Shown here: positions 1 to 64,000 of the stretch, piece by piece
Numbering within the stretch: position 1 is the first letter of the stretch
How the letters are laid out: each line of letters starts with the position of its first letter
NCBI RefSeq assembly: GCF_000003815.2
Contig: NC_049993.1
Span: forward strand, 3,951,460 to 4,015,459
Reading direction: 5' to 3'
Length of the DNA: 64,000 nt
Source of the DNA: Branchiostoma floridae
Taxonomy: Eukaryota > Chordata > Leptocardii > Amphioxiformes > Branchiostomatidae
The notes under the pieces: model-generated
Told to the model about the DNA's origin: nothing
The model's input: the letters and a program-made list of their open reading frames with translations, nothing else
Databases searched by the model: none
Program-made: the position numbers and the translations under genes

Positions 1-237
1 TCTTAATATTGTATGGTTTGTTTGTTTAGCATTTGCGTTTGTGTGATTCATTCATATACTTAACCAGCTTCAACATCTTAACTACTACGTCAACAGTATT
101 AATTACTATTGTCGGAATTTACTTTTCTTAAATTTATAGGGATGTTGAGCAAATGATTTATTATATCGTGCATTATATAAATTGGAGCTAATAATACCAC
201 AACTGTAACATATCACTATTTAACGGCACCGTTGTTT

Positions 238-488
238 TAGTGAGTGAGTGAGTGAGTCACTGAGTGAGTGAGTGAGTGAGTGAGCGAGCGAGTGAGTGAG
301 TGAATGAGTAAGTGAGTGAGTAAGTGGGTGAGTGAGAGTGAGTAAGTGGATGAGTGAGTGACTGAATGAGTGAGTCACTGAGTGAGTGAGAGGGTGAGTG
401 AATGAGTAAGTGAGTAAGTGAGTGATCGAGTGCGTGGGTGAGAGTGAGTGCGTGGGTGAGTGAGTGAGTGAGTGGGTGGTTGAGTGGT
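238..488. repeat. (GTGA)n tetranucleotide microsatellite
   Basis: About 250 bases made almost only of GTGA/GTGG/GCGA variants on the plus strand. Both strands stay open here only because the repeat lacks stops, so the His-Ser-Leu-Thr-rich minus-strand reading frames are not genes. The flanks (1-237 and 489-777) show no gene that I can recognise. The same TGAG unit forms the 3' tail of a LINE fragment at 61,313-61,330, so the tract may have been seeded by such an element. Confidence 0.9.
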
Positions 489-861
489 TTCCCAAAGCAC
501 TCCAATGGAGGCTCGAGACTTAATTGAGCTGCAGACATCAATGGGTATGTGTTCTGTGAAGTGATCTGAAGATACGGCGTGCGTTGGCGTTAAAAGAAGT
601 TTGAATAGCTTTTGAAGTTAAAACAATTTTTTATTGAAGAACTATAACCTTTCCCAGGCAATCTTCTTAGCAGCTTAAATGTCTCATAATGTAATATGAT
701 GTTAACATACTTAATAAGTCTGGACACGCCTTGATAGCCTGTCTTATTTTTCTTGTCCGGGCTGAAGCTGGTTTTACAGCCTGAAATCTGTCACTTTGAG
801 CACCAAATTATCAGTTGCTGAGTTTTATTCCCTTCAAAAGAAGAACATTTTAAGAAAAAAT

Positions 862-3800
862 ATGCAGACGGTGAATGAGAAAACTATCTGCGCTGTACCA
901 CGCCTTAACAACGCAGACTGTGAGCCAGAACCTGCGGACTGTGTTGGGACTCATGCCGAGGTGCCTCTCACTATGAACTCTGATCAGGATAGCAACCAGA
1001 CCGATGTTGCAGGGGCAGAAACTCCCATTTCAAATCTGTACGAAGACGCTATGAATGCTGAACAACGAGAAGGGGAAGATGTAGCTCAAGAAAGCTCAAC
1101 GTCGGTTTCAAGCATCTACGAAGACACAGCAAAGAAAGCGGCCGAACCAATGTCAGGGATTTACGTATGTGGAGATTCCGGGGTTTCGTCACGGCTTTAC
1201 GAGAACTCAGAAAAAACGAACAAATCTACTGACGGTAAGGAGTCAGACTCTGTGATTTACCAGGCAGACGGAGTGTTACCTGGTACCATACATGAATCTT
1301 CTCCAAATCAACCAGCAGGTAGGTTCTATAAATTTTGAAAGAGAAATAAATAAGTTAAATGAAGAAGATATTTTATGAAATTCTGAATAAGATGCCTTAT
1401 AAACTGATATCTTTCAAAAACAAACCAAGACAATATTTACAGAATGAGTGAAGGGGGTTAAAAAAAATAGCGTATCGGTGTCCACTTTACCCTAATTTAA
1501 CCCTAAACATTCAACATCTCTACGACTGAAATGACCGAACACAGGCCAAAACCTTTTTTGGGATCATTGTAAATTCTCTGTCAAATAACAGTCAATGCGT
1601 TTTATCACATTTAGATGTGCATCATTCCTGCCCGTTATTATGAATTATGCAAAAAGACCCTTTTTTGCACTGAAGGGAACAGCCGCTGCGACAATTAAAT
1701 TACAATGCTTCAAAAAAACACTACCAGGATCCACTAAATAATGACTTTACATACAATCACCCCTGGGTCCAAAATTGAATTTCCAAAATTCAAATCCAAA
1801 ATTCACCCTGCGAGAACGGACCGTTTTAGTGGTCTGCTTTAACGAATAAACTTACAATTTAACGAATAAACTTACAATTCATTTGTAAGGTTAAATGTAG
1901 AGAATAATGAAACCGCACGCATCGCTTCTACCCGCATTACAGTAAGCTATCCCCATGACCCGTATTGACCTCGCGAGCGCCATGCTGAAATTTCGGGCCG
2001 TCAAAACACAAGCCGAAAAGGCCATCTTCTACCGTGATTTCCCGACAATTATCATTGAAAATCGATGTTGCTACACTTTTGAAAATGACGTGGTCGTCTT
2101 CGGCAATATTTTTATCGCATGCGTTTTGTTGTCGTTCTTATTTTCACCTTTGTGGTTTGGAGAATGTCCCTACTCGACCGGCTGACTCCCCTAGCGTACT
2201 GTATTTACTCTATTTGACCAATTTCTACAATTAGACCACCAAACCACGAAGCCTGGTAGAGGCTAGGATAGTTGACTTGTTTCTGATATATTCATACAGA
2301 GACCCGTTTTTAATTGTATTAGTCCGCAACTGTCATGATATGGTAATTAATAATGAAAAAACGTTTTTTGTGAATATTGTAATTCATTGAATTTGTTTTT
2401 CTGCATACTATAACATCTATTATCATAATACCGGTACGTTTACGACGATTTCTCTAGCCATATTGATTTGACAAATTGTCAACGCATCATTTTCTCCAGT
2501 TACATGTTGCTGTTATAGGGTACCCTTGCCACTTCTTCTGTGTAACTTTTCTGCCACTCTTGTCCTGCTAAAAGCGTAATATTGTAATTGTAACACGCCG
2601 CGGAATTACACGGCGAACGGGCGCGTGGTTGGGAGGGGGTACAAAATACCGGTAGGAAGAAACACGGCACAATTAACTGCCGCTATGTACATTTATACAT
2701 CCTCTGATGTTCCTTCCTTTTCTGTCAGTAAATGCATAAAACATAAACCTGCATGAGCATACAAAATGTCATGAGAAAACGGAAGTATACTGCCAAGAAT
2801 TTTCATTTAACTTCTGTCCGTCACAACCGCTATGACGTAACACTTCACTGCTAGCGTAGATATAAAAATGGCGGGAAAATGGCTGCGTACGTTCAATTTT
2901 GCCCATTCAGTCGTAGATCCGGGCTATTATGCAACGGTTCTTCACACTTTTACATGAGTTGTAGGTCACCAACAGAAATTCAAGATTGTTGTTGAATCAT
3001 GTTCGTCTTGTGCCGTGAGCATGTGTAGTTATGATCTATATAAATTTGGCAATGAATGTGACAGTGTGTTCGTCCCACGACGAGCTGCCTACCCCGAAAT
3101 TTAAAAAAAAGTATACTGAAAACTTTTGGCCTTGTTGTCTTCGAATGCATTGTTATCGATGCTTTGTAAATGGTGTATTGGACACCTAGATGTCTGAAGT
3201 GTGCACAGCTCAGAAATAACTATTGTTGCATGTGTAGATCTCTTTAAGTTCCAGTATTTTTAATCTACCGGTATAAGTCTTACTACCGGTATTATGCCAA
3301 TGCATGTTAGTAGTTTGTAAATTACGGCACAATTCAGTTTTTACTGCAATGCAGTTTGTCTATGTTTTTGTTAATAAACCAATTACTACTTCTACTACTA
3401 CTACTTCTGTTGCTGATTCAAAAAGAAAACCAATAATACTCATACAAGTAAGTTTATTACACCATCAGAGCTTCATGCAGCAAAAAAATGGTTTGAGTCA
3501 TTCTTAACTGTATGTATGTCTTTGAACCTGTAACTAATTGATGGAAAGAATTTGACTGAACTATCAAGGAGGATCTCGATAATGAAAACTAATCTATAAT
3601 CCGTTCTAGGAACAATGAATCAAGATTCCTCAGAAGATTCCAAGAATGACACGGACACTCTTCGCCCAGATGGCCAGGAGAAAAGATCAAAGGGCCACCG
3701 ACACGCATGCGCAGTTGTAAAAGAGGGCATGGACACCCCTGCATATGAGAGCGTGACTGAAGGAGGAAGTCAAGGTTCCTTTGTTTATCAAAATTTCCAT

Positions 3801-6800
3801 AGTGACCTAATGCTATCACTGATTCATTTTTACAATTAATATTACGATAGCCAGATTTCTATCACATCGGTATCTTGTGTAGTGCTGATTTTGTTTCAAA
3901 CTTTTGGTACAATCAGAAATATCTAAAATCATTGTGAATTACTCTCAGTTAGTATACCTTAATCAATATGTGTATCTACTTTATTTGCATATCTTGAATA
4001 TATTTAATCTCTGTTAGGATCCGTGATATTTCTTTTCAATTTGATATTGCAAAACAATCTTTTCTGAAATTCCATACATGCAAGATAAACGGTAAACGGG
4101 TCTCCATAACAACGTATTGACTCAGCCAAAAATAGAAACTGATGTATTATCATGAAAGCTCATCTGTGTTGACGTAGTACATAATGAAGATTTTCCACTG
4201 TCTTACAACACCAAAATTTGCTTACCTCGAATTTTCAGTCGCACTTCCGTCGACCTTCTTCAGGAATGATGATTACGTGACTTAGAGACTTAGTTGCTCT
4301 GATCACGTGACTTAGAGACACGTGATTCGAGTAACGAATCAAAAATGACTGGCAAGCGATGTCGGCCCCCCATCTCTGTTGAGTGTGCCCTTATGTATAT
4401 GGCCTCCTTTACCCCCCTCGCAAAGTAATCCGGTTTGAAATTGATGTAATTAGTTAATATCAAACAAGCTATTGTCACTCTGATACTGTCTTAGAAATTC
4501 ATTTTTAATATGTAAAATTTTATTCGAAATGTAGTGTTGTCTGTATAATCATAATGTCATGAATTCAAAAGTTATGTAACATATGTCCTGCTTGTCTAGC
4601 TTCATTTATTCTGTATTTTCCAGAATATTTGCGCTGCTATATATCAGTTATTTAAAATGTTAGATGACCAGTTTTCAGAAAATCATCTTAAAGAGATATT
4701 TCGAAAGTAAAATGACGCTACAAAGGCTGATCAGGTTCCACAGTGTGTTCAATAAAAGCCAATTCAACTCATTTGATAACATGGTTTAACATCAGATTCT
4801 GATAAGGACTGGCTGTAATTTGACGTGTGTTACGTATATTTTATATATGTCTGCGTATTTAATCGAGATCGACTTATCTTGATGGAACATTCAATTATAA
4901 TTGTTGACTTCAAATGAATAAAATAGGTTTTTCAACATTTTCGTTCTAACTAGGTAAAGGTGAGGTTGAGGTGGACCATCACTATGAGGACATAGACGCT
5001 ACAACAATAATTGGGAAAGAGAGAGGTGCTAACAGCCTCCTAAGAAGTGAAAAGATCACTAAAAGTCAATCGTCTGTCAACGACGAGCCACAGGGGGCAC
5101 CAGGAGAAGGTAGGTAAAGTTTTGTTGTAATGCGAATTAACCCTATTAAGACCGGGCCCTTTTTTGGTCAAATGAAACTCAATGTCATATAACTTCTAAA
5201 TGGTTGACAATATGACCACTAAATGTTTAAGGAATTATATAAAAGGGAAATATAAGCGTTGTAAGAAAGTTTAATACATTAAAACGTAATATGACGTCAT
5301 CTATGTGATTGAATTGGCCGGAATCATTAAAGAAGGATATTCCCATAAAACTTCAAGGCATGAAAAAACGTGTAGATAGAAACTAGTTAGGATAACAGAA
5401 TTATAAATTTTGCTACGACTTCTGTTTTTACTTAGGTCAAAATGACGTCAAAAATGACGTCATAAATATTAAATTATATCGGTTGTGTTCTGCCAGCTTG
5501 GAAATGCCAACTTAAATTTCCGCTATAAGATATTTTTAGAAACAATCCCCAAATACATCTAAAATAGACAAAAGCTTTCATTTCAACGTTTTTTAATGAA
5601 AATAGTAGGTAGTTACTTATGTTCAGGGATAATAAGCTAACTATACTTGATATGATGATCTATCCCGCTATCTTGGATTTTGGCCGATGACAATAGTAGA
5701 TTTCCATAATTTCTGCTTGTCGAATTATGAAAGATATACCACATTGCATGGGATGTTATTATTGTAATAAAATAGCAATTATGTGAAAAAAATAGTGTTA
5801 ACCCTATTCAGACCGGGCTTGTTTGGTCATCCCTGGACCGGGGGGGGGGGGGGGGGGGGTTGAGGCCCTCCACTTCTAAGTCCTCTAACTCTTGAACGAC
5901 GTGTCGTAGGGCCACCAAATTTTTAGGACATGACATCGATATAATATCTAACAATTATATGACGTTTGAAGTTACGTTGACGTAAGATGATGTAATTATG
6001 ACGTCATCAATTTGATTATATTGGCCGGACCCATGAGAAAAGGGTATTCTCAGACAACTTCAAGTTATACTACAAAAATGTAACAACAAGTGCAGATAAC
6101 ATAATAATAATGTTTATTACGACTTGTAGTGCCAATAGCAACATCGATGACGTCATAATGACGTCATAAAATGACGTCATGCACATCTAAGATACGAGTT
6201 AGGCTCCGCCATATTATATCCACTACCTTGAATTTTTAAAACTACTTTTTTTGCAACAAATAATCACAAAAGGGCAGTGGAAATAGACTAAATTCATTCA
6301 TTTACATGGTTTTTGATGAAAAAATACCAGGTAATTACAAATTTTAAGGGATAATTAGCTTGTTATTCTTGATCTGGCCATACGGTCCGCCATCTTGGAT
6401 TTTGGGCTGATGACGTCATAAAATTAGCATAATTTATGCATATATAATTATGAAAGATATGCTAAATAATATAACATTTATCTATGTAACAAAATAGCAG
6501 TAATATAGCAAATAAATGTGAAATGAAAAATATATTGTTAGAACCAAAAAATAGTGATTTTTGGCAAAACTGCCTGTCAGCAAACGGTTGCCATGGCAAC
6601 ACGAAAAAATGGAAAATTTGTCAAACTTCGTAAAATTGTTGCCAACAATATTTTAGGAAAACTCACTGGATTTGGTGGCTTTAGCGTAAGGCGGTCTGGC
6701 GTTATAGGACATCGAAGTTGGCGCAGGCCTCAAAAGCCCCCCCCCCCGGTCTGAATAGGGTTAAGACCGAAAATAAGTGATTTTCGTCAGAAATACCTGT

Positions 6801-9800
6801 CAACAACCGGTTGACATGGCACAAGAAAAAATGGCAGCGGAGCAGAGTAGATATTTTTAAAAAAAAAGAATAAGCACTGCTTTCACTGCTGTTCCAAACA
6901 TGGTCTGCCTTCCCTCGTCCCGGGTTATGGCTCAAAAACTCCGACCAACTGTTTGCCAGTGATGAATGATAACATTTAATCAGTCTTATTTTTGGTGGGG
7001 GTTCTTCCAGGAGCTATCAGCGAGAGAATCAGTTTAAGAAGGATTTTTGTCACTACCTTTGCTCGACTGGTCTGTGTGCTCGTCACTGGCACCGCTGCTG
7101 TGGTCATGTGTGTGATGGCCTTGAGAGTGGTCAGCATTGAGACGCCGACAATCACCAAAAATCAGGTTGGTAAGACTTCAAGCACGATATAACCTTATAA
7201 AATAAATTTAGCCACTTAATCTGCATAAAGCCGAATTTACGTTAATGCAGAATGGAAAATAGTTACAATAGGCAAGTTAACAGGATTTCTGGTATTTCAC
7301 CCTAGAAAATAGCAAGTAGTAATGACATCCCTGTGAAAATAAGCTGATTATGCTTTTCAACAAATTATTGTCGGCCATCTTGGATTTTGACCAATTACAT
7401 CATCATATTAGCATAAACTATGAATGTTTAGTTTCAAACGTTTAAGATATGTTACATATTTAATACATTTGAAAACAAGTCTAGTTCCTGTTACAGTATT
7501 ATTCGTTTCTTTTTTAATTCTTGCCAACAATATTTTAGGAACAGTCACCAAGTTTGGTTGTTCTAGCACAGGCTCGTTTTGCCAGAACCCCGCCACTCCC
7601 GGAACAACATTGCATTTCGTAGGACCTATGCGATCTAAAACACTCAAGATGGTTCTGTAGGGTTGAATTAAAAAGGAGTAGAAAAAATTCACTGTAGTAA
7701 TATTAGAGAGTACTTAATTTGTGCATTACCCATCATTTTAAGAAATTATTTCTTACTCTTATTTCTAGAAATTCGGGTTTTGATCTAGCAAGATCGATAT
7801 CTTGTAACGTTTTAAAAAATTAGAATCTTACTTCGAAAAATCATTTTAATTGGTTATTTACATATTGTACAAATAATCATTTGTTTGTAATAATTCCATC
7901 TTTCTTAAATCCAGAAATATCATAGGAATCATGAAATGTTATATATGTATGAATGGTATCATTGGATAAAACAGAACAGTAGATTATTGTTTAGTCTGCG
8001 TTGTATATTATTAACATAATGTTTGGTGTCTCCCTTGTTAAGGACACGGTCGTCACTACCGAATCTCCACTATCTTCGACTCTGCATCACATGATTACAT
8101 TCTCTGGCGACATTACTGCAGTCACTTACATCGCTGCAGCCGCTAACATCACTGCAGTCACTGACATCACTGCAGCCGCTAACATCACTGCAGCCTCTGC
8201 AGCCACTAACATCACAGCAGACACTGTGAATTTAACGGAATCTCCCAGCACCATACCAACAGAGTGGAGTCAATCTTGCTGTAAGGGTTAATAGACTAGT
8301 CTGGACTGTTATCTAGTGGCAGTAGTTGCCATATCCTATACATAATATCAGTATTTTTAAATCCGTAAAACCGTGTATTTGCTATGACCTACCATCTTTT
8401 ATCTTATACAATGTGAAGCGATAGATATACTCAATGTGCAATCATGCTGCAATGAAATACCTTTCTATTTTATTCTAGTTTCTTTGATAAAAGTGGTACC
8501 TCGTGTCTTGTGATCTTCAGATTGCCACTTCTTTGGGGCGAAATAAATGCTTGATCACCGTTTTTCAGTTCCAGGAACGTACAGTGACTGTGCCGAGATT
8601 TACGAAGGAGGGTGCAAAACAAGCGGTGTTTACAACATCACCCTAAGGAACGATACACTTGTGGATGTCTACTGCGAAATGGATGCTAACGGTGAGGGCC
8701 ATTGCTCAATGCATTAAAAATGTTCCAAATGTGTTAAACCTACATTTGTGCCTGTTTAATCTAAATAGGTTTGCATGAATGCAAATTTCGACCAAGTCAT
8801 GTAGTTTGAGACACTGCTTACCTAACAATAAGAACGAGCTCTATTTTTATGTCAGCATATGTTTATTTTGACAACATTATCATAAATTGTTGTATGTGTT
8901 TACTAGGAGGATGGACTGTCATTCAGCGTCGAATTGACGGATCGGTTCCGTTCAACGGTACCTGGGCGGACTACAGACGTGGTTTCGGGGACAAGACCGG
9001 TGAATACTGGCTGGGCAATGACAACCTCCATCTACTGACCAACCAGAAGAACTACAGTCTCCGGATGGACCGGATGTCGAGGGGATCGGGAACATATCTC
9101 TCAGTTACATGCAGTCATGGGTACTTCAAGTAAGTGTTGTTTTTTTTATGATGGATGCAAACCTACTTTTATCTCAATCATTTTCAAATTAACATTCTAT
9201 CAATCACATTATGCAAAAACAATATCTATTTTAAAACAAGGATTTGAAACTGATTAGGCTCATACAACGTCTTAGCTGTTGTGCGAAAACAAAGTTTTGA
9301 ACGGTACCGTATTTGTTTTCGTGTTTGCTATCTAGCTTGTTTTTCTATGTCTAACAATGTTTTCTTTAAAAAATTGAAACTTGGCAGTCAATATACAAAG
9401 TTACTTACTGTCATCTGATTTCTACAAGACCATTGTTATTGTGGCCATACGGGTAGAGATCCCCGACATAATATAATCCCTTTATGATGTCGGTAGGATG
9501 TAAAGAGTCAACTTAGCTACTATTACCCTGACAGAAGGTATTCTTACACCGCAGGGTTTCCGATGAGAAGAATGCCTACAGACTGGATGTAGGTCGACCC
9601 CAGGTACAAGGTAACCCCTGTGATATTATGATTTACGCTCATTCTGGATACGCGTTTAGTACCGTGGACAGGGACAACGATCTCGTCAAAACAATTAGCT
9701 GTGCTAAGTGCTATGGAGGTGGCTGGTGGTATCTCCCTAATTGTGGTCCCTTGGCACATTTTAATCAACCGTGGGCAAGCTGTAATAGCAAACACGAAAC

Positions 9801-9852
9801 GTTTACGGTCAATCCGAAATCTTTGATGTTGAAGCCATATCTGCCTGGATGA
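862..9852 (+). CDS. Type II membrane fibrinogen-related (FReD) receptor-like protein, 8 coding exons
   Basis: Exons that splice in frame are 862-1318, 3610-3801 (alternative donor at 3774), 4954-5109, 7011-7165, 8043-8280, 8569-8691, 8907-9129 and 9555-9852, giving about 604 or 613 aa. The N-terminal ~260 residues have no signal peptide and carry (L/I)-Y motifs at about Tyr 60, 86, 101, 113 and 133, then AYESV and HYEDI. Exon 4 encodes basic residues followed by the single membrane span ([15 protein letters not shown]). This order predicts an intracellular N terminus. Exon 5 is a Thr/Ala stalk with NIT sequons. Exons 6-8 are a full fibrinogen C-terminal domain ([39 protein letters not shown]). 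Known family members such as FIBCD1, ficolins and invertebrate FREPs bind acetylated glycans; that role here is inferred. An upstream non-coding exon is possible (acceptor at 777). A start at 862 is the first in-frame ATG. Confidence 0.85.
1319..3609 (+). other. Intron 1 of the FReD gene
   Basis: No exon is needed here to keep frame, since phase 1 is preserved from 1318 to 3610. It holds one perfect 20-bp tandem duplication (1841-1860 and 1861-1880). Short open frames at 1955-2234 and 3304-3507 have no domain and no conserved splice context. I see no gene in it. Confidence 0.6.
3802..4953 (+). other. Intron 2 of the FReD gene
   Basis: AT-rich intron between the phase-1 exons 2 and 3. Around 4200-4390 there is a CACGTGA-rich block that resembles repeat-like sequence also hinted at near 24,540-24,690 (both contain CCAAAATT..., AATTTTC and GTGACTTAG/GTGACTCAG-type stretches). 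The match is weak. No coding signal. Confidence 0.4.
5141..6900. mobile_element. Nested TTAA-flanked (piggyBac-type) non-autonomous elements in FReD intron 3
   Basis: The inner element runs 5802-6760. It has 16-bp terminal inverted repeats, CCCTATTCAGACCGGG at 5802-5817 and its exact reverse complement at 6745-6760, each flanked by TTAA (5798-5801 and 6761-6764). TTAA duplication plus a CCC start is typical of piggyBac elements. A second left end, TTAA plus CCCTATTAAGACCGGG, lies at 5137-5156. Sequence after 6765 repeats that at about 6550-6620, so an older related element (about 5141 to 6850-6900) was interrupted by the inner one. There is no transposase frame. Long G (about 5840) and C (about 6738) homopolymers sit just inside the ends. 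Confidence 0.75.
7240..7645. mobile_element. Degraded third copy of the same MITE family in FReD intron 4
   Basis: Shares ordered blocks with the intron 3 element: GGCCATCTTGGATTTTG near 7372 (compare about 5670 and 6390), the TAGCATAA stretch, and GCCAACAATATTTTAGGAA near 7522 (compare about 6640). No clean terminal repeats were found, so the ends are approximate. Open frames inside it (7408-7692) are repeat sequence, not genes. Confidence 0.55.
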
Positions 9853-12800
9853 TACGATTGATACCTTCTGCTGTCAATTGTGGTGTGATTTATTCTTTAG
9901 TGCTAAGACCACGTTAATTCGATTATGTGTTTTTTTCTTAGAGCTCGGTAAGACTGATGCGATCGTGTGAATTAAAACAGAATTTATTATGAAATCTAAG
10001 TGGCAAGGAAGGTTGAAAACATTATTAATTACACAAAATATAGTATGTGCAATAGATCCCTTATGTTCATCTCATTCTTAGTCTTTGAATTGAATTGTCA
10101 CTCTACAATAGTATCCGTTTTTTTTTTCATTTCTATTCAATTTATGGCATTTATTTCCTGATTTTGCAGCTGCTTTGTACGATTTGTAAGTTTAAGATTA
10201 TGGTTTTTAATTCTTTTAAAGCACCATAGCTCTGTTACGGCGGCATTGAGTCACTTTTAATGAAATTCAGCACCAGACTCTATAAACAAAGAAACAATGC
10301 ATATTTTGAAATACACGTCAATAGTAACAGTGTTAGACAACGACGTAGAACACCTGTTTTGAGATGAATAAATAAATGAACGTCAATGACATTAGGTCTT
10401 GAATGTGTACTGGAGACATAATCACAATGTTAGCATCATTTCATTTACTTTCGTGTATCTATAAATATGATGATAATGATGATCGATAGAAGAGTCACTT
10501 TGTATATGCAGTGTAGATCACTCAAGAAGAATTTCACTATTACCTTCGTCAAGAAGTTTATGCTTTCAGTTATGCAAGTTATGTTGTTTTATATAGGTCA
10601 AAAGCATAACTAGAGAACCTATGGATGGATTTTCACGATATTTCCCGAGTAGCGGGAGGAGAGGGTAAAACTGGTTAGGGCAATCCGCACGTGATGATGA
10701 TGATGATGATGTAGAAACGAAGGATAAGTTTAAAAAATGGTTTACCTTGCATCTACTGGCATTTTTGTCGGTACTGCAGGGGGCCGTAGATTTTGTGTGT
10801 TTCATAACGCGAGAAGCTGTTACTAGATTATAATGAAATTTGGTAGGAGAGTAGCCTTATAGGAAGGAAAGTCAAGTTTTAAAATGGTTTACCTGTCGTT
10901 TTTACGTCGGTACTACAGCAAGCTGTGTATGTATGCATGCGCGTGACTCTGTTAGCAAAATGAAGAAATAATGATCCCATAATAGTGTTGTACTGATACT
11001 AGTGACATTAGTAGTAGAATGGTAAATGACTTCTCTATAACGACAGCCAAGTGTCGGTCCGAGGACCCAATTGCCAAGCTTGTTGATATAAACAAGGACA
11101 TAAAATATCATCAAAGAGTTCGAGACATCCAATGTTAAGAATTTAATTACGTCATCAACTAATTATATGATTTTCAGTGTCATTTGGAAACACCATAAAG
11201 AATTTGAAAGAAGGATGGAAGGAATGAAAATGAAAGAAAGACAAGAAAGGATAATATTCCATGGGCCAGAGGACATCTGTACCATTTGAGTTGCCAAATT
11301 CAGATAAAAAAGGGCAGCTCTTCTATAGTGTACATGAAACGTGCTACACCCTAAATGGGTAAGCAGGCAAAAACATGATGACCTTTCACCCACACTACCA
11401 GTCACCTTTCACCCCTTGCTGCTCCTGACAACAGAGAAAACAGCAACAGGCAAACGCTTTAGGAGGATTGTCTGGAGGTTGATAACACTGCAAGCAGGTA
11501 AGACCAAAAAATACATAAAAATGACTGCATTATTATGAACCATAAGAGGTATAGGTCATTTCTGTGGTTGGTAGGTAGTGCGAATTGAAAGACTTTTTGG
11601 GATAACAAAATTGGGTGTGGCATATTTTTATACCTTCACGGATGGGAAATATGTTCTGGCTCGGCCGGTTTACCTTCTTCCTTCTTCTCCAAAGAAATAA
11701 GGGAAATGACCTGGACCGGACTACTATGCTTCGGTTTATTGATACTGGGGGGTGTAGCAGACACCTTGTGGTGTTCGGTTACATGTAGCAAGTGTCAGGA
11801 CAGAGCTCGAGGGGCTAACGTTAGATTATGAATGTGTTAATGTAAGACTTGGGTCATATAACGGCAGCTCATATCAATCCGTCAGCATTTTAATCCGTCA
11901 ATTTTCAGACCCAATCTGTCAGCTTGTAAAGAATCTAGCTCAGGTAATTCTTTCTTAGTACTTTACAAAAAAAAACAGTATTGTACACAGGGGACGTTAT
12001 TGTTTATTGAAATGTAAAGAGTTTTGATAGTCTGTGTGCGGCCATGTTTGGCACCAAATGATTGATGTACAAAACACTTCTTTACTGTCATTTGCGTACC
12101 AAAGAACGGATCAAAAGTTCTAAAGAATGTCATAACCGTGTAGTGGAACAGTAGAAAAGATTTATAGCTAGTTGATGTGTTTAGGGCCATGTGTTGATCG
12201 CGGCTATCAACAGTTTGCCAGCGTGTCTACCTTGAAATTTTATCACCTCTGATGACATTGTATTAGTGTCAGCTGAATAACATGCAATTGTTGTGAAGAT
12301 AAAAACCATTAATAAGCAGCCTTGCTACATTATTGTGACGCATTAATAGTCCGCTGGGAGTAGAATCCCATGGGACTTGCTACCAGTTACCCTATCTTAG
12401 AAGTGTTTTTTTTTTCGAGAGGGCATAGGAACTGGCAGACTAGTACACGTGTAGTAATGACCGAGGAAACAGTGTAGACAATACACGCAACAGTTCCGTT
12501 GAAATTTCAAAAGCCCGCTTGTTCATTCATCGTCCAGTGCTGAATATGCTGGAAAGTGACGGATAAATACGAGTTGCCGTTATTACGTCATTTGGACAGT
12601 CTATTGTAATATGGATGCCACTCAAGTTTATGAGGGTAATTTGCTATGAGCAATCAAAAAGGCTCTGATCTAAAATGACTGAGAAATCCAATATAAATTT
12701 TGTGACGATAGAAAAAAATCGCTATTTAGGAATGAATTAACTAGCATAACGTGTTAATATATCTATTTCTGTCACTCTATGGGTTGAGTTTATTTTCGGG

Positions 12801-13292
12801 AAAGGTGGGCTTAAATGCAGTAGGATGGGCTTCCTCAGCGGAACCCTTTCTGGGCCCCTAAGGGTATGCATGGGGGTTTGGCCTGTCGTGGAACTGAGCT
12901 AGACAGAATGTCACAGCTCGAGCGATTGTTGAGGGATGGTTGTGTGTTTGTAGGGGGAGGGGTGCAATACAAAAATTAGCATCCATCTTCCGGAAAAGCC
13001 CTAATTATTATCTGGCCAAACACATTGGTGACAAAAACCAAACATAGTTAGGCTAGACCGTGTGTAATTTTTATTTCCTTGCAGATTTTATCATTTTAAC
13101 GTAAATTCTCACTTCCTGTCACTCATATAATTGCAGGAACACATTTGTCAAATAGAAAAGAAAATGAATAATTTGTTATGCCAGACCTTTAAAGACAACA
13201 TTATTTATTTGCATGCAAATCTATTTTCTATTTAGTTTTAATTGATGTATTAATCTTTTTTTTTTTTTAATTTTTGGTCCATTAGTATCGCC
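9853..13292. other. FReD 3' region and intergenic spacer
   Basis: Two overlapping AATAAA signals at 10,368-10,377 could end the FReD transcript about 510 bp after its stop. A short (GAT)n tract lies near 10,693-10,713. A stretch ending CTGCAAGCAG|GTAAGA near 11,497 looks like a splice donor and could be a 5' exon of the downstream finger gene, but nothing else supports it. I see no coding region. Confidence 0.5.
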
Positions 13293-14715
<1,423 letters not shown>

Positions 14716-17406
14716 AAACACTACATGTTTAGGAGTTTGATTCTAGGACATCTAAGTAAACTCCTTATCCAAACGGATAGCCAGAGTTGTAAATCATTTA
14801 GGTGTAGCAAATGTACAGACTGAATGGGTAAAGTTAGGGAACTGAGGGCAACTCTACAACAGATGTCATATCATGACAAAATCCCCTGGGCTTGAACTTA
14901 CTAATAGACAGAAAACTCCTACAGTCGCCAAACTACCGCCACTGTTTTCGCCTGACGCCATGGAAACACTTGGTAAACACACCGTATACTACCACAAAAT
15001 AGTTGTAATGCAAGTTTTTGCAAATTAAGTAAATAAAAAAAAGATGCCCGGACACCAGTTATTCTAGAGAGACATAGTACTCTAGGAATTTTAATACCAA
15101 TAATGATTTCAAAAATGAGTTTAGAACAATAAGATGGACATGGTTACAATTTGAATTAATATGTCTTATTGTGCAATGATATGGTACTGTTCTATCATAC
15201 TTCACTTACTGTACTACAATCATGTTTTACTACACGAAACAACCCAATTCAGACATTCATTGCAATGGTTGCCTGCAAAGCAGTTCAATTTGTAAATATT
15301 AGATAAACTGCTGATTGCTTTATAGATTAATTAGAGACATTGGTGTGCACAAAAAGGTACAGTAACATACTAGACATTTTCAGAAGAAGAACCGAATGTG
15401 TTATAAAGTAGTTGTCATGAACAATGCATACTTCACCAGCAATTAGTGCAAAGTCAACCGTCTGTCTATTAAAACGAAAATGTAAGTAGATTTCGATGTT
15501 AATTAAGATAGTTAACTCATGGCTTTACAGCACGTTTTTTCGCAAGTTGTGATGAATTTTCAACGATTTAGCAATACACACCGATATGTCAATATGAAAA
15601 AATGTATTGGTGGGAATTTCTAACAATAAACCACATGTAAAACTTTTATGAGGACTAGTTTTAAAAGAACGATGTAGTATTTAAATAATGCTTTTATATA
15701 ACGCATGGCATGATTAAGACATCCAGTAGTAGCCTAAGAGGTTGTTGCCTATCTGTATTATGCTGCATATAGAAAAAAATATGTCATAATCTGAAGTGAA
15801 TACAACACCGCATTTGTCTTATGAACATTTGAGAATAAACCATCTCACAGTTCCATGTGTACATATGCTGTGGTGGTGATTAAGTTCTAAATCTTCTTCT
15901 TCTAGAAACATCAGAACTTAGCAAGTTTTATCTGTTATTAAAAGCTAGGTGGACGAACAATTTTTTTAAACCCAATATTCTTCGTAACCTTGTTTCTTGT
16001 TTGCAAACATAACACTTTTAGCAAGTTATGAGTATGAAAAGTTGAATAGTCTGATGTTGTCTGGTAGAAACGTATTGTGTGAGGTTCGGCCGGACTAACC
16101 TCTCAAAACTCATGACCACAGCATGTTTCAGAACTTGAAATATAAACCCCACTATTTGCAGTACCGTAACAAGCTGCTAGGGGTCCAAAATCTACTCCTT
16201 TCTGGGTCTCATCAAGACCTACCCACATACTAAATATCTATACAGTCCATCTACACGTTCTTGAGTTATGTTGGTCACACAAACATACACACAAACGCTG
16301 CCAAAATATAACCTTCTTGGCGAAGGTAACTACAATACGTTAATAATGGTACCCAACTTATCACTGGGAAAGACCGTGTGCGATAATTTTTTTACACTTC
16401 CCTTGATTGATTCGGCAATATACATAATGGAACCAATTGAATTGAAGTAATATCCGTCTATTGTAGGTAGCCACTGAAATGACTTTCAAACTTTTCATCA
16501 TTTCATCAGAAACTTTTTCCCCAGATAAAAAAAAACATAATTACATGACGTTGACAGCTGTAGTTTGAAAATGAACGTACTATGCATATTCAGGTAACCT
16601 TTATATGAATGACGCAGGTAAAACAGGGAAACATAATCATTCATCAATTTTTTTAGCAAGTCGCTGGTCTCGCATCATTTTCCCCAGGCACCGGTTGAAG
16701 GACGGTAGATCATCCTAGACAACGATTTTTTTGCGTTGTCGCTGTCATACACTTGGAAAGATAGGACATTCAGCAGTCTCCCTATTTCATAGTAGGACAT
16801 GCAGCAAAACGTACAGCTATGATCGTAGTATCCATGACGTGCCAAAAGGCCTCAGCAAAGAAGGTAGAGTAATTTTATTATTTCTCCACTCCTATAGTCT
16901 CATAGAATATTCTTACTTTAGGATATCAAGCCCCATGCAACTAAGGATCACTAAGCCACTAAGTTTCCACAATTACAACTCACCGCGGAACTTTCATAGC
17001 TCTAACATCTGTGCGTAGTTCCCCCTTGAAATAAAACGTATTTTGAGCAGGGAGAGTTAAAATTGATATTGATTTTTAAAATTGATTCTGGAAATCACTT
17101 CTTAAAATATGTAGACCACCAGAGAACCCGGTAGCTAATAAAATCTATGGATCCATAACAAAGCCTAATTATAAAACACTACCAATTAGAATGGTTGACT
17201 TTTAGATTTTAAACTTATCCATTTCTCAATTGAGCCCGAATACCACACATTTTCGAAAAAAAACAGAAAAATGTATTCATATTTGGTATAGAGATTACGT
17301 TATCAATGAGGAGCAAAATGCATTCAGCTGATGATATCTTGTCGTGAATGCTTCCAGAGATGTAGACCGAATATACCCCCTGCAGGTGAGTCATAATAAA
17401 TTGTCG
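14716..17406. other. Intergenic spacer
   Basis: No gene seen. At about 16,240-16,332 lies a repeat-like block (CGTTCTTGAGTTATGTTGG, an ACACAAACATACACACAAAC run, then a small AACCTTC/GAAGGT hairpin). It matches in layout the 3' module of the repeat family at 45.7-48.4 kb. Open frames at 16,268-16,450 and 16,731-17,018 have no supporting signals. Confidence 0.45.
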
Positions 17407-17414
17407 TATAAAAG
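17407..17414 (+). promoter_or_regulatory. TATA box of the LRR gene
   Basis: TATAAAAG, 45 bp before the chosen ATG at 17,459. Transcription would then start near 17,437-17,442 and give a very short leader. It matches the canonical TATA consensus, and no splice acceptor is needed for this intronless gene. Confidence 0.6.
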
Positions 17415-17458
17415 GTTTATATGTAAACAGACATGAATGTTTGTTAGAGAACGCAGCC

Positions 17459-20400
17459 ATGTTGATTTTGCTTCTCTTGGCAGCTGTCTGCTCAGCTTCA
17501 AATAGCCAGAGCTTACCTCCGTGTAGGTTAGCTGCATGGCTAGAGTGTGTGTCTGTCACAGAAAAGCCAGGAATTTCATTCGATGTGAATTCTGGCCCAC
17601 ATATATGTGCCATTTGTGAGGTTCAAGACAAGAGTGTTGCCTCCACAAGTCCTCTCCCTTTCCTTTCTAGGGTCGGATATGTTGCAATAAGAGGATATCC
17701 TTTCCGTGTCCTTTCAGCAACGATCCTGAAACCCCTCAAGCATTTTGAGGTTAACATATTGGCATTGGTAGATGCTAAGATCACTGATGTGGAGAACAAC
17801 ACCTTCGCTGGGTTTTACCGTCTTCAGCAGTTGTCGCTAGATTCTAACGAGCTAACACATGTCAAACAGGGCTGGCTTGTAGGTCTAGAGAATCTCTTGA
17901 CGCTGATTCTGTCCAACAACCACATCAAGAAAATATATCCAGGGAGCTTTGCGAACCTAGCTCGCCTGATCAACCTGAATCTACAGAAGAACCTGTTACA
18001 CGCTGTAGACCCTGGCTGGTTAACTGGACTAACATTTACCAGAGTCATAAACCTGGGGTTTAATAAAATCAGCAGTATTTTCCCAGGATCATTCAAACAC
18101 CTTCCGCTGACCTGGTTAGACCTTAGGTGTAACGATCTGTCGTCATTGGATGGCGATGTAATTTTGGGACAGTCTTCTCCACCAAAACTCCATGTCAGCA
18201 GTGGTATGCTGTCATCTATTCATGATGAAAAGCCACATAGAATGATGTGGAGCCTAAGTAGGTGGGCAGATATGACGAAAGGATTATCATCAGCAACGTT
18301 GGTTGTTAGGGTGCCCAAGTTCCACTTCTGTGTCGAGCAGTACCAAAGCCCTTTGTACGACAGAGCATTCGATAAAGTCTTGTTTCAGTGGAAGTCTGCT
18401 GTCAATCGTAGCACATCATGTAGTAGTTTGGGCCGTACCATCTCCATAGAGGCTCCGGTAGTTGTCTTGGCTACTGACTTTTCTATGGAGGACAAAGTTC
18501 TCCCCAACACGCTTGACCAGTACAGACAGGTTTGGGGATACGATGGGGGTATTTCTGTACCAGTTGGCCCAGTGGGAAGTCCGGCCTTCCGACTGGTTTC
18601 CATGGCTACAGGCAATACGAGTTTTGAAGGCGTCGCCATGTCAGTCATTGACACAAAAGACAGACACAAACCTTCCACTACAGTGTCCGGATGCAGTGAA
18701 AACGATACCAACCATACAAACACCACGCATGGCAATACAGAGAATGTAACCTGCATTTTGCTCACTAAAAATGAACACATCAAGTTGTTCTTCACCGTTG
18801 CCCCGGTCCAATGCCAGCCACACACAACATCAACCAATTACAGAACAAACACTTACCAGACCACGAGCTCGACAAACTACTCTGAGTACACAGAACAAGA
18901 CCACACATCTTTAGAACCTGGAGACAACTCTACACAGCAGATGAGTACCACACCAGGACCAGATGTACCCACAGCAACAGATCATGTTCTCATCTCAGTT
19001 GTTGTCTTGGCAGTGGCCATTCTGGTAGTGTTGGTCCTCCTAGTGTTGGTATGGAAGTTGTACACATCAGGTTTTTGCGCTAAGGACAATAGGGCCAGCA
19101 ACGATGCACACTTTTGGACAATCCCATCTAGCGTTGCCTTCCCCGGCTTGCTGAGGTCGGCTTCCTTCCCTGGCATTTCAAGGAATACCATGTTGGATGA
19201 TGCAGCCTCCTGTAGGTCATTGCCCACTGTCCTTCATTCCATCGAACCTACTTACAGTGAGATTCCTGATGACATAGCAGCTGCTCAGAGGCCTTTGCCT
19301 GGTCTCCTTCACACATATTGGGAGATTCCAGATAACATAGCGGCTGCTCAGAGGCCTTTACCTGGTCTCCCCCACACATACTGGGAGATTCCAGATGCCG
19401 GCATGGTACGGTCAGTTTCTCTCCCTATAGTAAGGTGTATCCACGAGGACACCCGAGGCAGTGCTGCATTACGTAGGTCCTTACCCACGATCTCCCATCA
19501 CCTAGCCAATGCACAGCGTCCTCTGTCTGCCCCATCACACACTTACAGTGAGATACCAGATGATGAGGAGAGCGGACCCGTGCCTTACTATACTGATACT
19601 GCAGATTTTTCACGTCATCATGTTGTCACAAACAGGAGACAGAATCGACGGGCTTGCTCAGATAGCAACACAACGTCCAGCCGACACCTATCTGTAAGAT
19701 TCCTTGCCTCATATGGGTCAAATGAACAGGCTAGAGCCCAGTTAAGCAACATCTACAGAAAGCCTCCAGAGGTCGAGCCCGTAAGAGCCCGTAGACAGCT
19801 GGGGGCAGCTTCTGTGTCCCTGCCTGCTGACCAAGGTTTAGTTACGTACGTCAACGTCACAGATGCTATTCTATCCAGAGGTCAAAATGTCACGGAAGCT
19901 CATTCAGCCTTCCTCACATTGCCTAATGTTGACTGGACTTGGCAGATATTCAGTGAGGGAACACCTTACACACAACGGGATGTGTCCCCTCATGTCGTCA
20001 CACTGCCTAGCACCTACTGGCCATGTGGGATTTCAGGGGAGGGAACCCGTATAACAGGACGTCGCACGTCACTACCTCTCGTCACAGTGCCTAACACTTA
20101 CATGCCATGTGGGATTTCAGGGGAGGGGATCCGTAATACATCGCGGCGCACGTCCCCTCCTCCCGTCACACTGCCTGACACTTATGTGCCATGTGAGATT
20201 TCAGGGGAGGGAACCCGTTTAACAGGACGGCGCACGTCCCTACCTCTCGTCACAGTGGCTAACACCTATGTCCCATGTGAGGTATCAGGGGAGGGAGCCC
20301 GTATAACACCACGGCGTGCGTCCCTTCCTCCCGTCACACTACCTGACACCTACGTGACATGTGAGATTTCAGGGGAGAGAATTCGTGTAGCATCACGGCG

Positions 20401-20668
20401 TGCGTCCCTTCCTGTAGTCACACTGCCTAACACCTCTGTGGCATGTGAGGTTTCATGTGAGAGAACCCATGTAACTCCACATTGTACGTCCCTTTCCACA
20501 CAGCCTAACACCTACTGGCCATGGCATATTCAAGGGCAAAGAACTTATGTAACAGGGTGGCTTACAGTGCCTAACACCTACATGCCATGTGAGATACCTG
20601 GGGAGAGAACCCGAATGACACCCACATTTACATCAGTGGACACATATTGGCCATGGGGTATTCCATAG
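17459..20668 (+). CDS. Leucine-rich-repeat transmembrane protein with long repetitive phosphosite tail
   Basis: Single exon, 1069 aa from ATG 17,459, the first Met before a hydrophobic leader (MLILLLLAAVCSA, signal peptide ~1-16). Residues ~92-235 hold about six LRRs (LxxLxLxxNxL). QGW/PGW-type and PGSF-type repeats alternate. A Cys-containing, N-glycosylation-rich stalk follows. One membrane span lies at ~510-532, then a 536-residue cytoplasmic tail. The tail has three YSEIPD/YWEIPD motifs on a 21-residue period plus a fourth YSEIPD (19,250-19,560), RSASFP and RSVSLP sites, and 28-residue repeats (20,012-20,667) each carrying RR(T/A)S. The LRR ectodomain suggests ligand recognition at the surface. 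The tail has no enzyme or TIR domain and looks like a scaffold for phospho-dependent partners. I do not recognise an ortholog. Confidence 0.85.
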   Translation: MLILLLLAAVCSASNSQSLPPCRLAAWLECVSVTEKPGISFDVNSGPHICAICEVQDKSVASTSPLPFLSRVGYVAIRGYPFRVLSATILKPLKHFEVNILALVDAKITDVENNTFAGFYRLQQLSLDSNELTHVKQGWLVGLENLLTLILSNNHIKKIYPGSFANLARLINLNLQKNLLHAVDPGWLTGLTFTRVINLGFNKISSIFPGSFKHLPLTWLDLRCNDLSSLDGDVILGQSSPPKLHVSSGMLSSIHDEKPHRMMWSLSRWADMTKGLSSATLVVRVPKFHFCVEQYQSPLYDRAFDKVLFQWKSAVNRSTSCSSLGRTISIEAPVVVLATDFSMEDKVLPNTLDQYRQVWGYDGGISVPVGPVGSPAFRLVSMATGNTSFEGVAMSVIDTKDRHKPSTTVSGCSENDTNHTNTTHGNTENVTCILLTKNEHIKLFFTVAPVQCQPHTTSTNYRTNTYQTTSSTNYSEYTEQDHTSLEPGDNSTQQMSTTPGPDVPTATDHVLISVVVLAVAILVVLVLLVLVWKLYTSGFCAKDNRASNDAHFWTIPSSVAFPGLLRSASFPGISRNTMLDDAASCRSLPTVLHSIEPTYSEIPDDIAAAQRPLPGLLHTYWEIPDNIAAAQRPLPGLPHTYWEIPDAGMVRSVSLPIVRCIHEDTRGSAALRRSLPTISHHLANAQRPLSAPSHTYSEIPDDEESGPVPYYTDTADFSRHHVVTNRRQNRRACSDSNTTSSRHLSVRFLASYGSNEQARAQLSNIYRKPPEVEPVRARRQLGAASVSLPADQGLVTYVNVTDAILSRGQNVTEAHSAFLTLPNVDWTWQIFSEGTPYTQRDVSPHVVTLPSTYWPCGISGEGTRITGRRTSLPLVTVPNTYMPCGISGEGIRNTSRRTSPPPVTLPDTYVPCEISGEGTRLTGRRTSLPLVTVANTYVPCEVSGEGARITPRRASLPPVTLPDTYVTCEISGERIRVASRRASLPVVTLPNTSVACEVSCERTHVTPHCTSLSTQPNTYWPWHIQGQRTYVTGWLTVPNTYMPCEIPGERTRMTPTFTSVDTYWPWGIP
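20012..20667 (+). repeat. In-frame 84-bp tandem repeats in the LRR protein tail
   Basis: Units start at 20,012, 20,096, 20,180, 20,264 and 20,348, each 28 codons, followed by 3-4 shorter decayed units. Each unit reads TY(W/M/V)PC(G/E)(I/V)SGEG...RR(T/A)S(L/P)P...VT(L/V)P(N/D). Period and frame are exact over the first five. Confidence 0.9.
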
Positions 20669-20811
20669 GACAATTCCATGGAGAGTATTCCTGGTTAATT
20701 GGTCAATCTGCTCAAGTTATTTTATTCTAATAGGGCGCATGACAAAAACGTATTCCAAATTAGCCACCCTGGCGCCTACCCACTTAGGCCTACGTCACAT
20801 TTCCAACACGC

Positions 20812-20878
20812 GCACACACACGCACACACACACACACAGACACACACAGACACACACACACACAAACACACACAGACA
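20812..20878. repeat. (CA)n microsatellite
   Basis: About 65 bases of CA/GA dinucleotides, 144 bp after the LRR stop codon. Small His-Thr-rich or Cys-Val-rich open frames across it are artefacts of the repeat. Confidence 0.9.
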
Positions 20879-22589
20879 ACATTTGCAACATAATTATATT
20901 CTTCTTGATGAAGTTCAAAACATAAACTGAATATTTCATCCAAACTATGTACTGAGTGATACAGTGTTGGCTTTCAGACGTCTCTTGATTGACAATATAT
21001 ACTGAGAAACACAATGAAACAATTACTGCCCACACGTATGAGGGATATTGAAATGAATTTCAAATCTGTCCCTCCCTATTAAAATGTCAAATTTTCATTA
21101 CTACATCAGAATACTTTGTCACAACATAATTACATGACGTTGGTAATTTTTAACTAGACAGTGTGCGATGAATATTTAGACTTTCCTTGATTGAAACATG
21201 AAGGAAACAAATGAAACAAAGTAATATCCGTCCATGTGAAGTTTGTAACTGAAATGATTTTCGAACCAATTGTACCTACCCTTAATGTTACTTCATATGA
21301 TTGGAAACTTTTTGATACAAATTTCCAACAATATATTTTCAAATGACGATGACAGTTATATTACACGTTCAAACTTTTCTTCCTGCCCATGATGTGTTAT
21401 CAATTTTCAACGTTTATTATTTTTCTTAAGATCATGATGACAAAACATTGGCAATTGCACTATGCTAATAAATAGTAAATTTTTTAGATGAATATTGAGA
21501 CTTCGGATGATTGAAATGACGAATCTAGGAACCAAATTGATACAAAAGCGTCGTAGCGGAAATGAACTTTACCCTTTTGATGATACGATTGATCCAAAAC
21601 TTTTTTTCCTTACACAAATGTCAGACAACATTGTTATGAGACATATTGAAACAAATAAACTTCACCTAACTATCACTTAGAGTTGTAGGGACCTCCGCAA
21701 AGTTTGGTCCGACGGGAATAGACGCATCAACTGCAGTTTCTTAGGACGTGACGTGACGTCACAAACGGGTCGTAATTGCAGGTGACCTGTGGTGGTTACA
21801 TTAGGCAATGTTGATTTGATTAATATGGATGAGATCCGCGCGTGCATCAATTTTCGGCCGTTTCCAAAAATGAAAATAAAAAGTTTTGAACCATACTGTT
21901 AATCGTACAAAGCAGCTGTTGCATTTATATACCGTAAATTCAAATTGCCGAAATTCATACTAATTCATAGAATATCAATTCAAATTCCAACGTCAAAGAA
22001 GATGTGAAAGAACAATAATGAAAATCTAGTGTTTGGTATACCTAACTTAATTTTCCTAATCTTTCTGACTACTTAGATTCCACATTGAATTCATTTTTTT
22101 GCCAAACTTTTTTTCTGTTCACACGCTTGCATCAGTTTTTTGGTTTTCAGAGAATATCATTCATATCAACATGGCCTTACGAGAAAAGAAAAGAGAACCG
22201 ATGTGTACTATTACATCGTGCTGATACTATTAAATTCAAATAACTGAAAAATAGTACATTACCTAACTTTTTATCCCAGAAAAGGTCTGTCATGACCATC
22301 TTAATATGGATGATCTTTACAACATTTTTTCTTAAACATTTATCAATTTAATGAAACTAGCATGCTAATACTTAGTCTATTTTCCCAGATCTTTTAGGAA
22401 GAAAATGTTATAACTAGAACGTTTAACTACAACATGTCCATCATCGTATAACGTGTCGTTAGTAGGTGGCGTCAGTGGCTGATCCAATATTGTCTACCTG
22501 TTGGATAGCAAAGGCAGCCAAGGATTAAATCAGTTTTATTCATTTTATTCATACTGTTAGTGTGTGTTTGTGGGGGGGGGGGTGTGTGT

Positions 22590-23590
22590 AAAGTATTAAT
22601 CTTGCCTCTTGTTGAATGTTTTATACCAACATGGTTTGTTCAATAAGGAGAAAGTATTTTGCAAACAAAAGCTAACAAAAACAGCGGTATGTATGAACGG
22701 TTTAGTTTGTAGCATTGGGTGAAATGCTTGGTGGTAAAGTATCACTGACGCCCACAGCCTAATTAAATTCCAGTGTTGGTAGAAATGGGTTGAATATGGA
22801 ATATCAATATGTAAAAATGGTAGGTTGGCATGAAACAGCGACAGCCAGTGCATCATCATTATATCACCATATCACATTCAGTCAAAAGGTGGAATAAGTT
22901 TGAGGAATATTTTATAGTTTTACGTAGAGCCAATGTTATGGAATGTTCTTCTTATCTAAAGTAGTGTTTTTTGTCTCATGTTGGTATTATTAGACTAATA
23001 TGGCATGTACATTAAAAAACTACAAACGAAAGCTGACAAAAACGTTGGCATATAGATGGCATATACTTTCTAGCGTTTTGTAAGGTGTTTCGCTGTTAAA
23101 ACAAATATAGATCAATGGCTTATAGCAAGCACATATAAATGTGCATATTAAATATACCCTATTAGTAGTATTACGTGAAGCAGCGGTGAGTCCAATAAGG
23201 AAATAGTGACGAGGAAATAAATAGGAAATTTATTGTGTCCGTTGAGTCAATTTTATCTTCAAATGTAGAATGTTTAACAATAGATTCTTGTTTGGGCCTC
23301 TTGTTGGGATTGTTAGGCAAATGAAAAGTGCCTGTACATTCAAGAGAAACAACTTTGCTACTGAATGCTGAGAAAATAGTATTTGTTAAATATGAATGTA
23401 CTTTCTAGCGTTGCCCGAGCAACGTAATTGAATTCCACTGTTTGTGGCAAACACAATGAAGATGTAAAAAGAGGTAGAGTGTCACAAGACAGTAGAAGTC
23501 AGTCCAATGGAGGATAAGCTTTAGGCATATTGTTTTCGATGAGCCAACTTTATAGAACTATCTTTATATCTAAAAGTTTGTAACATTAAC
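22590..23590. repeat. Three diverged tandem copies of a ~320-370 bp non-coding unit
   Basis: Ordered landmarks recur three times: CTCTTGTTG (about 22,606, as CTCATGTTGG at 22,974, and 23,298), AAAAGCTAACAAAAAC (22,667; AAAGCTGACAAAAAC at 23,028), TTTCTAGCGTT (23,067; 23,401) and AATTCCA(G/C)TG (22,766; 23,433). Periods are about 368 and 324 bp. No coding potential seen. Confidence 0.45.
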
Positions 23591-25740
23591 CCAATGAGCT
23601 GTGACTGTCAGGCCTCAAAACATGGGACCAAAGGATAAAATGTTGAGCGTAAATATCTTCATATGATTGCTGCCCCTACGGCCGATGAGTCTGTGGGACC
23701 GGTGAGGTGAGGTGAGGTAAATCACAGGAACTTGACGAACTCAGAGCTCATAATACGCACGTACTGAAACTATGCATTCAAGTGGCGCACGGGGATCGTA
23801 AGGCTGACAAGATCGCACGGAAAATATAGTCGGGAGCTCAACTAACGGTACAGGTTGGAAGACAATCACATCTTGAAGAAACATTTGGAAGACAGTGTTG
23901 TATACGTCTTCGTCTGCTGTGGAGAAAACCTACCAGTTCTGAACATCACAACAACACTGCTTGGAATGTTCATTATCATTTACATAACTGACGTGGTACT
24001 CTATGATGTGCATATTCATTTTACACTGTATGCGATATACTTTCAACTCTCGAGGACACATGCACCTTGCGACTAGACGATTAAACCCGATGAAGCTTCT
24101 TACTGGTTGCGGCAATGATACAGTTCATCACGGAACCACAGATGTGTACGTCTCGGTCTCGGCTGCCTGGCTGGCCCGTGTGATGTACTGTCACATTACC
24201 AACATATACATTCAAGCATACAAAATGCGTCCGTCACAATTCATAAATCCATCACATTTGACCATGATGTGGTGCGATTCTACTGTACATGGAATTCTAG
24301 ACGAGATATCTGCATCTGTCTGTGGCTCATCATCTTACGTTTGGTACCGCTGTCTGCAAGGAGAATAAACTTTCGTCTTCATCATTAAAGACATCTGGAT
24401 ACCGAAACATCACCGTCGCCTAGCTCGTGGATACTTCATCTCACTTGTTGATATGTCTATAACGTTCGTAGGTCAAATGTGCAAGAAGACTGCAACAGGA
24501 AAACGAACTTTCATCCAGAAACAGTTGAACTGTAATTTCCAACACCAAAATTGGACTCACCCAAATTTTCGACTACACAGCATCAGTCTTTGTCAAGGAA
24601 CGAGCAATCCACTGCTGTCGTGACGTCACGTTATGCAGATGGAACACGTGACTCAGTAAGCAGTGGATCATAGGTTGCAGGAAGTCTATGGCGCAGATGA
24701 ACTTTCAAAATAAGAACTTTCATCTACATTGGCTACTTTAGTCTATATTTGGCAAAATGATTTATACTTGTTATACCGAGGTTCTGACGTCTCACAGCTC
24801 ATGGTCTTTTCCAGCAGAATTAGTTTATCCACCCTTTTTGTCATTGACTGATGACAAAAAAGCTACAAGTCAAAACTTAAAACCTCCATTGAACTGGCAC
24901 CTGCTACATATAGCTGTTGAATATATTATTGATTGATATTGATTATATCAAATGCAGCACAATTTTGCCGTCCTGATGGTACTTGTATCACTTACAACAC
25001 TTATATGTCTAATAGTATTATGGTGGTGACTATCTTTAATTGTGAAATGTTCTGTTTTTAACTCAATGGTATAGAACGCTTCTTATTGTGTGATTATTTT
25101 TTTTACATTTGTGTGGTAATTTGAAGCATATGTTTAAGAAATAATGTAATAAACACAATTCCTCGTGCACTGTACCATGACGTCATTACACCGAGTATCC
25201 ATGAAACAGCATATGACTGTAGCTGTCAACTCGGTAAATAATACCAGTTTACCACCTGAATATCACTTTGTGCACCAGCCTTCGTTAATGCAGAAATAAA
25301 ATACTAGTTAGTCGTACTGCCTTGTTTTGTCTCTTGTTACAATAGTTAATTGTATCTAGTCTGAAGATCTATATAACGTTATTTCATTGTTTTGTTTTTA
25401 TTCAGTCCTGAAATGAAAATTTTGGACCCAGAAAGTCACATTTCACTGTTTTCCAGACGAAGCTGAAAACGACTATTCCAAGTAGAATGGTTGCATGCTA
25501 GAAAAAAATTATTACTTCTTGTTAATGAAAAAAGGCAATTAAAACAGTGAAAACTTTTTTTTTTCAATCTACGATCCATTGTTCTTTGAAAATGCATTCA
25601 AAGCGATGCTATTTGAATCATCAGGTGAAAAAGAATGCATCACGCACCAAACGAAAAAATACAAAAAGTTTTATTTGCCTACTAGCTTCCTCATGCTCCA
25701 TAAATAAATTCATTATAACTCACATACTTATCACAAAATG

Positions 25741-26237
25741 AAAAAGAACATCGTTTAACGACCATAAAGCCAACGTCGAGGAGCAAAACACAACCACATT
25801 CACATGCGGTGTTGTTATGGGCCAGATTTGAACTTCGACCCAAAAACAGAGCGCTACAGAATGTCTGCCCAACAAGTCAAGTCAGTGAGTTGGAGGTACG
25901 GATTCCAGAATGTTTATAACACGTTGTGTATGTCGAATTTTTATAGAAACTAATAGGTAGTTATGTGGTAGATTTTGTCATTGAACGAACTTCAAAGAGT
26001 TGTGAGGCTAAGATCACTATATCGTTAAATTGTGGCTAGCGAGGCCGATGCGAATCTTACGAAAAAGTTTTCCCAAAGTTTATCGTATTTTGTTGCCACC
26101 ATTTTGACGAATATCTACTTGTAGCGTCGTTCATATATTCCCTGAAGAATAGAGACCATCTGGAGAGTCATATTTTGTCCGAAAATGTAGTTCTTATCCG
26201 TACAATGGAAATTGTAGTTTTCTGCATGCATGTGTTG
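25741..26237. other. Upstream block of unit A, conserved in unit B
   Basis: Matches 48,700-49,150 at high identity in the same order: ACCACATTCAC, AACAAGTCAAGTCAG, GCTAGCGAGGCCGATGCG, TACGAAAAAGTTTTCCC and GCATGCATGTGT. It is the left part of the tandem duplication. It has no open frame conserved between copies, so it may be promoter or 5' untranslated sequence of the two finger genes. Confidence 0.65.
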
Positions 26238-28416
26238 CATCCTAGAATGTCGTCTATCCTAAAAGCGCTTTTAGGATAGAAGCGCTTTTAGGATAGACCG
26301 GCATCCAAAATGTGCTTCTATCCTAAAAGCGCTTCTGAGATATCCAGAACACGTCACAAGCGAGGAGCGCATTCTGGATATCCTGAAAGCGCTTCTATCG
26401 GAGCGCATTCAGGATAAGCCGACGTGTTTATCCAGAACGTTCACTTGTGGGAGGAGCTTATTGTCTTAGGAGGCGGAGACTATTTTGCATGTGATTTTTC
26501 GTAGTCAAAAGGCCGCCATCTTTGTTCTCCTCATGCGGTCACTTCCGGGTTTGATTGTGATAGAAGATCGCAAATACTTACACCAAATTAACGTAGTTTG
26601 CACAAACCAAATCATTTTGGGGGACTACGTGGGCCGGTCTAACCCTCACATAATCACGTGAAATCTAGGTTCAGCGGTTTCTTTATAACCTCCGGATTTC
26701 GGTCACGTAGATTACGGCAGGCTTCGCGAGGTTGAACTAAATTTGGAAACTTTGGTGTAAACAATCACTGGAAGTGACCGCTGCCATTTTCTCGCGACGT
26801 GTTGAATGCATGGACCCCACACACTGAGGTAGTATCGCTATCTCTGGTTCGATAGTTCGAAACAACCAGAAGCTGAAAGTCAGCAAACCATTGACAAAAG
26901 TCACCCTGCACGGGAGAAGACAGATGTCGGCCACCTTCGACAGGAGCGCATTCAGGATATCCAGAATGCGCTCCTTCGCTTGCGACGTGTTCTGGATATC
27001 CTAGAAGCGCTTTTAGGATAGAAACACATTTTGGATGCAGATCTATCCCAAATGTGCTTCTATCCCAAAAGCGCTTCTAGGATATCCAGAATGCGCTCCT
27101 TCGCTTGCGACGTGTTCTGGATATCCCAGAAGCGCTTTTAGGATAGAACTATTAGAAGCACATTTTATCCCAGACTGAGCGCTTTTTATAGGATAGACGA
27201 CAATCTGCTATTCTTGTTAGACGAACATCTGCTTCTATCCAAGAAGCGCTTTTGCGAATACAACCTGGGAACTGAATGGCTTGGGGACTTGATCAATGTG
27301 CAGCTGGACGTTTTCATTGACTGTTTTATGGTACATTTTGTAGTACTTTTTATGGTACATTTTGTAGTACATCTTGGGATACACTATTGAGAAGTACTTT
27401 CTGTGTTTTACTTGCACAATTAGATGGATACAAATCATATACATGTAGTTGCAATCAAAAGGACAAATTAGTGTTTAATCTGCATGGAATCAAGTTTCAA
27501 TATAAATTGGTAAATTTCCCATTATCTGTGTACACTGTATACTTATTGTATTCAGCAGTGAACAATTACCTCTGTGCATTAACTTGCAATAAAGATAACT
27601 TTTATTATAAGATTTGTCATATTTTCTTAGCCTAATAAATAGATTTATCCATGAAGGAGAAGTAAAAGTTACTATACAGTACGACAGGGCTTTGAGAAAT
27701 TTTATCACCAACTAAAAGGACTGTTGCAGATATATATCATCTCATCCAGTTCCTCCGTGCTTTTATTTCAGAAACAAGATGTCTTGGATGAATGACTGAG
27801 CCAATATCATTTCAAAAGTTTAATAAATCTTCAAAACAGTATGAAACTGTTTAGGTTAAATTAGATAGTTGAACATTTGTCAACAACACAGTGATGAAAA
27901 TAAAATTGTACAACATACTTTCAACATACCCGCAGCCCCTCCTGCGTCAAAGTTTAACTCGATCTAGTCTCCTCTGAAAATGCTCTGAAAATCAACACAA
28001 GGACACTCTTTCCAGATGAATGAGCATATTTTCTTCATGAAATCTAACTTGTGAAACATGTTACAATATATGATACCGATCATGTGTGTAAGAATATAAG
28101 CTCATGTGTGTAAGGATAAGCTCCTGACTGCACTTTTCATGTGCACGTTTCTGATTGACATCAAGAACTAAAAATGAAGTCAACATCTTTCATGTGTGGG
28201 TGACATTTTCCAAATATGGAAACCTGGGCGTAAACAATCACCGCTTGCGGTCCTGTCAATCACCATGATTGACGGCGACAAAGAAGCGCGTCTGGGATAT
28301 CCTGAATGCGCTCTCCCTTAGAGCGCTTTTGGGATAGAAGCACATTTAGGATGCAGGCCTATCCCAGGAGTGCTTCTATCCTAAAAGCGCTTTTGGGATA
28401 GAGCACATTTGGGATG
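26238..28416. mobile_element. 2.2 kb palindrome-rich (fold-back type) element inserted upstream of ZNF-A
   Basis: Unit B is continuous here (about 49,150-49,165), so this is an insertion in unit A. It begins CATCCTAGAATG and ends CACATTTGGGATG, which are imperfect inverted repeats. Both subterminal regions (26,250-27,250 and 28,290-28,416) are packed with CTAAAAGCGCTTTTAG palindromes and with GATATCCAGAATGCGCTCC/GGAGCGCATTCTGGATATCC in both orientations. No transposase was recognised, and the short minus-strand frame at 26,737-26,934 lacks a domain. No clean target duplication found. Likely a non-autonomous DNA transposon. Confidence 0.7.
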
Positions 28417-28681
28417 GTACACATGTGTGTGTCGTGGGACGCGTGCCTCGTGCATTTTTTGGCAACGCCTCAAGGCCGATGTCTTACAAACCATCTGGCA
28501 ATGGCAATGCGTTACCAGTTTCATTGAGTCTGATGTGGCTAGTTTTGTTTGATTTTACTATAGTTTAGGTTCATTTTAAATTATAGGCACTTTTACATAT
28601 CATTTAAAATATTTAGACAAACGTTTTACAGCAGCTTCATTGGAAGATGCATAATTTTCTTTATCTGTGACATAGTTGCAG

Positions 28682-28759
28682 GAAGTGGCAGGTCAAAGAA
28701 GAAGAAGAAGCTGAGTTGTGAACTCTCTGAAATTCTGCATTACCATTATCAAGCGTAAG
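28682..28759 (+). other. 5' untranslated exon of ZNF-A
   Basis: TTGCAG|GAAGTGGCAGG at the left and AAG|GTATGT at the right, conserved in unit B (49,463-49,543) with both splice sites intact. It contains no ATG. The upstream block 28,437-28,570 is also conserved with 49,165-49,300. It would be spliced to the coding exon beginning near 29,472. Confidence 0.5.
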
Positions 28760-29484
28760 GTATGTCTTTGAGTGCATCATTGTTATAATTATATGGTTCT
28801 TGGAATCATAAGGACTCTTATGACTATTATGGAGAATTGTAACATCAGGCTTCCAAACTTTTTTTTTTACTTCTTTTCATCAGTGGGCAACCTCAGCTAG
28901 GTTGTGCATGAACAGTTCACGGTGCAGCCAGTCCAATTGTTAAAGGATAGTTAAGTTAAAGTGAGTTGAAAGAATGTGTTGATGGTTTATGGAAATTCAA
29001 ACAAGAAGCCTTCTTTGCTTGGATAGGACTTCTAGACTTGGAACATATGTGATATGGTTGAACATATGCGATTTGTTTGGAGATCATCAATGTTATAGAA
29101 AGGGTTCTCTCTGTACATAATTAGACATGTCATTACATGTATTTATATGTTGTTGGTAAATAGTAATCCATCATACATTGTATTGAAATAGTATTCAATT
29201 TGTTTTCTTTTTCTTTGTTATGGTTGTACTATGAATAAAATAAAAAAAGATTAACGATGGGATGTCAACATAATTTTCGAAAATCTGCCAATCATCAACA
29301 TATTCATAATTATAACGTTTGACTTACACATGTATTCTGGTAGCATTGTGTGCACATAAGAAAGAGAAACTTTTTTATTGTTATTTCGTGATAGATATTG
29401 TCGTCAATAGACGGAAGTAAAAGCTCTAGGATAAGTTTATCTACAACGTACAAATCTTTGTTTCCCAGCAGATAAAATCAGAAG

Positions 29485-30249
29485 ATGGAAGATACCAGCT
29501 GCAGCTCTGGACAACAGATAACAAAGCACACTGGTGGTAAAGCCTACATGTGTGGGGAGTGTGGGTACAGGACAGCTCACAACTCAACCTTTTCCAGACA
29601 CATGAGAACGCACACAGGAGAAAAAACCTTCAAGTGTGACCAGTGTGAATATTCTGCAGCACAGAAATCTGTTTTGGACTATCATTTAGCCAAACACACT
29701 GGAGAGAAACCCTACATGTGTGGGGAGTGTGGGTACAGGGCAGCTAGAAAGTTTACCTTATCCCAGCACATGAGAATTCACACAGGAGAAAAGCCCTACA
29801 AGTGTGAGCTGTGTGACTATTCTGCTGTGAATAAATGTACTTTGCACTACCATCTAAAAGCTAAACACACTGGAGAGAAACCCTACATGTGTGGGGAGTG
29901 TGGGTACAGGACAGCTCACAAGCCAAACTTATCGAAGCACATAAAAACGCATACAGGTGAAAAACCCTTCAAATGTGACCAGTGTGACTATTCTGCTGTG
30001 AGTAAATCCAACTTAGACGACCATCTAAAAGCAAAACACACTACAGTAAAACCTTACATGTGCGGTATCTGTGGATACAGGGCAGCTATAAAGTCTCGCC
30101 TTATTCAGCACATGAGAATCCACACCCGGGAAAAACCCTACAAGTGTGACCAGTGTGACTTCTCTGCAGCACGGAAATCCAGTCTGAACCGTCACTGCCA
30201 AGCTAAACACAGCGTAGAAAACCTACAAATGCCGGTACAAGAAAGCTAG
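29485..30249 (+). CDS. C2H2 zinc finger protein, 8 fingers (ZNF-A)
   Basis: 254 aa from ATG 29,485, just after an acceptor (CCCAGCAG, exon start about 29,472). Eight intact C-x2-C-x12-H-x(3-4)-H fingers with TGEKPY-type linkers. CGYRTA and CDYSA types alternate, and fingers 4, 6 and 8 have the longer HxxxxH spacing (HLKAKH, HCQAKH). Predicted nuclear DNA-binding protein; no effector domain is visible beyond a short MEDTSCSSG start. It lies 1.3 kb from and convergent with RTK-A. Its duplicate is at 50,297-51,247. The best polyadenylation signal is AATAAA at 30,408-30,413. Ortholog not recognised. Confidence 0.9.
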   Translation: MEDTSCSSGQQITKHTGGKAYMCGECGYRTAHNSTFSRHMRTHTGEKTFKCDQCEYSAAQKSVLDYHLAKHTGEKPYMCGECGYRAARKFTLSQHMRIHTGEKPYKCELCDYSAVNKCTLHYHLKAKHTGEKPYMCGECGYRTAHKPNLSKHIKTHTGEKPFKCDQCDYSAVSKSNLDDHLKAKHTTVKPYMCGICGYRAAIKSRLIQHMRIHTREKPYKCDQCDFSAARKSSLNRHCQAKHSVENLQMPVQES

Positions 30250-31586
30250 AATTCTGTTATTTCTCAACATACGAGAAACACAGAAAACCCATCCAGAAAA
30301 ACTCACCATTAGTGTGTCGTGAAACAGCAAGTGTGGCACTTACATCCATTCTATTCTAAAGAGATGTAAGTCTGAGATACAGTTGGCAAAATGTACATGT
30401 GAACGGAAATAAAAGGAGAGTAAATAGTGCCCACTTGTACGTACCAGTATAAGGTACCGATGAAGAAAAAGCTTCATCTTTAACGATCTCGATGGGAACT
30501 GTTAATCATTACTGTTGAGAATGTTTCTTGTTTAAACCTGACACTTTTGTTATTAACATATAAGTTTTATTGTTCATTTGTTTGGATGATGATAATAATA
30601 ATAATAAGAAGAACTAACATTTTACATCACACAAATATTGAGTCCATTAGACAATTTATCACTCGTTGCGTAGTACAAGGTAGATGTTCAGGCCTAGCCT
30701 TGTTCTCGTTTACACCTGAACTTTTTTGTTAATTATATTTCTCTCAAGGAAAAATCTTGTTTTTGCTGGTGTGTTCTTTTTCTTCTTCTTTCTTTACATG
30801 GTACGTAGGTAGGTCGATTGGAGATGAATACATAAATTATGAATACATAAATTATGTTAATTAGCTCTAAATTTGCATTATGATGTCATCCATATAATCA
30901 AATTAACACGACCTTACGTTACATGCTACGTGCGTCATATTGGAGGTGAAGGTACCTATAGGAAAATGCATACAACTGAATGTGCGCTATGCTAATGGGT
31001 GGCTCATTTTACATAGTTCATTAATTTCTTTGCGGTCAAAGATACGGATCCCCTTTTGGAGATATAGATTGCTTTAGGCAAGGTGAATACAGTCTCATGC
31101 TAAGGAGAATCTGATTTGCATAGTTATCTAAAATCAATCTAGAATTATCAAAATGCATCACAAAGATTTGAAAATATAAAAAGATATTCACATGGAACAA
31201 CATAGGTGACCTCTATACCAAGAACAATATATCCAACCATAATCAAAATATTATTACATTGTACAGTAAAAGACTGACCTAAAGGTCCTATTTCACTGAG
31301 CGGAGGTACTGTTGAGATAATGTCCAGGTACATTAGAGTTTATTCACCGTACATTATTCACCAATGTAACATTTGAATGGATGGAAAGATGGGTGGATGG
31401 AACTGCCCCTCTATTGCTATAGAGCTTAAAGGCTATCCTTCTCATAATGAAACAAGAAACAAACAAATGTTATCTTTAAAACTATCCTTCTCATAATGAA
31501 ATATGAAACAAACAAACTAATGTTATATTTAAAAAAAGGTCCGACGGCAGAGATCATGAAGCCTTCCAAGGCAAGATCCTAGTAAG
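30250..31586. other. Convergent spacer between ZNF-A and RTK-A
   Basis: Ordered similarity to 51,248-53,340 shows it belongs to the duplicated unit. A minus-strand AATAAA (plus 31,339-31,344) lies about 245 bp beyond the RTK-A stop and is a plausible polyadenylation signal. A 15-bp direct repeat (GAATACATAAATTAT) sits near 30,825-30,853. No gene seen. Confidence 0.5.
30408..30413 (+). terminator. Polyadenylation signal of ZNF-A
   Basis: AATAAA 159 bp after the stop codon, inside sequence partly conserved with unit B downstream of 51,247. Confidence 0.4.
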
Positions 31587-34500
31587 TTAGTATTTTTCGC
31601 CATGGGTGGTTTGCAGACTAGTATAGGTGTTCTCATCCAGACTCGCCAGGTCAATGTAGTCCTGAGAAAGTGATACAAATGGCAAAATGTCAGTCACATG
31701 AAAGATGCTAGCACTCCACTTAATATTAGATGATGACTGGTTGCAGTCAATCATTCTGTGCTACTGATCATATAACGACTGATATTACCACAGTTAATGT
31801 AAAATACAAATTTTAAACCATTTTATAAAAAAAATTCTTATAGACGGTTATATACTGCAATTGTACTGCATATGGATGACACTCTGGACTCACGTGTTCT
31901 GCCTCCATCAGTGTATCCAGACTTTGCTGGATCTTGCGGAACTCTGGTCTCCGGGCAGGGTCAGCATTCCAACAGTTGAGCATCAGGGTGTAGCTAGTAC
32001 ACAAATGTCATCGAGTAAGAATTCTCATACCGAGACTTACTAGAAAACAAGGATTTCTGGCGTTGTTGTACTTTGTGCAAGCAAGTGTTGTTCTTTGTAC
32101 TGTTCAGTTCGTCTTACTATTATGAGCGATGCGTTACAAAAGTGGTCTTGAAAAGTATCTTGTTTCACGAACTCTCAACAACATTAGTCATTATTAGAGG
32201 AAGCCGAATGCTTCAAGCATTTAATTCTCTTTTACGACCACGATGATATCCTTACATGGCCATTTTTGTTTTAGCATAAGAAGGAAGACATTTTGACTCA
32301 CAGTTCTTCATCGCAGTGGTGCGGTTTGCCCATCCTGTATCCCTGCTGCACTCCGTCCATCACTTCACGTTTGGACATACCGGGGTACGGAGTCGCACCT
32401 AAGCAGAATACATGATAGGCATTATAAATCTCGTTTTTTTACGAACGTTTATGAAATCATAGACAAGAGAACTTATCATCATCACAAACATCAAAAAAGT
32501 TCAAGTAATTTTGATAAGATTGTTATGGTTACAATGTTTTAGATGGGCGTATGCAGTCACGCTAGTGGTTAAGATATGATTGTAGTTATGATTGGTTGTT
32601 TTCTATGAGAATCATTAAAAAAAGATTGAAATATTTAACGGAACGGAATGAAAAAGAATGTACCAAGGTGCGAAAGGAACGAAGTGAAATATGAAGCAAA
32701 CTGAAAAAGAAACGATGTAAATATAAGAAAACGTATCGACTGTCCAAAGCTGTCGGTAACAAATGCGGATCGTGAGAGAATAATTCAGCCGCGCAAACAC
32801 AGCAACGTTTTAAAATTTTTATCCTGCCTCATTTGAGGTAAAATTCTGAAACGAAAACACGTTATATCCATTCAACATTCACTCCTTCATTGTAATCCTT
32901 CCACATTACCGGTTCCTTAGGACCCCACAGATTTTACTTCATTTTGCTGTATAATTCTCTCCATCTTTTCTATTTCGTGCTTGCTGTACACCAGTGTCAC
33001 GCACAAAATATATGAACCCACCCAAAGTGACGATCTCCCAGAGCAGCACTCCGAAAGCCCAGACGTCAGTCTTGGTGGTGTACTTCCGATGGAATAGCGA
33101 CTCGAGGGCCATCCAGCGGATAGGCAGGCGGGTCTGTGCGGGACAGATGGTTGTATACTAGAGTACGATATTTGCATACTATTCACCAACGGCAATGATT
33201 ACAGAGTTATAGACAACATATTCATGCCTGTACTCCCTCTGCAGCACCTGCGGCCGTTTCTGTGCTTGCAGAATAGGATTTCACTCCCACATGAGGAGAC
33301 ATCTCAGGAATTGACTGTTCGTCTACTCATCCGTCGACATGGACAGAAGAATCCATCATCGTCACTGTCATACGATATTGTGATTTATTGAGATTGCAAA
33401 CGATACAATACACGTGGGACACAGGCAGCGGTATGCTGGTGTCGTGGCCCACACATGAATACATACGATAACAGATGCTGATCTGCTGGTTAAATACAGA
33501 CAGGTACCTACTGCACTGCAGATAATATAAAATCCTTGGCTGTCCGTTTTTCGTAACTACAGTACCAGTTATTCTCTGGATGTAATTAATGCATAAACAC
33601 CTTGGTAGTGCTCTCGTACTCATCCCCCTCTCGCGAGAAGCCAAAGTCTGACACCTTACAGGTCCGGTCTGCAGTAACTAGCACGTTCCGGGTTGCAAGG
33701 TCACGATGGATGATCTAATATTGTGAAAATTTAAAATCAAAACAAATAATAACTAGAACGAAATGTCACTTCATCTGTATGGTAAGTGTCTTCTGATCCA
33801 GTCAAGGAAAAAAAACAGTAAAAACTGATTTCATGTCGCCAAGTTGGCTTTAATCGTTTATCGTGCCATCTTATCTCTGGAACCTTAGTGGGACAACGTA
33901 ACAAAGAAGTCGATATCACCAGCCGTCGTTGTTTAGATTCAGATTCAGGCTTTGATACAGCCAATGTAATCAAAGTAAGTTACTTCTACGAGGTTTCCAC
34001 TCACTTTCTTTGCTGCCAGAAAACTCATCCCCTTGGCTACGTCCCAGGCAAACTTGGTGAGGTCACGTGAGGAGAGAGACTTGCTCCCGCCGTGCAGGTT
34101 CCCGTATGGTTGGTGAGTGCGGCTGGTACGGAGGTTGGACAGGAGACTGCCTCCAGACACGAACTCCAGCAGGAGATACAACGGCTCTAGAAAAGGTATC
34201 AATACATATAAATGAATATAACATAGCCTGTTAAACGTCCCTGAGAGGGTTTGGAATGATATCTGCGATATTTTTTTAATCATATTGAATGATATTTAAT
34301 CCAAATAGTTCTAAGTTTAAGAAAAATATAGTATTTGGATCTATCTGATTCCTTTAAGCTTTTGAAAACGTTTAAAAAGTGACCGGACCAAGTTTCTTTA
34401 TTTGATAATTTTGTAATCTATGTGACTATGTCACTTTACGAAGTATTTTTTTACCAATATTTGAAACAATTTGTTTTATTTGCTCATAAAAGCCGCATAT

Positions 34501-37500
34501 CGCCCGCCTCTACATATTTTATCAATGACTTTCTGCTTGTTAGGCAGTCCTGACTTTATGCCTTATTATCATATAGCCAGGCGCCGCGGACCAATCAGAA
34601 GGCCCCGTTCCACGTTGGTTATGACGCCGTAACACTTAGATTCCGGCCAGGCCGGTGTGTATCCTCCTTCTGATTGGTCAGAATGAATCGACACCGTGAC
34701 TGGAGGCGATTTAGATCGGCCTGCGTACCAGGGAGAAAGCAATTGAACACCGGTGCTGGCACTGGTGCCGGTGTCGATTCATTCTGACCAACCAGCCTGA
34801 GCGATACACACAAGATATGCAGGGTTTGGCCAATCAAAAGGAGCGAAACATATGCCAGAGCAGAGGGAATAAGCACAAACTGTAAGGAGGGAGTAGTTAA
34901 CATTGAGAATGAGTTTTGTTGTTCTAAAAAGCGAAAGACTGCAATGTTTTGAATATTTTCTGTGGAAATTTTGGTTTCAAACTGCATTCTGTAAACAAAT
35001 GTATGTACCAAGGAACAGATGTGAACTTTCAGAAATTCGACAAAGAAATTGACGCGTATAGTACCAAGGGATCTATGCGTCATACAGTAGTTTGCAAGTT
35101 TGGGTAGGCTATATGATAATAACGTTAATAACCCGCCTGTTCCTAGGTGTACATGGTGTCATATCGACTGGTCCTTTGCTATAACCACCTCATAAAACCA
35201 CCGAGTGAGCCAAGCGAACGAGGTGGTTTTATTCGGTGGTTATAGCAAAGGACCAGGCGTTATGACACCATATACACCTCGGGGCGGGTCATTAACCCTT
35301 AATTACAGGTGTACAAATAAACCAAAGAGTCAAGGATTTGTTTTTATCAAATACATGCAGCTTGCTTTTTCTTACAACTACGATGTGCAGTTTGTTTCTT
35401 AAATGAGGGCAGAAGACTAACCTGTTTCCGTGCAACGTCCAAGAAATGAAACAACGTTAGGATGAGTCCCAAGGAGCTTCAGTATTGACAGCTCCTTGAA
35501 AAACGCAGTCAAAGCCGCGGGACTTGTCATACCTAGTAAGCAATAAGAAATCATTTGCATAAATGAACTGTTATCGCTCAATGGCATTGGGATATTCATG
35601 TGTAGAAATTGAATATTTCACACATAAATTGAATATATCACACATCTTATGTATTTGTTGTGCTTTGTAAAGTCCGAGAGTGCTAGCTTCAACACAACAT
35701 AATTAAGAACTAAATTATTTTTTTTTTAGATTAGAATTCCTTTATATTTAGTATTCCAAGCACCTTTCAACTCCTTCACTGCCACAGTAGTTACACCAGT
35801 GTTGCCTGATATTTTCCAGGCCTCGGCTCTATAGACAGTCCCAAATTCTCCTTGGCCAATTTCCTCGTTGATGTCCAGCTGACTTCGCGGGAATTCAGAT
35901 GGCAACTTCAAATCCTCATAGGTTACTTCTGGTGCTCTCTGTATCAAAAGAAAGGTTTCTCGACTCGTCTTGTTAGTGTATAAACAAGCGTTAAAAATAT
36001 ATAACGAATACGCATTGCAAAATATGGAAACATGTAGGAAAGCCGTAGGAAAGCATGTTTCGTTAAAAAGAAGCTTGTTAAGAGTTGAAGAAAAAATGTC
36101 ATACTTCGTTCTCACTGCGTGCCGTCAGCCCCTGGTACGTGTGATTAGACTGTTTAAAAAAAAAACAGAAAATATTATAAGTACATTGGTATTCTTTACT
36201 AGAAGCCTGGAAAACATTTACTGTAAGCAAATTTGATAGACCAATGCTGAAATATATCACATGTACAATGCATAACATCATATACAGAGTAAGGTCGAAT
36301 ACATAAGCTTTTATGTTGCATGTTATTAAATTTTATAACTACTTTGCACATTTATTTGCTTTACTTACTGTGCGCCTATGAGATATCTGCAAACTTTGGT
36401 ACTCGTCTTCCGTATCATGGCGCTAGAAGAAAGTCGTAAACAATCGTGTTCAATTCTTTAGGTTATAAATTGAGAAAAAAAAATCTTTGTTCAGCTGGTA
36501 AATGTTGCATATCAACAGTTGTATTATTTCAAGAAGAAAGCATGAAAAGATGCAAATGATAAGACGAAGTGGTGGCGAGCTTGTATTGAACATATATTAA
36601 AGATAGTTGAAGAATGGAAAGATAAAATATTTGACAAGACCATTTGTAAATGCATCTGGTAAGTGAATATACTAAGAAATACATGAATGTTTGCCATTTT
36701 CGTGTGAACTCAAACAACATTCCAGCAGAAAACAAAGCAAAAAAATTACCTATGTAACTAAAAGCTTTTTATTTCTGATAAATAATCTGCGGATGACATA
36801 AATTTACAAGTAGTTATAAGGACCATATAAAGGTGGGCATTTGCAGAAAAAAAATACAGAAGTTATGAACTGCTCACCACATTCTCCAGCTCCATGTTGC
36901 TTGAGTGGTTTCCCTCGTGTTTTTCTGAAATAGCGATCATCGATATGTACTTATTCAGACATAAAGTTTGACGATATGTACGTGCTTTAATCTATATAAT
37001 ATCTTAAGTTTAGAAATTATTTTACACTTACCATTGGCTGCCCTCTTTCTCCTAACGAACACCACTGCAACTGTGACGATAGCCAAGAGGACCACGGCAC
37101 ATATTGTTGCTGCTATAATGATGGTGTTGGTGTCATTTCCACCTATAGTAATGGACCAACGAAAAATCTCTCTCACAAATCATGTTTCCTATTGATTTCA
37201 AAACAAATTTTGAGCAATATCAGAAATGGTATTAAAAGTAACGTTTTTAAGTAAGCTACTAAGTAAAATGTATATTACTATGATCGGGGCATTGGGTTTT
37301 TTAATGCGTTTTATGCCTGGATTTTTTAGTGCCTTTAATATCATTTATTGATTAGATCTTTCAAACAGAAAGAAATTCAAGCATTATGGAAATAGATGCT
37401 GCCTGTTTTGTTATACATTGTTGCTGGCTATACAGCAAAAATATCGAAAATTTGTATGCCTTGTAAGTGTATGTTTGTTAAAAGGTGAACATGTACCTTC

Positions 37501-40500
37501 CTTTGTTGTGTTGACATTGATCACATCAATAATCACTACAGCTGTAGTATCTCTGTAAAGAACAATCAGTAACGGACGTCACATTTAGAATATCAGAGTT
37601 TGTTAAAACTATTCTAATGATAACAGATGTGATATTATCAACACAAGATTATGCTACCGAAATAATTTGTCCGTAAACACTGTATCTACAGTGTAATTAT
37701 TGCGTGTGAATGATATACACATCAATGTGTAAAACTATTTTATTACAATCATTCCAATTGCTGCTTTTTGCTAGGCTGTATTGAAAATGAATTCCACAAG
37801 GTCACCTGGAAGCAGTCCCTTGATCAGCGGCCATGACCACCACAACATAAGACCCCACAGTGTTGGCATCCAGCCTCCCTGATACAGTGATGTTTCCATC
37901 TGTGCTGATGGAAAACTTGTCCTTCCCATTTTCGGATGCAAACATGATGCCGTATCTGATCTCACCATTGGAACCAGAGTCTGGGTCTGTTGCAACCACC
38001 TGTAACCAGGTAGAAATCGTTTCATTGTTTCAATCTGAATGATAAGATGGGCTCTTAATGTGCTGAATGTTAATGAAGGTTAGACATCCAGGTAATAAGT
38101 TACACCAAAAAGCAATTACTCAAGCAACTAGATATGATTTTGGAAACGGTCAGACCTTTCAAACAACATCCAAAGTACATGTAGTCTTTACATTTTTAAA
38201 AAGTATCAATTTTTGTTTGCTTTCTTCTTAAGGAGGTAAGACTCATTTGAAATGTGAGGAATCATTTGATAATTTAGATTTTTCTAAAGTAATGTTCTGC
38301 ATGCTGAAAACACGATCAGTTTCGTTTAAACCCAGTTGATGATGTAAAATATATCCTTTTGTATCCAAAAAAAGTGTTAAAATGTCAGCAACGTTTACCT
38401 GTGTCACGACAGCTCCATTTGCTGCATCCTGTGCCACATTTGCATGGTAGGTTTCGGCGGTAAATGTTGGATTGTTGTCGTTCTCATCCAACAGTGTGAT
38501 GAGAACAATGGATGTAGGGCTGCGGTACTTCTCTGTTGTGTTTGTTTCAACCGCATAAACCTAGAAATCATACGACATTGTTAGTTCTGTTTGCAACCAA
38601 ATAGTTATATTAGTCATTACCATCCCTGGTCAAAGGAGTAGGGAATTGGGAGAATTTTACTACCTCCACAAATCTACTGCTGCATAAACATTTTCATCGT
38701 ATTATAAATTTTAACGACAAATTTTACACTTATCTTACAAAGATTCGTTGAACGCTGTAGTTACTGTCAAATTGTTCTTGATGTAAAATGAAATTATTGA
38801 CATGCAAAACTTAGCACCAATTGTTTGCTACCACAACAATAAATTTCAGATTTCGTTGTATCACAGAGGATCACAACCACATGTTGTCATAATGAATGTT
38901 TTGTTTACCTGCAGTGTGAAATTGCTGTTTATCTCCCTGTCCAGGATACTGTTGTTGCTGACAGTGACTTGACCGGTCGTGCCATCAATGGTAAAGGCAT
39001 CGGAAGGAACCAGCACATACATGAATACTGCATTGCCTCCCTGGAAATGTTAAACGTATTTCACACTATTAAAAAAAGATATGACAGTTGTCATTAAATA
39101 TGCTTACTATCTCAATGAAAATTGGAGATTTTGCTTCTGGTGTGCCTGTCTCTGGGTGTCTGCGATGTGTGTGTGTGTGTGTGTGTGCGTGTGTGTGTGT
39201 GCGGAATGCCATGTTATTCTATATGCAGGTAGCCTAGACAAAATGCGCAATATGACTCAATTTGCATCATTAATGAGGATAGTTTGTCATTGTAGTATTC
39301 TCTATTCAATGACTTTACTACATGTAACGTATGCACTTTTTGACAGGTGAAACCTCAACAAAAAGCAAAACGGCGTCATTTGTATAATCAATGTAAAATG
39401 TATTATTGTTTCAAAACGCTTACTGCAAAGGAACAAGACTACTCATCGTATGATAGATAAGATATACTTCCTCATACCTCATCCTTGTCTGACGCTGTGA
39501 CAGTGAGTACAGGAGAACCAATGGGGGTATTCTCCATCGCTGTTGCCTGGTACTGGCTGGCAGACATCTGTGGTCGGTTGTCATTGGCGTCTTGAACAAC
39601 GATGTACACACGAGCCTCTGCTGATCTGACATTGCTGTCCGACTGTTCTGCCTAATTTAGCAATTATGAAAAATATGAGATAAGTATTTTTTTGCTTGTT
39701 TTTGTCTACGTTTGTCAGCAGATCGCTGTATCTAAAAAGTAGTTAATAGGTATCCAAGTATTTAAATGTGAATGTGATTGGTAACTATGCTGAGTCCATA
39801 TCATGTTACAAATCTATGTATTCTAATATCTGATTTTCTAATGTGTTTATGGATACCTAGTACCATTGCATTTTGCTTCTTTGGCCCCTTTTTACTTGAG
39901 ACACCACTACAACACAGAACAATTTGTTTCATGTAATAGAAAATATTAAGGATAATGCGTTCACTAACGCCCAATATCCAAATGAAATCCATGTATTCTA
40001 AAAATTTTGTTCCTTCTTGTTTTTAATTTTAAGATCAAGATCATTAACCATAATATATACCATTGTTCGTTTACCTTGATGGTGAGTGTGACATCATGTA
40101 CTGCCTCCCTGTCCAGTCCTCTAACCAAAGACAGCTCTCCTGTTGAACTATCGATGCTGAAATAGTCCAACAAGTCTGCTAGGTCGGTTGGTATTGCGGA
40201 GGCTGCAATTTGGATTTTAAACGACAGCATTGTTATAGATATTCCTTCAGGTTGACTATGCTTATATTTGATTTAATTGTTTTCCATTTGATGTAACCGT
40301 CATTAGAGGTGATATCAATAGTGATATATAGATAATTAAAATATAGAATGCTCTTTGATCATAACTCTTAAAAACACAGACCTCCAATTTCTTTTTATTT
40401 CTGCTCAATACATCTTGATCACGGAATGACCTAGTCTCGCGAATCGTGATCTTGCGTGGTTTGTTCATTTCTTTACTTCTTCTATAATTTGCAAAATGAT

Positions 40501-43500
40501 CGTAATTTTTTCTGACTTGCAAATTGATGTGTGTGCGAAAAATGGCCTTATATTGTAATCTGACGGAAACTGATGATTGTCACACACCTGTCTGTAGTGA
40601 GTAGACAAGTGTCTGGTTGATTCCGAAGTCCTGGTCATAGGCGAGGATGGCAGCAGGTGATGTGTTCAGGCTCCCTGTCGCATTCTGGATTTGAATATGG
40701 TTATCTCTATTAAAGCGATAAGAGCAGAAATGTCTTACAATGCCATCCTACTATTAAATCAAAACTTGCATATCTTACATAAACTTAAAGCCATTCTTAA
40801 AAAAAACATGTGCATATTTTGTGTAAATTTTCTGTTCTTTGAAATTTTCCTTTTGAGTCTAATTTGAAAACACTACTGACAAATAAGGTGTGATAAATAA
40901 TAATGAGCTACCAATTGTTTTGAGATCAATAACCACCAAGGTCTTAAAGCTATGAAACAGGAAAGTAGCTTACCTCAATTACAATAGTTTCATAGATGTC
41001 ATGCTGAAACATTGGAGTCAAGTCATCTTCATCAGTTACAGCTATGGTCAGTGTTGTGACGGAACTTCTAAACGGGTTACCAGTGTCCTGAAAACACAAA
41101 CAGTATAATGCATTACATAGACAAATGTATAAAAGTGAGACATTCATTTTCAAGTATTGACAATCGAAGCATTGAAAACAGACAACGAAAATCAACCAAG
41201 CCATGTATATCGAAGTTTATATATGTAGACCTAAAGGCTTAACACTCCATGACAGACATTCCTAAATGCTGAAAATTCTTTATGTTAAAGAACTCTCCAT
41301 TTCAACTTACCCGAACCTGCACTAAAAGCTCAAACTGCCTTTCGCCAGATTCATAATCCAGAAACTTTGATAAGGTCACATCTCCAGTGGTTCCAACAGA
41401 AAAGTAGGACATCTGATAAAGAATGAAATTAAGATCAATATGGCCCTAAAACACATCTTGGTTCCAAAATGTAAAATGCAAATGTAAAGTTGAATACAAT
41501 ATACAGTCAAAGCTTAATTGTTCTATTACAAATGTAGTTACAAGGACATTGCTTACATTGCTGACTAAAGAGAAGATTCTTTGTCCATTTGGTCCACTGT
41601 CAATGTCTGTAGCTGACATGGTGAAAATGGTTGATCCAACTTGAGTGTACTGTGGAGGAAAGTCACAAAAAAGGAAATGCTATTTTGTACAGTAGCTGAA
41701 GTCAATATGTTTAATGGAAAATTTCTAGTATAAATTTCGACCAACCTGTATCCAGAGAGACAAGAGGTTACATATGTATCAAGAGGTAAGATATTCTATC
41801 AAGAAGGGTAACATTGTTAAATTCTAGAGTCTCATATCGCACAATGATGTTAAACTTTACGACTGATCTATCATAGATATTTCTTATTGACTCTGTGCAT
41901 CATTACTTTTGAGAACATCGGGCCTATTTGCATAAATTCTACCGATGTAAAATCTTTGAATTCCTGACAAACAGTTTATAACCATACCTCACTAACGGCA
42001 GTGCTAAAGGGTGTTCCTTGGAATTCGGGGTTGTTGTCATTTTCATCCGTTACTGTGACAATAATGAACGTTGATCTCTGAAGTGAGTGAGAATTTACAC
42101 AATATTAGTCAAGTAACATAGTGAATGAAGGGTGCAAAATGTTTGCATTAGTACTGCTTTGCGTCTCTATTGATCACACCCGATAACATTCACATGGCTG
42201 CTGACAGTCGTAGACCGCATTATAAAAATGTGTAGCTATTGTTTCAAAGAGCCAGTAGAATATTCGGCAGTGTAGAAATCGTAACTAGAAATGTACCAAA
42301 CGACAATGCACTATATATTTCTAACATGAACAACAATAAACAAAAGGGCACATTCAAAACCTAAACTCTAAGGTAAACCTGAAAGATGTATGCCGAATTT
42401 CAAATTTTTTTTTTTACTTTTTCATAATGTCAGAGGACTAATATGCATTTCTTTGACCGTAAGAATACCCAACGTGGGATTTTACGTAAAATATATTACA
42501 TACCGGTACATTGCTGTTTACAGGAGATGTGCACTCTACTTGAAATCTGATACTACCATCAGTATTGAATGGAGGCTGCAGTTTGGGAAAAAGGAGACAA
42601 GGCATATAATAAACAAAGGTTTTTTTTGTCAGAATTATTTTCTTTTTCCATGATGTATCAGTACAGTTTTCTTCAATCAGATATTAATCATTAATCATTA
42701 CTCACCACATCTCTATCAATGTCTTGATCCAAAACTAAGGGAACATATGTCGCATTATCCTGTAGGTCTAAGCTGAAGTATCCTCCCGGCGTCTGTGATG
42801 TTAGGGCGATGCTTGCGATGTCCACCCCATAGGTTCCGGAGAAATCCAAGTTTGTGATTGCCTCACCTATAGCGAAGCATTGCATTTTCAGAATGGAAGT
42901 TTTCAGTTTCATGTCCACATTAATGCCAAATAAAGTTATATTCAGAGAAATAATGACAATACTTGGGCTAATGTTTTAAAAAGCAAAATAGAGAGGCGCC
43001 ATTGAATATAAAGGCTTGTGAAATTGTAACGTTGGAAAAGTTTTTAATTTCAAGTCTTTAAGTTGTATGAACAGAGAATGCAGAAAACAAGGTAGCTAGA
43101 AAGGCAACATTATTTCAGAAAATGAAGATGTTTCACTCCCAGTAATTTGTTATTTGCCAAGCTACTTGTATACATTGCTATACTATTATTCCTGCCCAAA
43201 GGGCGTCGCCAAAAAAGATAAAACAATTTAAAATCTATGAATCTTTATACTATACAGTTATTGTCACATTAGCCTAGCCTTCATTTAATGTCTTTTTTTT
43301 TTCTTTTAATGTTTCATAATGTGAGTTGAGTCGTTTGGCTTCTAAGCATAAAAATATTTTTAAATGCAATCCATAATTCTAATCAGTAATCACTTGGACA
43401 TACCTGCTGTAAAGCTGTTCTCCGCAATTTCTAAAAATAAGAGACTTCCACCCGTTCCATTTACCCAGCAGACATCTGTAATAAAATGTCACGCAAGTTT

Positions 43501-43800
43501 TGGACATTGATCTGATCAGAATGATAATGATTGTATTCATATTTGTCAGCCATATACATGATTTCGTATTAAAGGTGTGTTGATGACACTATAATCATCC
43601 GAAAAATGTTTATTGATACCAAAGATGCAAAGTTTTATTGAAGGTCTATTAACTTAAGATACTAATAAATGGAGTTTGTGCGGATTGAACAAGATGGAAA
43701 ACTTCTTACCTTGTGCTGTGACATCGTACCTCCCCAACAGTACGACTGTTGTTGCAACAAACACCCAGTTAGACACTCCACGTACCCTAACCATCGTCAT
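31587..43800 (-). CDS. Cadherin-domain receptor tyrosine kinase A (complete, 27 coding exons)
   Basis: All 27 exons join in phase from ATG (43,800) to TAA (31,587); lengths total 2961 nt, so 986 aa. Order: signal peptide ([11 protein letters not shown]), five cadherin repeats with DENDNNP-type calcium linkers, one membrane span (~586-609), a juxtamembrane segment with YQSL, YQGL and YEDL, a tyrosine kinase (~690-960) and a short tail DYIDL...YTSL. Kinase landmarks are GQGEFG (~693), [12 protein letters not shown] (~824), DFG (~844) and DVWAFG. The kinase resembles RET (TTVAVK, FAW, DYIDLA versus DYLDLA), but there is no Cys-rich domain, so it is not a RET ortholog by architecture. Drosophila Cad96Ca/Stitcher is a known analogue. 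It should be a surface adhesion-coupled kinase. APE reads ALE. Exon coordinates are in the two sub-entries. Confidence 0.9.
34563..35122. mobile_element. 560-bp TIR element in RTK-A intron 21
   Basis: Ends are TTATTATCATATAGCC (34,563-34,578) and its exact inverse GGCTATATGATAATAA (35,107-35,122). The interior starts CAGGCGCCGCGGACCAATC and ends near GCTCTGG...CATATG sequence. The left 300 bp recur at 63,772-64,000. Unit B lacks it: the intron at 56,620-56,650 reads straight through TCTTATT|ACAG. No coding capacity. Confidence 0.75.
35127..35300. mobile_element. Snap-back MITE (near-perfect hairpin) next to the TIR element
   Basis: Arms of about 70 bp (about 35,130-35,200 and 35,220-35,290) are near-complete reverse complements. 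Landmarks are GGTGTACATGGTGTCATA with TATGACACCATATACACC, and CCTTTGCTATAACCACC with GGTGGTTATAGCAAAGG. The loop is about 18 nt. Absent from unit B. An open frame at 35,205-35,402 is incidental. Confidence 0.7.
37032..43800 (-). other. RTK-A ectodomain and membrane exons 1-16
   Basis: Exons in transcript order: 43,710-43,800 (signal peptide), 43,404-43,475, 42,706-42,866, 42,504-42,575, 41,988-42,077 (DENDNNP, end of EC1), 41,557-41,649, 41,311-41,412, 40,974-41,087 (DEDDLTP, weak linker, end of EC2), 40,588-40,684, 40,075-40,202, 39,478-39,651 (DANDNRP, EC3), 38,909-39,040, 38,399-38,560 (DENDNNP, EC4), 37,806-37,999, 37,497-37,552 (EC5 end) and 37,032-37,142 (membrane span [20 protein letters not shown]). 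All have GT-AG borders. Only a few Cys occur, unlike RET. EC2 lacks the usual DxNDN acidic pattern and may bind less calcium. Confidence 0.85.
39165..39202. repeat. (GT)n microsatellite in RTK-A intron 11
   Basis: About 38 bases of GT with one GC. A shorter GT-rich tract is kept at the equivalent place in RTK-B (about 60,650-60,690), so it predates the duplication. Confidence 0.85.
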
Positions 43801-46800
43801 GTTTCTACAACAGTCTCACGAGGGCAGTTACGGGTCTTTGATACCGCAAAATTTTCCTGATTTACCGTACTTCGGTCACACTCGGAACTCCTCCTGACCG
43901 CTGACCTACTCGTTGAAAGCCGTCAGTGAATTGCTCACAATCGCACGTCAGGACTACAGGACTTCGCCCATGTACAACCTAAAGACAGGCAAGCAAAAGT
44001 TTTAACTTGGATTCTTCAATGCTTTTGCAACTGCAATATATACTCTATACTGTAGTGCTCACTAGAAACCAGCCAACTCGGAACGTTCTTCTAAGTTAAC
44101 CTGTTTATTCCTTACAACAAGGACAAAGAAGGCACATCATCGGGTATACGTCATACGTTAGAAACCTCTCAAATTTACATATCCCATCCTACATAACGGT
44201 CATTTTGCCAAGCAGATCTACATATACCAGTATCATTAAAATCCTGTACAAAGACTGGAAAGGCGTTAGAAGAATGAAGCCAGTGCTAGTTATGCATTTA
44301 AGATAAAACATATATAAGTATGTTGTCTCTGTCAATTCAGATTCTACATATACCTAAATAGGTTCATGCTGTCACAAAACGTGTATTTGAACTAGCCACG
44401 TATGGGACATGGTCGTAATCGATCATCTAAAGTGTAAACCTTTACCCACCTGAGTCCAATCTTCGCACGGCAAACACCTGCGAAGCACTGTGACGGGTTG
44501 TTTGTATACCTGTTGACCGATGGCGGTGCCTGAACATTCCCCTTACTTGCATATGCATATATAATATACCTTAGTTGCTCTACCATTTTGTTTTTGTATA
44601 CGTCCTAGCTGTCAATGTTCTAAAATTGTCACAGGAAAGCATAGAGGGTGCATATCTTACTATTCTTGGACAGAAATTTGTAGTTTGGGCTAGCATGAAC
44701 GAAAAAGAAAAGGTTCCTATTACGGGGGTTGCTTTTATGACATGGCTATTGCGATCGTCAGGGGCTCTGTGTTTGCAGCGATATCTCTAGATCCGTTGGT
44801 TGGATTTGATTGTAGTTTTGGAATCGCAAACCGATCTAAGATCAAACCTAAAATCTTTGCATTTCCCAAGTGACTCAAATTAATTAGTGGAGGGAGACTG
44901 TAGCCACCCTTAGACTTCAATGTACAGGGACTACAAGTGCCTTTCACCCAGCAGGTACTACACGTGAACTCTTTACTATACAGACCTACCTGTGGGATAT
45001 TAAGAAGGAGTGGCGTCCGCCTGGGGTGCTGAAAATGCCGTTTAGAAGCCAAAAGCACAACACCATGCAGAATGTGTACGGTTCCACCCTTTCACCTGTT
45101 CACCCCGGGGGGCAACGGTCATAGCAAAGACAAAGGGACAGCAAGCAAGCTGGATCATATATCGAGAAACCTCGCCCCATTTGTTCATACAATTCCACAC
45201 ACCCATGTCTAACCCAAATATTTAGCCTCTGGGGCCTTTATGGAGCCTCTGCGGCCTTTATTCGGCTCCTAATGCACTTTTGCTGGCCATTTCTTTTTGT
45301 ACTGGATGGCTGATTGCCCTTCAAATCCAATGTAGTTCTATTATGATATTCATGCCAAGGAGTGTTTACAATAATAAAGTTTCTAATTTAAAATCGTGTC
45401 GTGCGAATCATTTCTTTAGTGCAGTAGAAGCCAGTTGATTGCACAACAGATAACCACACACTTCTGTTGATTGCACAGAATCCCCAAATCCCAAACCAGT
45501 GCGGCCCAGCTAGATAACTTCGCATTATTGCACCACGCTAGATAGCCCGAAATACGTTGGCAAATGGGGTGTGTAATTAAGCGGCTTCTAAATTCTTGTT
45601 GTATTCTGGTGTTATAAACACTTCAGGGTGGTTAGTATAGAATCAGCTGCAGTAATGAAGTGTACGTTCGGGATCTAAAAAGCATTTTTTCTGTTTAATT
45701 TCTTTTTTTCTGAACTTAAAGCTACTCAAACTAGAGTTCGGGGACCTCATACCTCCATGAAATATTTATTGCTTTTTTTGTGGATGGTATGTATAGTCGG
45801 TTGTATTTGAGAGTAATGGTTAAAATGTTATGGGAAAGTAGTGGTGTATTTATTTAATGACACAGAGGATGTCCATCTGATTAATAATTATTAAAATGTG
45901 ACACTTAATTGTGTAATGTGCGTTTAAGAGGTCGACGGCATATGGTAGCGTGGTGTTCCTAAAGCTTGATGTTTGGCATTTAAACTGTCTAAGGTTGTCA
46001 GCATTATTGAGGTTCGACTATGTGCCTCAGAGCTGTGTGGTGGGAGGAAGTTGGGAAACTCACAAAGAAGAAGGTTTGTGGCCAACTTTAGTCAGATTGT
46101 GAGTTGATTTTCCACCAATATGTCATAACATCAGCTGTTCACACGGTACAAAAACAAGATGCACACTTTCTTCTGACAGCCCTACACCAACTGTAAGATG
46201 AATACTTGGCGCCAACCCCGTCTGCTAAAAAACAAGTACCATTGGCTACGAAAGAGACAACTAACAACTGCCCCTTATCGTAACGAAATCAGAACATCTG
46301 TATCGTCCATAAAACTTCTGACACCCAACCCATCTAAGATGAGAGGACCTAATGGCATTTTAATCACCATGTCACTCAAATCAGCAGTACAGTATGTGAG
46401 ACATCCATACCTATTAAGCATTACCGTTAAATGTACCTCAACTTCTTACAATTATACTTACGCTTCACATCTCCATGATATCCTAAGCAGACATAAATAA
46501 AACTAATCATCATATTAAAAAAACTCGGAGTTCCCCAAACAGCTGTCATACAAATCACCTCACTATCTGCTTGGAGCTATGCCCATTAACAAACACTTAA
46601 AGTCTGTTCCGATATATTGCAGATATAGGGGTGATTTTTGATATTATTACATCGATTATAACGACAGATACGGCGCCCAAAACCTCATCGATTCGAGCTT
46701 TCATCACACCCCACCAACACAACTAGTATGAAACCAATCCATCCAGCCGTTCTTGAGTAATCTTGTACACAGACAGACGCATAACAGAAAATACTAGAGT

Positions 46801-48699
46801 TCGGGGACCTCATACCTCCATGAAATATTCCTTGCTTTTTGTGGATGTTATGTATGTTGATGGTCGGTTGTATTTGAGAGTAATGGATATAACTGTTATG
46901 GGAGAGAACTGGTTTTTTATTTAAAGACAAAAACAATGTCCATCTGATTAGGAAATATAAATATGTGACACTTCAAAGTCTAATTTGAGTTTAATAGATC
47001 GACGCCATATGGGGAAAAATATAGGTGTGAAAACCACAGACAGTAACCACTCATTTTCCAGGACAGGCATTATGTCCTACATACTGGGTAAAATCGCAAA
47101 TGTATGCTTTGTCATAATATGACATATGAGAAATCCACTAATGCAATACAAGAAATACAATACAGGATACAAACACATCATCAACACAACAAAAAGGACA
47201 TGAAATATCCAGCAACCAATACCTACATGTAGGATACGGGGACAAGTTGGTGCTAGATATATAATAATGCAAGTACTTACCAACACAACATCAGCATAAC
47301 GCCACGCGGAGCACAAAATCTAACAGCGCAAACGAAGTATAAAACACCAGGTCCCCAAAGGCACAAGTGGCTAAATACAAAGTTAATTATCATATTCAAA
47401 TTATTGTCCAGCATCGGCAAACAGTTGCTCTAATGAGCCAACTGTTACATTACCCTAACCAGTTGCTATACGCATCAACTGTTCAGATAAGGGATTACCT
47501 AACACATCCACATAATAGATATGTAATAAATCCGATTACATACTAACGAAACTTCCGCGTAACGCAAGGCGCATCTAACAGCACAAACGAAATATAACAC
47601 ACTGTGTCCCCAAACGCAAAAGTACATACATGCAATTTATTATCACAATCAAAATTGTCCGGCTTCCCCAAACAGATGTTCTAAAATGTCGGGATGGGCA
47701 AACAGCTGCTCTAAGGTGCCAACTGTTACAAATATTTCAAACAGTTGCCATCAACATCAGGACATCAACTGTTCAGATAAGGAATTACCAAACACATCCA
47801 GATAATAGATACACAATATAACCAAGTACATACTAACACAACTTCAATGTAATGCAAGGCAGAACACAACATCTAATCACTTTCAGCTTTCACACTAAGT
47901 ATGAAACCAATCCATCCAGCCGTTCTTGAGTTATCTTGTACACAAACATACAAATACAACTGAAAATATTCAAATTGACCGGAATGGGCAAACAGCTGCT
48001 CTGAGGAGTCAATTGTTACAGATACCCTAAGCAGATATAAACAAAACTAATTATCATATTCTAAAAGCTCGGGGTTCCCCAAACAGCTGTCATACAAATC
48101 ACCTAACTATCTGCTTGGAGATAAGCTCATTAACAAACGCTTGAAGCACAATGCCTGTTCCAATATATCGCAGATATAGGGGTGATTTCTGATATTATTA
48201 CATTGATAATAACGACAGACACGGCACCTCATCAATTCGAGCGTTCATCACACCCCAACAACACAACAAGTATGAAACCAATCCATCCGGCCGTTCTTGA
48301 GTGATCTTGTACACAGACAGACAAACATAACAGAAAATATAACCTCCATGACATTTCATGGAGGTGATAACCTCCATGACATTTCATGGAGGTAATAAAA
48401 CGAATTTCCCAAGGACAACGAATTAAATGCTTGAATACTTTCTATCTATAAAAATGAAAATAATAAGAATATACATGATTACTTTTTCGCAACATCTGGA
48501 AACGCAATTCATTGAATTTGCTTGAAAAGCGATACTATTAGTGTCATCGGGCGCGAAAACTCATGGCCTTTAGTTACAGCACATTCTATACGTAAAAGAC
48601 TTCGCTGGTCGACCAGCTTCACAATTGAATGGCAAAAATATTACAACTCACAGGCTTTTCAGGAAATCCTCCAAATTCTTACTAGTACATAACGATAAC
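43801..48699. other. Spacer between duplicate units (RTK-A upstream region)
   Basis: Contains the 5' region of RTK-A (no TATA box found on the minus strand) and, from about 45,730, an interspersed repeat cluster. Open frames at 44,575-44,790, 44,735-45,058 and 46,198-46,500 have no domains or conserved splice signals. No gene seen. Confidence 0.5.
45730..48420. repeat. Cluster of one interspersed repeat family with inverted ends and 3' hairpin
   Basis: Start module AGAGTTCGGGGACCTCATAC plus ACCTCCATGAAATA at 45,733 and 46,797. Internal module CCCCAAACAGCTGTCATAC at 46,533 and 48,075, with AACAGCTGCTCT variants between. End module CCGTTCTTGAGT...TTGTACACA(G/A)ACA at about 46,742, 47,920 and 48,292. 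The last copy finishes with a hairpin, AACCTCC...GGAGGT, duplicated in tandem (about 48,341-48,397). ACCTCCATGAAAT at the start is the inverse of ATTTCATGGAGGT at the end. A further copy lies at about 53,870-54,055 and a tail-like block at about 16,240-16,332. Confidence 0.6.
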
Positions 48700-49462
48700 C
48701 AAGACAAACTTGGGAAGACAACCACATTCACTTGCGGTGTTTAAACTCCGACCCGGAAACTCAAAGCCGAAGAACTTCCTGTCCAACAAGTCAAGTCAGC
48801 GAGTTGGGGCAAGGTTGGAGGTACGGATTCTAGAATGTTTATAACATGTTTTATGTCGGATTTGTTTATAAAAACCAATATGGTAGGTTTAGTCGTTGAG
48901 CGAAGACAAAGATTTGTGAGGCTAAGATTGGGATATCGATCGATTTTGGCTAGCGAGGCCGATGCGAATCTTACGAAAAAGTTTTCCCAAAGTTTATCGT
49001 ATTTTGTTTCCACAATTGTTTCCCGAACATCTACATGAAACGTTAAGATATTCCCTGAAGTATAGAGAACATATGGAGAGTCATATTTTGTCCAAAAATG
49101 TAATACTTATCCGTGTATGTACCACGGAAATTGTCATTTTCAACATGCATGTGTGTGTGTTGGGCGCGTGCCTCGTGCTTTTTTTTTGGCGACGCGTCAG
49201 GGGCGACGTCTTACAAAAATTTGGCAATGGCAATGCGTTTCCAGATTCATTCAGTCTGCAGCGGCAAGTTTTGTTTGATTTTAACATAGTTTAGGTTAAG
49301 CTTATATTATTGGCTCATTCTTTTACATATCATTTAAAATATCTGGAAAAAAGTTTTACAGCAATGTGTTGACAGCCTTACTAGAAGATTGTCTGCAATG
49401 GTTGATTTTCTTTACCTGTGACATACTTCAGGTCAAGCTTATTATTGCTTCATTTGTTACAG
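48700..49462. other. Upstream region of ZNF-B, duplicate of 25,741-26,237 plus 28,437-28,681
   Basis: Continuous in unit B where unit A is split by the 2.2 kb element, so it preserves the ancestral order. Short frames at 48,741-49,294 are not kept open in unit A and are rejected as genes. Confidence 0.6.
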
Positions 49463-49543
49463 GAAGTGCCAGGTCAAAGAAGAAGAAGATCAAGCTGAGT
49501 TGTGAGAACTCTGAAATCCTGCATTACCATAATCAAGCATAAG
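49463..49543 (+). other. 5' untranslated exon of ZNF-B
   Basis: TTACAG|GAAGTGCCAGG on the left and AAG|GTATGTC on the right. Same borders as 28,682-28,759 in unit A, with a 3-nt length difference in a GAA run. Contains no ATG. Confidence 0.5.
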
Positions 49544-50296
49544 GTATGTCGTTAAGTGTAAGTGTATCATTGTTATGATTATATTGTTCTTTTAATCATA
49601 AGGAGACTTGTGACTATTATGGATAGTTAAATAAGGCTTCAAAATGTTTTTTTAACAAGGTTGCAGTGGCCAATCTTAGCCAAATACTAGGTTGCACTTG
49701 GACAGTTCAAGGTGCAGCCTGTCCAACTGACAAGGGATAGTTTAGTTAGCAGGAGTTGAAAGAGTGTGTTGATGGTCTACGGAAATTCATACAAGAAACC
49801 TTCTTTGCTAGGACAGGACTTCTGGACTTACCACAAAACATATATGTGGTTTGGTTGGAAAAGATCATCAACATTAGTATAGAAAGGGTGCTCTCATGTA
49901 CATAATTATACATAGCATTACATGTATTTACAAGTTACTGGTAAACAATAGGAATTCATCATAGATAGTATTGAAAAGGTATTGAAATTAGGACAAAGCA
50001 AACATTGCGACATGATTTTTTTATTCAAAAAGCTATTGTTATGGCTGTACTATAAACCAGCCAAAGCAAAATTATAGATGGGATGTCAACATAATTGTTG
50101 AAAATGAGCCACTCATCATCATATTTATGATAATGTTTGACTTACTAGTACACGTGTATCCCAGTGGCATTTCACATTAGAAGGAGAAACTTTAATTATT
50201 ATTTCATGATAGATATAGAAGTCAATAGACCAAAGTAATAGAATAAGTTTATCAGCAACAGACAAATCTTTAATTCCCAACAGATAGATTCAGAAG

Positions 50297-51247
50297 ATGG
50301 AAGATCCCAGCTGCAGCTCTGGACAACATATAGCAAAACACACTGGTGGTAAAACCTACTTGTTTGGGGATTGCTGTTACAGGACAGCTCAAATATCAAC
50401 CTTATCCAATAGCATACAGATGAGACCTCATACAGAAGAAAATCCCCACGAGTGTGACGAGTGTGACTATTCTGCAGCATGGAAGACTGCTTTGGACCAA
50501 CATCAAGCAAAACATACTGGAGAGAAACCCTATGTGTGTGAGACGTGTGGATACAAGACGGCTCACAAGTATAAATTATCCCGGCACTTGAGAACCCACA
50601 CAGGGGAAAAACCCTACATGTGTGGGGAGTGTGGGTACAGGGCAGCTCTCAAGTCTACATTATCCCGGCACTTGAGAACCCACACAGGGGAAAAACCATA
50701 CAAGTGTGGGGAGTGTGGGTACAAGGCAACTAGACAGTTTACCATATCCCAGCACATGAGGACTCACACAGGGGAAAAACCCTACAAGTGTGAACTGTGT
50801 GACTATTCTGCTGTGAATAGATCTACTTTAGATTACCATCTAAAAGCTAAACACAATGGAGAGAAACCCTACATGTGTGGCGAGTGTGGCTACAGGACAG
50901 CTCACAGGCCAAACTTATCGAAGCACATAAGAACTCATACAGGTGAAAAACCCTTCAAATGTGACCAGTGTGACTATTCGGCTGTGAGTAAATCTAACTT
51001 AGAGAACCATCTAAAAACAAAACACACTACAGTAAAACCCTCCATATGTGGGGAGTGTGGATACAGGACAGCTATAAAGTCTCACCTTACTCAGCACATG
51101 AGAACCCACACAGGGGAAAAACCTTACACGTGTGACCAGTGTGACTATTCTGCAGCAAGGAAATCCAGTCTGAACCGTCACCATCAAGCTAAACACAGCG
51201 GAGAAAACTTACAAACACAGGTACAAGAAAGCTATATCCTTCCTTAA
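50297..51247 (+). CDS. C2H2 zinc finger protein, 10 finger units (ZNF-B)
   Basis: 316 aa from ATG 50,297, after acceptor CCCAACAG (exon start about 50,284). It is the paralog of ZNF-A: fingers 1-2 match A fingers 1-2, and fingers 5-10 match A fingers 3-8. Fingers 3-4 are an extra in-frame pair (56 residues). Finger 1 is degenerate: the first zinc Cys is Phe (LFGDCC) and the histidine part is altered. Nine fingers remain intact with TGEKPY linkers and alternating CGY/CDY types. Fingers 3 and 4 share about 39 identical bases (from 50,578 and 50,662), pointing to recent duplication or conversion. Predicted nuclear DNA-binding protein; target unknown. Confidence 0.9.
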   Translation: MEDPSCSSGQHIAKHTGGKTYLFGDCCYRTAQISTLSNSIQMRPHTEENPHECDECDYSAAWKTALDQHQAKHTGEKPYVCETCGYKTAHKYKLSRHLRTHTGEKPYMCGECGYRAALKSTLSRHLRTHTGEKPYKCGECGYKATRQFTISQHMRTHTGEKPYKCELCDYSAVNRSTLDYHLKAKHNGEKPYMCGECGYRTAHRPNLSKHIRTHTGEKPFKCDQCDYSAVSKSNLENHLKTKHTTVKPSICGECGYRTAIKSHLTQHMRTHTGEKPYTCDQCDYSAARKSSLNRHHQAKHSGENLQTQVQESYILP

Positions 51248-52679
51248 CATACGAGAACAACAGAAAGCGTTAAACTATCCAGAGAAACACATCAGCAAGT
51301 GTGGACCATACAGTCATGTTCTATTATAAAGAGATGTACTTCTGAGATACAGTTGGTCAAAAGGTACATATTATGAAGAGATGTAGTTCTGAGATACAGT
51401 TGGCCAAAGGGTTTTGAACTGAAATAGTGGTTGTGCAAATTGTGCCAACCTGTATCCGGGACTGATGGAAAAGAAAAAGCTTAGTTTATTTCTTTTAATG
51501 TGAGAACTGATAGTCATTAGTATCATACATGTTTCTTGTTTAAACCTGACCCTTTTGTTATTAACCTGTTGGTCTTGTTGTTCATTTGTTTGAATCATGG
51601 TTATATTGATAATATCAAAAACTAACGTTTTCAATCACACAAGTGTTAGGCCCATTAGCCTGATTAACAATCAACAATTTAGCACTCATTGCGTATTACA
51701 AGTTAGATGTTCAGACCTTTTCTTGTTTGCACCTGAACCTTTTTTCTAATTATACTGCCTTTAAGGAAAATACTGTTTTGCTGATGTGATCTTTGTCTTC
51801 TTTGGCCTTACGTTACATAATACGGATGCCATATTGAAGGTGAAGGTACCTTTGGGAAAGACGCATGCAACAGACTGCGCTATGCTAATGAATGACTCAT
51901 TTGCATAGTTAGTGCATATACTTTACTACTTTTCGGTCAACGGTAGGGATCTCCTATTGGAGATATAGACTGCTTTAGGAAAGGTGAATACAGTGAAATA
52001 TGTCTCGTGCTTAACTGACCTAATTTGCATAATCAATAATAATTAGGACTATTTCCTAAAGGGTCTATCTCACTGAGCGGAGGTACTCTGGAAGTACTAG
52101 TACGGAGGTAAATTGAAGGATGTTCACGGAGGGAATGTTTAGCCGGTTTTGTCTTGCACTCACACTGACGTGAGGCACTGTTGCGTCTCAAGTCCAGATA
52201 AACAGGTTACAAAATGTATCAGCCGGAGATTTTTGAATATAGATATATCATCACTAATGATATTCGGAACAACACAGGTAACATATATTGAAGTATAAGC
52301 TCAACCTTAATCAATATACTCTTACAGTAAACGAGTCCTATTTCACTTGTTCAATAATGTGAAATGATTGGGACTGAATGGGAAATAGATTTGTAGTGAT
52401 TTTTTTTTTAAATTAGGTTTCGATTATTAATAATTGATACTTAGTGCAATATACGTCAAGCATACGTACGTGTTGTACACACGTGCAGAAAATTGATCTC
52501 TCTCAGACACGCATGCATAGTTTTTTTTACTCCCATACAAGTAATGAAAACATGCTATATCGTCCAAGTAAAAGCATTCAGTGTAATTTATCATCTATGA
52601 CAAGTGGATAGGTTGATCGGAGATGAGCAAACATGAATACAAATATAACGTTAATTATGTCCTGATTTTCTTAATCAAG

Positions 52680-53073
52680 TGTTCCTAAGCATTTGCACGA
52701 ACCCCATGACATTCGCGTGAACATTATATGATACGCACGAATCAGGATGTGAAAACGCACGAAACTTATGAAAATCACACGAATCACTGTGAAAACGTGC
52801 GAACCTTATGTGATTCGCAAGAATCACTACGCGACACACACGGATCTTATGCGATTTGCACAAACCTTATGAGAATGACGTAATGTCACGTGACCCAGCG
52901 GTGGTCGGTCGGTTTCGCATAAGGTTCGTGCAAATCACATAAGGTTCGTGTGTGTCACATAGTGATCGTGCGAATCACGTAAGGTTCGATCGTACGTTTT
53001 CGCATTGTGATTCGGGCGTATCACATAATGTCCGTACGAATCTCATAGGGTTCTTACAAATACTTAGGCACCC
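52680..53073. mobile_element. ~395-bp fold-back element built of CATAAGGTTCGTG repeats
   Basis: Two arms (about 52,680-52,870 and 52,917-53,073) are reverse complements around a short centre with GTCACGTGAC. Ends are CCTAAGCATTTGCACGAACC and the imperfect inverse GGTTCTTACAAATACTTAGG. Each arm is itself a run of short units (ATAAGGTTCGTGCGAATCAC-like). Absent at the homologous place in unit A (about 30,860-30,890). Confidence 0.7.
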
Positions 53074-53140
53074 CTGATAATGATACCAACAATGCTATGA
53101 TACTATGATAAATATGATAGCTCAAATGAATTATTACATT

Positions 53141-53213
53141 GGTTATTGCACCGGGAATCGGACCCGAGCCTTGTACATGTGAGCCCCGAAGCCATACCAC
53201 TTATAATCTCTGA
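53141..53213 (-). other. tRNA-like sequence, probably a tRNA pseudogene or tRNA-derived SINE head
   Basis: On the minus strand, GGGTCCGATTCCCGGTGCA resembles a T arm with B box (GGTCCGATTCC), preceded by an A-box-like AGTGGTATGG about 40 bp upstream. The acceptor stem does not pair well by eye. It interrupts sequence otherwise shared with unit A (about 31,360-31,410). Low confidence. Confidence 0.3.
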
Positions 53214-53340
53214 CCCTCTATTGTTATATCGCTTTGAGGTTATCCTTCTCATAACGAAACAAACAAACTAATGTCATCATTTAAAAACAAAGGCCCAACG
53301 GAAGAGATCATGAAGTCTTCCATGGCAAGATCCTAGTAAG

Positions 53341-56300
53341 TTAGTATTTTTCGTCAGAGGCGGTTTGCAGACTGGTATAGGTGTTATCATCCAGACTCGC
53401 CAGGTCGATGTAGTCCTGAGAAAATGAGATAATGTCAGTCACAGGAAAAATGCTAGCACTCCCCTTAAATTATGATATTGACTGATGGCTGAAAAACGCT
53501 ATGCTAGTTGGTTGCTGTTAATTAAGGTTGCAGTCAATCCTTTTGATCGTCGTTGGGTAAGTTTTTCTTCTGTGCTACTGATATTATCACTGCTGAGGTA
53601 AACTACCTTCTACTGAACCATTTTATGAAGAACGATTCTTATAGACGGTTATATACTGCAATAACACCACACGTGAATGAGGCTTTGGACTCACGTGTTC
53701 AGCCTCCATCAGTGTATCCACAGTCTGCTGAATCTTGCGGAACTCTGGTCTCTGGGCAGGGTCAGCATTCCAACAGTTCAGCATCAGGGTGTAGCTACGC
53801 AAATGTAATCATTTATTAATTTTAATTAAATTCTAATTCTTTTCTCTCGAAAGACGTATTTCCGTATAAAACAAGAGTTCGGAGATCTCATGCCTGAATA
53901 AAATAGTATGATTATGCAAATGACTTGCACATCTACATAATGTATGCCTGGTTATGTACACAGACGGTCTAGAGTTATACTGACCACAAATATGCGGAAA
54001 CACAGACAGACACAGAGACACACCAAAAACTATACCTCATATTCATGGAGGTAACAAGGTGTTGTCCCTTGTGCAAGCAAGTGTTGTACTTTGTGCTGTG
54101 CACTTCGTCTTATGAGCGATGCGTTTACAAAAGTGGTCTTGACATGTAATTTTGTTTCTTCAATGACACCCATTATCCTAAAGACTGCACGAACTCTCGA
54201 CTACATTAGTCGTAGTCAGAGGGACGCTGAATGATTCAAACATTTATTTCTCTCTAACAACCATGATGGTGACTAGCCTGGTATCCAATCGTATTATAGC
54301 TCCCGAGTCTCTTCTGTCCTTTTCCAAAGAGACTCGAGAGCTATAATACGGTTGGATACCAGGCTAGATGATGACATTGCACGACCATTTTGGTTTCAGT
54401 ATAAGAAGAAAGACATTTTGACTCACAGTTCGTCGTCACAGTGGCGCGGTTTGACCATCCTGTATCCCTGCTGCACCCCGTCCATCACTTCACGTTTGGA
54501 CATACCGGGGTACGGAGTCGCACCTAAGCAGAATACATGATAGGCATTATAAATTCCCTCTTTTACGAAGTTCAACGTTGATAGAATCATAGACAACAAA
54601 ACTTATCGACATCACAAACATCAACGGATCAGTAACGTCACGTAAGTAACTTTGATAGGCTTTTTATGGTTTAAATGTTAAAAATGGGCGTAGATAGTTA
54701 TACTTGTGGTTTGAGTATAATTCTACTTATGATTAGCTTCCTCATTACAGTAAATGGTGTATAGAAAGTGTGAAATGGAATGGAACAGAATGGAATGTAC
54801 AGAAAGTGCGAAATAGAACGAAATATAAAGCAGACTGAAATAGAACCGATGGACATATAAAGAAGCGTATTGACTTTCCAAAGTCGTCGGTAACAATTAC
54901 GGATCTTGGGAAAATAATTCAGCCATGCAAAAAAAAAGCTCTAAAAATTAAATCTTGCCTCAGTCTGAGCAAAATTCTAAAAAAAAACATTTTTTTTCAT
55001 CTATTGCCCACTTCTGAATTGTAATCCTTCCGCAGTATGGGCTCCCTATCATTCCTTCGATTTTATTTCAGTTTGCTTCATAAAACGTTTTATTTTGTTC
55101 TATTTCGTGCTTTGTGTACACCCCGGACACCCTGTTACGTAGATATCGTTTCAACCCACCCAGAGTGACTATCTCCCAGAGCAGCACTCCGAAAGCCCAG
55201 ACGTCCGTCTTGGTGGTGTACTTCCGGTGGAACAGCGACTCAGGGGCCATCCAGCGGATAGGCAGGCGGGTCTGTGGACAGATTATCATAACAATAACAA
55301 AATTGTATTTTAGTTGCATACTTTTCACCAACGGCAAAGATTGAAACGTTATGGTCCATATTCATGCCTGTATCATACGAAAACAGAGGCTGATCTTCTG
55401 GTTAAATGTAGACAGGTACCTATTGCACCACAGATAACATTAAAAGGCTGTCCGATCATGATAATTACAAAATTGCATCGAGTACGATATTTGCATACTA
55501 TTCATCAACGACAAGGATGAAAAAAGTTAGAGACCATGTTCAAGTCTGTACTGCCACTATCATACGATAATGGATGCTGATGTGCTGGCTAAATGTAGAC
55601 AGGTACCTACTACACAGCAGATAATATTAAATCCTCGGCTGTCTGTTTTTCGTAAGTACTAAATCAGTTATTCTCTGGCTGTAAGAAATGCATAAACACC
55701 TTGGTAGTGCTCTCGTACTCATCCCCCTCCCGCGAGAAGCCAAAGTCTGACACCTTACAGGTCCGGTCTGCAGTAACTAGCACATTCCGGGTTGCAAGGT
55801 CACGATGGATGATCTAATATTGTGAAAATTTAAAATCAAAACAAATAAGTGTCTTCTGATCCAGTCAAGGAAAAAAAACATTAAAAACTGATTTCAGGTC
55901 GCCAAGTTGGCTTTAATCGATTATCGTGCCATCTTATCTCTGGAACGTAACAGAGAAGTCGATATCACCAGCCGTCGTTGTTTAGATTCAGATTCAGGCT
56001 TTGATACAGCCTATGTAATCAAAGTAAGTTACATCTACGAGGTTTCCACTCACTTTCTTTGCTGCCAGAAAACTCATCCCCTTGGCTACGTCCCGGGCGA
56101 ACTTGGTGAGGTCACGTGAGGAGAGAGACTTGCTCCCGCCGTGCAGGTTCCCGTATGGTTGGTGAGTGCGGCTGGTACGGAGGTTGGACAGGAGACTGCC
56201 TCCAGACACGAACTCCAGCAGGAGATAAAACGGCTCTAGAAAAAGAACATGTATCAATACATGTACATGTATACAACAGATTTTATTCAAAGTCCCCTAA

Positions 56301-59300
56301 TTTTGAATTATATTAGATAATATCTAAACCACAATAGTTTTGAAATTTAATGATAATAATGAAAATGATATGAAATTTGAATTTCCTTGTATTTTAGTTC
56401 CTTGAATTTGAAAACGTGTGAAAGGTGACTGGACCAGATTTCTTTATTTGATGGTTCTATGATCAATGTGTGATTATGTCACATAACGAAATATTTACCG
56501 ATATTTAGAACAATTTCCAAATAGTATATATGTATTATATCCCCATAAAAGTCACATATTGCCAGCCTTTGTATATTCCATCAATAGCCTTCTGTTTGTT
56601 AGACAGCCCTTTCTGTATGTCTTATTACAGTTGAACAAATAGATTAAGAGTCAAGAGATTGTTGTTGTTGTTGTTTTTTCAAAAATACATACAATTTGTT
56701 TTGTTTTGTATAAACAGGATGTGCAGTATGTTTCTTCAATGAAGACTGAAGACTAACCTGTTTCCGTGCAACGTCCAAGAAACGACACAACGTTAGTATG
56801 AGTCCCAAGGAGCTTCAGTATTGACAGCTCCTTGAAAAAAGCAGTCAAAGCCGCGGAACTTGTCATACCTGGTAAGCAATAAGAAATTGTTAGCGAAATT
56901 GCATTGTTATCGCTCCATTTAAAAAAAAGGGAATATTCATGTTTTGGAATTAATATTTCACATATCCTATGTATTTGTTGATCTTTGTAAAGTCCGTTCG
57001 AGCTGGCTTGAAATTAAGAATGCCTTTTAGATTAGAATTTCTTAAAATAAGGATTCAAAGCACCTTTCAACTCCTTCACTGCCACGGTTGTTACACCTGT
57101 GTTGCCTGATATTTGCCAGGCTTCAGCTTTATAGACGGTCCCAAATTCTCCTTGGCCAAGTGCCTCTTTAATGTCCAGCTGACTTCGCGGGAATTCTGAC
57201 CGAGCCTTCACATCTTCGTAGATCACATCTGGTGTTCTCTGTATCGAAAGCAAGGTTTGTCAGAAAAAACACATTCGTCCTGTTAGTGTATAAACAAGCG
57301 TTGAAAATATATAACGAATACACATTGCAAAATATGGAAATATGTCCGTAGGAAAGCATGTTTCGTTAAAAAGAAGCTTGTTAAAAGTTGAAGAAAAAAC
57401 AATGCCATATTTCGTTTTTACTGCGTCTCGTCAAACCCTGGTACGTGTGAACAGACTGATGGAAAAAAAAAACACAAACAGAAAATGTTACAAGTGTATT
57501 AATTATTCTTTACAAGAAGCCCTGGAAAACATTCATCGTAAGAAAATTTGATAAAACGATGCTGAAATATATCATAATGCATTAGATTATATGCAAAGTA
57601 AGGTCATATACATACGCCTTTATGTTGCATGTTATTCAATTGTAATATAACTACGAGTCCTTTGCACATTTCGTTTGCTTAACTTACTGTTCGCCTATGA
57701 GATATCTGCAAACTTTGGTACTCGTCTTCCGTATCATTGCGCTAGAAGAAAGTCGTAAACAATCATATGTTCAATTCTTTAGGTTATAAATTGAAAAAAA
57801 ATCTTTGTCTGTTCAGCTGGTAAATGTTGCTAATAGACCATATCAACCGTTGTATTATTTCAAGAAGAAAGCATGGAAAGATACAAATGAAAAGACGAAG
57901 TGGCGGCGAGCTTGTATTGAACATATATTAAAGGTACTTGAAGAATGCAAAGTTGAAATATTGGACAAGACCATTTGAAAATACATCTGGTAAGTAAATA
58001 TACTAACAAATACATGAAGATTTGCCATTTTTCTGTAAGCTCAAGCAAAACAATGACATACTTCACTAAAAACTTATTATTTCTGTTAAATGTTCAGCGG
58101 CTGACATAAATGTACAAGTGATAATTTTACAAATTATTTATAACGACCATATAAAGGTGGGTATTTGCAAAACAAGATACAGAAGGCATTAATTGCTCAC
58201 CACATTCTCCAGCTCCATATTGCTTGAGTGATTTTCCTCAGGGTTTTCTGAAATGGAGATCATCAATATGTACTTATTCCGGAATGAAGTTTGATGGTAT
58301 GATATCACTTTAACTTGATATAATAAGTTCAGTTTAGAAATTATTTCACACGAACTTACCATTGGCTGCCCTCCTTCTTTTGAGCAACACCACTGCAGTA
58401 GTAATTATAGCCAGGACGACCACCACACATACTACTACTGCTATGATGATGGCATTGGTGTCGGTTCCACCTACAGTATATATGGGAAAAGTGATAGAAA
58501 GAACTCTCTCAAACAAAACATGTTTCCTGTTGAACCATACGTCAGGACCACTATGACCGTTGGCGTTTATAAGGCTCCGCATTGCATTAAGAAATTGAAA
58601 TTGAAATTTTATGAGAAACATGATTTGTCAAGAATTAGATATTCAATCATAGACAATTTAAGAAGCGGTATTAACGTTTTTCAGTTAGTTACAAAAGCAC
58701 ATTGTATACAGGGCATAAGGATTATTAATAATTGTTATATAATGTCAAGTTTCAGTAAGGAAGCAATAAGGTAATAGATGCCAACTGTTTGGCTAGTACG
58801 TTCTTGACTACAAGTCAAAAATGCTTTTACTCGAGCAACTGCATGACTTGTCTCTAAATGTACCTTCATTTGTTGAGTTGACATTGATCACATTGATGAT
58901 CACCACAGCTGTAGTCTCCCTGAAATGTGCAATCAGTAAAGGACTGGTCATTTACAAGATCAAAATGTCTTAAATTAAATCTATTCTTATAATAACAGTA
59001 GTTATATTATTAACGGGAGAATATGACACGGAACAGATTTGTCCATCAACACTGTACCTACTTTCTGTAAGCATTGCAGGTGCATGACATACATATAAAT
59101 GATTAAAACTGTTTCAATCCAATCTCTAAGTTGCTTCTTTCTGCTGTACTGTTTTGAAAATCAAATCCACACGGTCACCTGGAAGCGGTTCCTCGATCAG
59201 CGGCCATGATCACCAAAACATAAGAGTCCACAGTGTTGGCATCCAGCCTCCCTGATACAGTGATGTTTCCATCTGCACTGATGGTAAACTTGTCCTTCCC

Positions 59301-62300
59301 ATTGTCGGATGCAAATATGATGCTGTATCTGATCTCACCATTGGAACCAGAGTCTGGGTCTGTTGCAACCACCTGTAATCAGGTAGACATTGTTCCATTG
59401 TTTCAATCTGCATACTAGTAAGATTGACTCGTAATGTGCTGGATAAAGCAATATATTTCAAAGTACATGAAGATTAAACATCCAGGTAATAGGATATGCC
59501 AGAAAGCAGTTACTCAGGCAACTGGATATGATTTTGGAAACGATTTTGGAAACATCCAAAGTACGTGAAGTCTTTAAAAGTTTTAAAAACTATCCGAATT
59601 TTGTTGCTTTATTCTCAAGGAGGCAAGACAAATTTGAAATGTTAGGAATCTTTGGTAATTTAGATATTCCTAAAATAATGTTTTGCATGCTGAAAGCACG
59701 ATCAGTTTCGTCTAAACCAGTTGATGATGTAAAATATGTCGATATGCTTATGCATCCCTAAAAGAGTTTCGAGAAGTCAAGAAGGTTTACCTGTGTTAAT
59801 ACAGCTCCATTCGCTGCATCCTGTGCCACATTTGCATGGTAGATTTCGGCGGTGAATGTTGGATTGTTATCGTTCTCATCCAACAGTGTGATGAGAACAG
59901 TGGAGGTGGGGCTGCGGTACTTCTCTGTTGTATTTGTTTCAACCACATAAACCTGGATATCATAAGAGAGATTATCAATTATGAGAGCAACCAAATAGTT
60001 AATCCAGTTATTCCCATCCCTGGTCAATATAGTAGAAAACGTCGAGAATTTTACTACCATCACAAATCTGCTCGTGTTATTTTTTTTTACTATAAATTTT
60101 ATACTTATCTTACAAAAGAGTCGCTGAACGTAGCAGTTAATGTAAAATTGTTTTGGTGTTTTGGGTGTAAAATGAAATTAACTACGAGTAAAGCTAAACA
60201 CCTATTACATACAGCTTTACAGCTTTGAAGGGAACAATGTAACATTGAAGCTACGTTTCACATACAATTGGTTGCTACCACAACAGTGCATTCCTGATCT
60301 CGTTGTATCTTATATAGAGCGATTTTGATGCATATGTTATCATAATGAATGTGAAAAAATACATGTTTTGTGTACCTGTAGTGTGAACTCGTTGTTTGTC
60401 TCCCTGTCCAGGATACTGCTGTTACTGACTGTGACTTGACCAGTCGTGCCATCAACGGTGAAGGCAGCAGATGGTTCCAGCACATACATGAACATGGCAT
60501 TTCCTCCCTGGAAATTTTAACGTCTGGTAAGAATATGCTATATGTCCTTTCTTGAATATCATACTCTTAAAATGGCAGTTGTCATTTAATATTCTATCTC
60601 AATCAATGGAAATTGGAGGTTTTGTTTTGGTGTGTCAGTATGTGTTTGTGCTTGTGTGCCTGTGTGTGTGCGTGTATGTGTGTGTGTGTGCCTTTCTGCC
60701 TGTGTTGCCGCAAATACATGGTTAGCAATAACTCCATAACGTCTAGATCAACGCTATGGATCTAGACGTGATCTAAAAGGACAAGCATCAGCAGCACTCG
60801 CTAAACTCAGCCCCATCCTCCAGAACAAGAACATCAGTCTGCCAGTCAAGATCAAACTGTACAGAACACTTATAGTCTCCATCTTCCTCTATGGCTGCGA
60901 AACCTGGACCACCACGGCAGAAACAGAGCGCCGCATAGAAGCCTTCGAGATGAAATGCCTGCGAAAAATCCTCGGCATTTCCTACCTGCAACGCCAGACA
61001 AACAGGTCTGTACGCCATCAAGCAGAGGCAGCATGTGGCAAGCAAGAACCACTCCTGTCGACAGTCAAGCGCAGGAAGCTGAACTGGTTCGGCCACATCT
61101 GTCGACACAACTCCCTTGCTAAAACCATACTACAAGGCACAGTAGCAGGAGGGAGGAAACGAGGTAGGCCAAGGAAGACGTGGCTGGACAATATCAAGAC
61201 ATGGACTGGCCTACGTACTGAACAGCTCATCAGAGGGGCAGAGGACAAAGCAAGATGGGCACGGATCACTGCTACTGGATGTCGGGGAGCCCCTACGACC
61301 ACCGAGGGTACGGGCCGTGAGTGAGTGAGTGTCTAGATCAAGTGTAATATCTGCTATGGATAGATGTTGACAAGATGAAGGCGAATGTCGACTTTGGCCT
61401 TCCTACTGTGTGGCCATGAACTGCAGCAGAACATCTGGTTTTTGTATCTTTTTTTTTCTTGGTAATATTATTGTCTATTTTGGAGGCAGATATTTTTTGA
61501 TGAATGAAAAAAAAAGATTGGTGATGGCTTTGGTTTGGCAACCTGATCTGGAACTGAAGCTTTTTGCTGGAATCTTTCAACAAGGTTAATTGAACAATCA
61601 CATCGGAATTCCATGATTTTCGATATGCAGGTAGTCTAGACAAAGTGCACAATATGAATCAATTTGCATCATGAATGAGGATAGTTGATATATGATTATA
61701 GTAACCTCTTTCCAATGACTTTCATTACTACATGTAACGTATTTGACAGTTGAAACATATAATAACAGAAAATAGCAACAATGTCAAAAATGGCCTCATT
61801 TGTATAATCAATGTAAAATGTATTAACTGTTTCGAAACGCTAACTGCAAAGGAACAAGATACTCATTGCATAACATGTTAGATAAGATATACTTCCTCCT
61901 ACCTCATCCTTGTCTGACGCTGTGACAGTGAGTACAGGAAAACCACTGGGGGTATTCTCCACCACTGTTGCCTGGTACTGGCTGGCAGACATCTCTGGTC
62001 GGTTGTCATTCGCGTCTTGAACAACGATGTACACACGAGCCTCTGCTGATCTGACATTGTTGTTTGCCTGTTCTGCCTAGTTAACCAATTGTGATAAAAT
62101 CTGAGATTATTACTTTTTGTTTGTTACTGTCCAAGTTTATCAACAGAATGTCGTATTTACAAAGTAGTTAACAGGTTCTTAACACGTATTTAAAGGTGAT
62201 TGTGATTTGTAACTATACTGAGTCCATATCATATTACAAATCGTAGCTGTGCAATATCTGATATTCTAATGTGTATATGGGTACCTAGTATCATTCATTG

Positions 62301-63410
62301 GCTTAAAGACCAATTAGGTGTACCCTGTGAAAAGCACTAAGGAAGTACTCCCTACTGTGACCATCCCAGCAGCTAGAGTCGTGAATTGACCCCTATAAAT
62401 ACATAAACTAATAAATATCCCAGACTGTCTACACACTGGAAACAAAGGCAGGGACAGATTAGCATAAAATACTGGTCAAAAATTCAAATATATTTCTTTA
62501 CTGGTTTTCAAGGAAACACGATCAAACCCGGCAGAATTATCAAGATAGTTGAAACAAAGTTACATAATCGAGGTCCTAATAAAAGCAACTTTCAAATTTT
62601 GGGAAACTAACCTTGTGTTCAAATTGAAACTTTCAAGTCTGCTCTGCCAACTTTGTATCAAAGTGTCTTTTTGTATCTACACATGATTGCAACTTGAAAA
62701 TCTTCCTTATAACTGAATTAGCTCTGATATTTATGTGTCTAGAAATATGGCTAATAATGTGGTGTCTGTTCGCAAGTGTACCAACAGGGGCTATGTAGAC
62801 TGTACATGTAACTGTCAGTTATGTCTCACAGTACCAGAGTAAGACAAGCCAGCATTTTCATTACTTTATATTCTGGGTTAGGTAAAGCTTTATGTATAAT
62901 CATACTTTACTACCTAAAGTAGTATCCTAATATCAAAATTGAATTGAAAATAAACTTGTGTTGGTCAGCCATCTCAGTCAGCCTTCCCCGATGTGAACTC
63001 CACCACAGTCGACAGAAGACTGGGCTCTAGTAGTTTACGTTAGTCGAATTTATATGGTGGTTTTAAAGTACGGGGTTGGTGTTTAAATTGCTTCTTGGAC
63101 CCACTTTACTCATACAGCACTGGGCAGGATGTTTCATATCATAGAATATTTTAATGAGGATATTACGTTAGATACACAAATGTAAGCCATGTATTCTAAA
63201 ACCCTTGTTCCTATTTTGAGTTTGCTTTACTTTTTAGATCAAGCTGATCATTATTCATTAACATATAACATAGATCGTTTACCTTGATGATTAGTGTAAC
63301 ATCATGTACTACCTCCCTGTCCAGTCCTCTAACCACAGACAGCTCTCCTGTTTGTCCATCGATGCTGAAATAGACCAACAGGTCTGACAGGTCTGTTGGT
63401 ATTGCGGACG
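53341..63410 (-). CDS. Cadherin-domain receptor tyrosine kinase B (3' part; 5' exons beyond the window)
   Basis: Paralog of RTK-A. Exons from the 3' end: 53,341-53,415, 53,695-53,794, 54,427-54,523, 55,160-55,271, 55,700-55,813, 56,054-56,235, 56,758-56,868, 57,064-57,238, 57,411-57,455 (donor lost), 57,688-57,741, 58,201-58,247, 58,360-58,470, 58,864-58,919, 59,179-59,372, 59,791-59,952, 60,376-60,507, 61,903-62,076 and 63,283-63,410. Each has exactly the length of its A counterpart. It keeps cadherin linkers (DENDNNP, DANDNRP), a membrane span, [17 protein letters not shown], a normal WMAPES and the tail DYIDL...YTSL. The exon 19 donor is AT instead of GT, so the TYQGL exon may be skipped. 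The equivalents of exons 1-9 lie to the right of 64,000. No stop or frameshift seen. Confidence 0.88.
53870..54056. repeat. Copy of the interspersed repeat in RTK-B intron 26
   Basis: Starts AGAGTTCGGAGATCTCATGCC and ends with a CACAGACAGACACAGAGACAC run, then ATACCTC...GGAGGTAAC, the same start and end modules as at 45.7-48.4 kb. Short (~185 bp) and absent from the same intron of RTK-A. Confidence 0.55.
54273..54367. mobile_element. 95-bp snap-back MITE in RTK-B intron 25
   Basis: CTAGCCTGGTATCCAA at 54,273 pairs with TTGGATACCAGGCTAG at 54,352-54,367. The arms continue through TATTATAGCTC and GAGACTC to a loop of about 12 nt. Not present in RTK-A intron 25. Confidence 0.75.
60752..61330 (+). 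mobile_element. 5'-truncated non-LTR retrotransposon (LINE) 3' fragment in RTK-B intron 11
   Basis: Flanked by a perfect 11-bp target duplication GTCTAGATCAA (60,741-60,751 and 61,331-61,341). The insert is open throughout (191 codons to TGA at 61,322). It encodes the C-terminal end of a LINE reverse transcriptase polyprotein: LYGCETW, then [10 protein letters not shown] and [11 protein letters not shown], motifs common at the end of jockey/RTE-like ORF2. The 3' end is a (TGAG)n tail. It lies antisense to RTK-B and is absent from the paralogous intron of RTK-A. Truncation means it cannot encode an active element. Intact frame and duplication indicate a young insertion. Confidence 0.85.
62308..63130. 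mobile_element. ~820-bp insertion of unknown type in RTK-B intron 10
   Basis: The flanks (TACCTAGTA(T/C)CATT on the left, CATGTATTCTAAAA on the right) match RTK-A intron 10, which is only 423 bp long; the extra sequence is B-specific. No terminal repeats, domain or coding frame were recognised, so ends are approximate and identity is open. Confidence 0.45.
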
Positions 63411-63771
63411 CTGCAAATGGGATTTTAAACGACAGCATTGACATAGATATTCATTCCAGATCTAACTATACTTAGATTCGATATAATTGTTTTCCCTTTG
63501 ATGTAACCATTTTAATACAATTAGAGGTGTTATCAATAGTGATAATCATGTACCATTGACTAATTGAATATAGAATACTCTTTGATCATAACTCTTGAAA
63601 ACACAGAAAACACGTACCTCCAAATCTTCAGCTTCTGGTCAGTGCATCTTGACAACGTAATGGCCTGGTCTCGCGTGATTTGTTCATTTTGTTACTTCTT
63701 TTACAATTTGCAAAATGATAATTTTTCCGACTTGCAAATTGATGCGTGTGTGGAAGTTGTCCTTATATTAT

Positions 63772-64000
63772 CATATAGCCAGGCGCCGCGGACCAATCAG
63801 AAGGCCCCGTTCCACGTTGGTTATGACGCCGTAACACGTAGATTCCGGCCAGGCAGGTGCAAATTAACACCAGTGGTGTTAATTCATTTTGAATTAACAC
63901 CGGTGCGGGTGTTAATTCATTTTGACCAATCAAAAGGAACGAAAGAAAGGTATATGCAGGCATTGGCCAATAAAAAGGAGCAAAACATATGCCGGAGCAG
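63772..64000. mobile_element. Second copy of the TATTATCATATAGCC element, cut by the window edge
   Basis: Begins TATTATCATATAGCCAGGCG and follows the 34,563 element through CCGCGGACCAATCAGAAGG, ACGTTGGTTATGACGCCG and GGAGC(G/A)AAACATATGCC. It contains internal AATTAACACC(A/G)GTG repeats. The homologous point in RTK-A (about 40,553) is unoccupied. It displaces the exon 9 equivalent of RTK-B out of the window. Confidence 0.7.

Follow-up and report, generated by a model that had tools for sequence, protein, structure and literature searches.

The window analysed here, a 64-kb stretch of lancelet DNA, encodes two predicted receptor tyrosine kinases, RTK-A and RTK-B, whose C-terminal tails each carry a pair of YxxL sequences, raising the question of whether a receptor can possess both a tyrosine kinase of its own and an ITAM. 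ITAMs are usually seen on receptors without their own kinase, which borrow one, although lack of a kinase is no part of the definition, and the spacing between the two halves is usually 6 to 8 residues. In the account given by an extract of PMC9731471, the motif consists of two YxxL sequences 6 to 12 residues apart. We favour the explanation that the family tail serves as a docking site of ITAM type and that the receptor phosphorylates itself, and place its probability at about 0.58 on the sequence evidence set out below.

Each gene was modelled as 11 predicted exons from transmembrane segment to tail, the two models giving 391 aligned residues in a single open frame (Table 1). The kinase domain was recognised by Pfam (PK_Tyr_Ser-Thr, 1.1e-90), and in both genes the sequence retains the glycine loop and DFG. 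Four of seven ectodomain fragments matched Pfam Cadherin, one of them above the curated cut-off (2.3e-12), and RET_CLD1 reached an E-value of only 0.084. The tail motif is placed in the cytoplasm by the transmembrane exon of the gene model and by the cadherin repeats upstream on the same strand. As the first-pass annotation had proposed, the spliced end of RTK-A reads as a full ITAM consensus (E-H-D-Y-I-D-L, seven residues, Y-T-S-L) and lies within the span first assigned to it. RTK-B keeps the motif, as had also been claimed, with one E-to-D change in the spacer; three further residues are changed behind the motif. In both genes the E at -3 of the first tyrosine arises only after splicing. 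The predicted junction between exon K7 and the tail is supported by two single-exon copies on contig C16, in which the kinase reads straight into LETLMEHEYDYIDLASFDETTYENL and LEALMGGGYINLASFDETTYANL.

Table 1 Predicted features of RTK-A and RTK-B in the window, and family copies elsewhere in the genome (contig:position).
Feature	Position	Strand	Remarks
RTK-A last exon, core YIDL-x7-YTSL at 31658-31614	31587..31661	-	predicted; acceptor tttctcag, phase 0
RTK-A kinase exon K7, end LMEAEH then donor gtgagt	31894..31993	-	
RTK-A kinase exon K6	32302..32398	-	
RTK-A kinase exon K5	33022..33133	-	
RTK-A kinase exon K4, DFG and activation loop tyrosine	33601..33714	-	
RTK-A kinase exon K3	34005..34186	-	
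RTK-A kinase exon K2	35422..35532	-	
RTK-A kinase exon K1, GQGEFG loop and AVK lysine	35764..35938	-	kinase domain = Pfam PF07714
RTK-A juxtamembrane exon JM2, single YQSL	36369..36422	-	
RTK-A juxtamembrane exon JM1 (predicted)	36878..36924	-	
RTK-A transmembrane exon	37032..37142	-	
RTK-A ectodomain, cadherin-repeat region, partial	37805..40248	-	Pfam Cadherin on fragments; exon borders and 5' end not placed
RTK-B last exon, core at 53412-53368	53341..53415	-	
RTK-B kinase exons K7 to K1, seven exons in span	53695..57238	-	
RTK-B juxtamembrane exon JM2	57688..57741	-	
RTK-B juxtamembrane exon JM1 (predicted)	58201..58247	-	
RTK-B transmembrane exon	58360..58470	-	
C10 copy, five exon-like units, transmembrane to kinase	C10:3121669, 3122107, 3122709, 3123036, 3123402		
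C10 copy, LamG/EGF ectodomain	L049 (C10:3117950-3127949) and L038		
Two single-exon receptor copies	L002 C16:16619170, L003 C16:16614139		opposite strands, ~4 kb apart

Judged by their sequences, RTK-A and RTK-B are recent tandem copies. Since their introns align too and kinase Ks is 0.14 (Ka 0.025), the agreement of the two motifs is weak evidence by itself, and its use as proof of conservation was dropped, the copies being too recent. The tails differ by five nonsynonymous and two synonymous changes over 24 codons, a length at which Ka/Ks is uninformative, and this ratio was likewise set aside. As a separate observation, synonymous divergence between the genes is 0.14 in the kinase vs 0.45 in the transmembrane-juxtamembrane part, a contrast that gene conversion across the kinase exons could have produced. 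Elsewhere in the window, on the plus strand, a 1,092-aa open frame (17390-20668) contains LRR_8 repeats (Pfam) and a transmembrane-like stretch, with a long further part bearing repeated TYSEIP/TYWEIP and YVNV tyrosine motifs; it may represent a tyrosine-signalling LRR receptor. A 190-aa open frame (766-1338, plus strand) has IYEDT and IYVCGD-like tyrosine motifs and no Pfam match, and resembles an exon for a cytoplasmic tail.

In all six frames of the window, read unspliced, the bare pattern Y..[LI]-x6-8-Y..[LI] occurred 15 times; two occurrences are the RTK tails, and one of the other 13 has D/E at -3 (by eye). By itself, such a match would prove little. Shuffling the 29-residue tail yielded the strict form in 0.12% of cases, and in 3.5% with the first half held fixed. 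The motif is raised above chance by its conservation, with full matches in 13 of 14 family tails and 12 distinct tail sequences among the 14.

These tails were obtained by searching the genome (513,431,437 bases in 431 contigs) with a 90-residue last-exon query, which retrieved copies on C7, C10, C12, C16 and C17; counts from the genome searches are lower bounds, and more family copies may exist. The neighbouring 200 kb of C15 holds no further family copy at E 0.01 and one unrelated tyrosine kinase (L018). The 14 tails, all related copies of one genome lying on six contigs, comprise RTK-A, RTK-B, the two C16 copies and ten from 20 fetched stretches. The remaining ten stretches (L039-L048) hold other kinase ends or none, with no family tail, and stand outside the 14. 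Dozens of tyrosine kinase matches in open frames of ~900 aa were also seen in the genome, many of them clustered on C7, C8 and C12.

The first-pass annotation had asked whether the spacing and both leucines are conserved, and among the 14 tails both halves and the x7 spacing are found together in 13. The first tyrosine, its Leu at +3, the x7 spacing and the second tyrosine are kept throughout (14/14); the second Leu (+3) is replaced once, by Pro (YNNP) in the C10 copy. The second half is YTSL in nine tails, and YSSL, YTTL, YANL, YENL and YNNP in one each. Its +1/+2 positions vary, as do the spacer residues, yet the distance between the tyrosines is free of indels in every tail. At +2 of the first half, five tails have D, seven N (giving YINL), one S and one I. 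Several synonymous codons are used at the Leu and Tyr positions, the second Leu being written with five Leu codons. An acidic residue at -3 was counted by eye in 12 tails and is absent from L002 and L034. Among 10,626 four-column sets drawn from the tail, 55 (the anchors included) are as invariant as the four anchors, a descriptive figure given that the copies are related. Five family kinases compared share 61-94% identity with one another, and the ectodomains differ among copies, being of cadherin, Ig or LamG/EGF type.

A particular tie to RET, implied when the motif was first described, was not borne out. Identity of the family kinase to RET and to FGFR1 is 42-46%, against 56% between those two, and the family kinase scores 268.5 and 265.7 phmmer bits against RET and FGFR1, respectively; other copies have Ig or LamG/EGF ectodomains. 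With identities and bits near equal, RET membership found no support, though a tie beyond the cadherin ectodomain may exist. The second tail tyrosine of RET lies outside any YxxL, and that of FGFR1-4 lacks Leu at +3 and lies one residue closer.

Tails of 13 other tyrosine kinases from the same genome (L001, L005-L008, L061, L062, L064-L066 and L071-L073, the last three by eye) gave no full ITAM match, in a control set that is weak, several tails being short or close relatives and introns not being excluded; L004, L018 and L063, incomplete or of uncertain frame, are outside the count. Two of the control tails, L072 (PYLDL-x7-YYKA) and L073 (PYLDL-x7-YYQG), lie outside the receptor family and lack the second Leu. 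On these sequences the first half and the second-tyrosine position extend beyond the receptor family, and the second Leu does not. Together with QEYLDLS of FGFR1, which stands in register, they suggest that the family inherited a YxDL-x7-Y tail and gained Leu afterwards; what is new may then be a single Leu and not the entire second half. The earlier proposal of an ancestral first half and a new second half is in part supported: the first half looks inherited, given FGFR1, and the second may be new in its Leu only, given YLDL-x7-Y without the second Leu outside the family. L072 and L073 count against the ITAM reading, as the spacing was possibly inherited for another reason.

YxxL sequences recur between membrane and kinase. 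YQSL was found in 7/7 juxtamembrane regions with the exon located (RTK-A, RTK-B, C10, L002, L003, L067 and L068), the stretch fetched for L069 ending short of this exon. It takes the forms EDEYQSL (RTK-A, RTK-B), DGGYQSL (L067), DDGYQSL (L068) and EDGYQSL (L002, L003). L003 continues into an x7 pair (YQSL-GRRSAHP-YQGL), and the L002 pair is spaced x11. L002 carries Ig domains, and L002 and L003 end in EERC and EEKC, vs DEKY. A match to the juxtamembrane query at C4:31340203 was dropped, no YxxL being seen there.

The C10 copy is the most elaborate in this region, with five exon-like units and perhaps a sixth containing GYQDL. Three units are intact pairs (YQGL-x7-YQSL, YQGI-x7-YQSL and YQSL-x7-YQSL); of the remaining two, one has lost the first tyrosine and the other the second. 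The units are predicted exons, some with GC or weak splice donors. A genome search with one unit returned the five units and no other place at E up to 10, a search of limited reach that missed the YQSL exons of RTK-A and RTK-B. Against PDB chains, neither the C10 repeat nor the tail alone gave a match at E up to 10, short queries having little power. Replacement of DFG by NFG would impair catalysis; the C10 kinase has NFG and is probably disabled, and its tail is the one without the second Leu. A seven-sequence kinase tree, with no third outgroup and a root for drawing only, leaves the position of C10 unresolved; the Leu was either lost or never gained in this copy.

A search for a Syk-family tandem-SH2 protein, which the first-pass annotation had called for, located a Syk-type gene in the same genome. 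The ZAP-70 SH2 query led to C15:6243570 and 6245073, and the 9-kb region at C15:6243570 contains two SH2 domains and a kinase N-lobe. The SH2 pair matches ZAP-70 and SYK best (3e-40); the N-lobe matches SYK at 1e-24, ranked after a two-copy EGFR construct. Another candidate, spanning C12:9800640 to 9811587, reads as SH2, an ankyrin-like start (by eye), a second SH2 and a kinase. Its first SH2 is closest to ZAP-70, Pfam confirming the SH2 only, and for its kinase piece ACK1 ranks next behind the EGFR construct and ZAP-70 further down; the name Shark-type for this putative gene would rest mainly on domain order. SH2 exons resembling those of SHP2, PLC-gamma, RasGAP and p85 were also recognised in the genome, by eye with no database check, and such genes, as other tandem-SH2 partners, count against the ITAM reading.

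The best-surviving alternative, which we nevertheless consider unlikely, is that the tail holds two independent SH2 sites, the first (YI[DN]L) for PLC-gamma or Grb2 and the second for SHP2 or another adaptor, the distance between them being meaningless. Grb2 specificity would suit YINL, present in half of the tails (7/14). The in-register QEYLDLS of FGFR1 and the SH2 exons just listed are compatible with such sites, as is the PLC-gamma site at Y1015 of the RET tail described in an extract of PMC7619074. Against independence, the tyrosines are separated by no indel in 14/14 tails though the spacer residues vary, and the first-half +2 residue shifts among D, N, S and I, which is also unfitting for a pure PLC-gamma YLDL-type site. 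Invariant spacing and anchors, a free second-half +1/+2 and a changing first-half +2 thus favour bivalent tandem-SH2 docking over separate sites, as does recurrence of the same x7 pair between membrane and kinase in L003 and C10.

It is rather improbable that the tail is a TIE2-like regulatory segment, lying on the kinase C-lobe and restraining it until the tyrosines relieve the restraint and dock adaptors. TIE2 chains align gapless over query residues 1-55 of 62 with both tyrosines in register, and the presence of this register in TIE2, no ITAM receptor, speaks against the ITAM reading. However, the tail alone finds no match at E up to 10, the TIE2 score probably coming from the kinase part, and among the 60 best chains listed against the entire kinase TIE2 does not appear. 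Very unlikely, in our judgement, is a sorting role, endocytic or basolateral, in which AP-2 type adaptors would recognise the sequences and these would not act as phosphotyrosine motifs. YIDL, YTSL and YQSL all fit the YxxPhi form of such signals; a sorting signal needs no partner at fixed spacing, yet x7 is kept in 14/14 tails and again in the C10 units. A functionless pair, matching by chance on an inherited FGFR/RET-type tail, would accord with the 3.5% of shuffles that are full once the first half is fixed and with the YLDL-x7-Y without Leu of L072 and L073, but is close to negligible given the second Leu in 13/14 copies through five Leu codons and the 0/13 full matches in the other kinase tails, many of them short or related.

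The ITAM-type docking site therefore remains our preferred reading, with exceptions of its own: C10 lacks the second Leu, and L002 and L034 lack the acidic -3. RTK-A and RTK-B would belong to an expanded receptor tyrosine kinase family with the paired YxxL in the tail of nearly all copies read and, in some, further pairs between membrane and kinase. The kinases would be brought together when the ectodomain, whether cadherin, Ig or LamG/EGF, clusters on a ligand or at a cell contact, and the receptor kinases, or Src-family kinases, would phosphorylate both tail tyrosines. A tandem-SH2 protein, in all likelihood the Syk-type or the Shark-type kinase, would then bind the doubly phosphorylated tail and start a Syk-type cascade beside the usual RTK output. 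Binding of Syk by the tail is what we infer from the motif. A Src-family kinase is also plausible as writer of the tail, since T-cell receptor phosphorylation in a human T-cell line was rescued in part by a Lck homologue from amphioxus, as described in PMC8211107.

More tentatively, and with more doubt than confidence, the copies may form a series from one tail ITAM (the window's cadherin copies and most of the tails read), through tail plus juxtamembrane pairs (the C16 copy), to C10 with its three juxtamembrane ITAMs, in a self-activating Syk-coupled family whose kinases write their own ITAMs. If so, C10, its tail ITAM degraded and its kinase probably disabled, would stand close to a classical ITAM receptor, and the family would be a living series from growth-factor-type receptors to immunoreceptors in which cadherin, Ig and LamG/EGF ectodomains were exchanged. 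The C10 copy would serve as a natural experiment on the fate of the motif once the kinase decays. A conserved ITAM on apparently active kinases, in a genome with a Syk-type kinase, would permit a direct test of the origin of Syk-coupled signalling, and of whether writing and presenting the ITAM can be combined in one receptor.

The combination claimed by the first-pass annotation, a receptor with both its own tyrosine kinase and an ITAM, is upheld as far as sequence can take it, with the kinase apparently intact and the consensus conserved in 13/14 tails. What would be new is the joining of a known motif to a known receptor class, conserved family-wide in one genome. An ITAM on a receptor tyrosine kinase was stated in none of the titles or abstract openings listed from an open-access library; an earlier description is possible.

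Among receptor tyrosine kinases, FGFR1 resembles the family in the QEYLDLS that follows its kinase in register with the first half of the motif. In TIE2 the tail holds two tyrosines in register with those of the family, the second in YAGI; TIE2 differs in that the first lies in YVNT and that its kinase is missing from the 60 best chains listed for the whole family kinase. The TIE2 ectodomain is of Ig/EGF/FNIII type. RET shares a cadherin-type ectodomain, and its own tail has the PLC-gamma site noted above (PMC7619074). Insect Cad96Ca/Stitcher, in an extract of PMC11908783, is a receptor tyrosine kinase named for cadherin.

Among immune-type receptors, CD3 zeta, FcR gamma and Megf10/Draper have, like the family, two YxxL seven residues apart in the cytoplasmic tail, and the lancelet genome encodes a Syk-type kinase to match. 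CD3 zeta carries three ITAMs in a row, as the C10 copy has three ITAM pairs in a row. The hemITAM is a single (D/E)(D/E)GYxxL, as in DEDGYxxL, and the family juxtamembrane YxxL resembles that of hemITAM receptors (CLEC-2, Dectin-1) in following acidic residues, several copies having Gly at -1; the likeness is one of sequence, and the YQSL of the RTK family differs in being followed by a kinase domain. A single YxxL is described for CLEC-2 in PMC9731471. According to an extract of PMC8092387, the kinase recruited by Draper is Shark and that recruited by Megf10, through an ITAM, is Syk; both receptors are phosphorylated by Src-family kinases, in which they differ from the self-phosphorylation envisaged here. 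Unlike all of these ITAM receptors and adaptors, the RTK family has its tail joined to its own tyrosine kinase.
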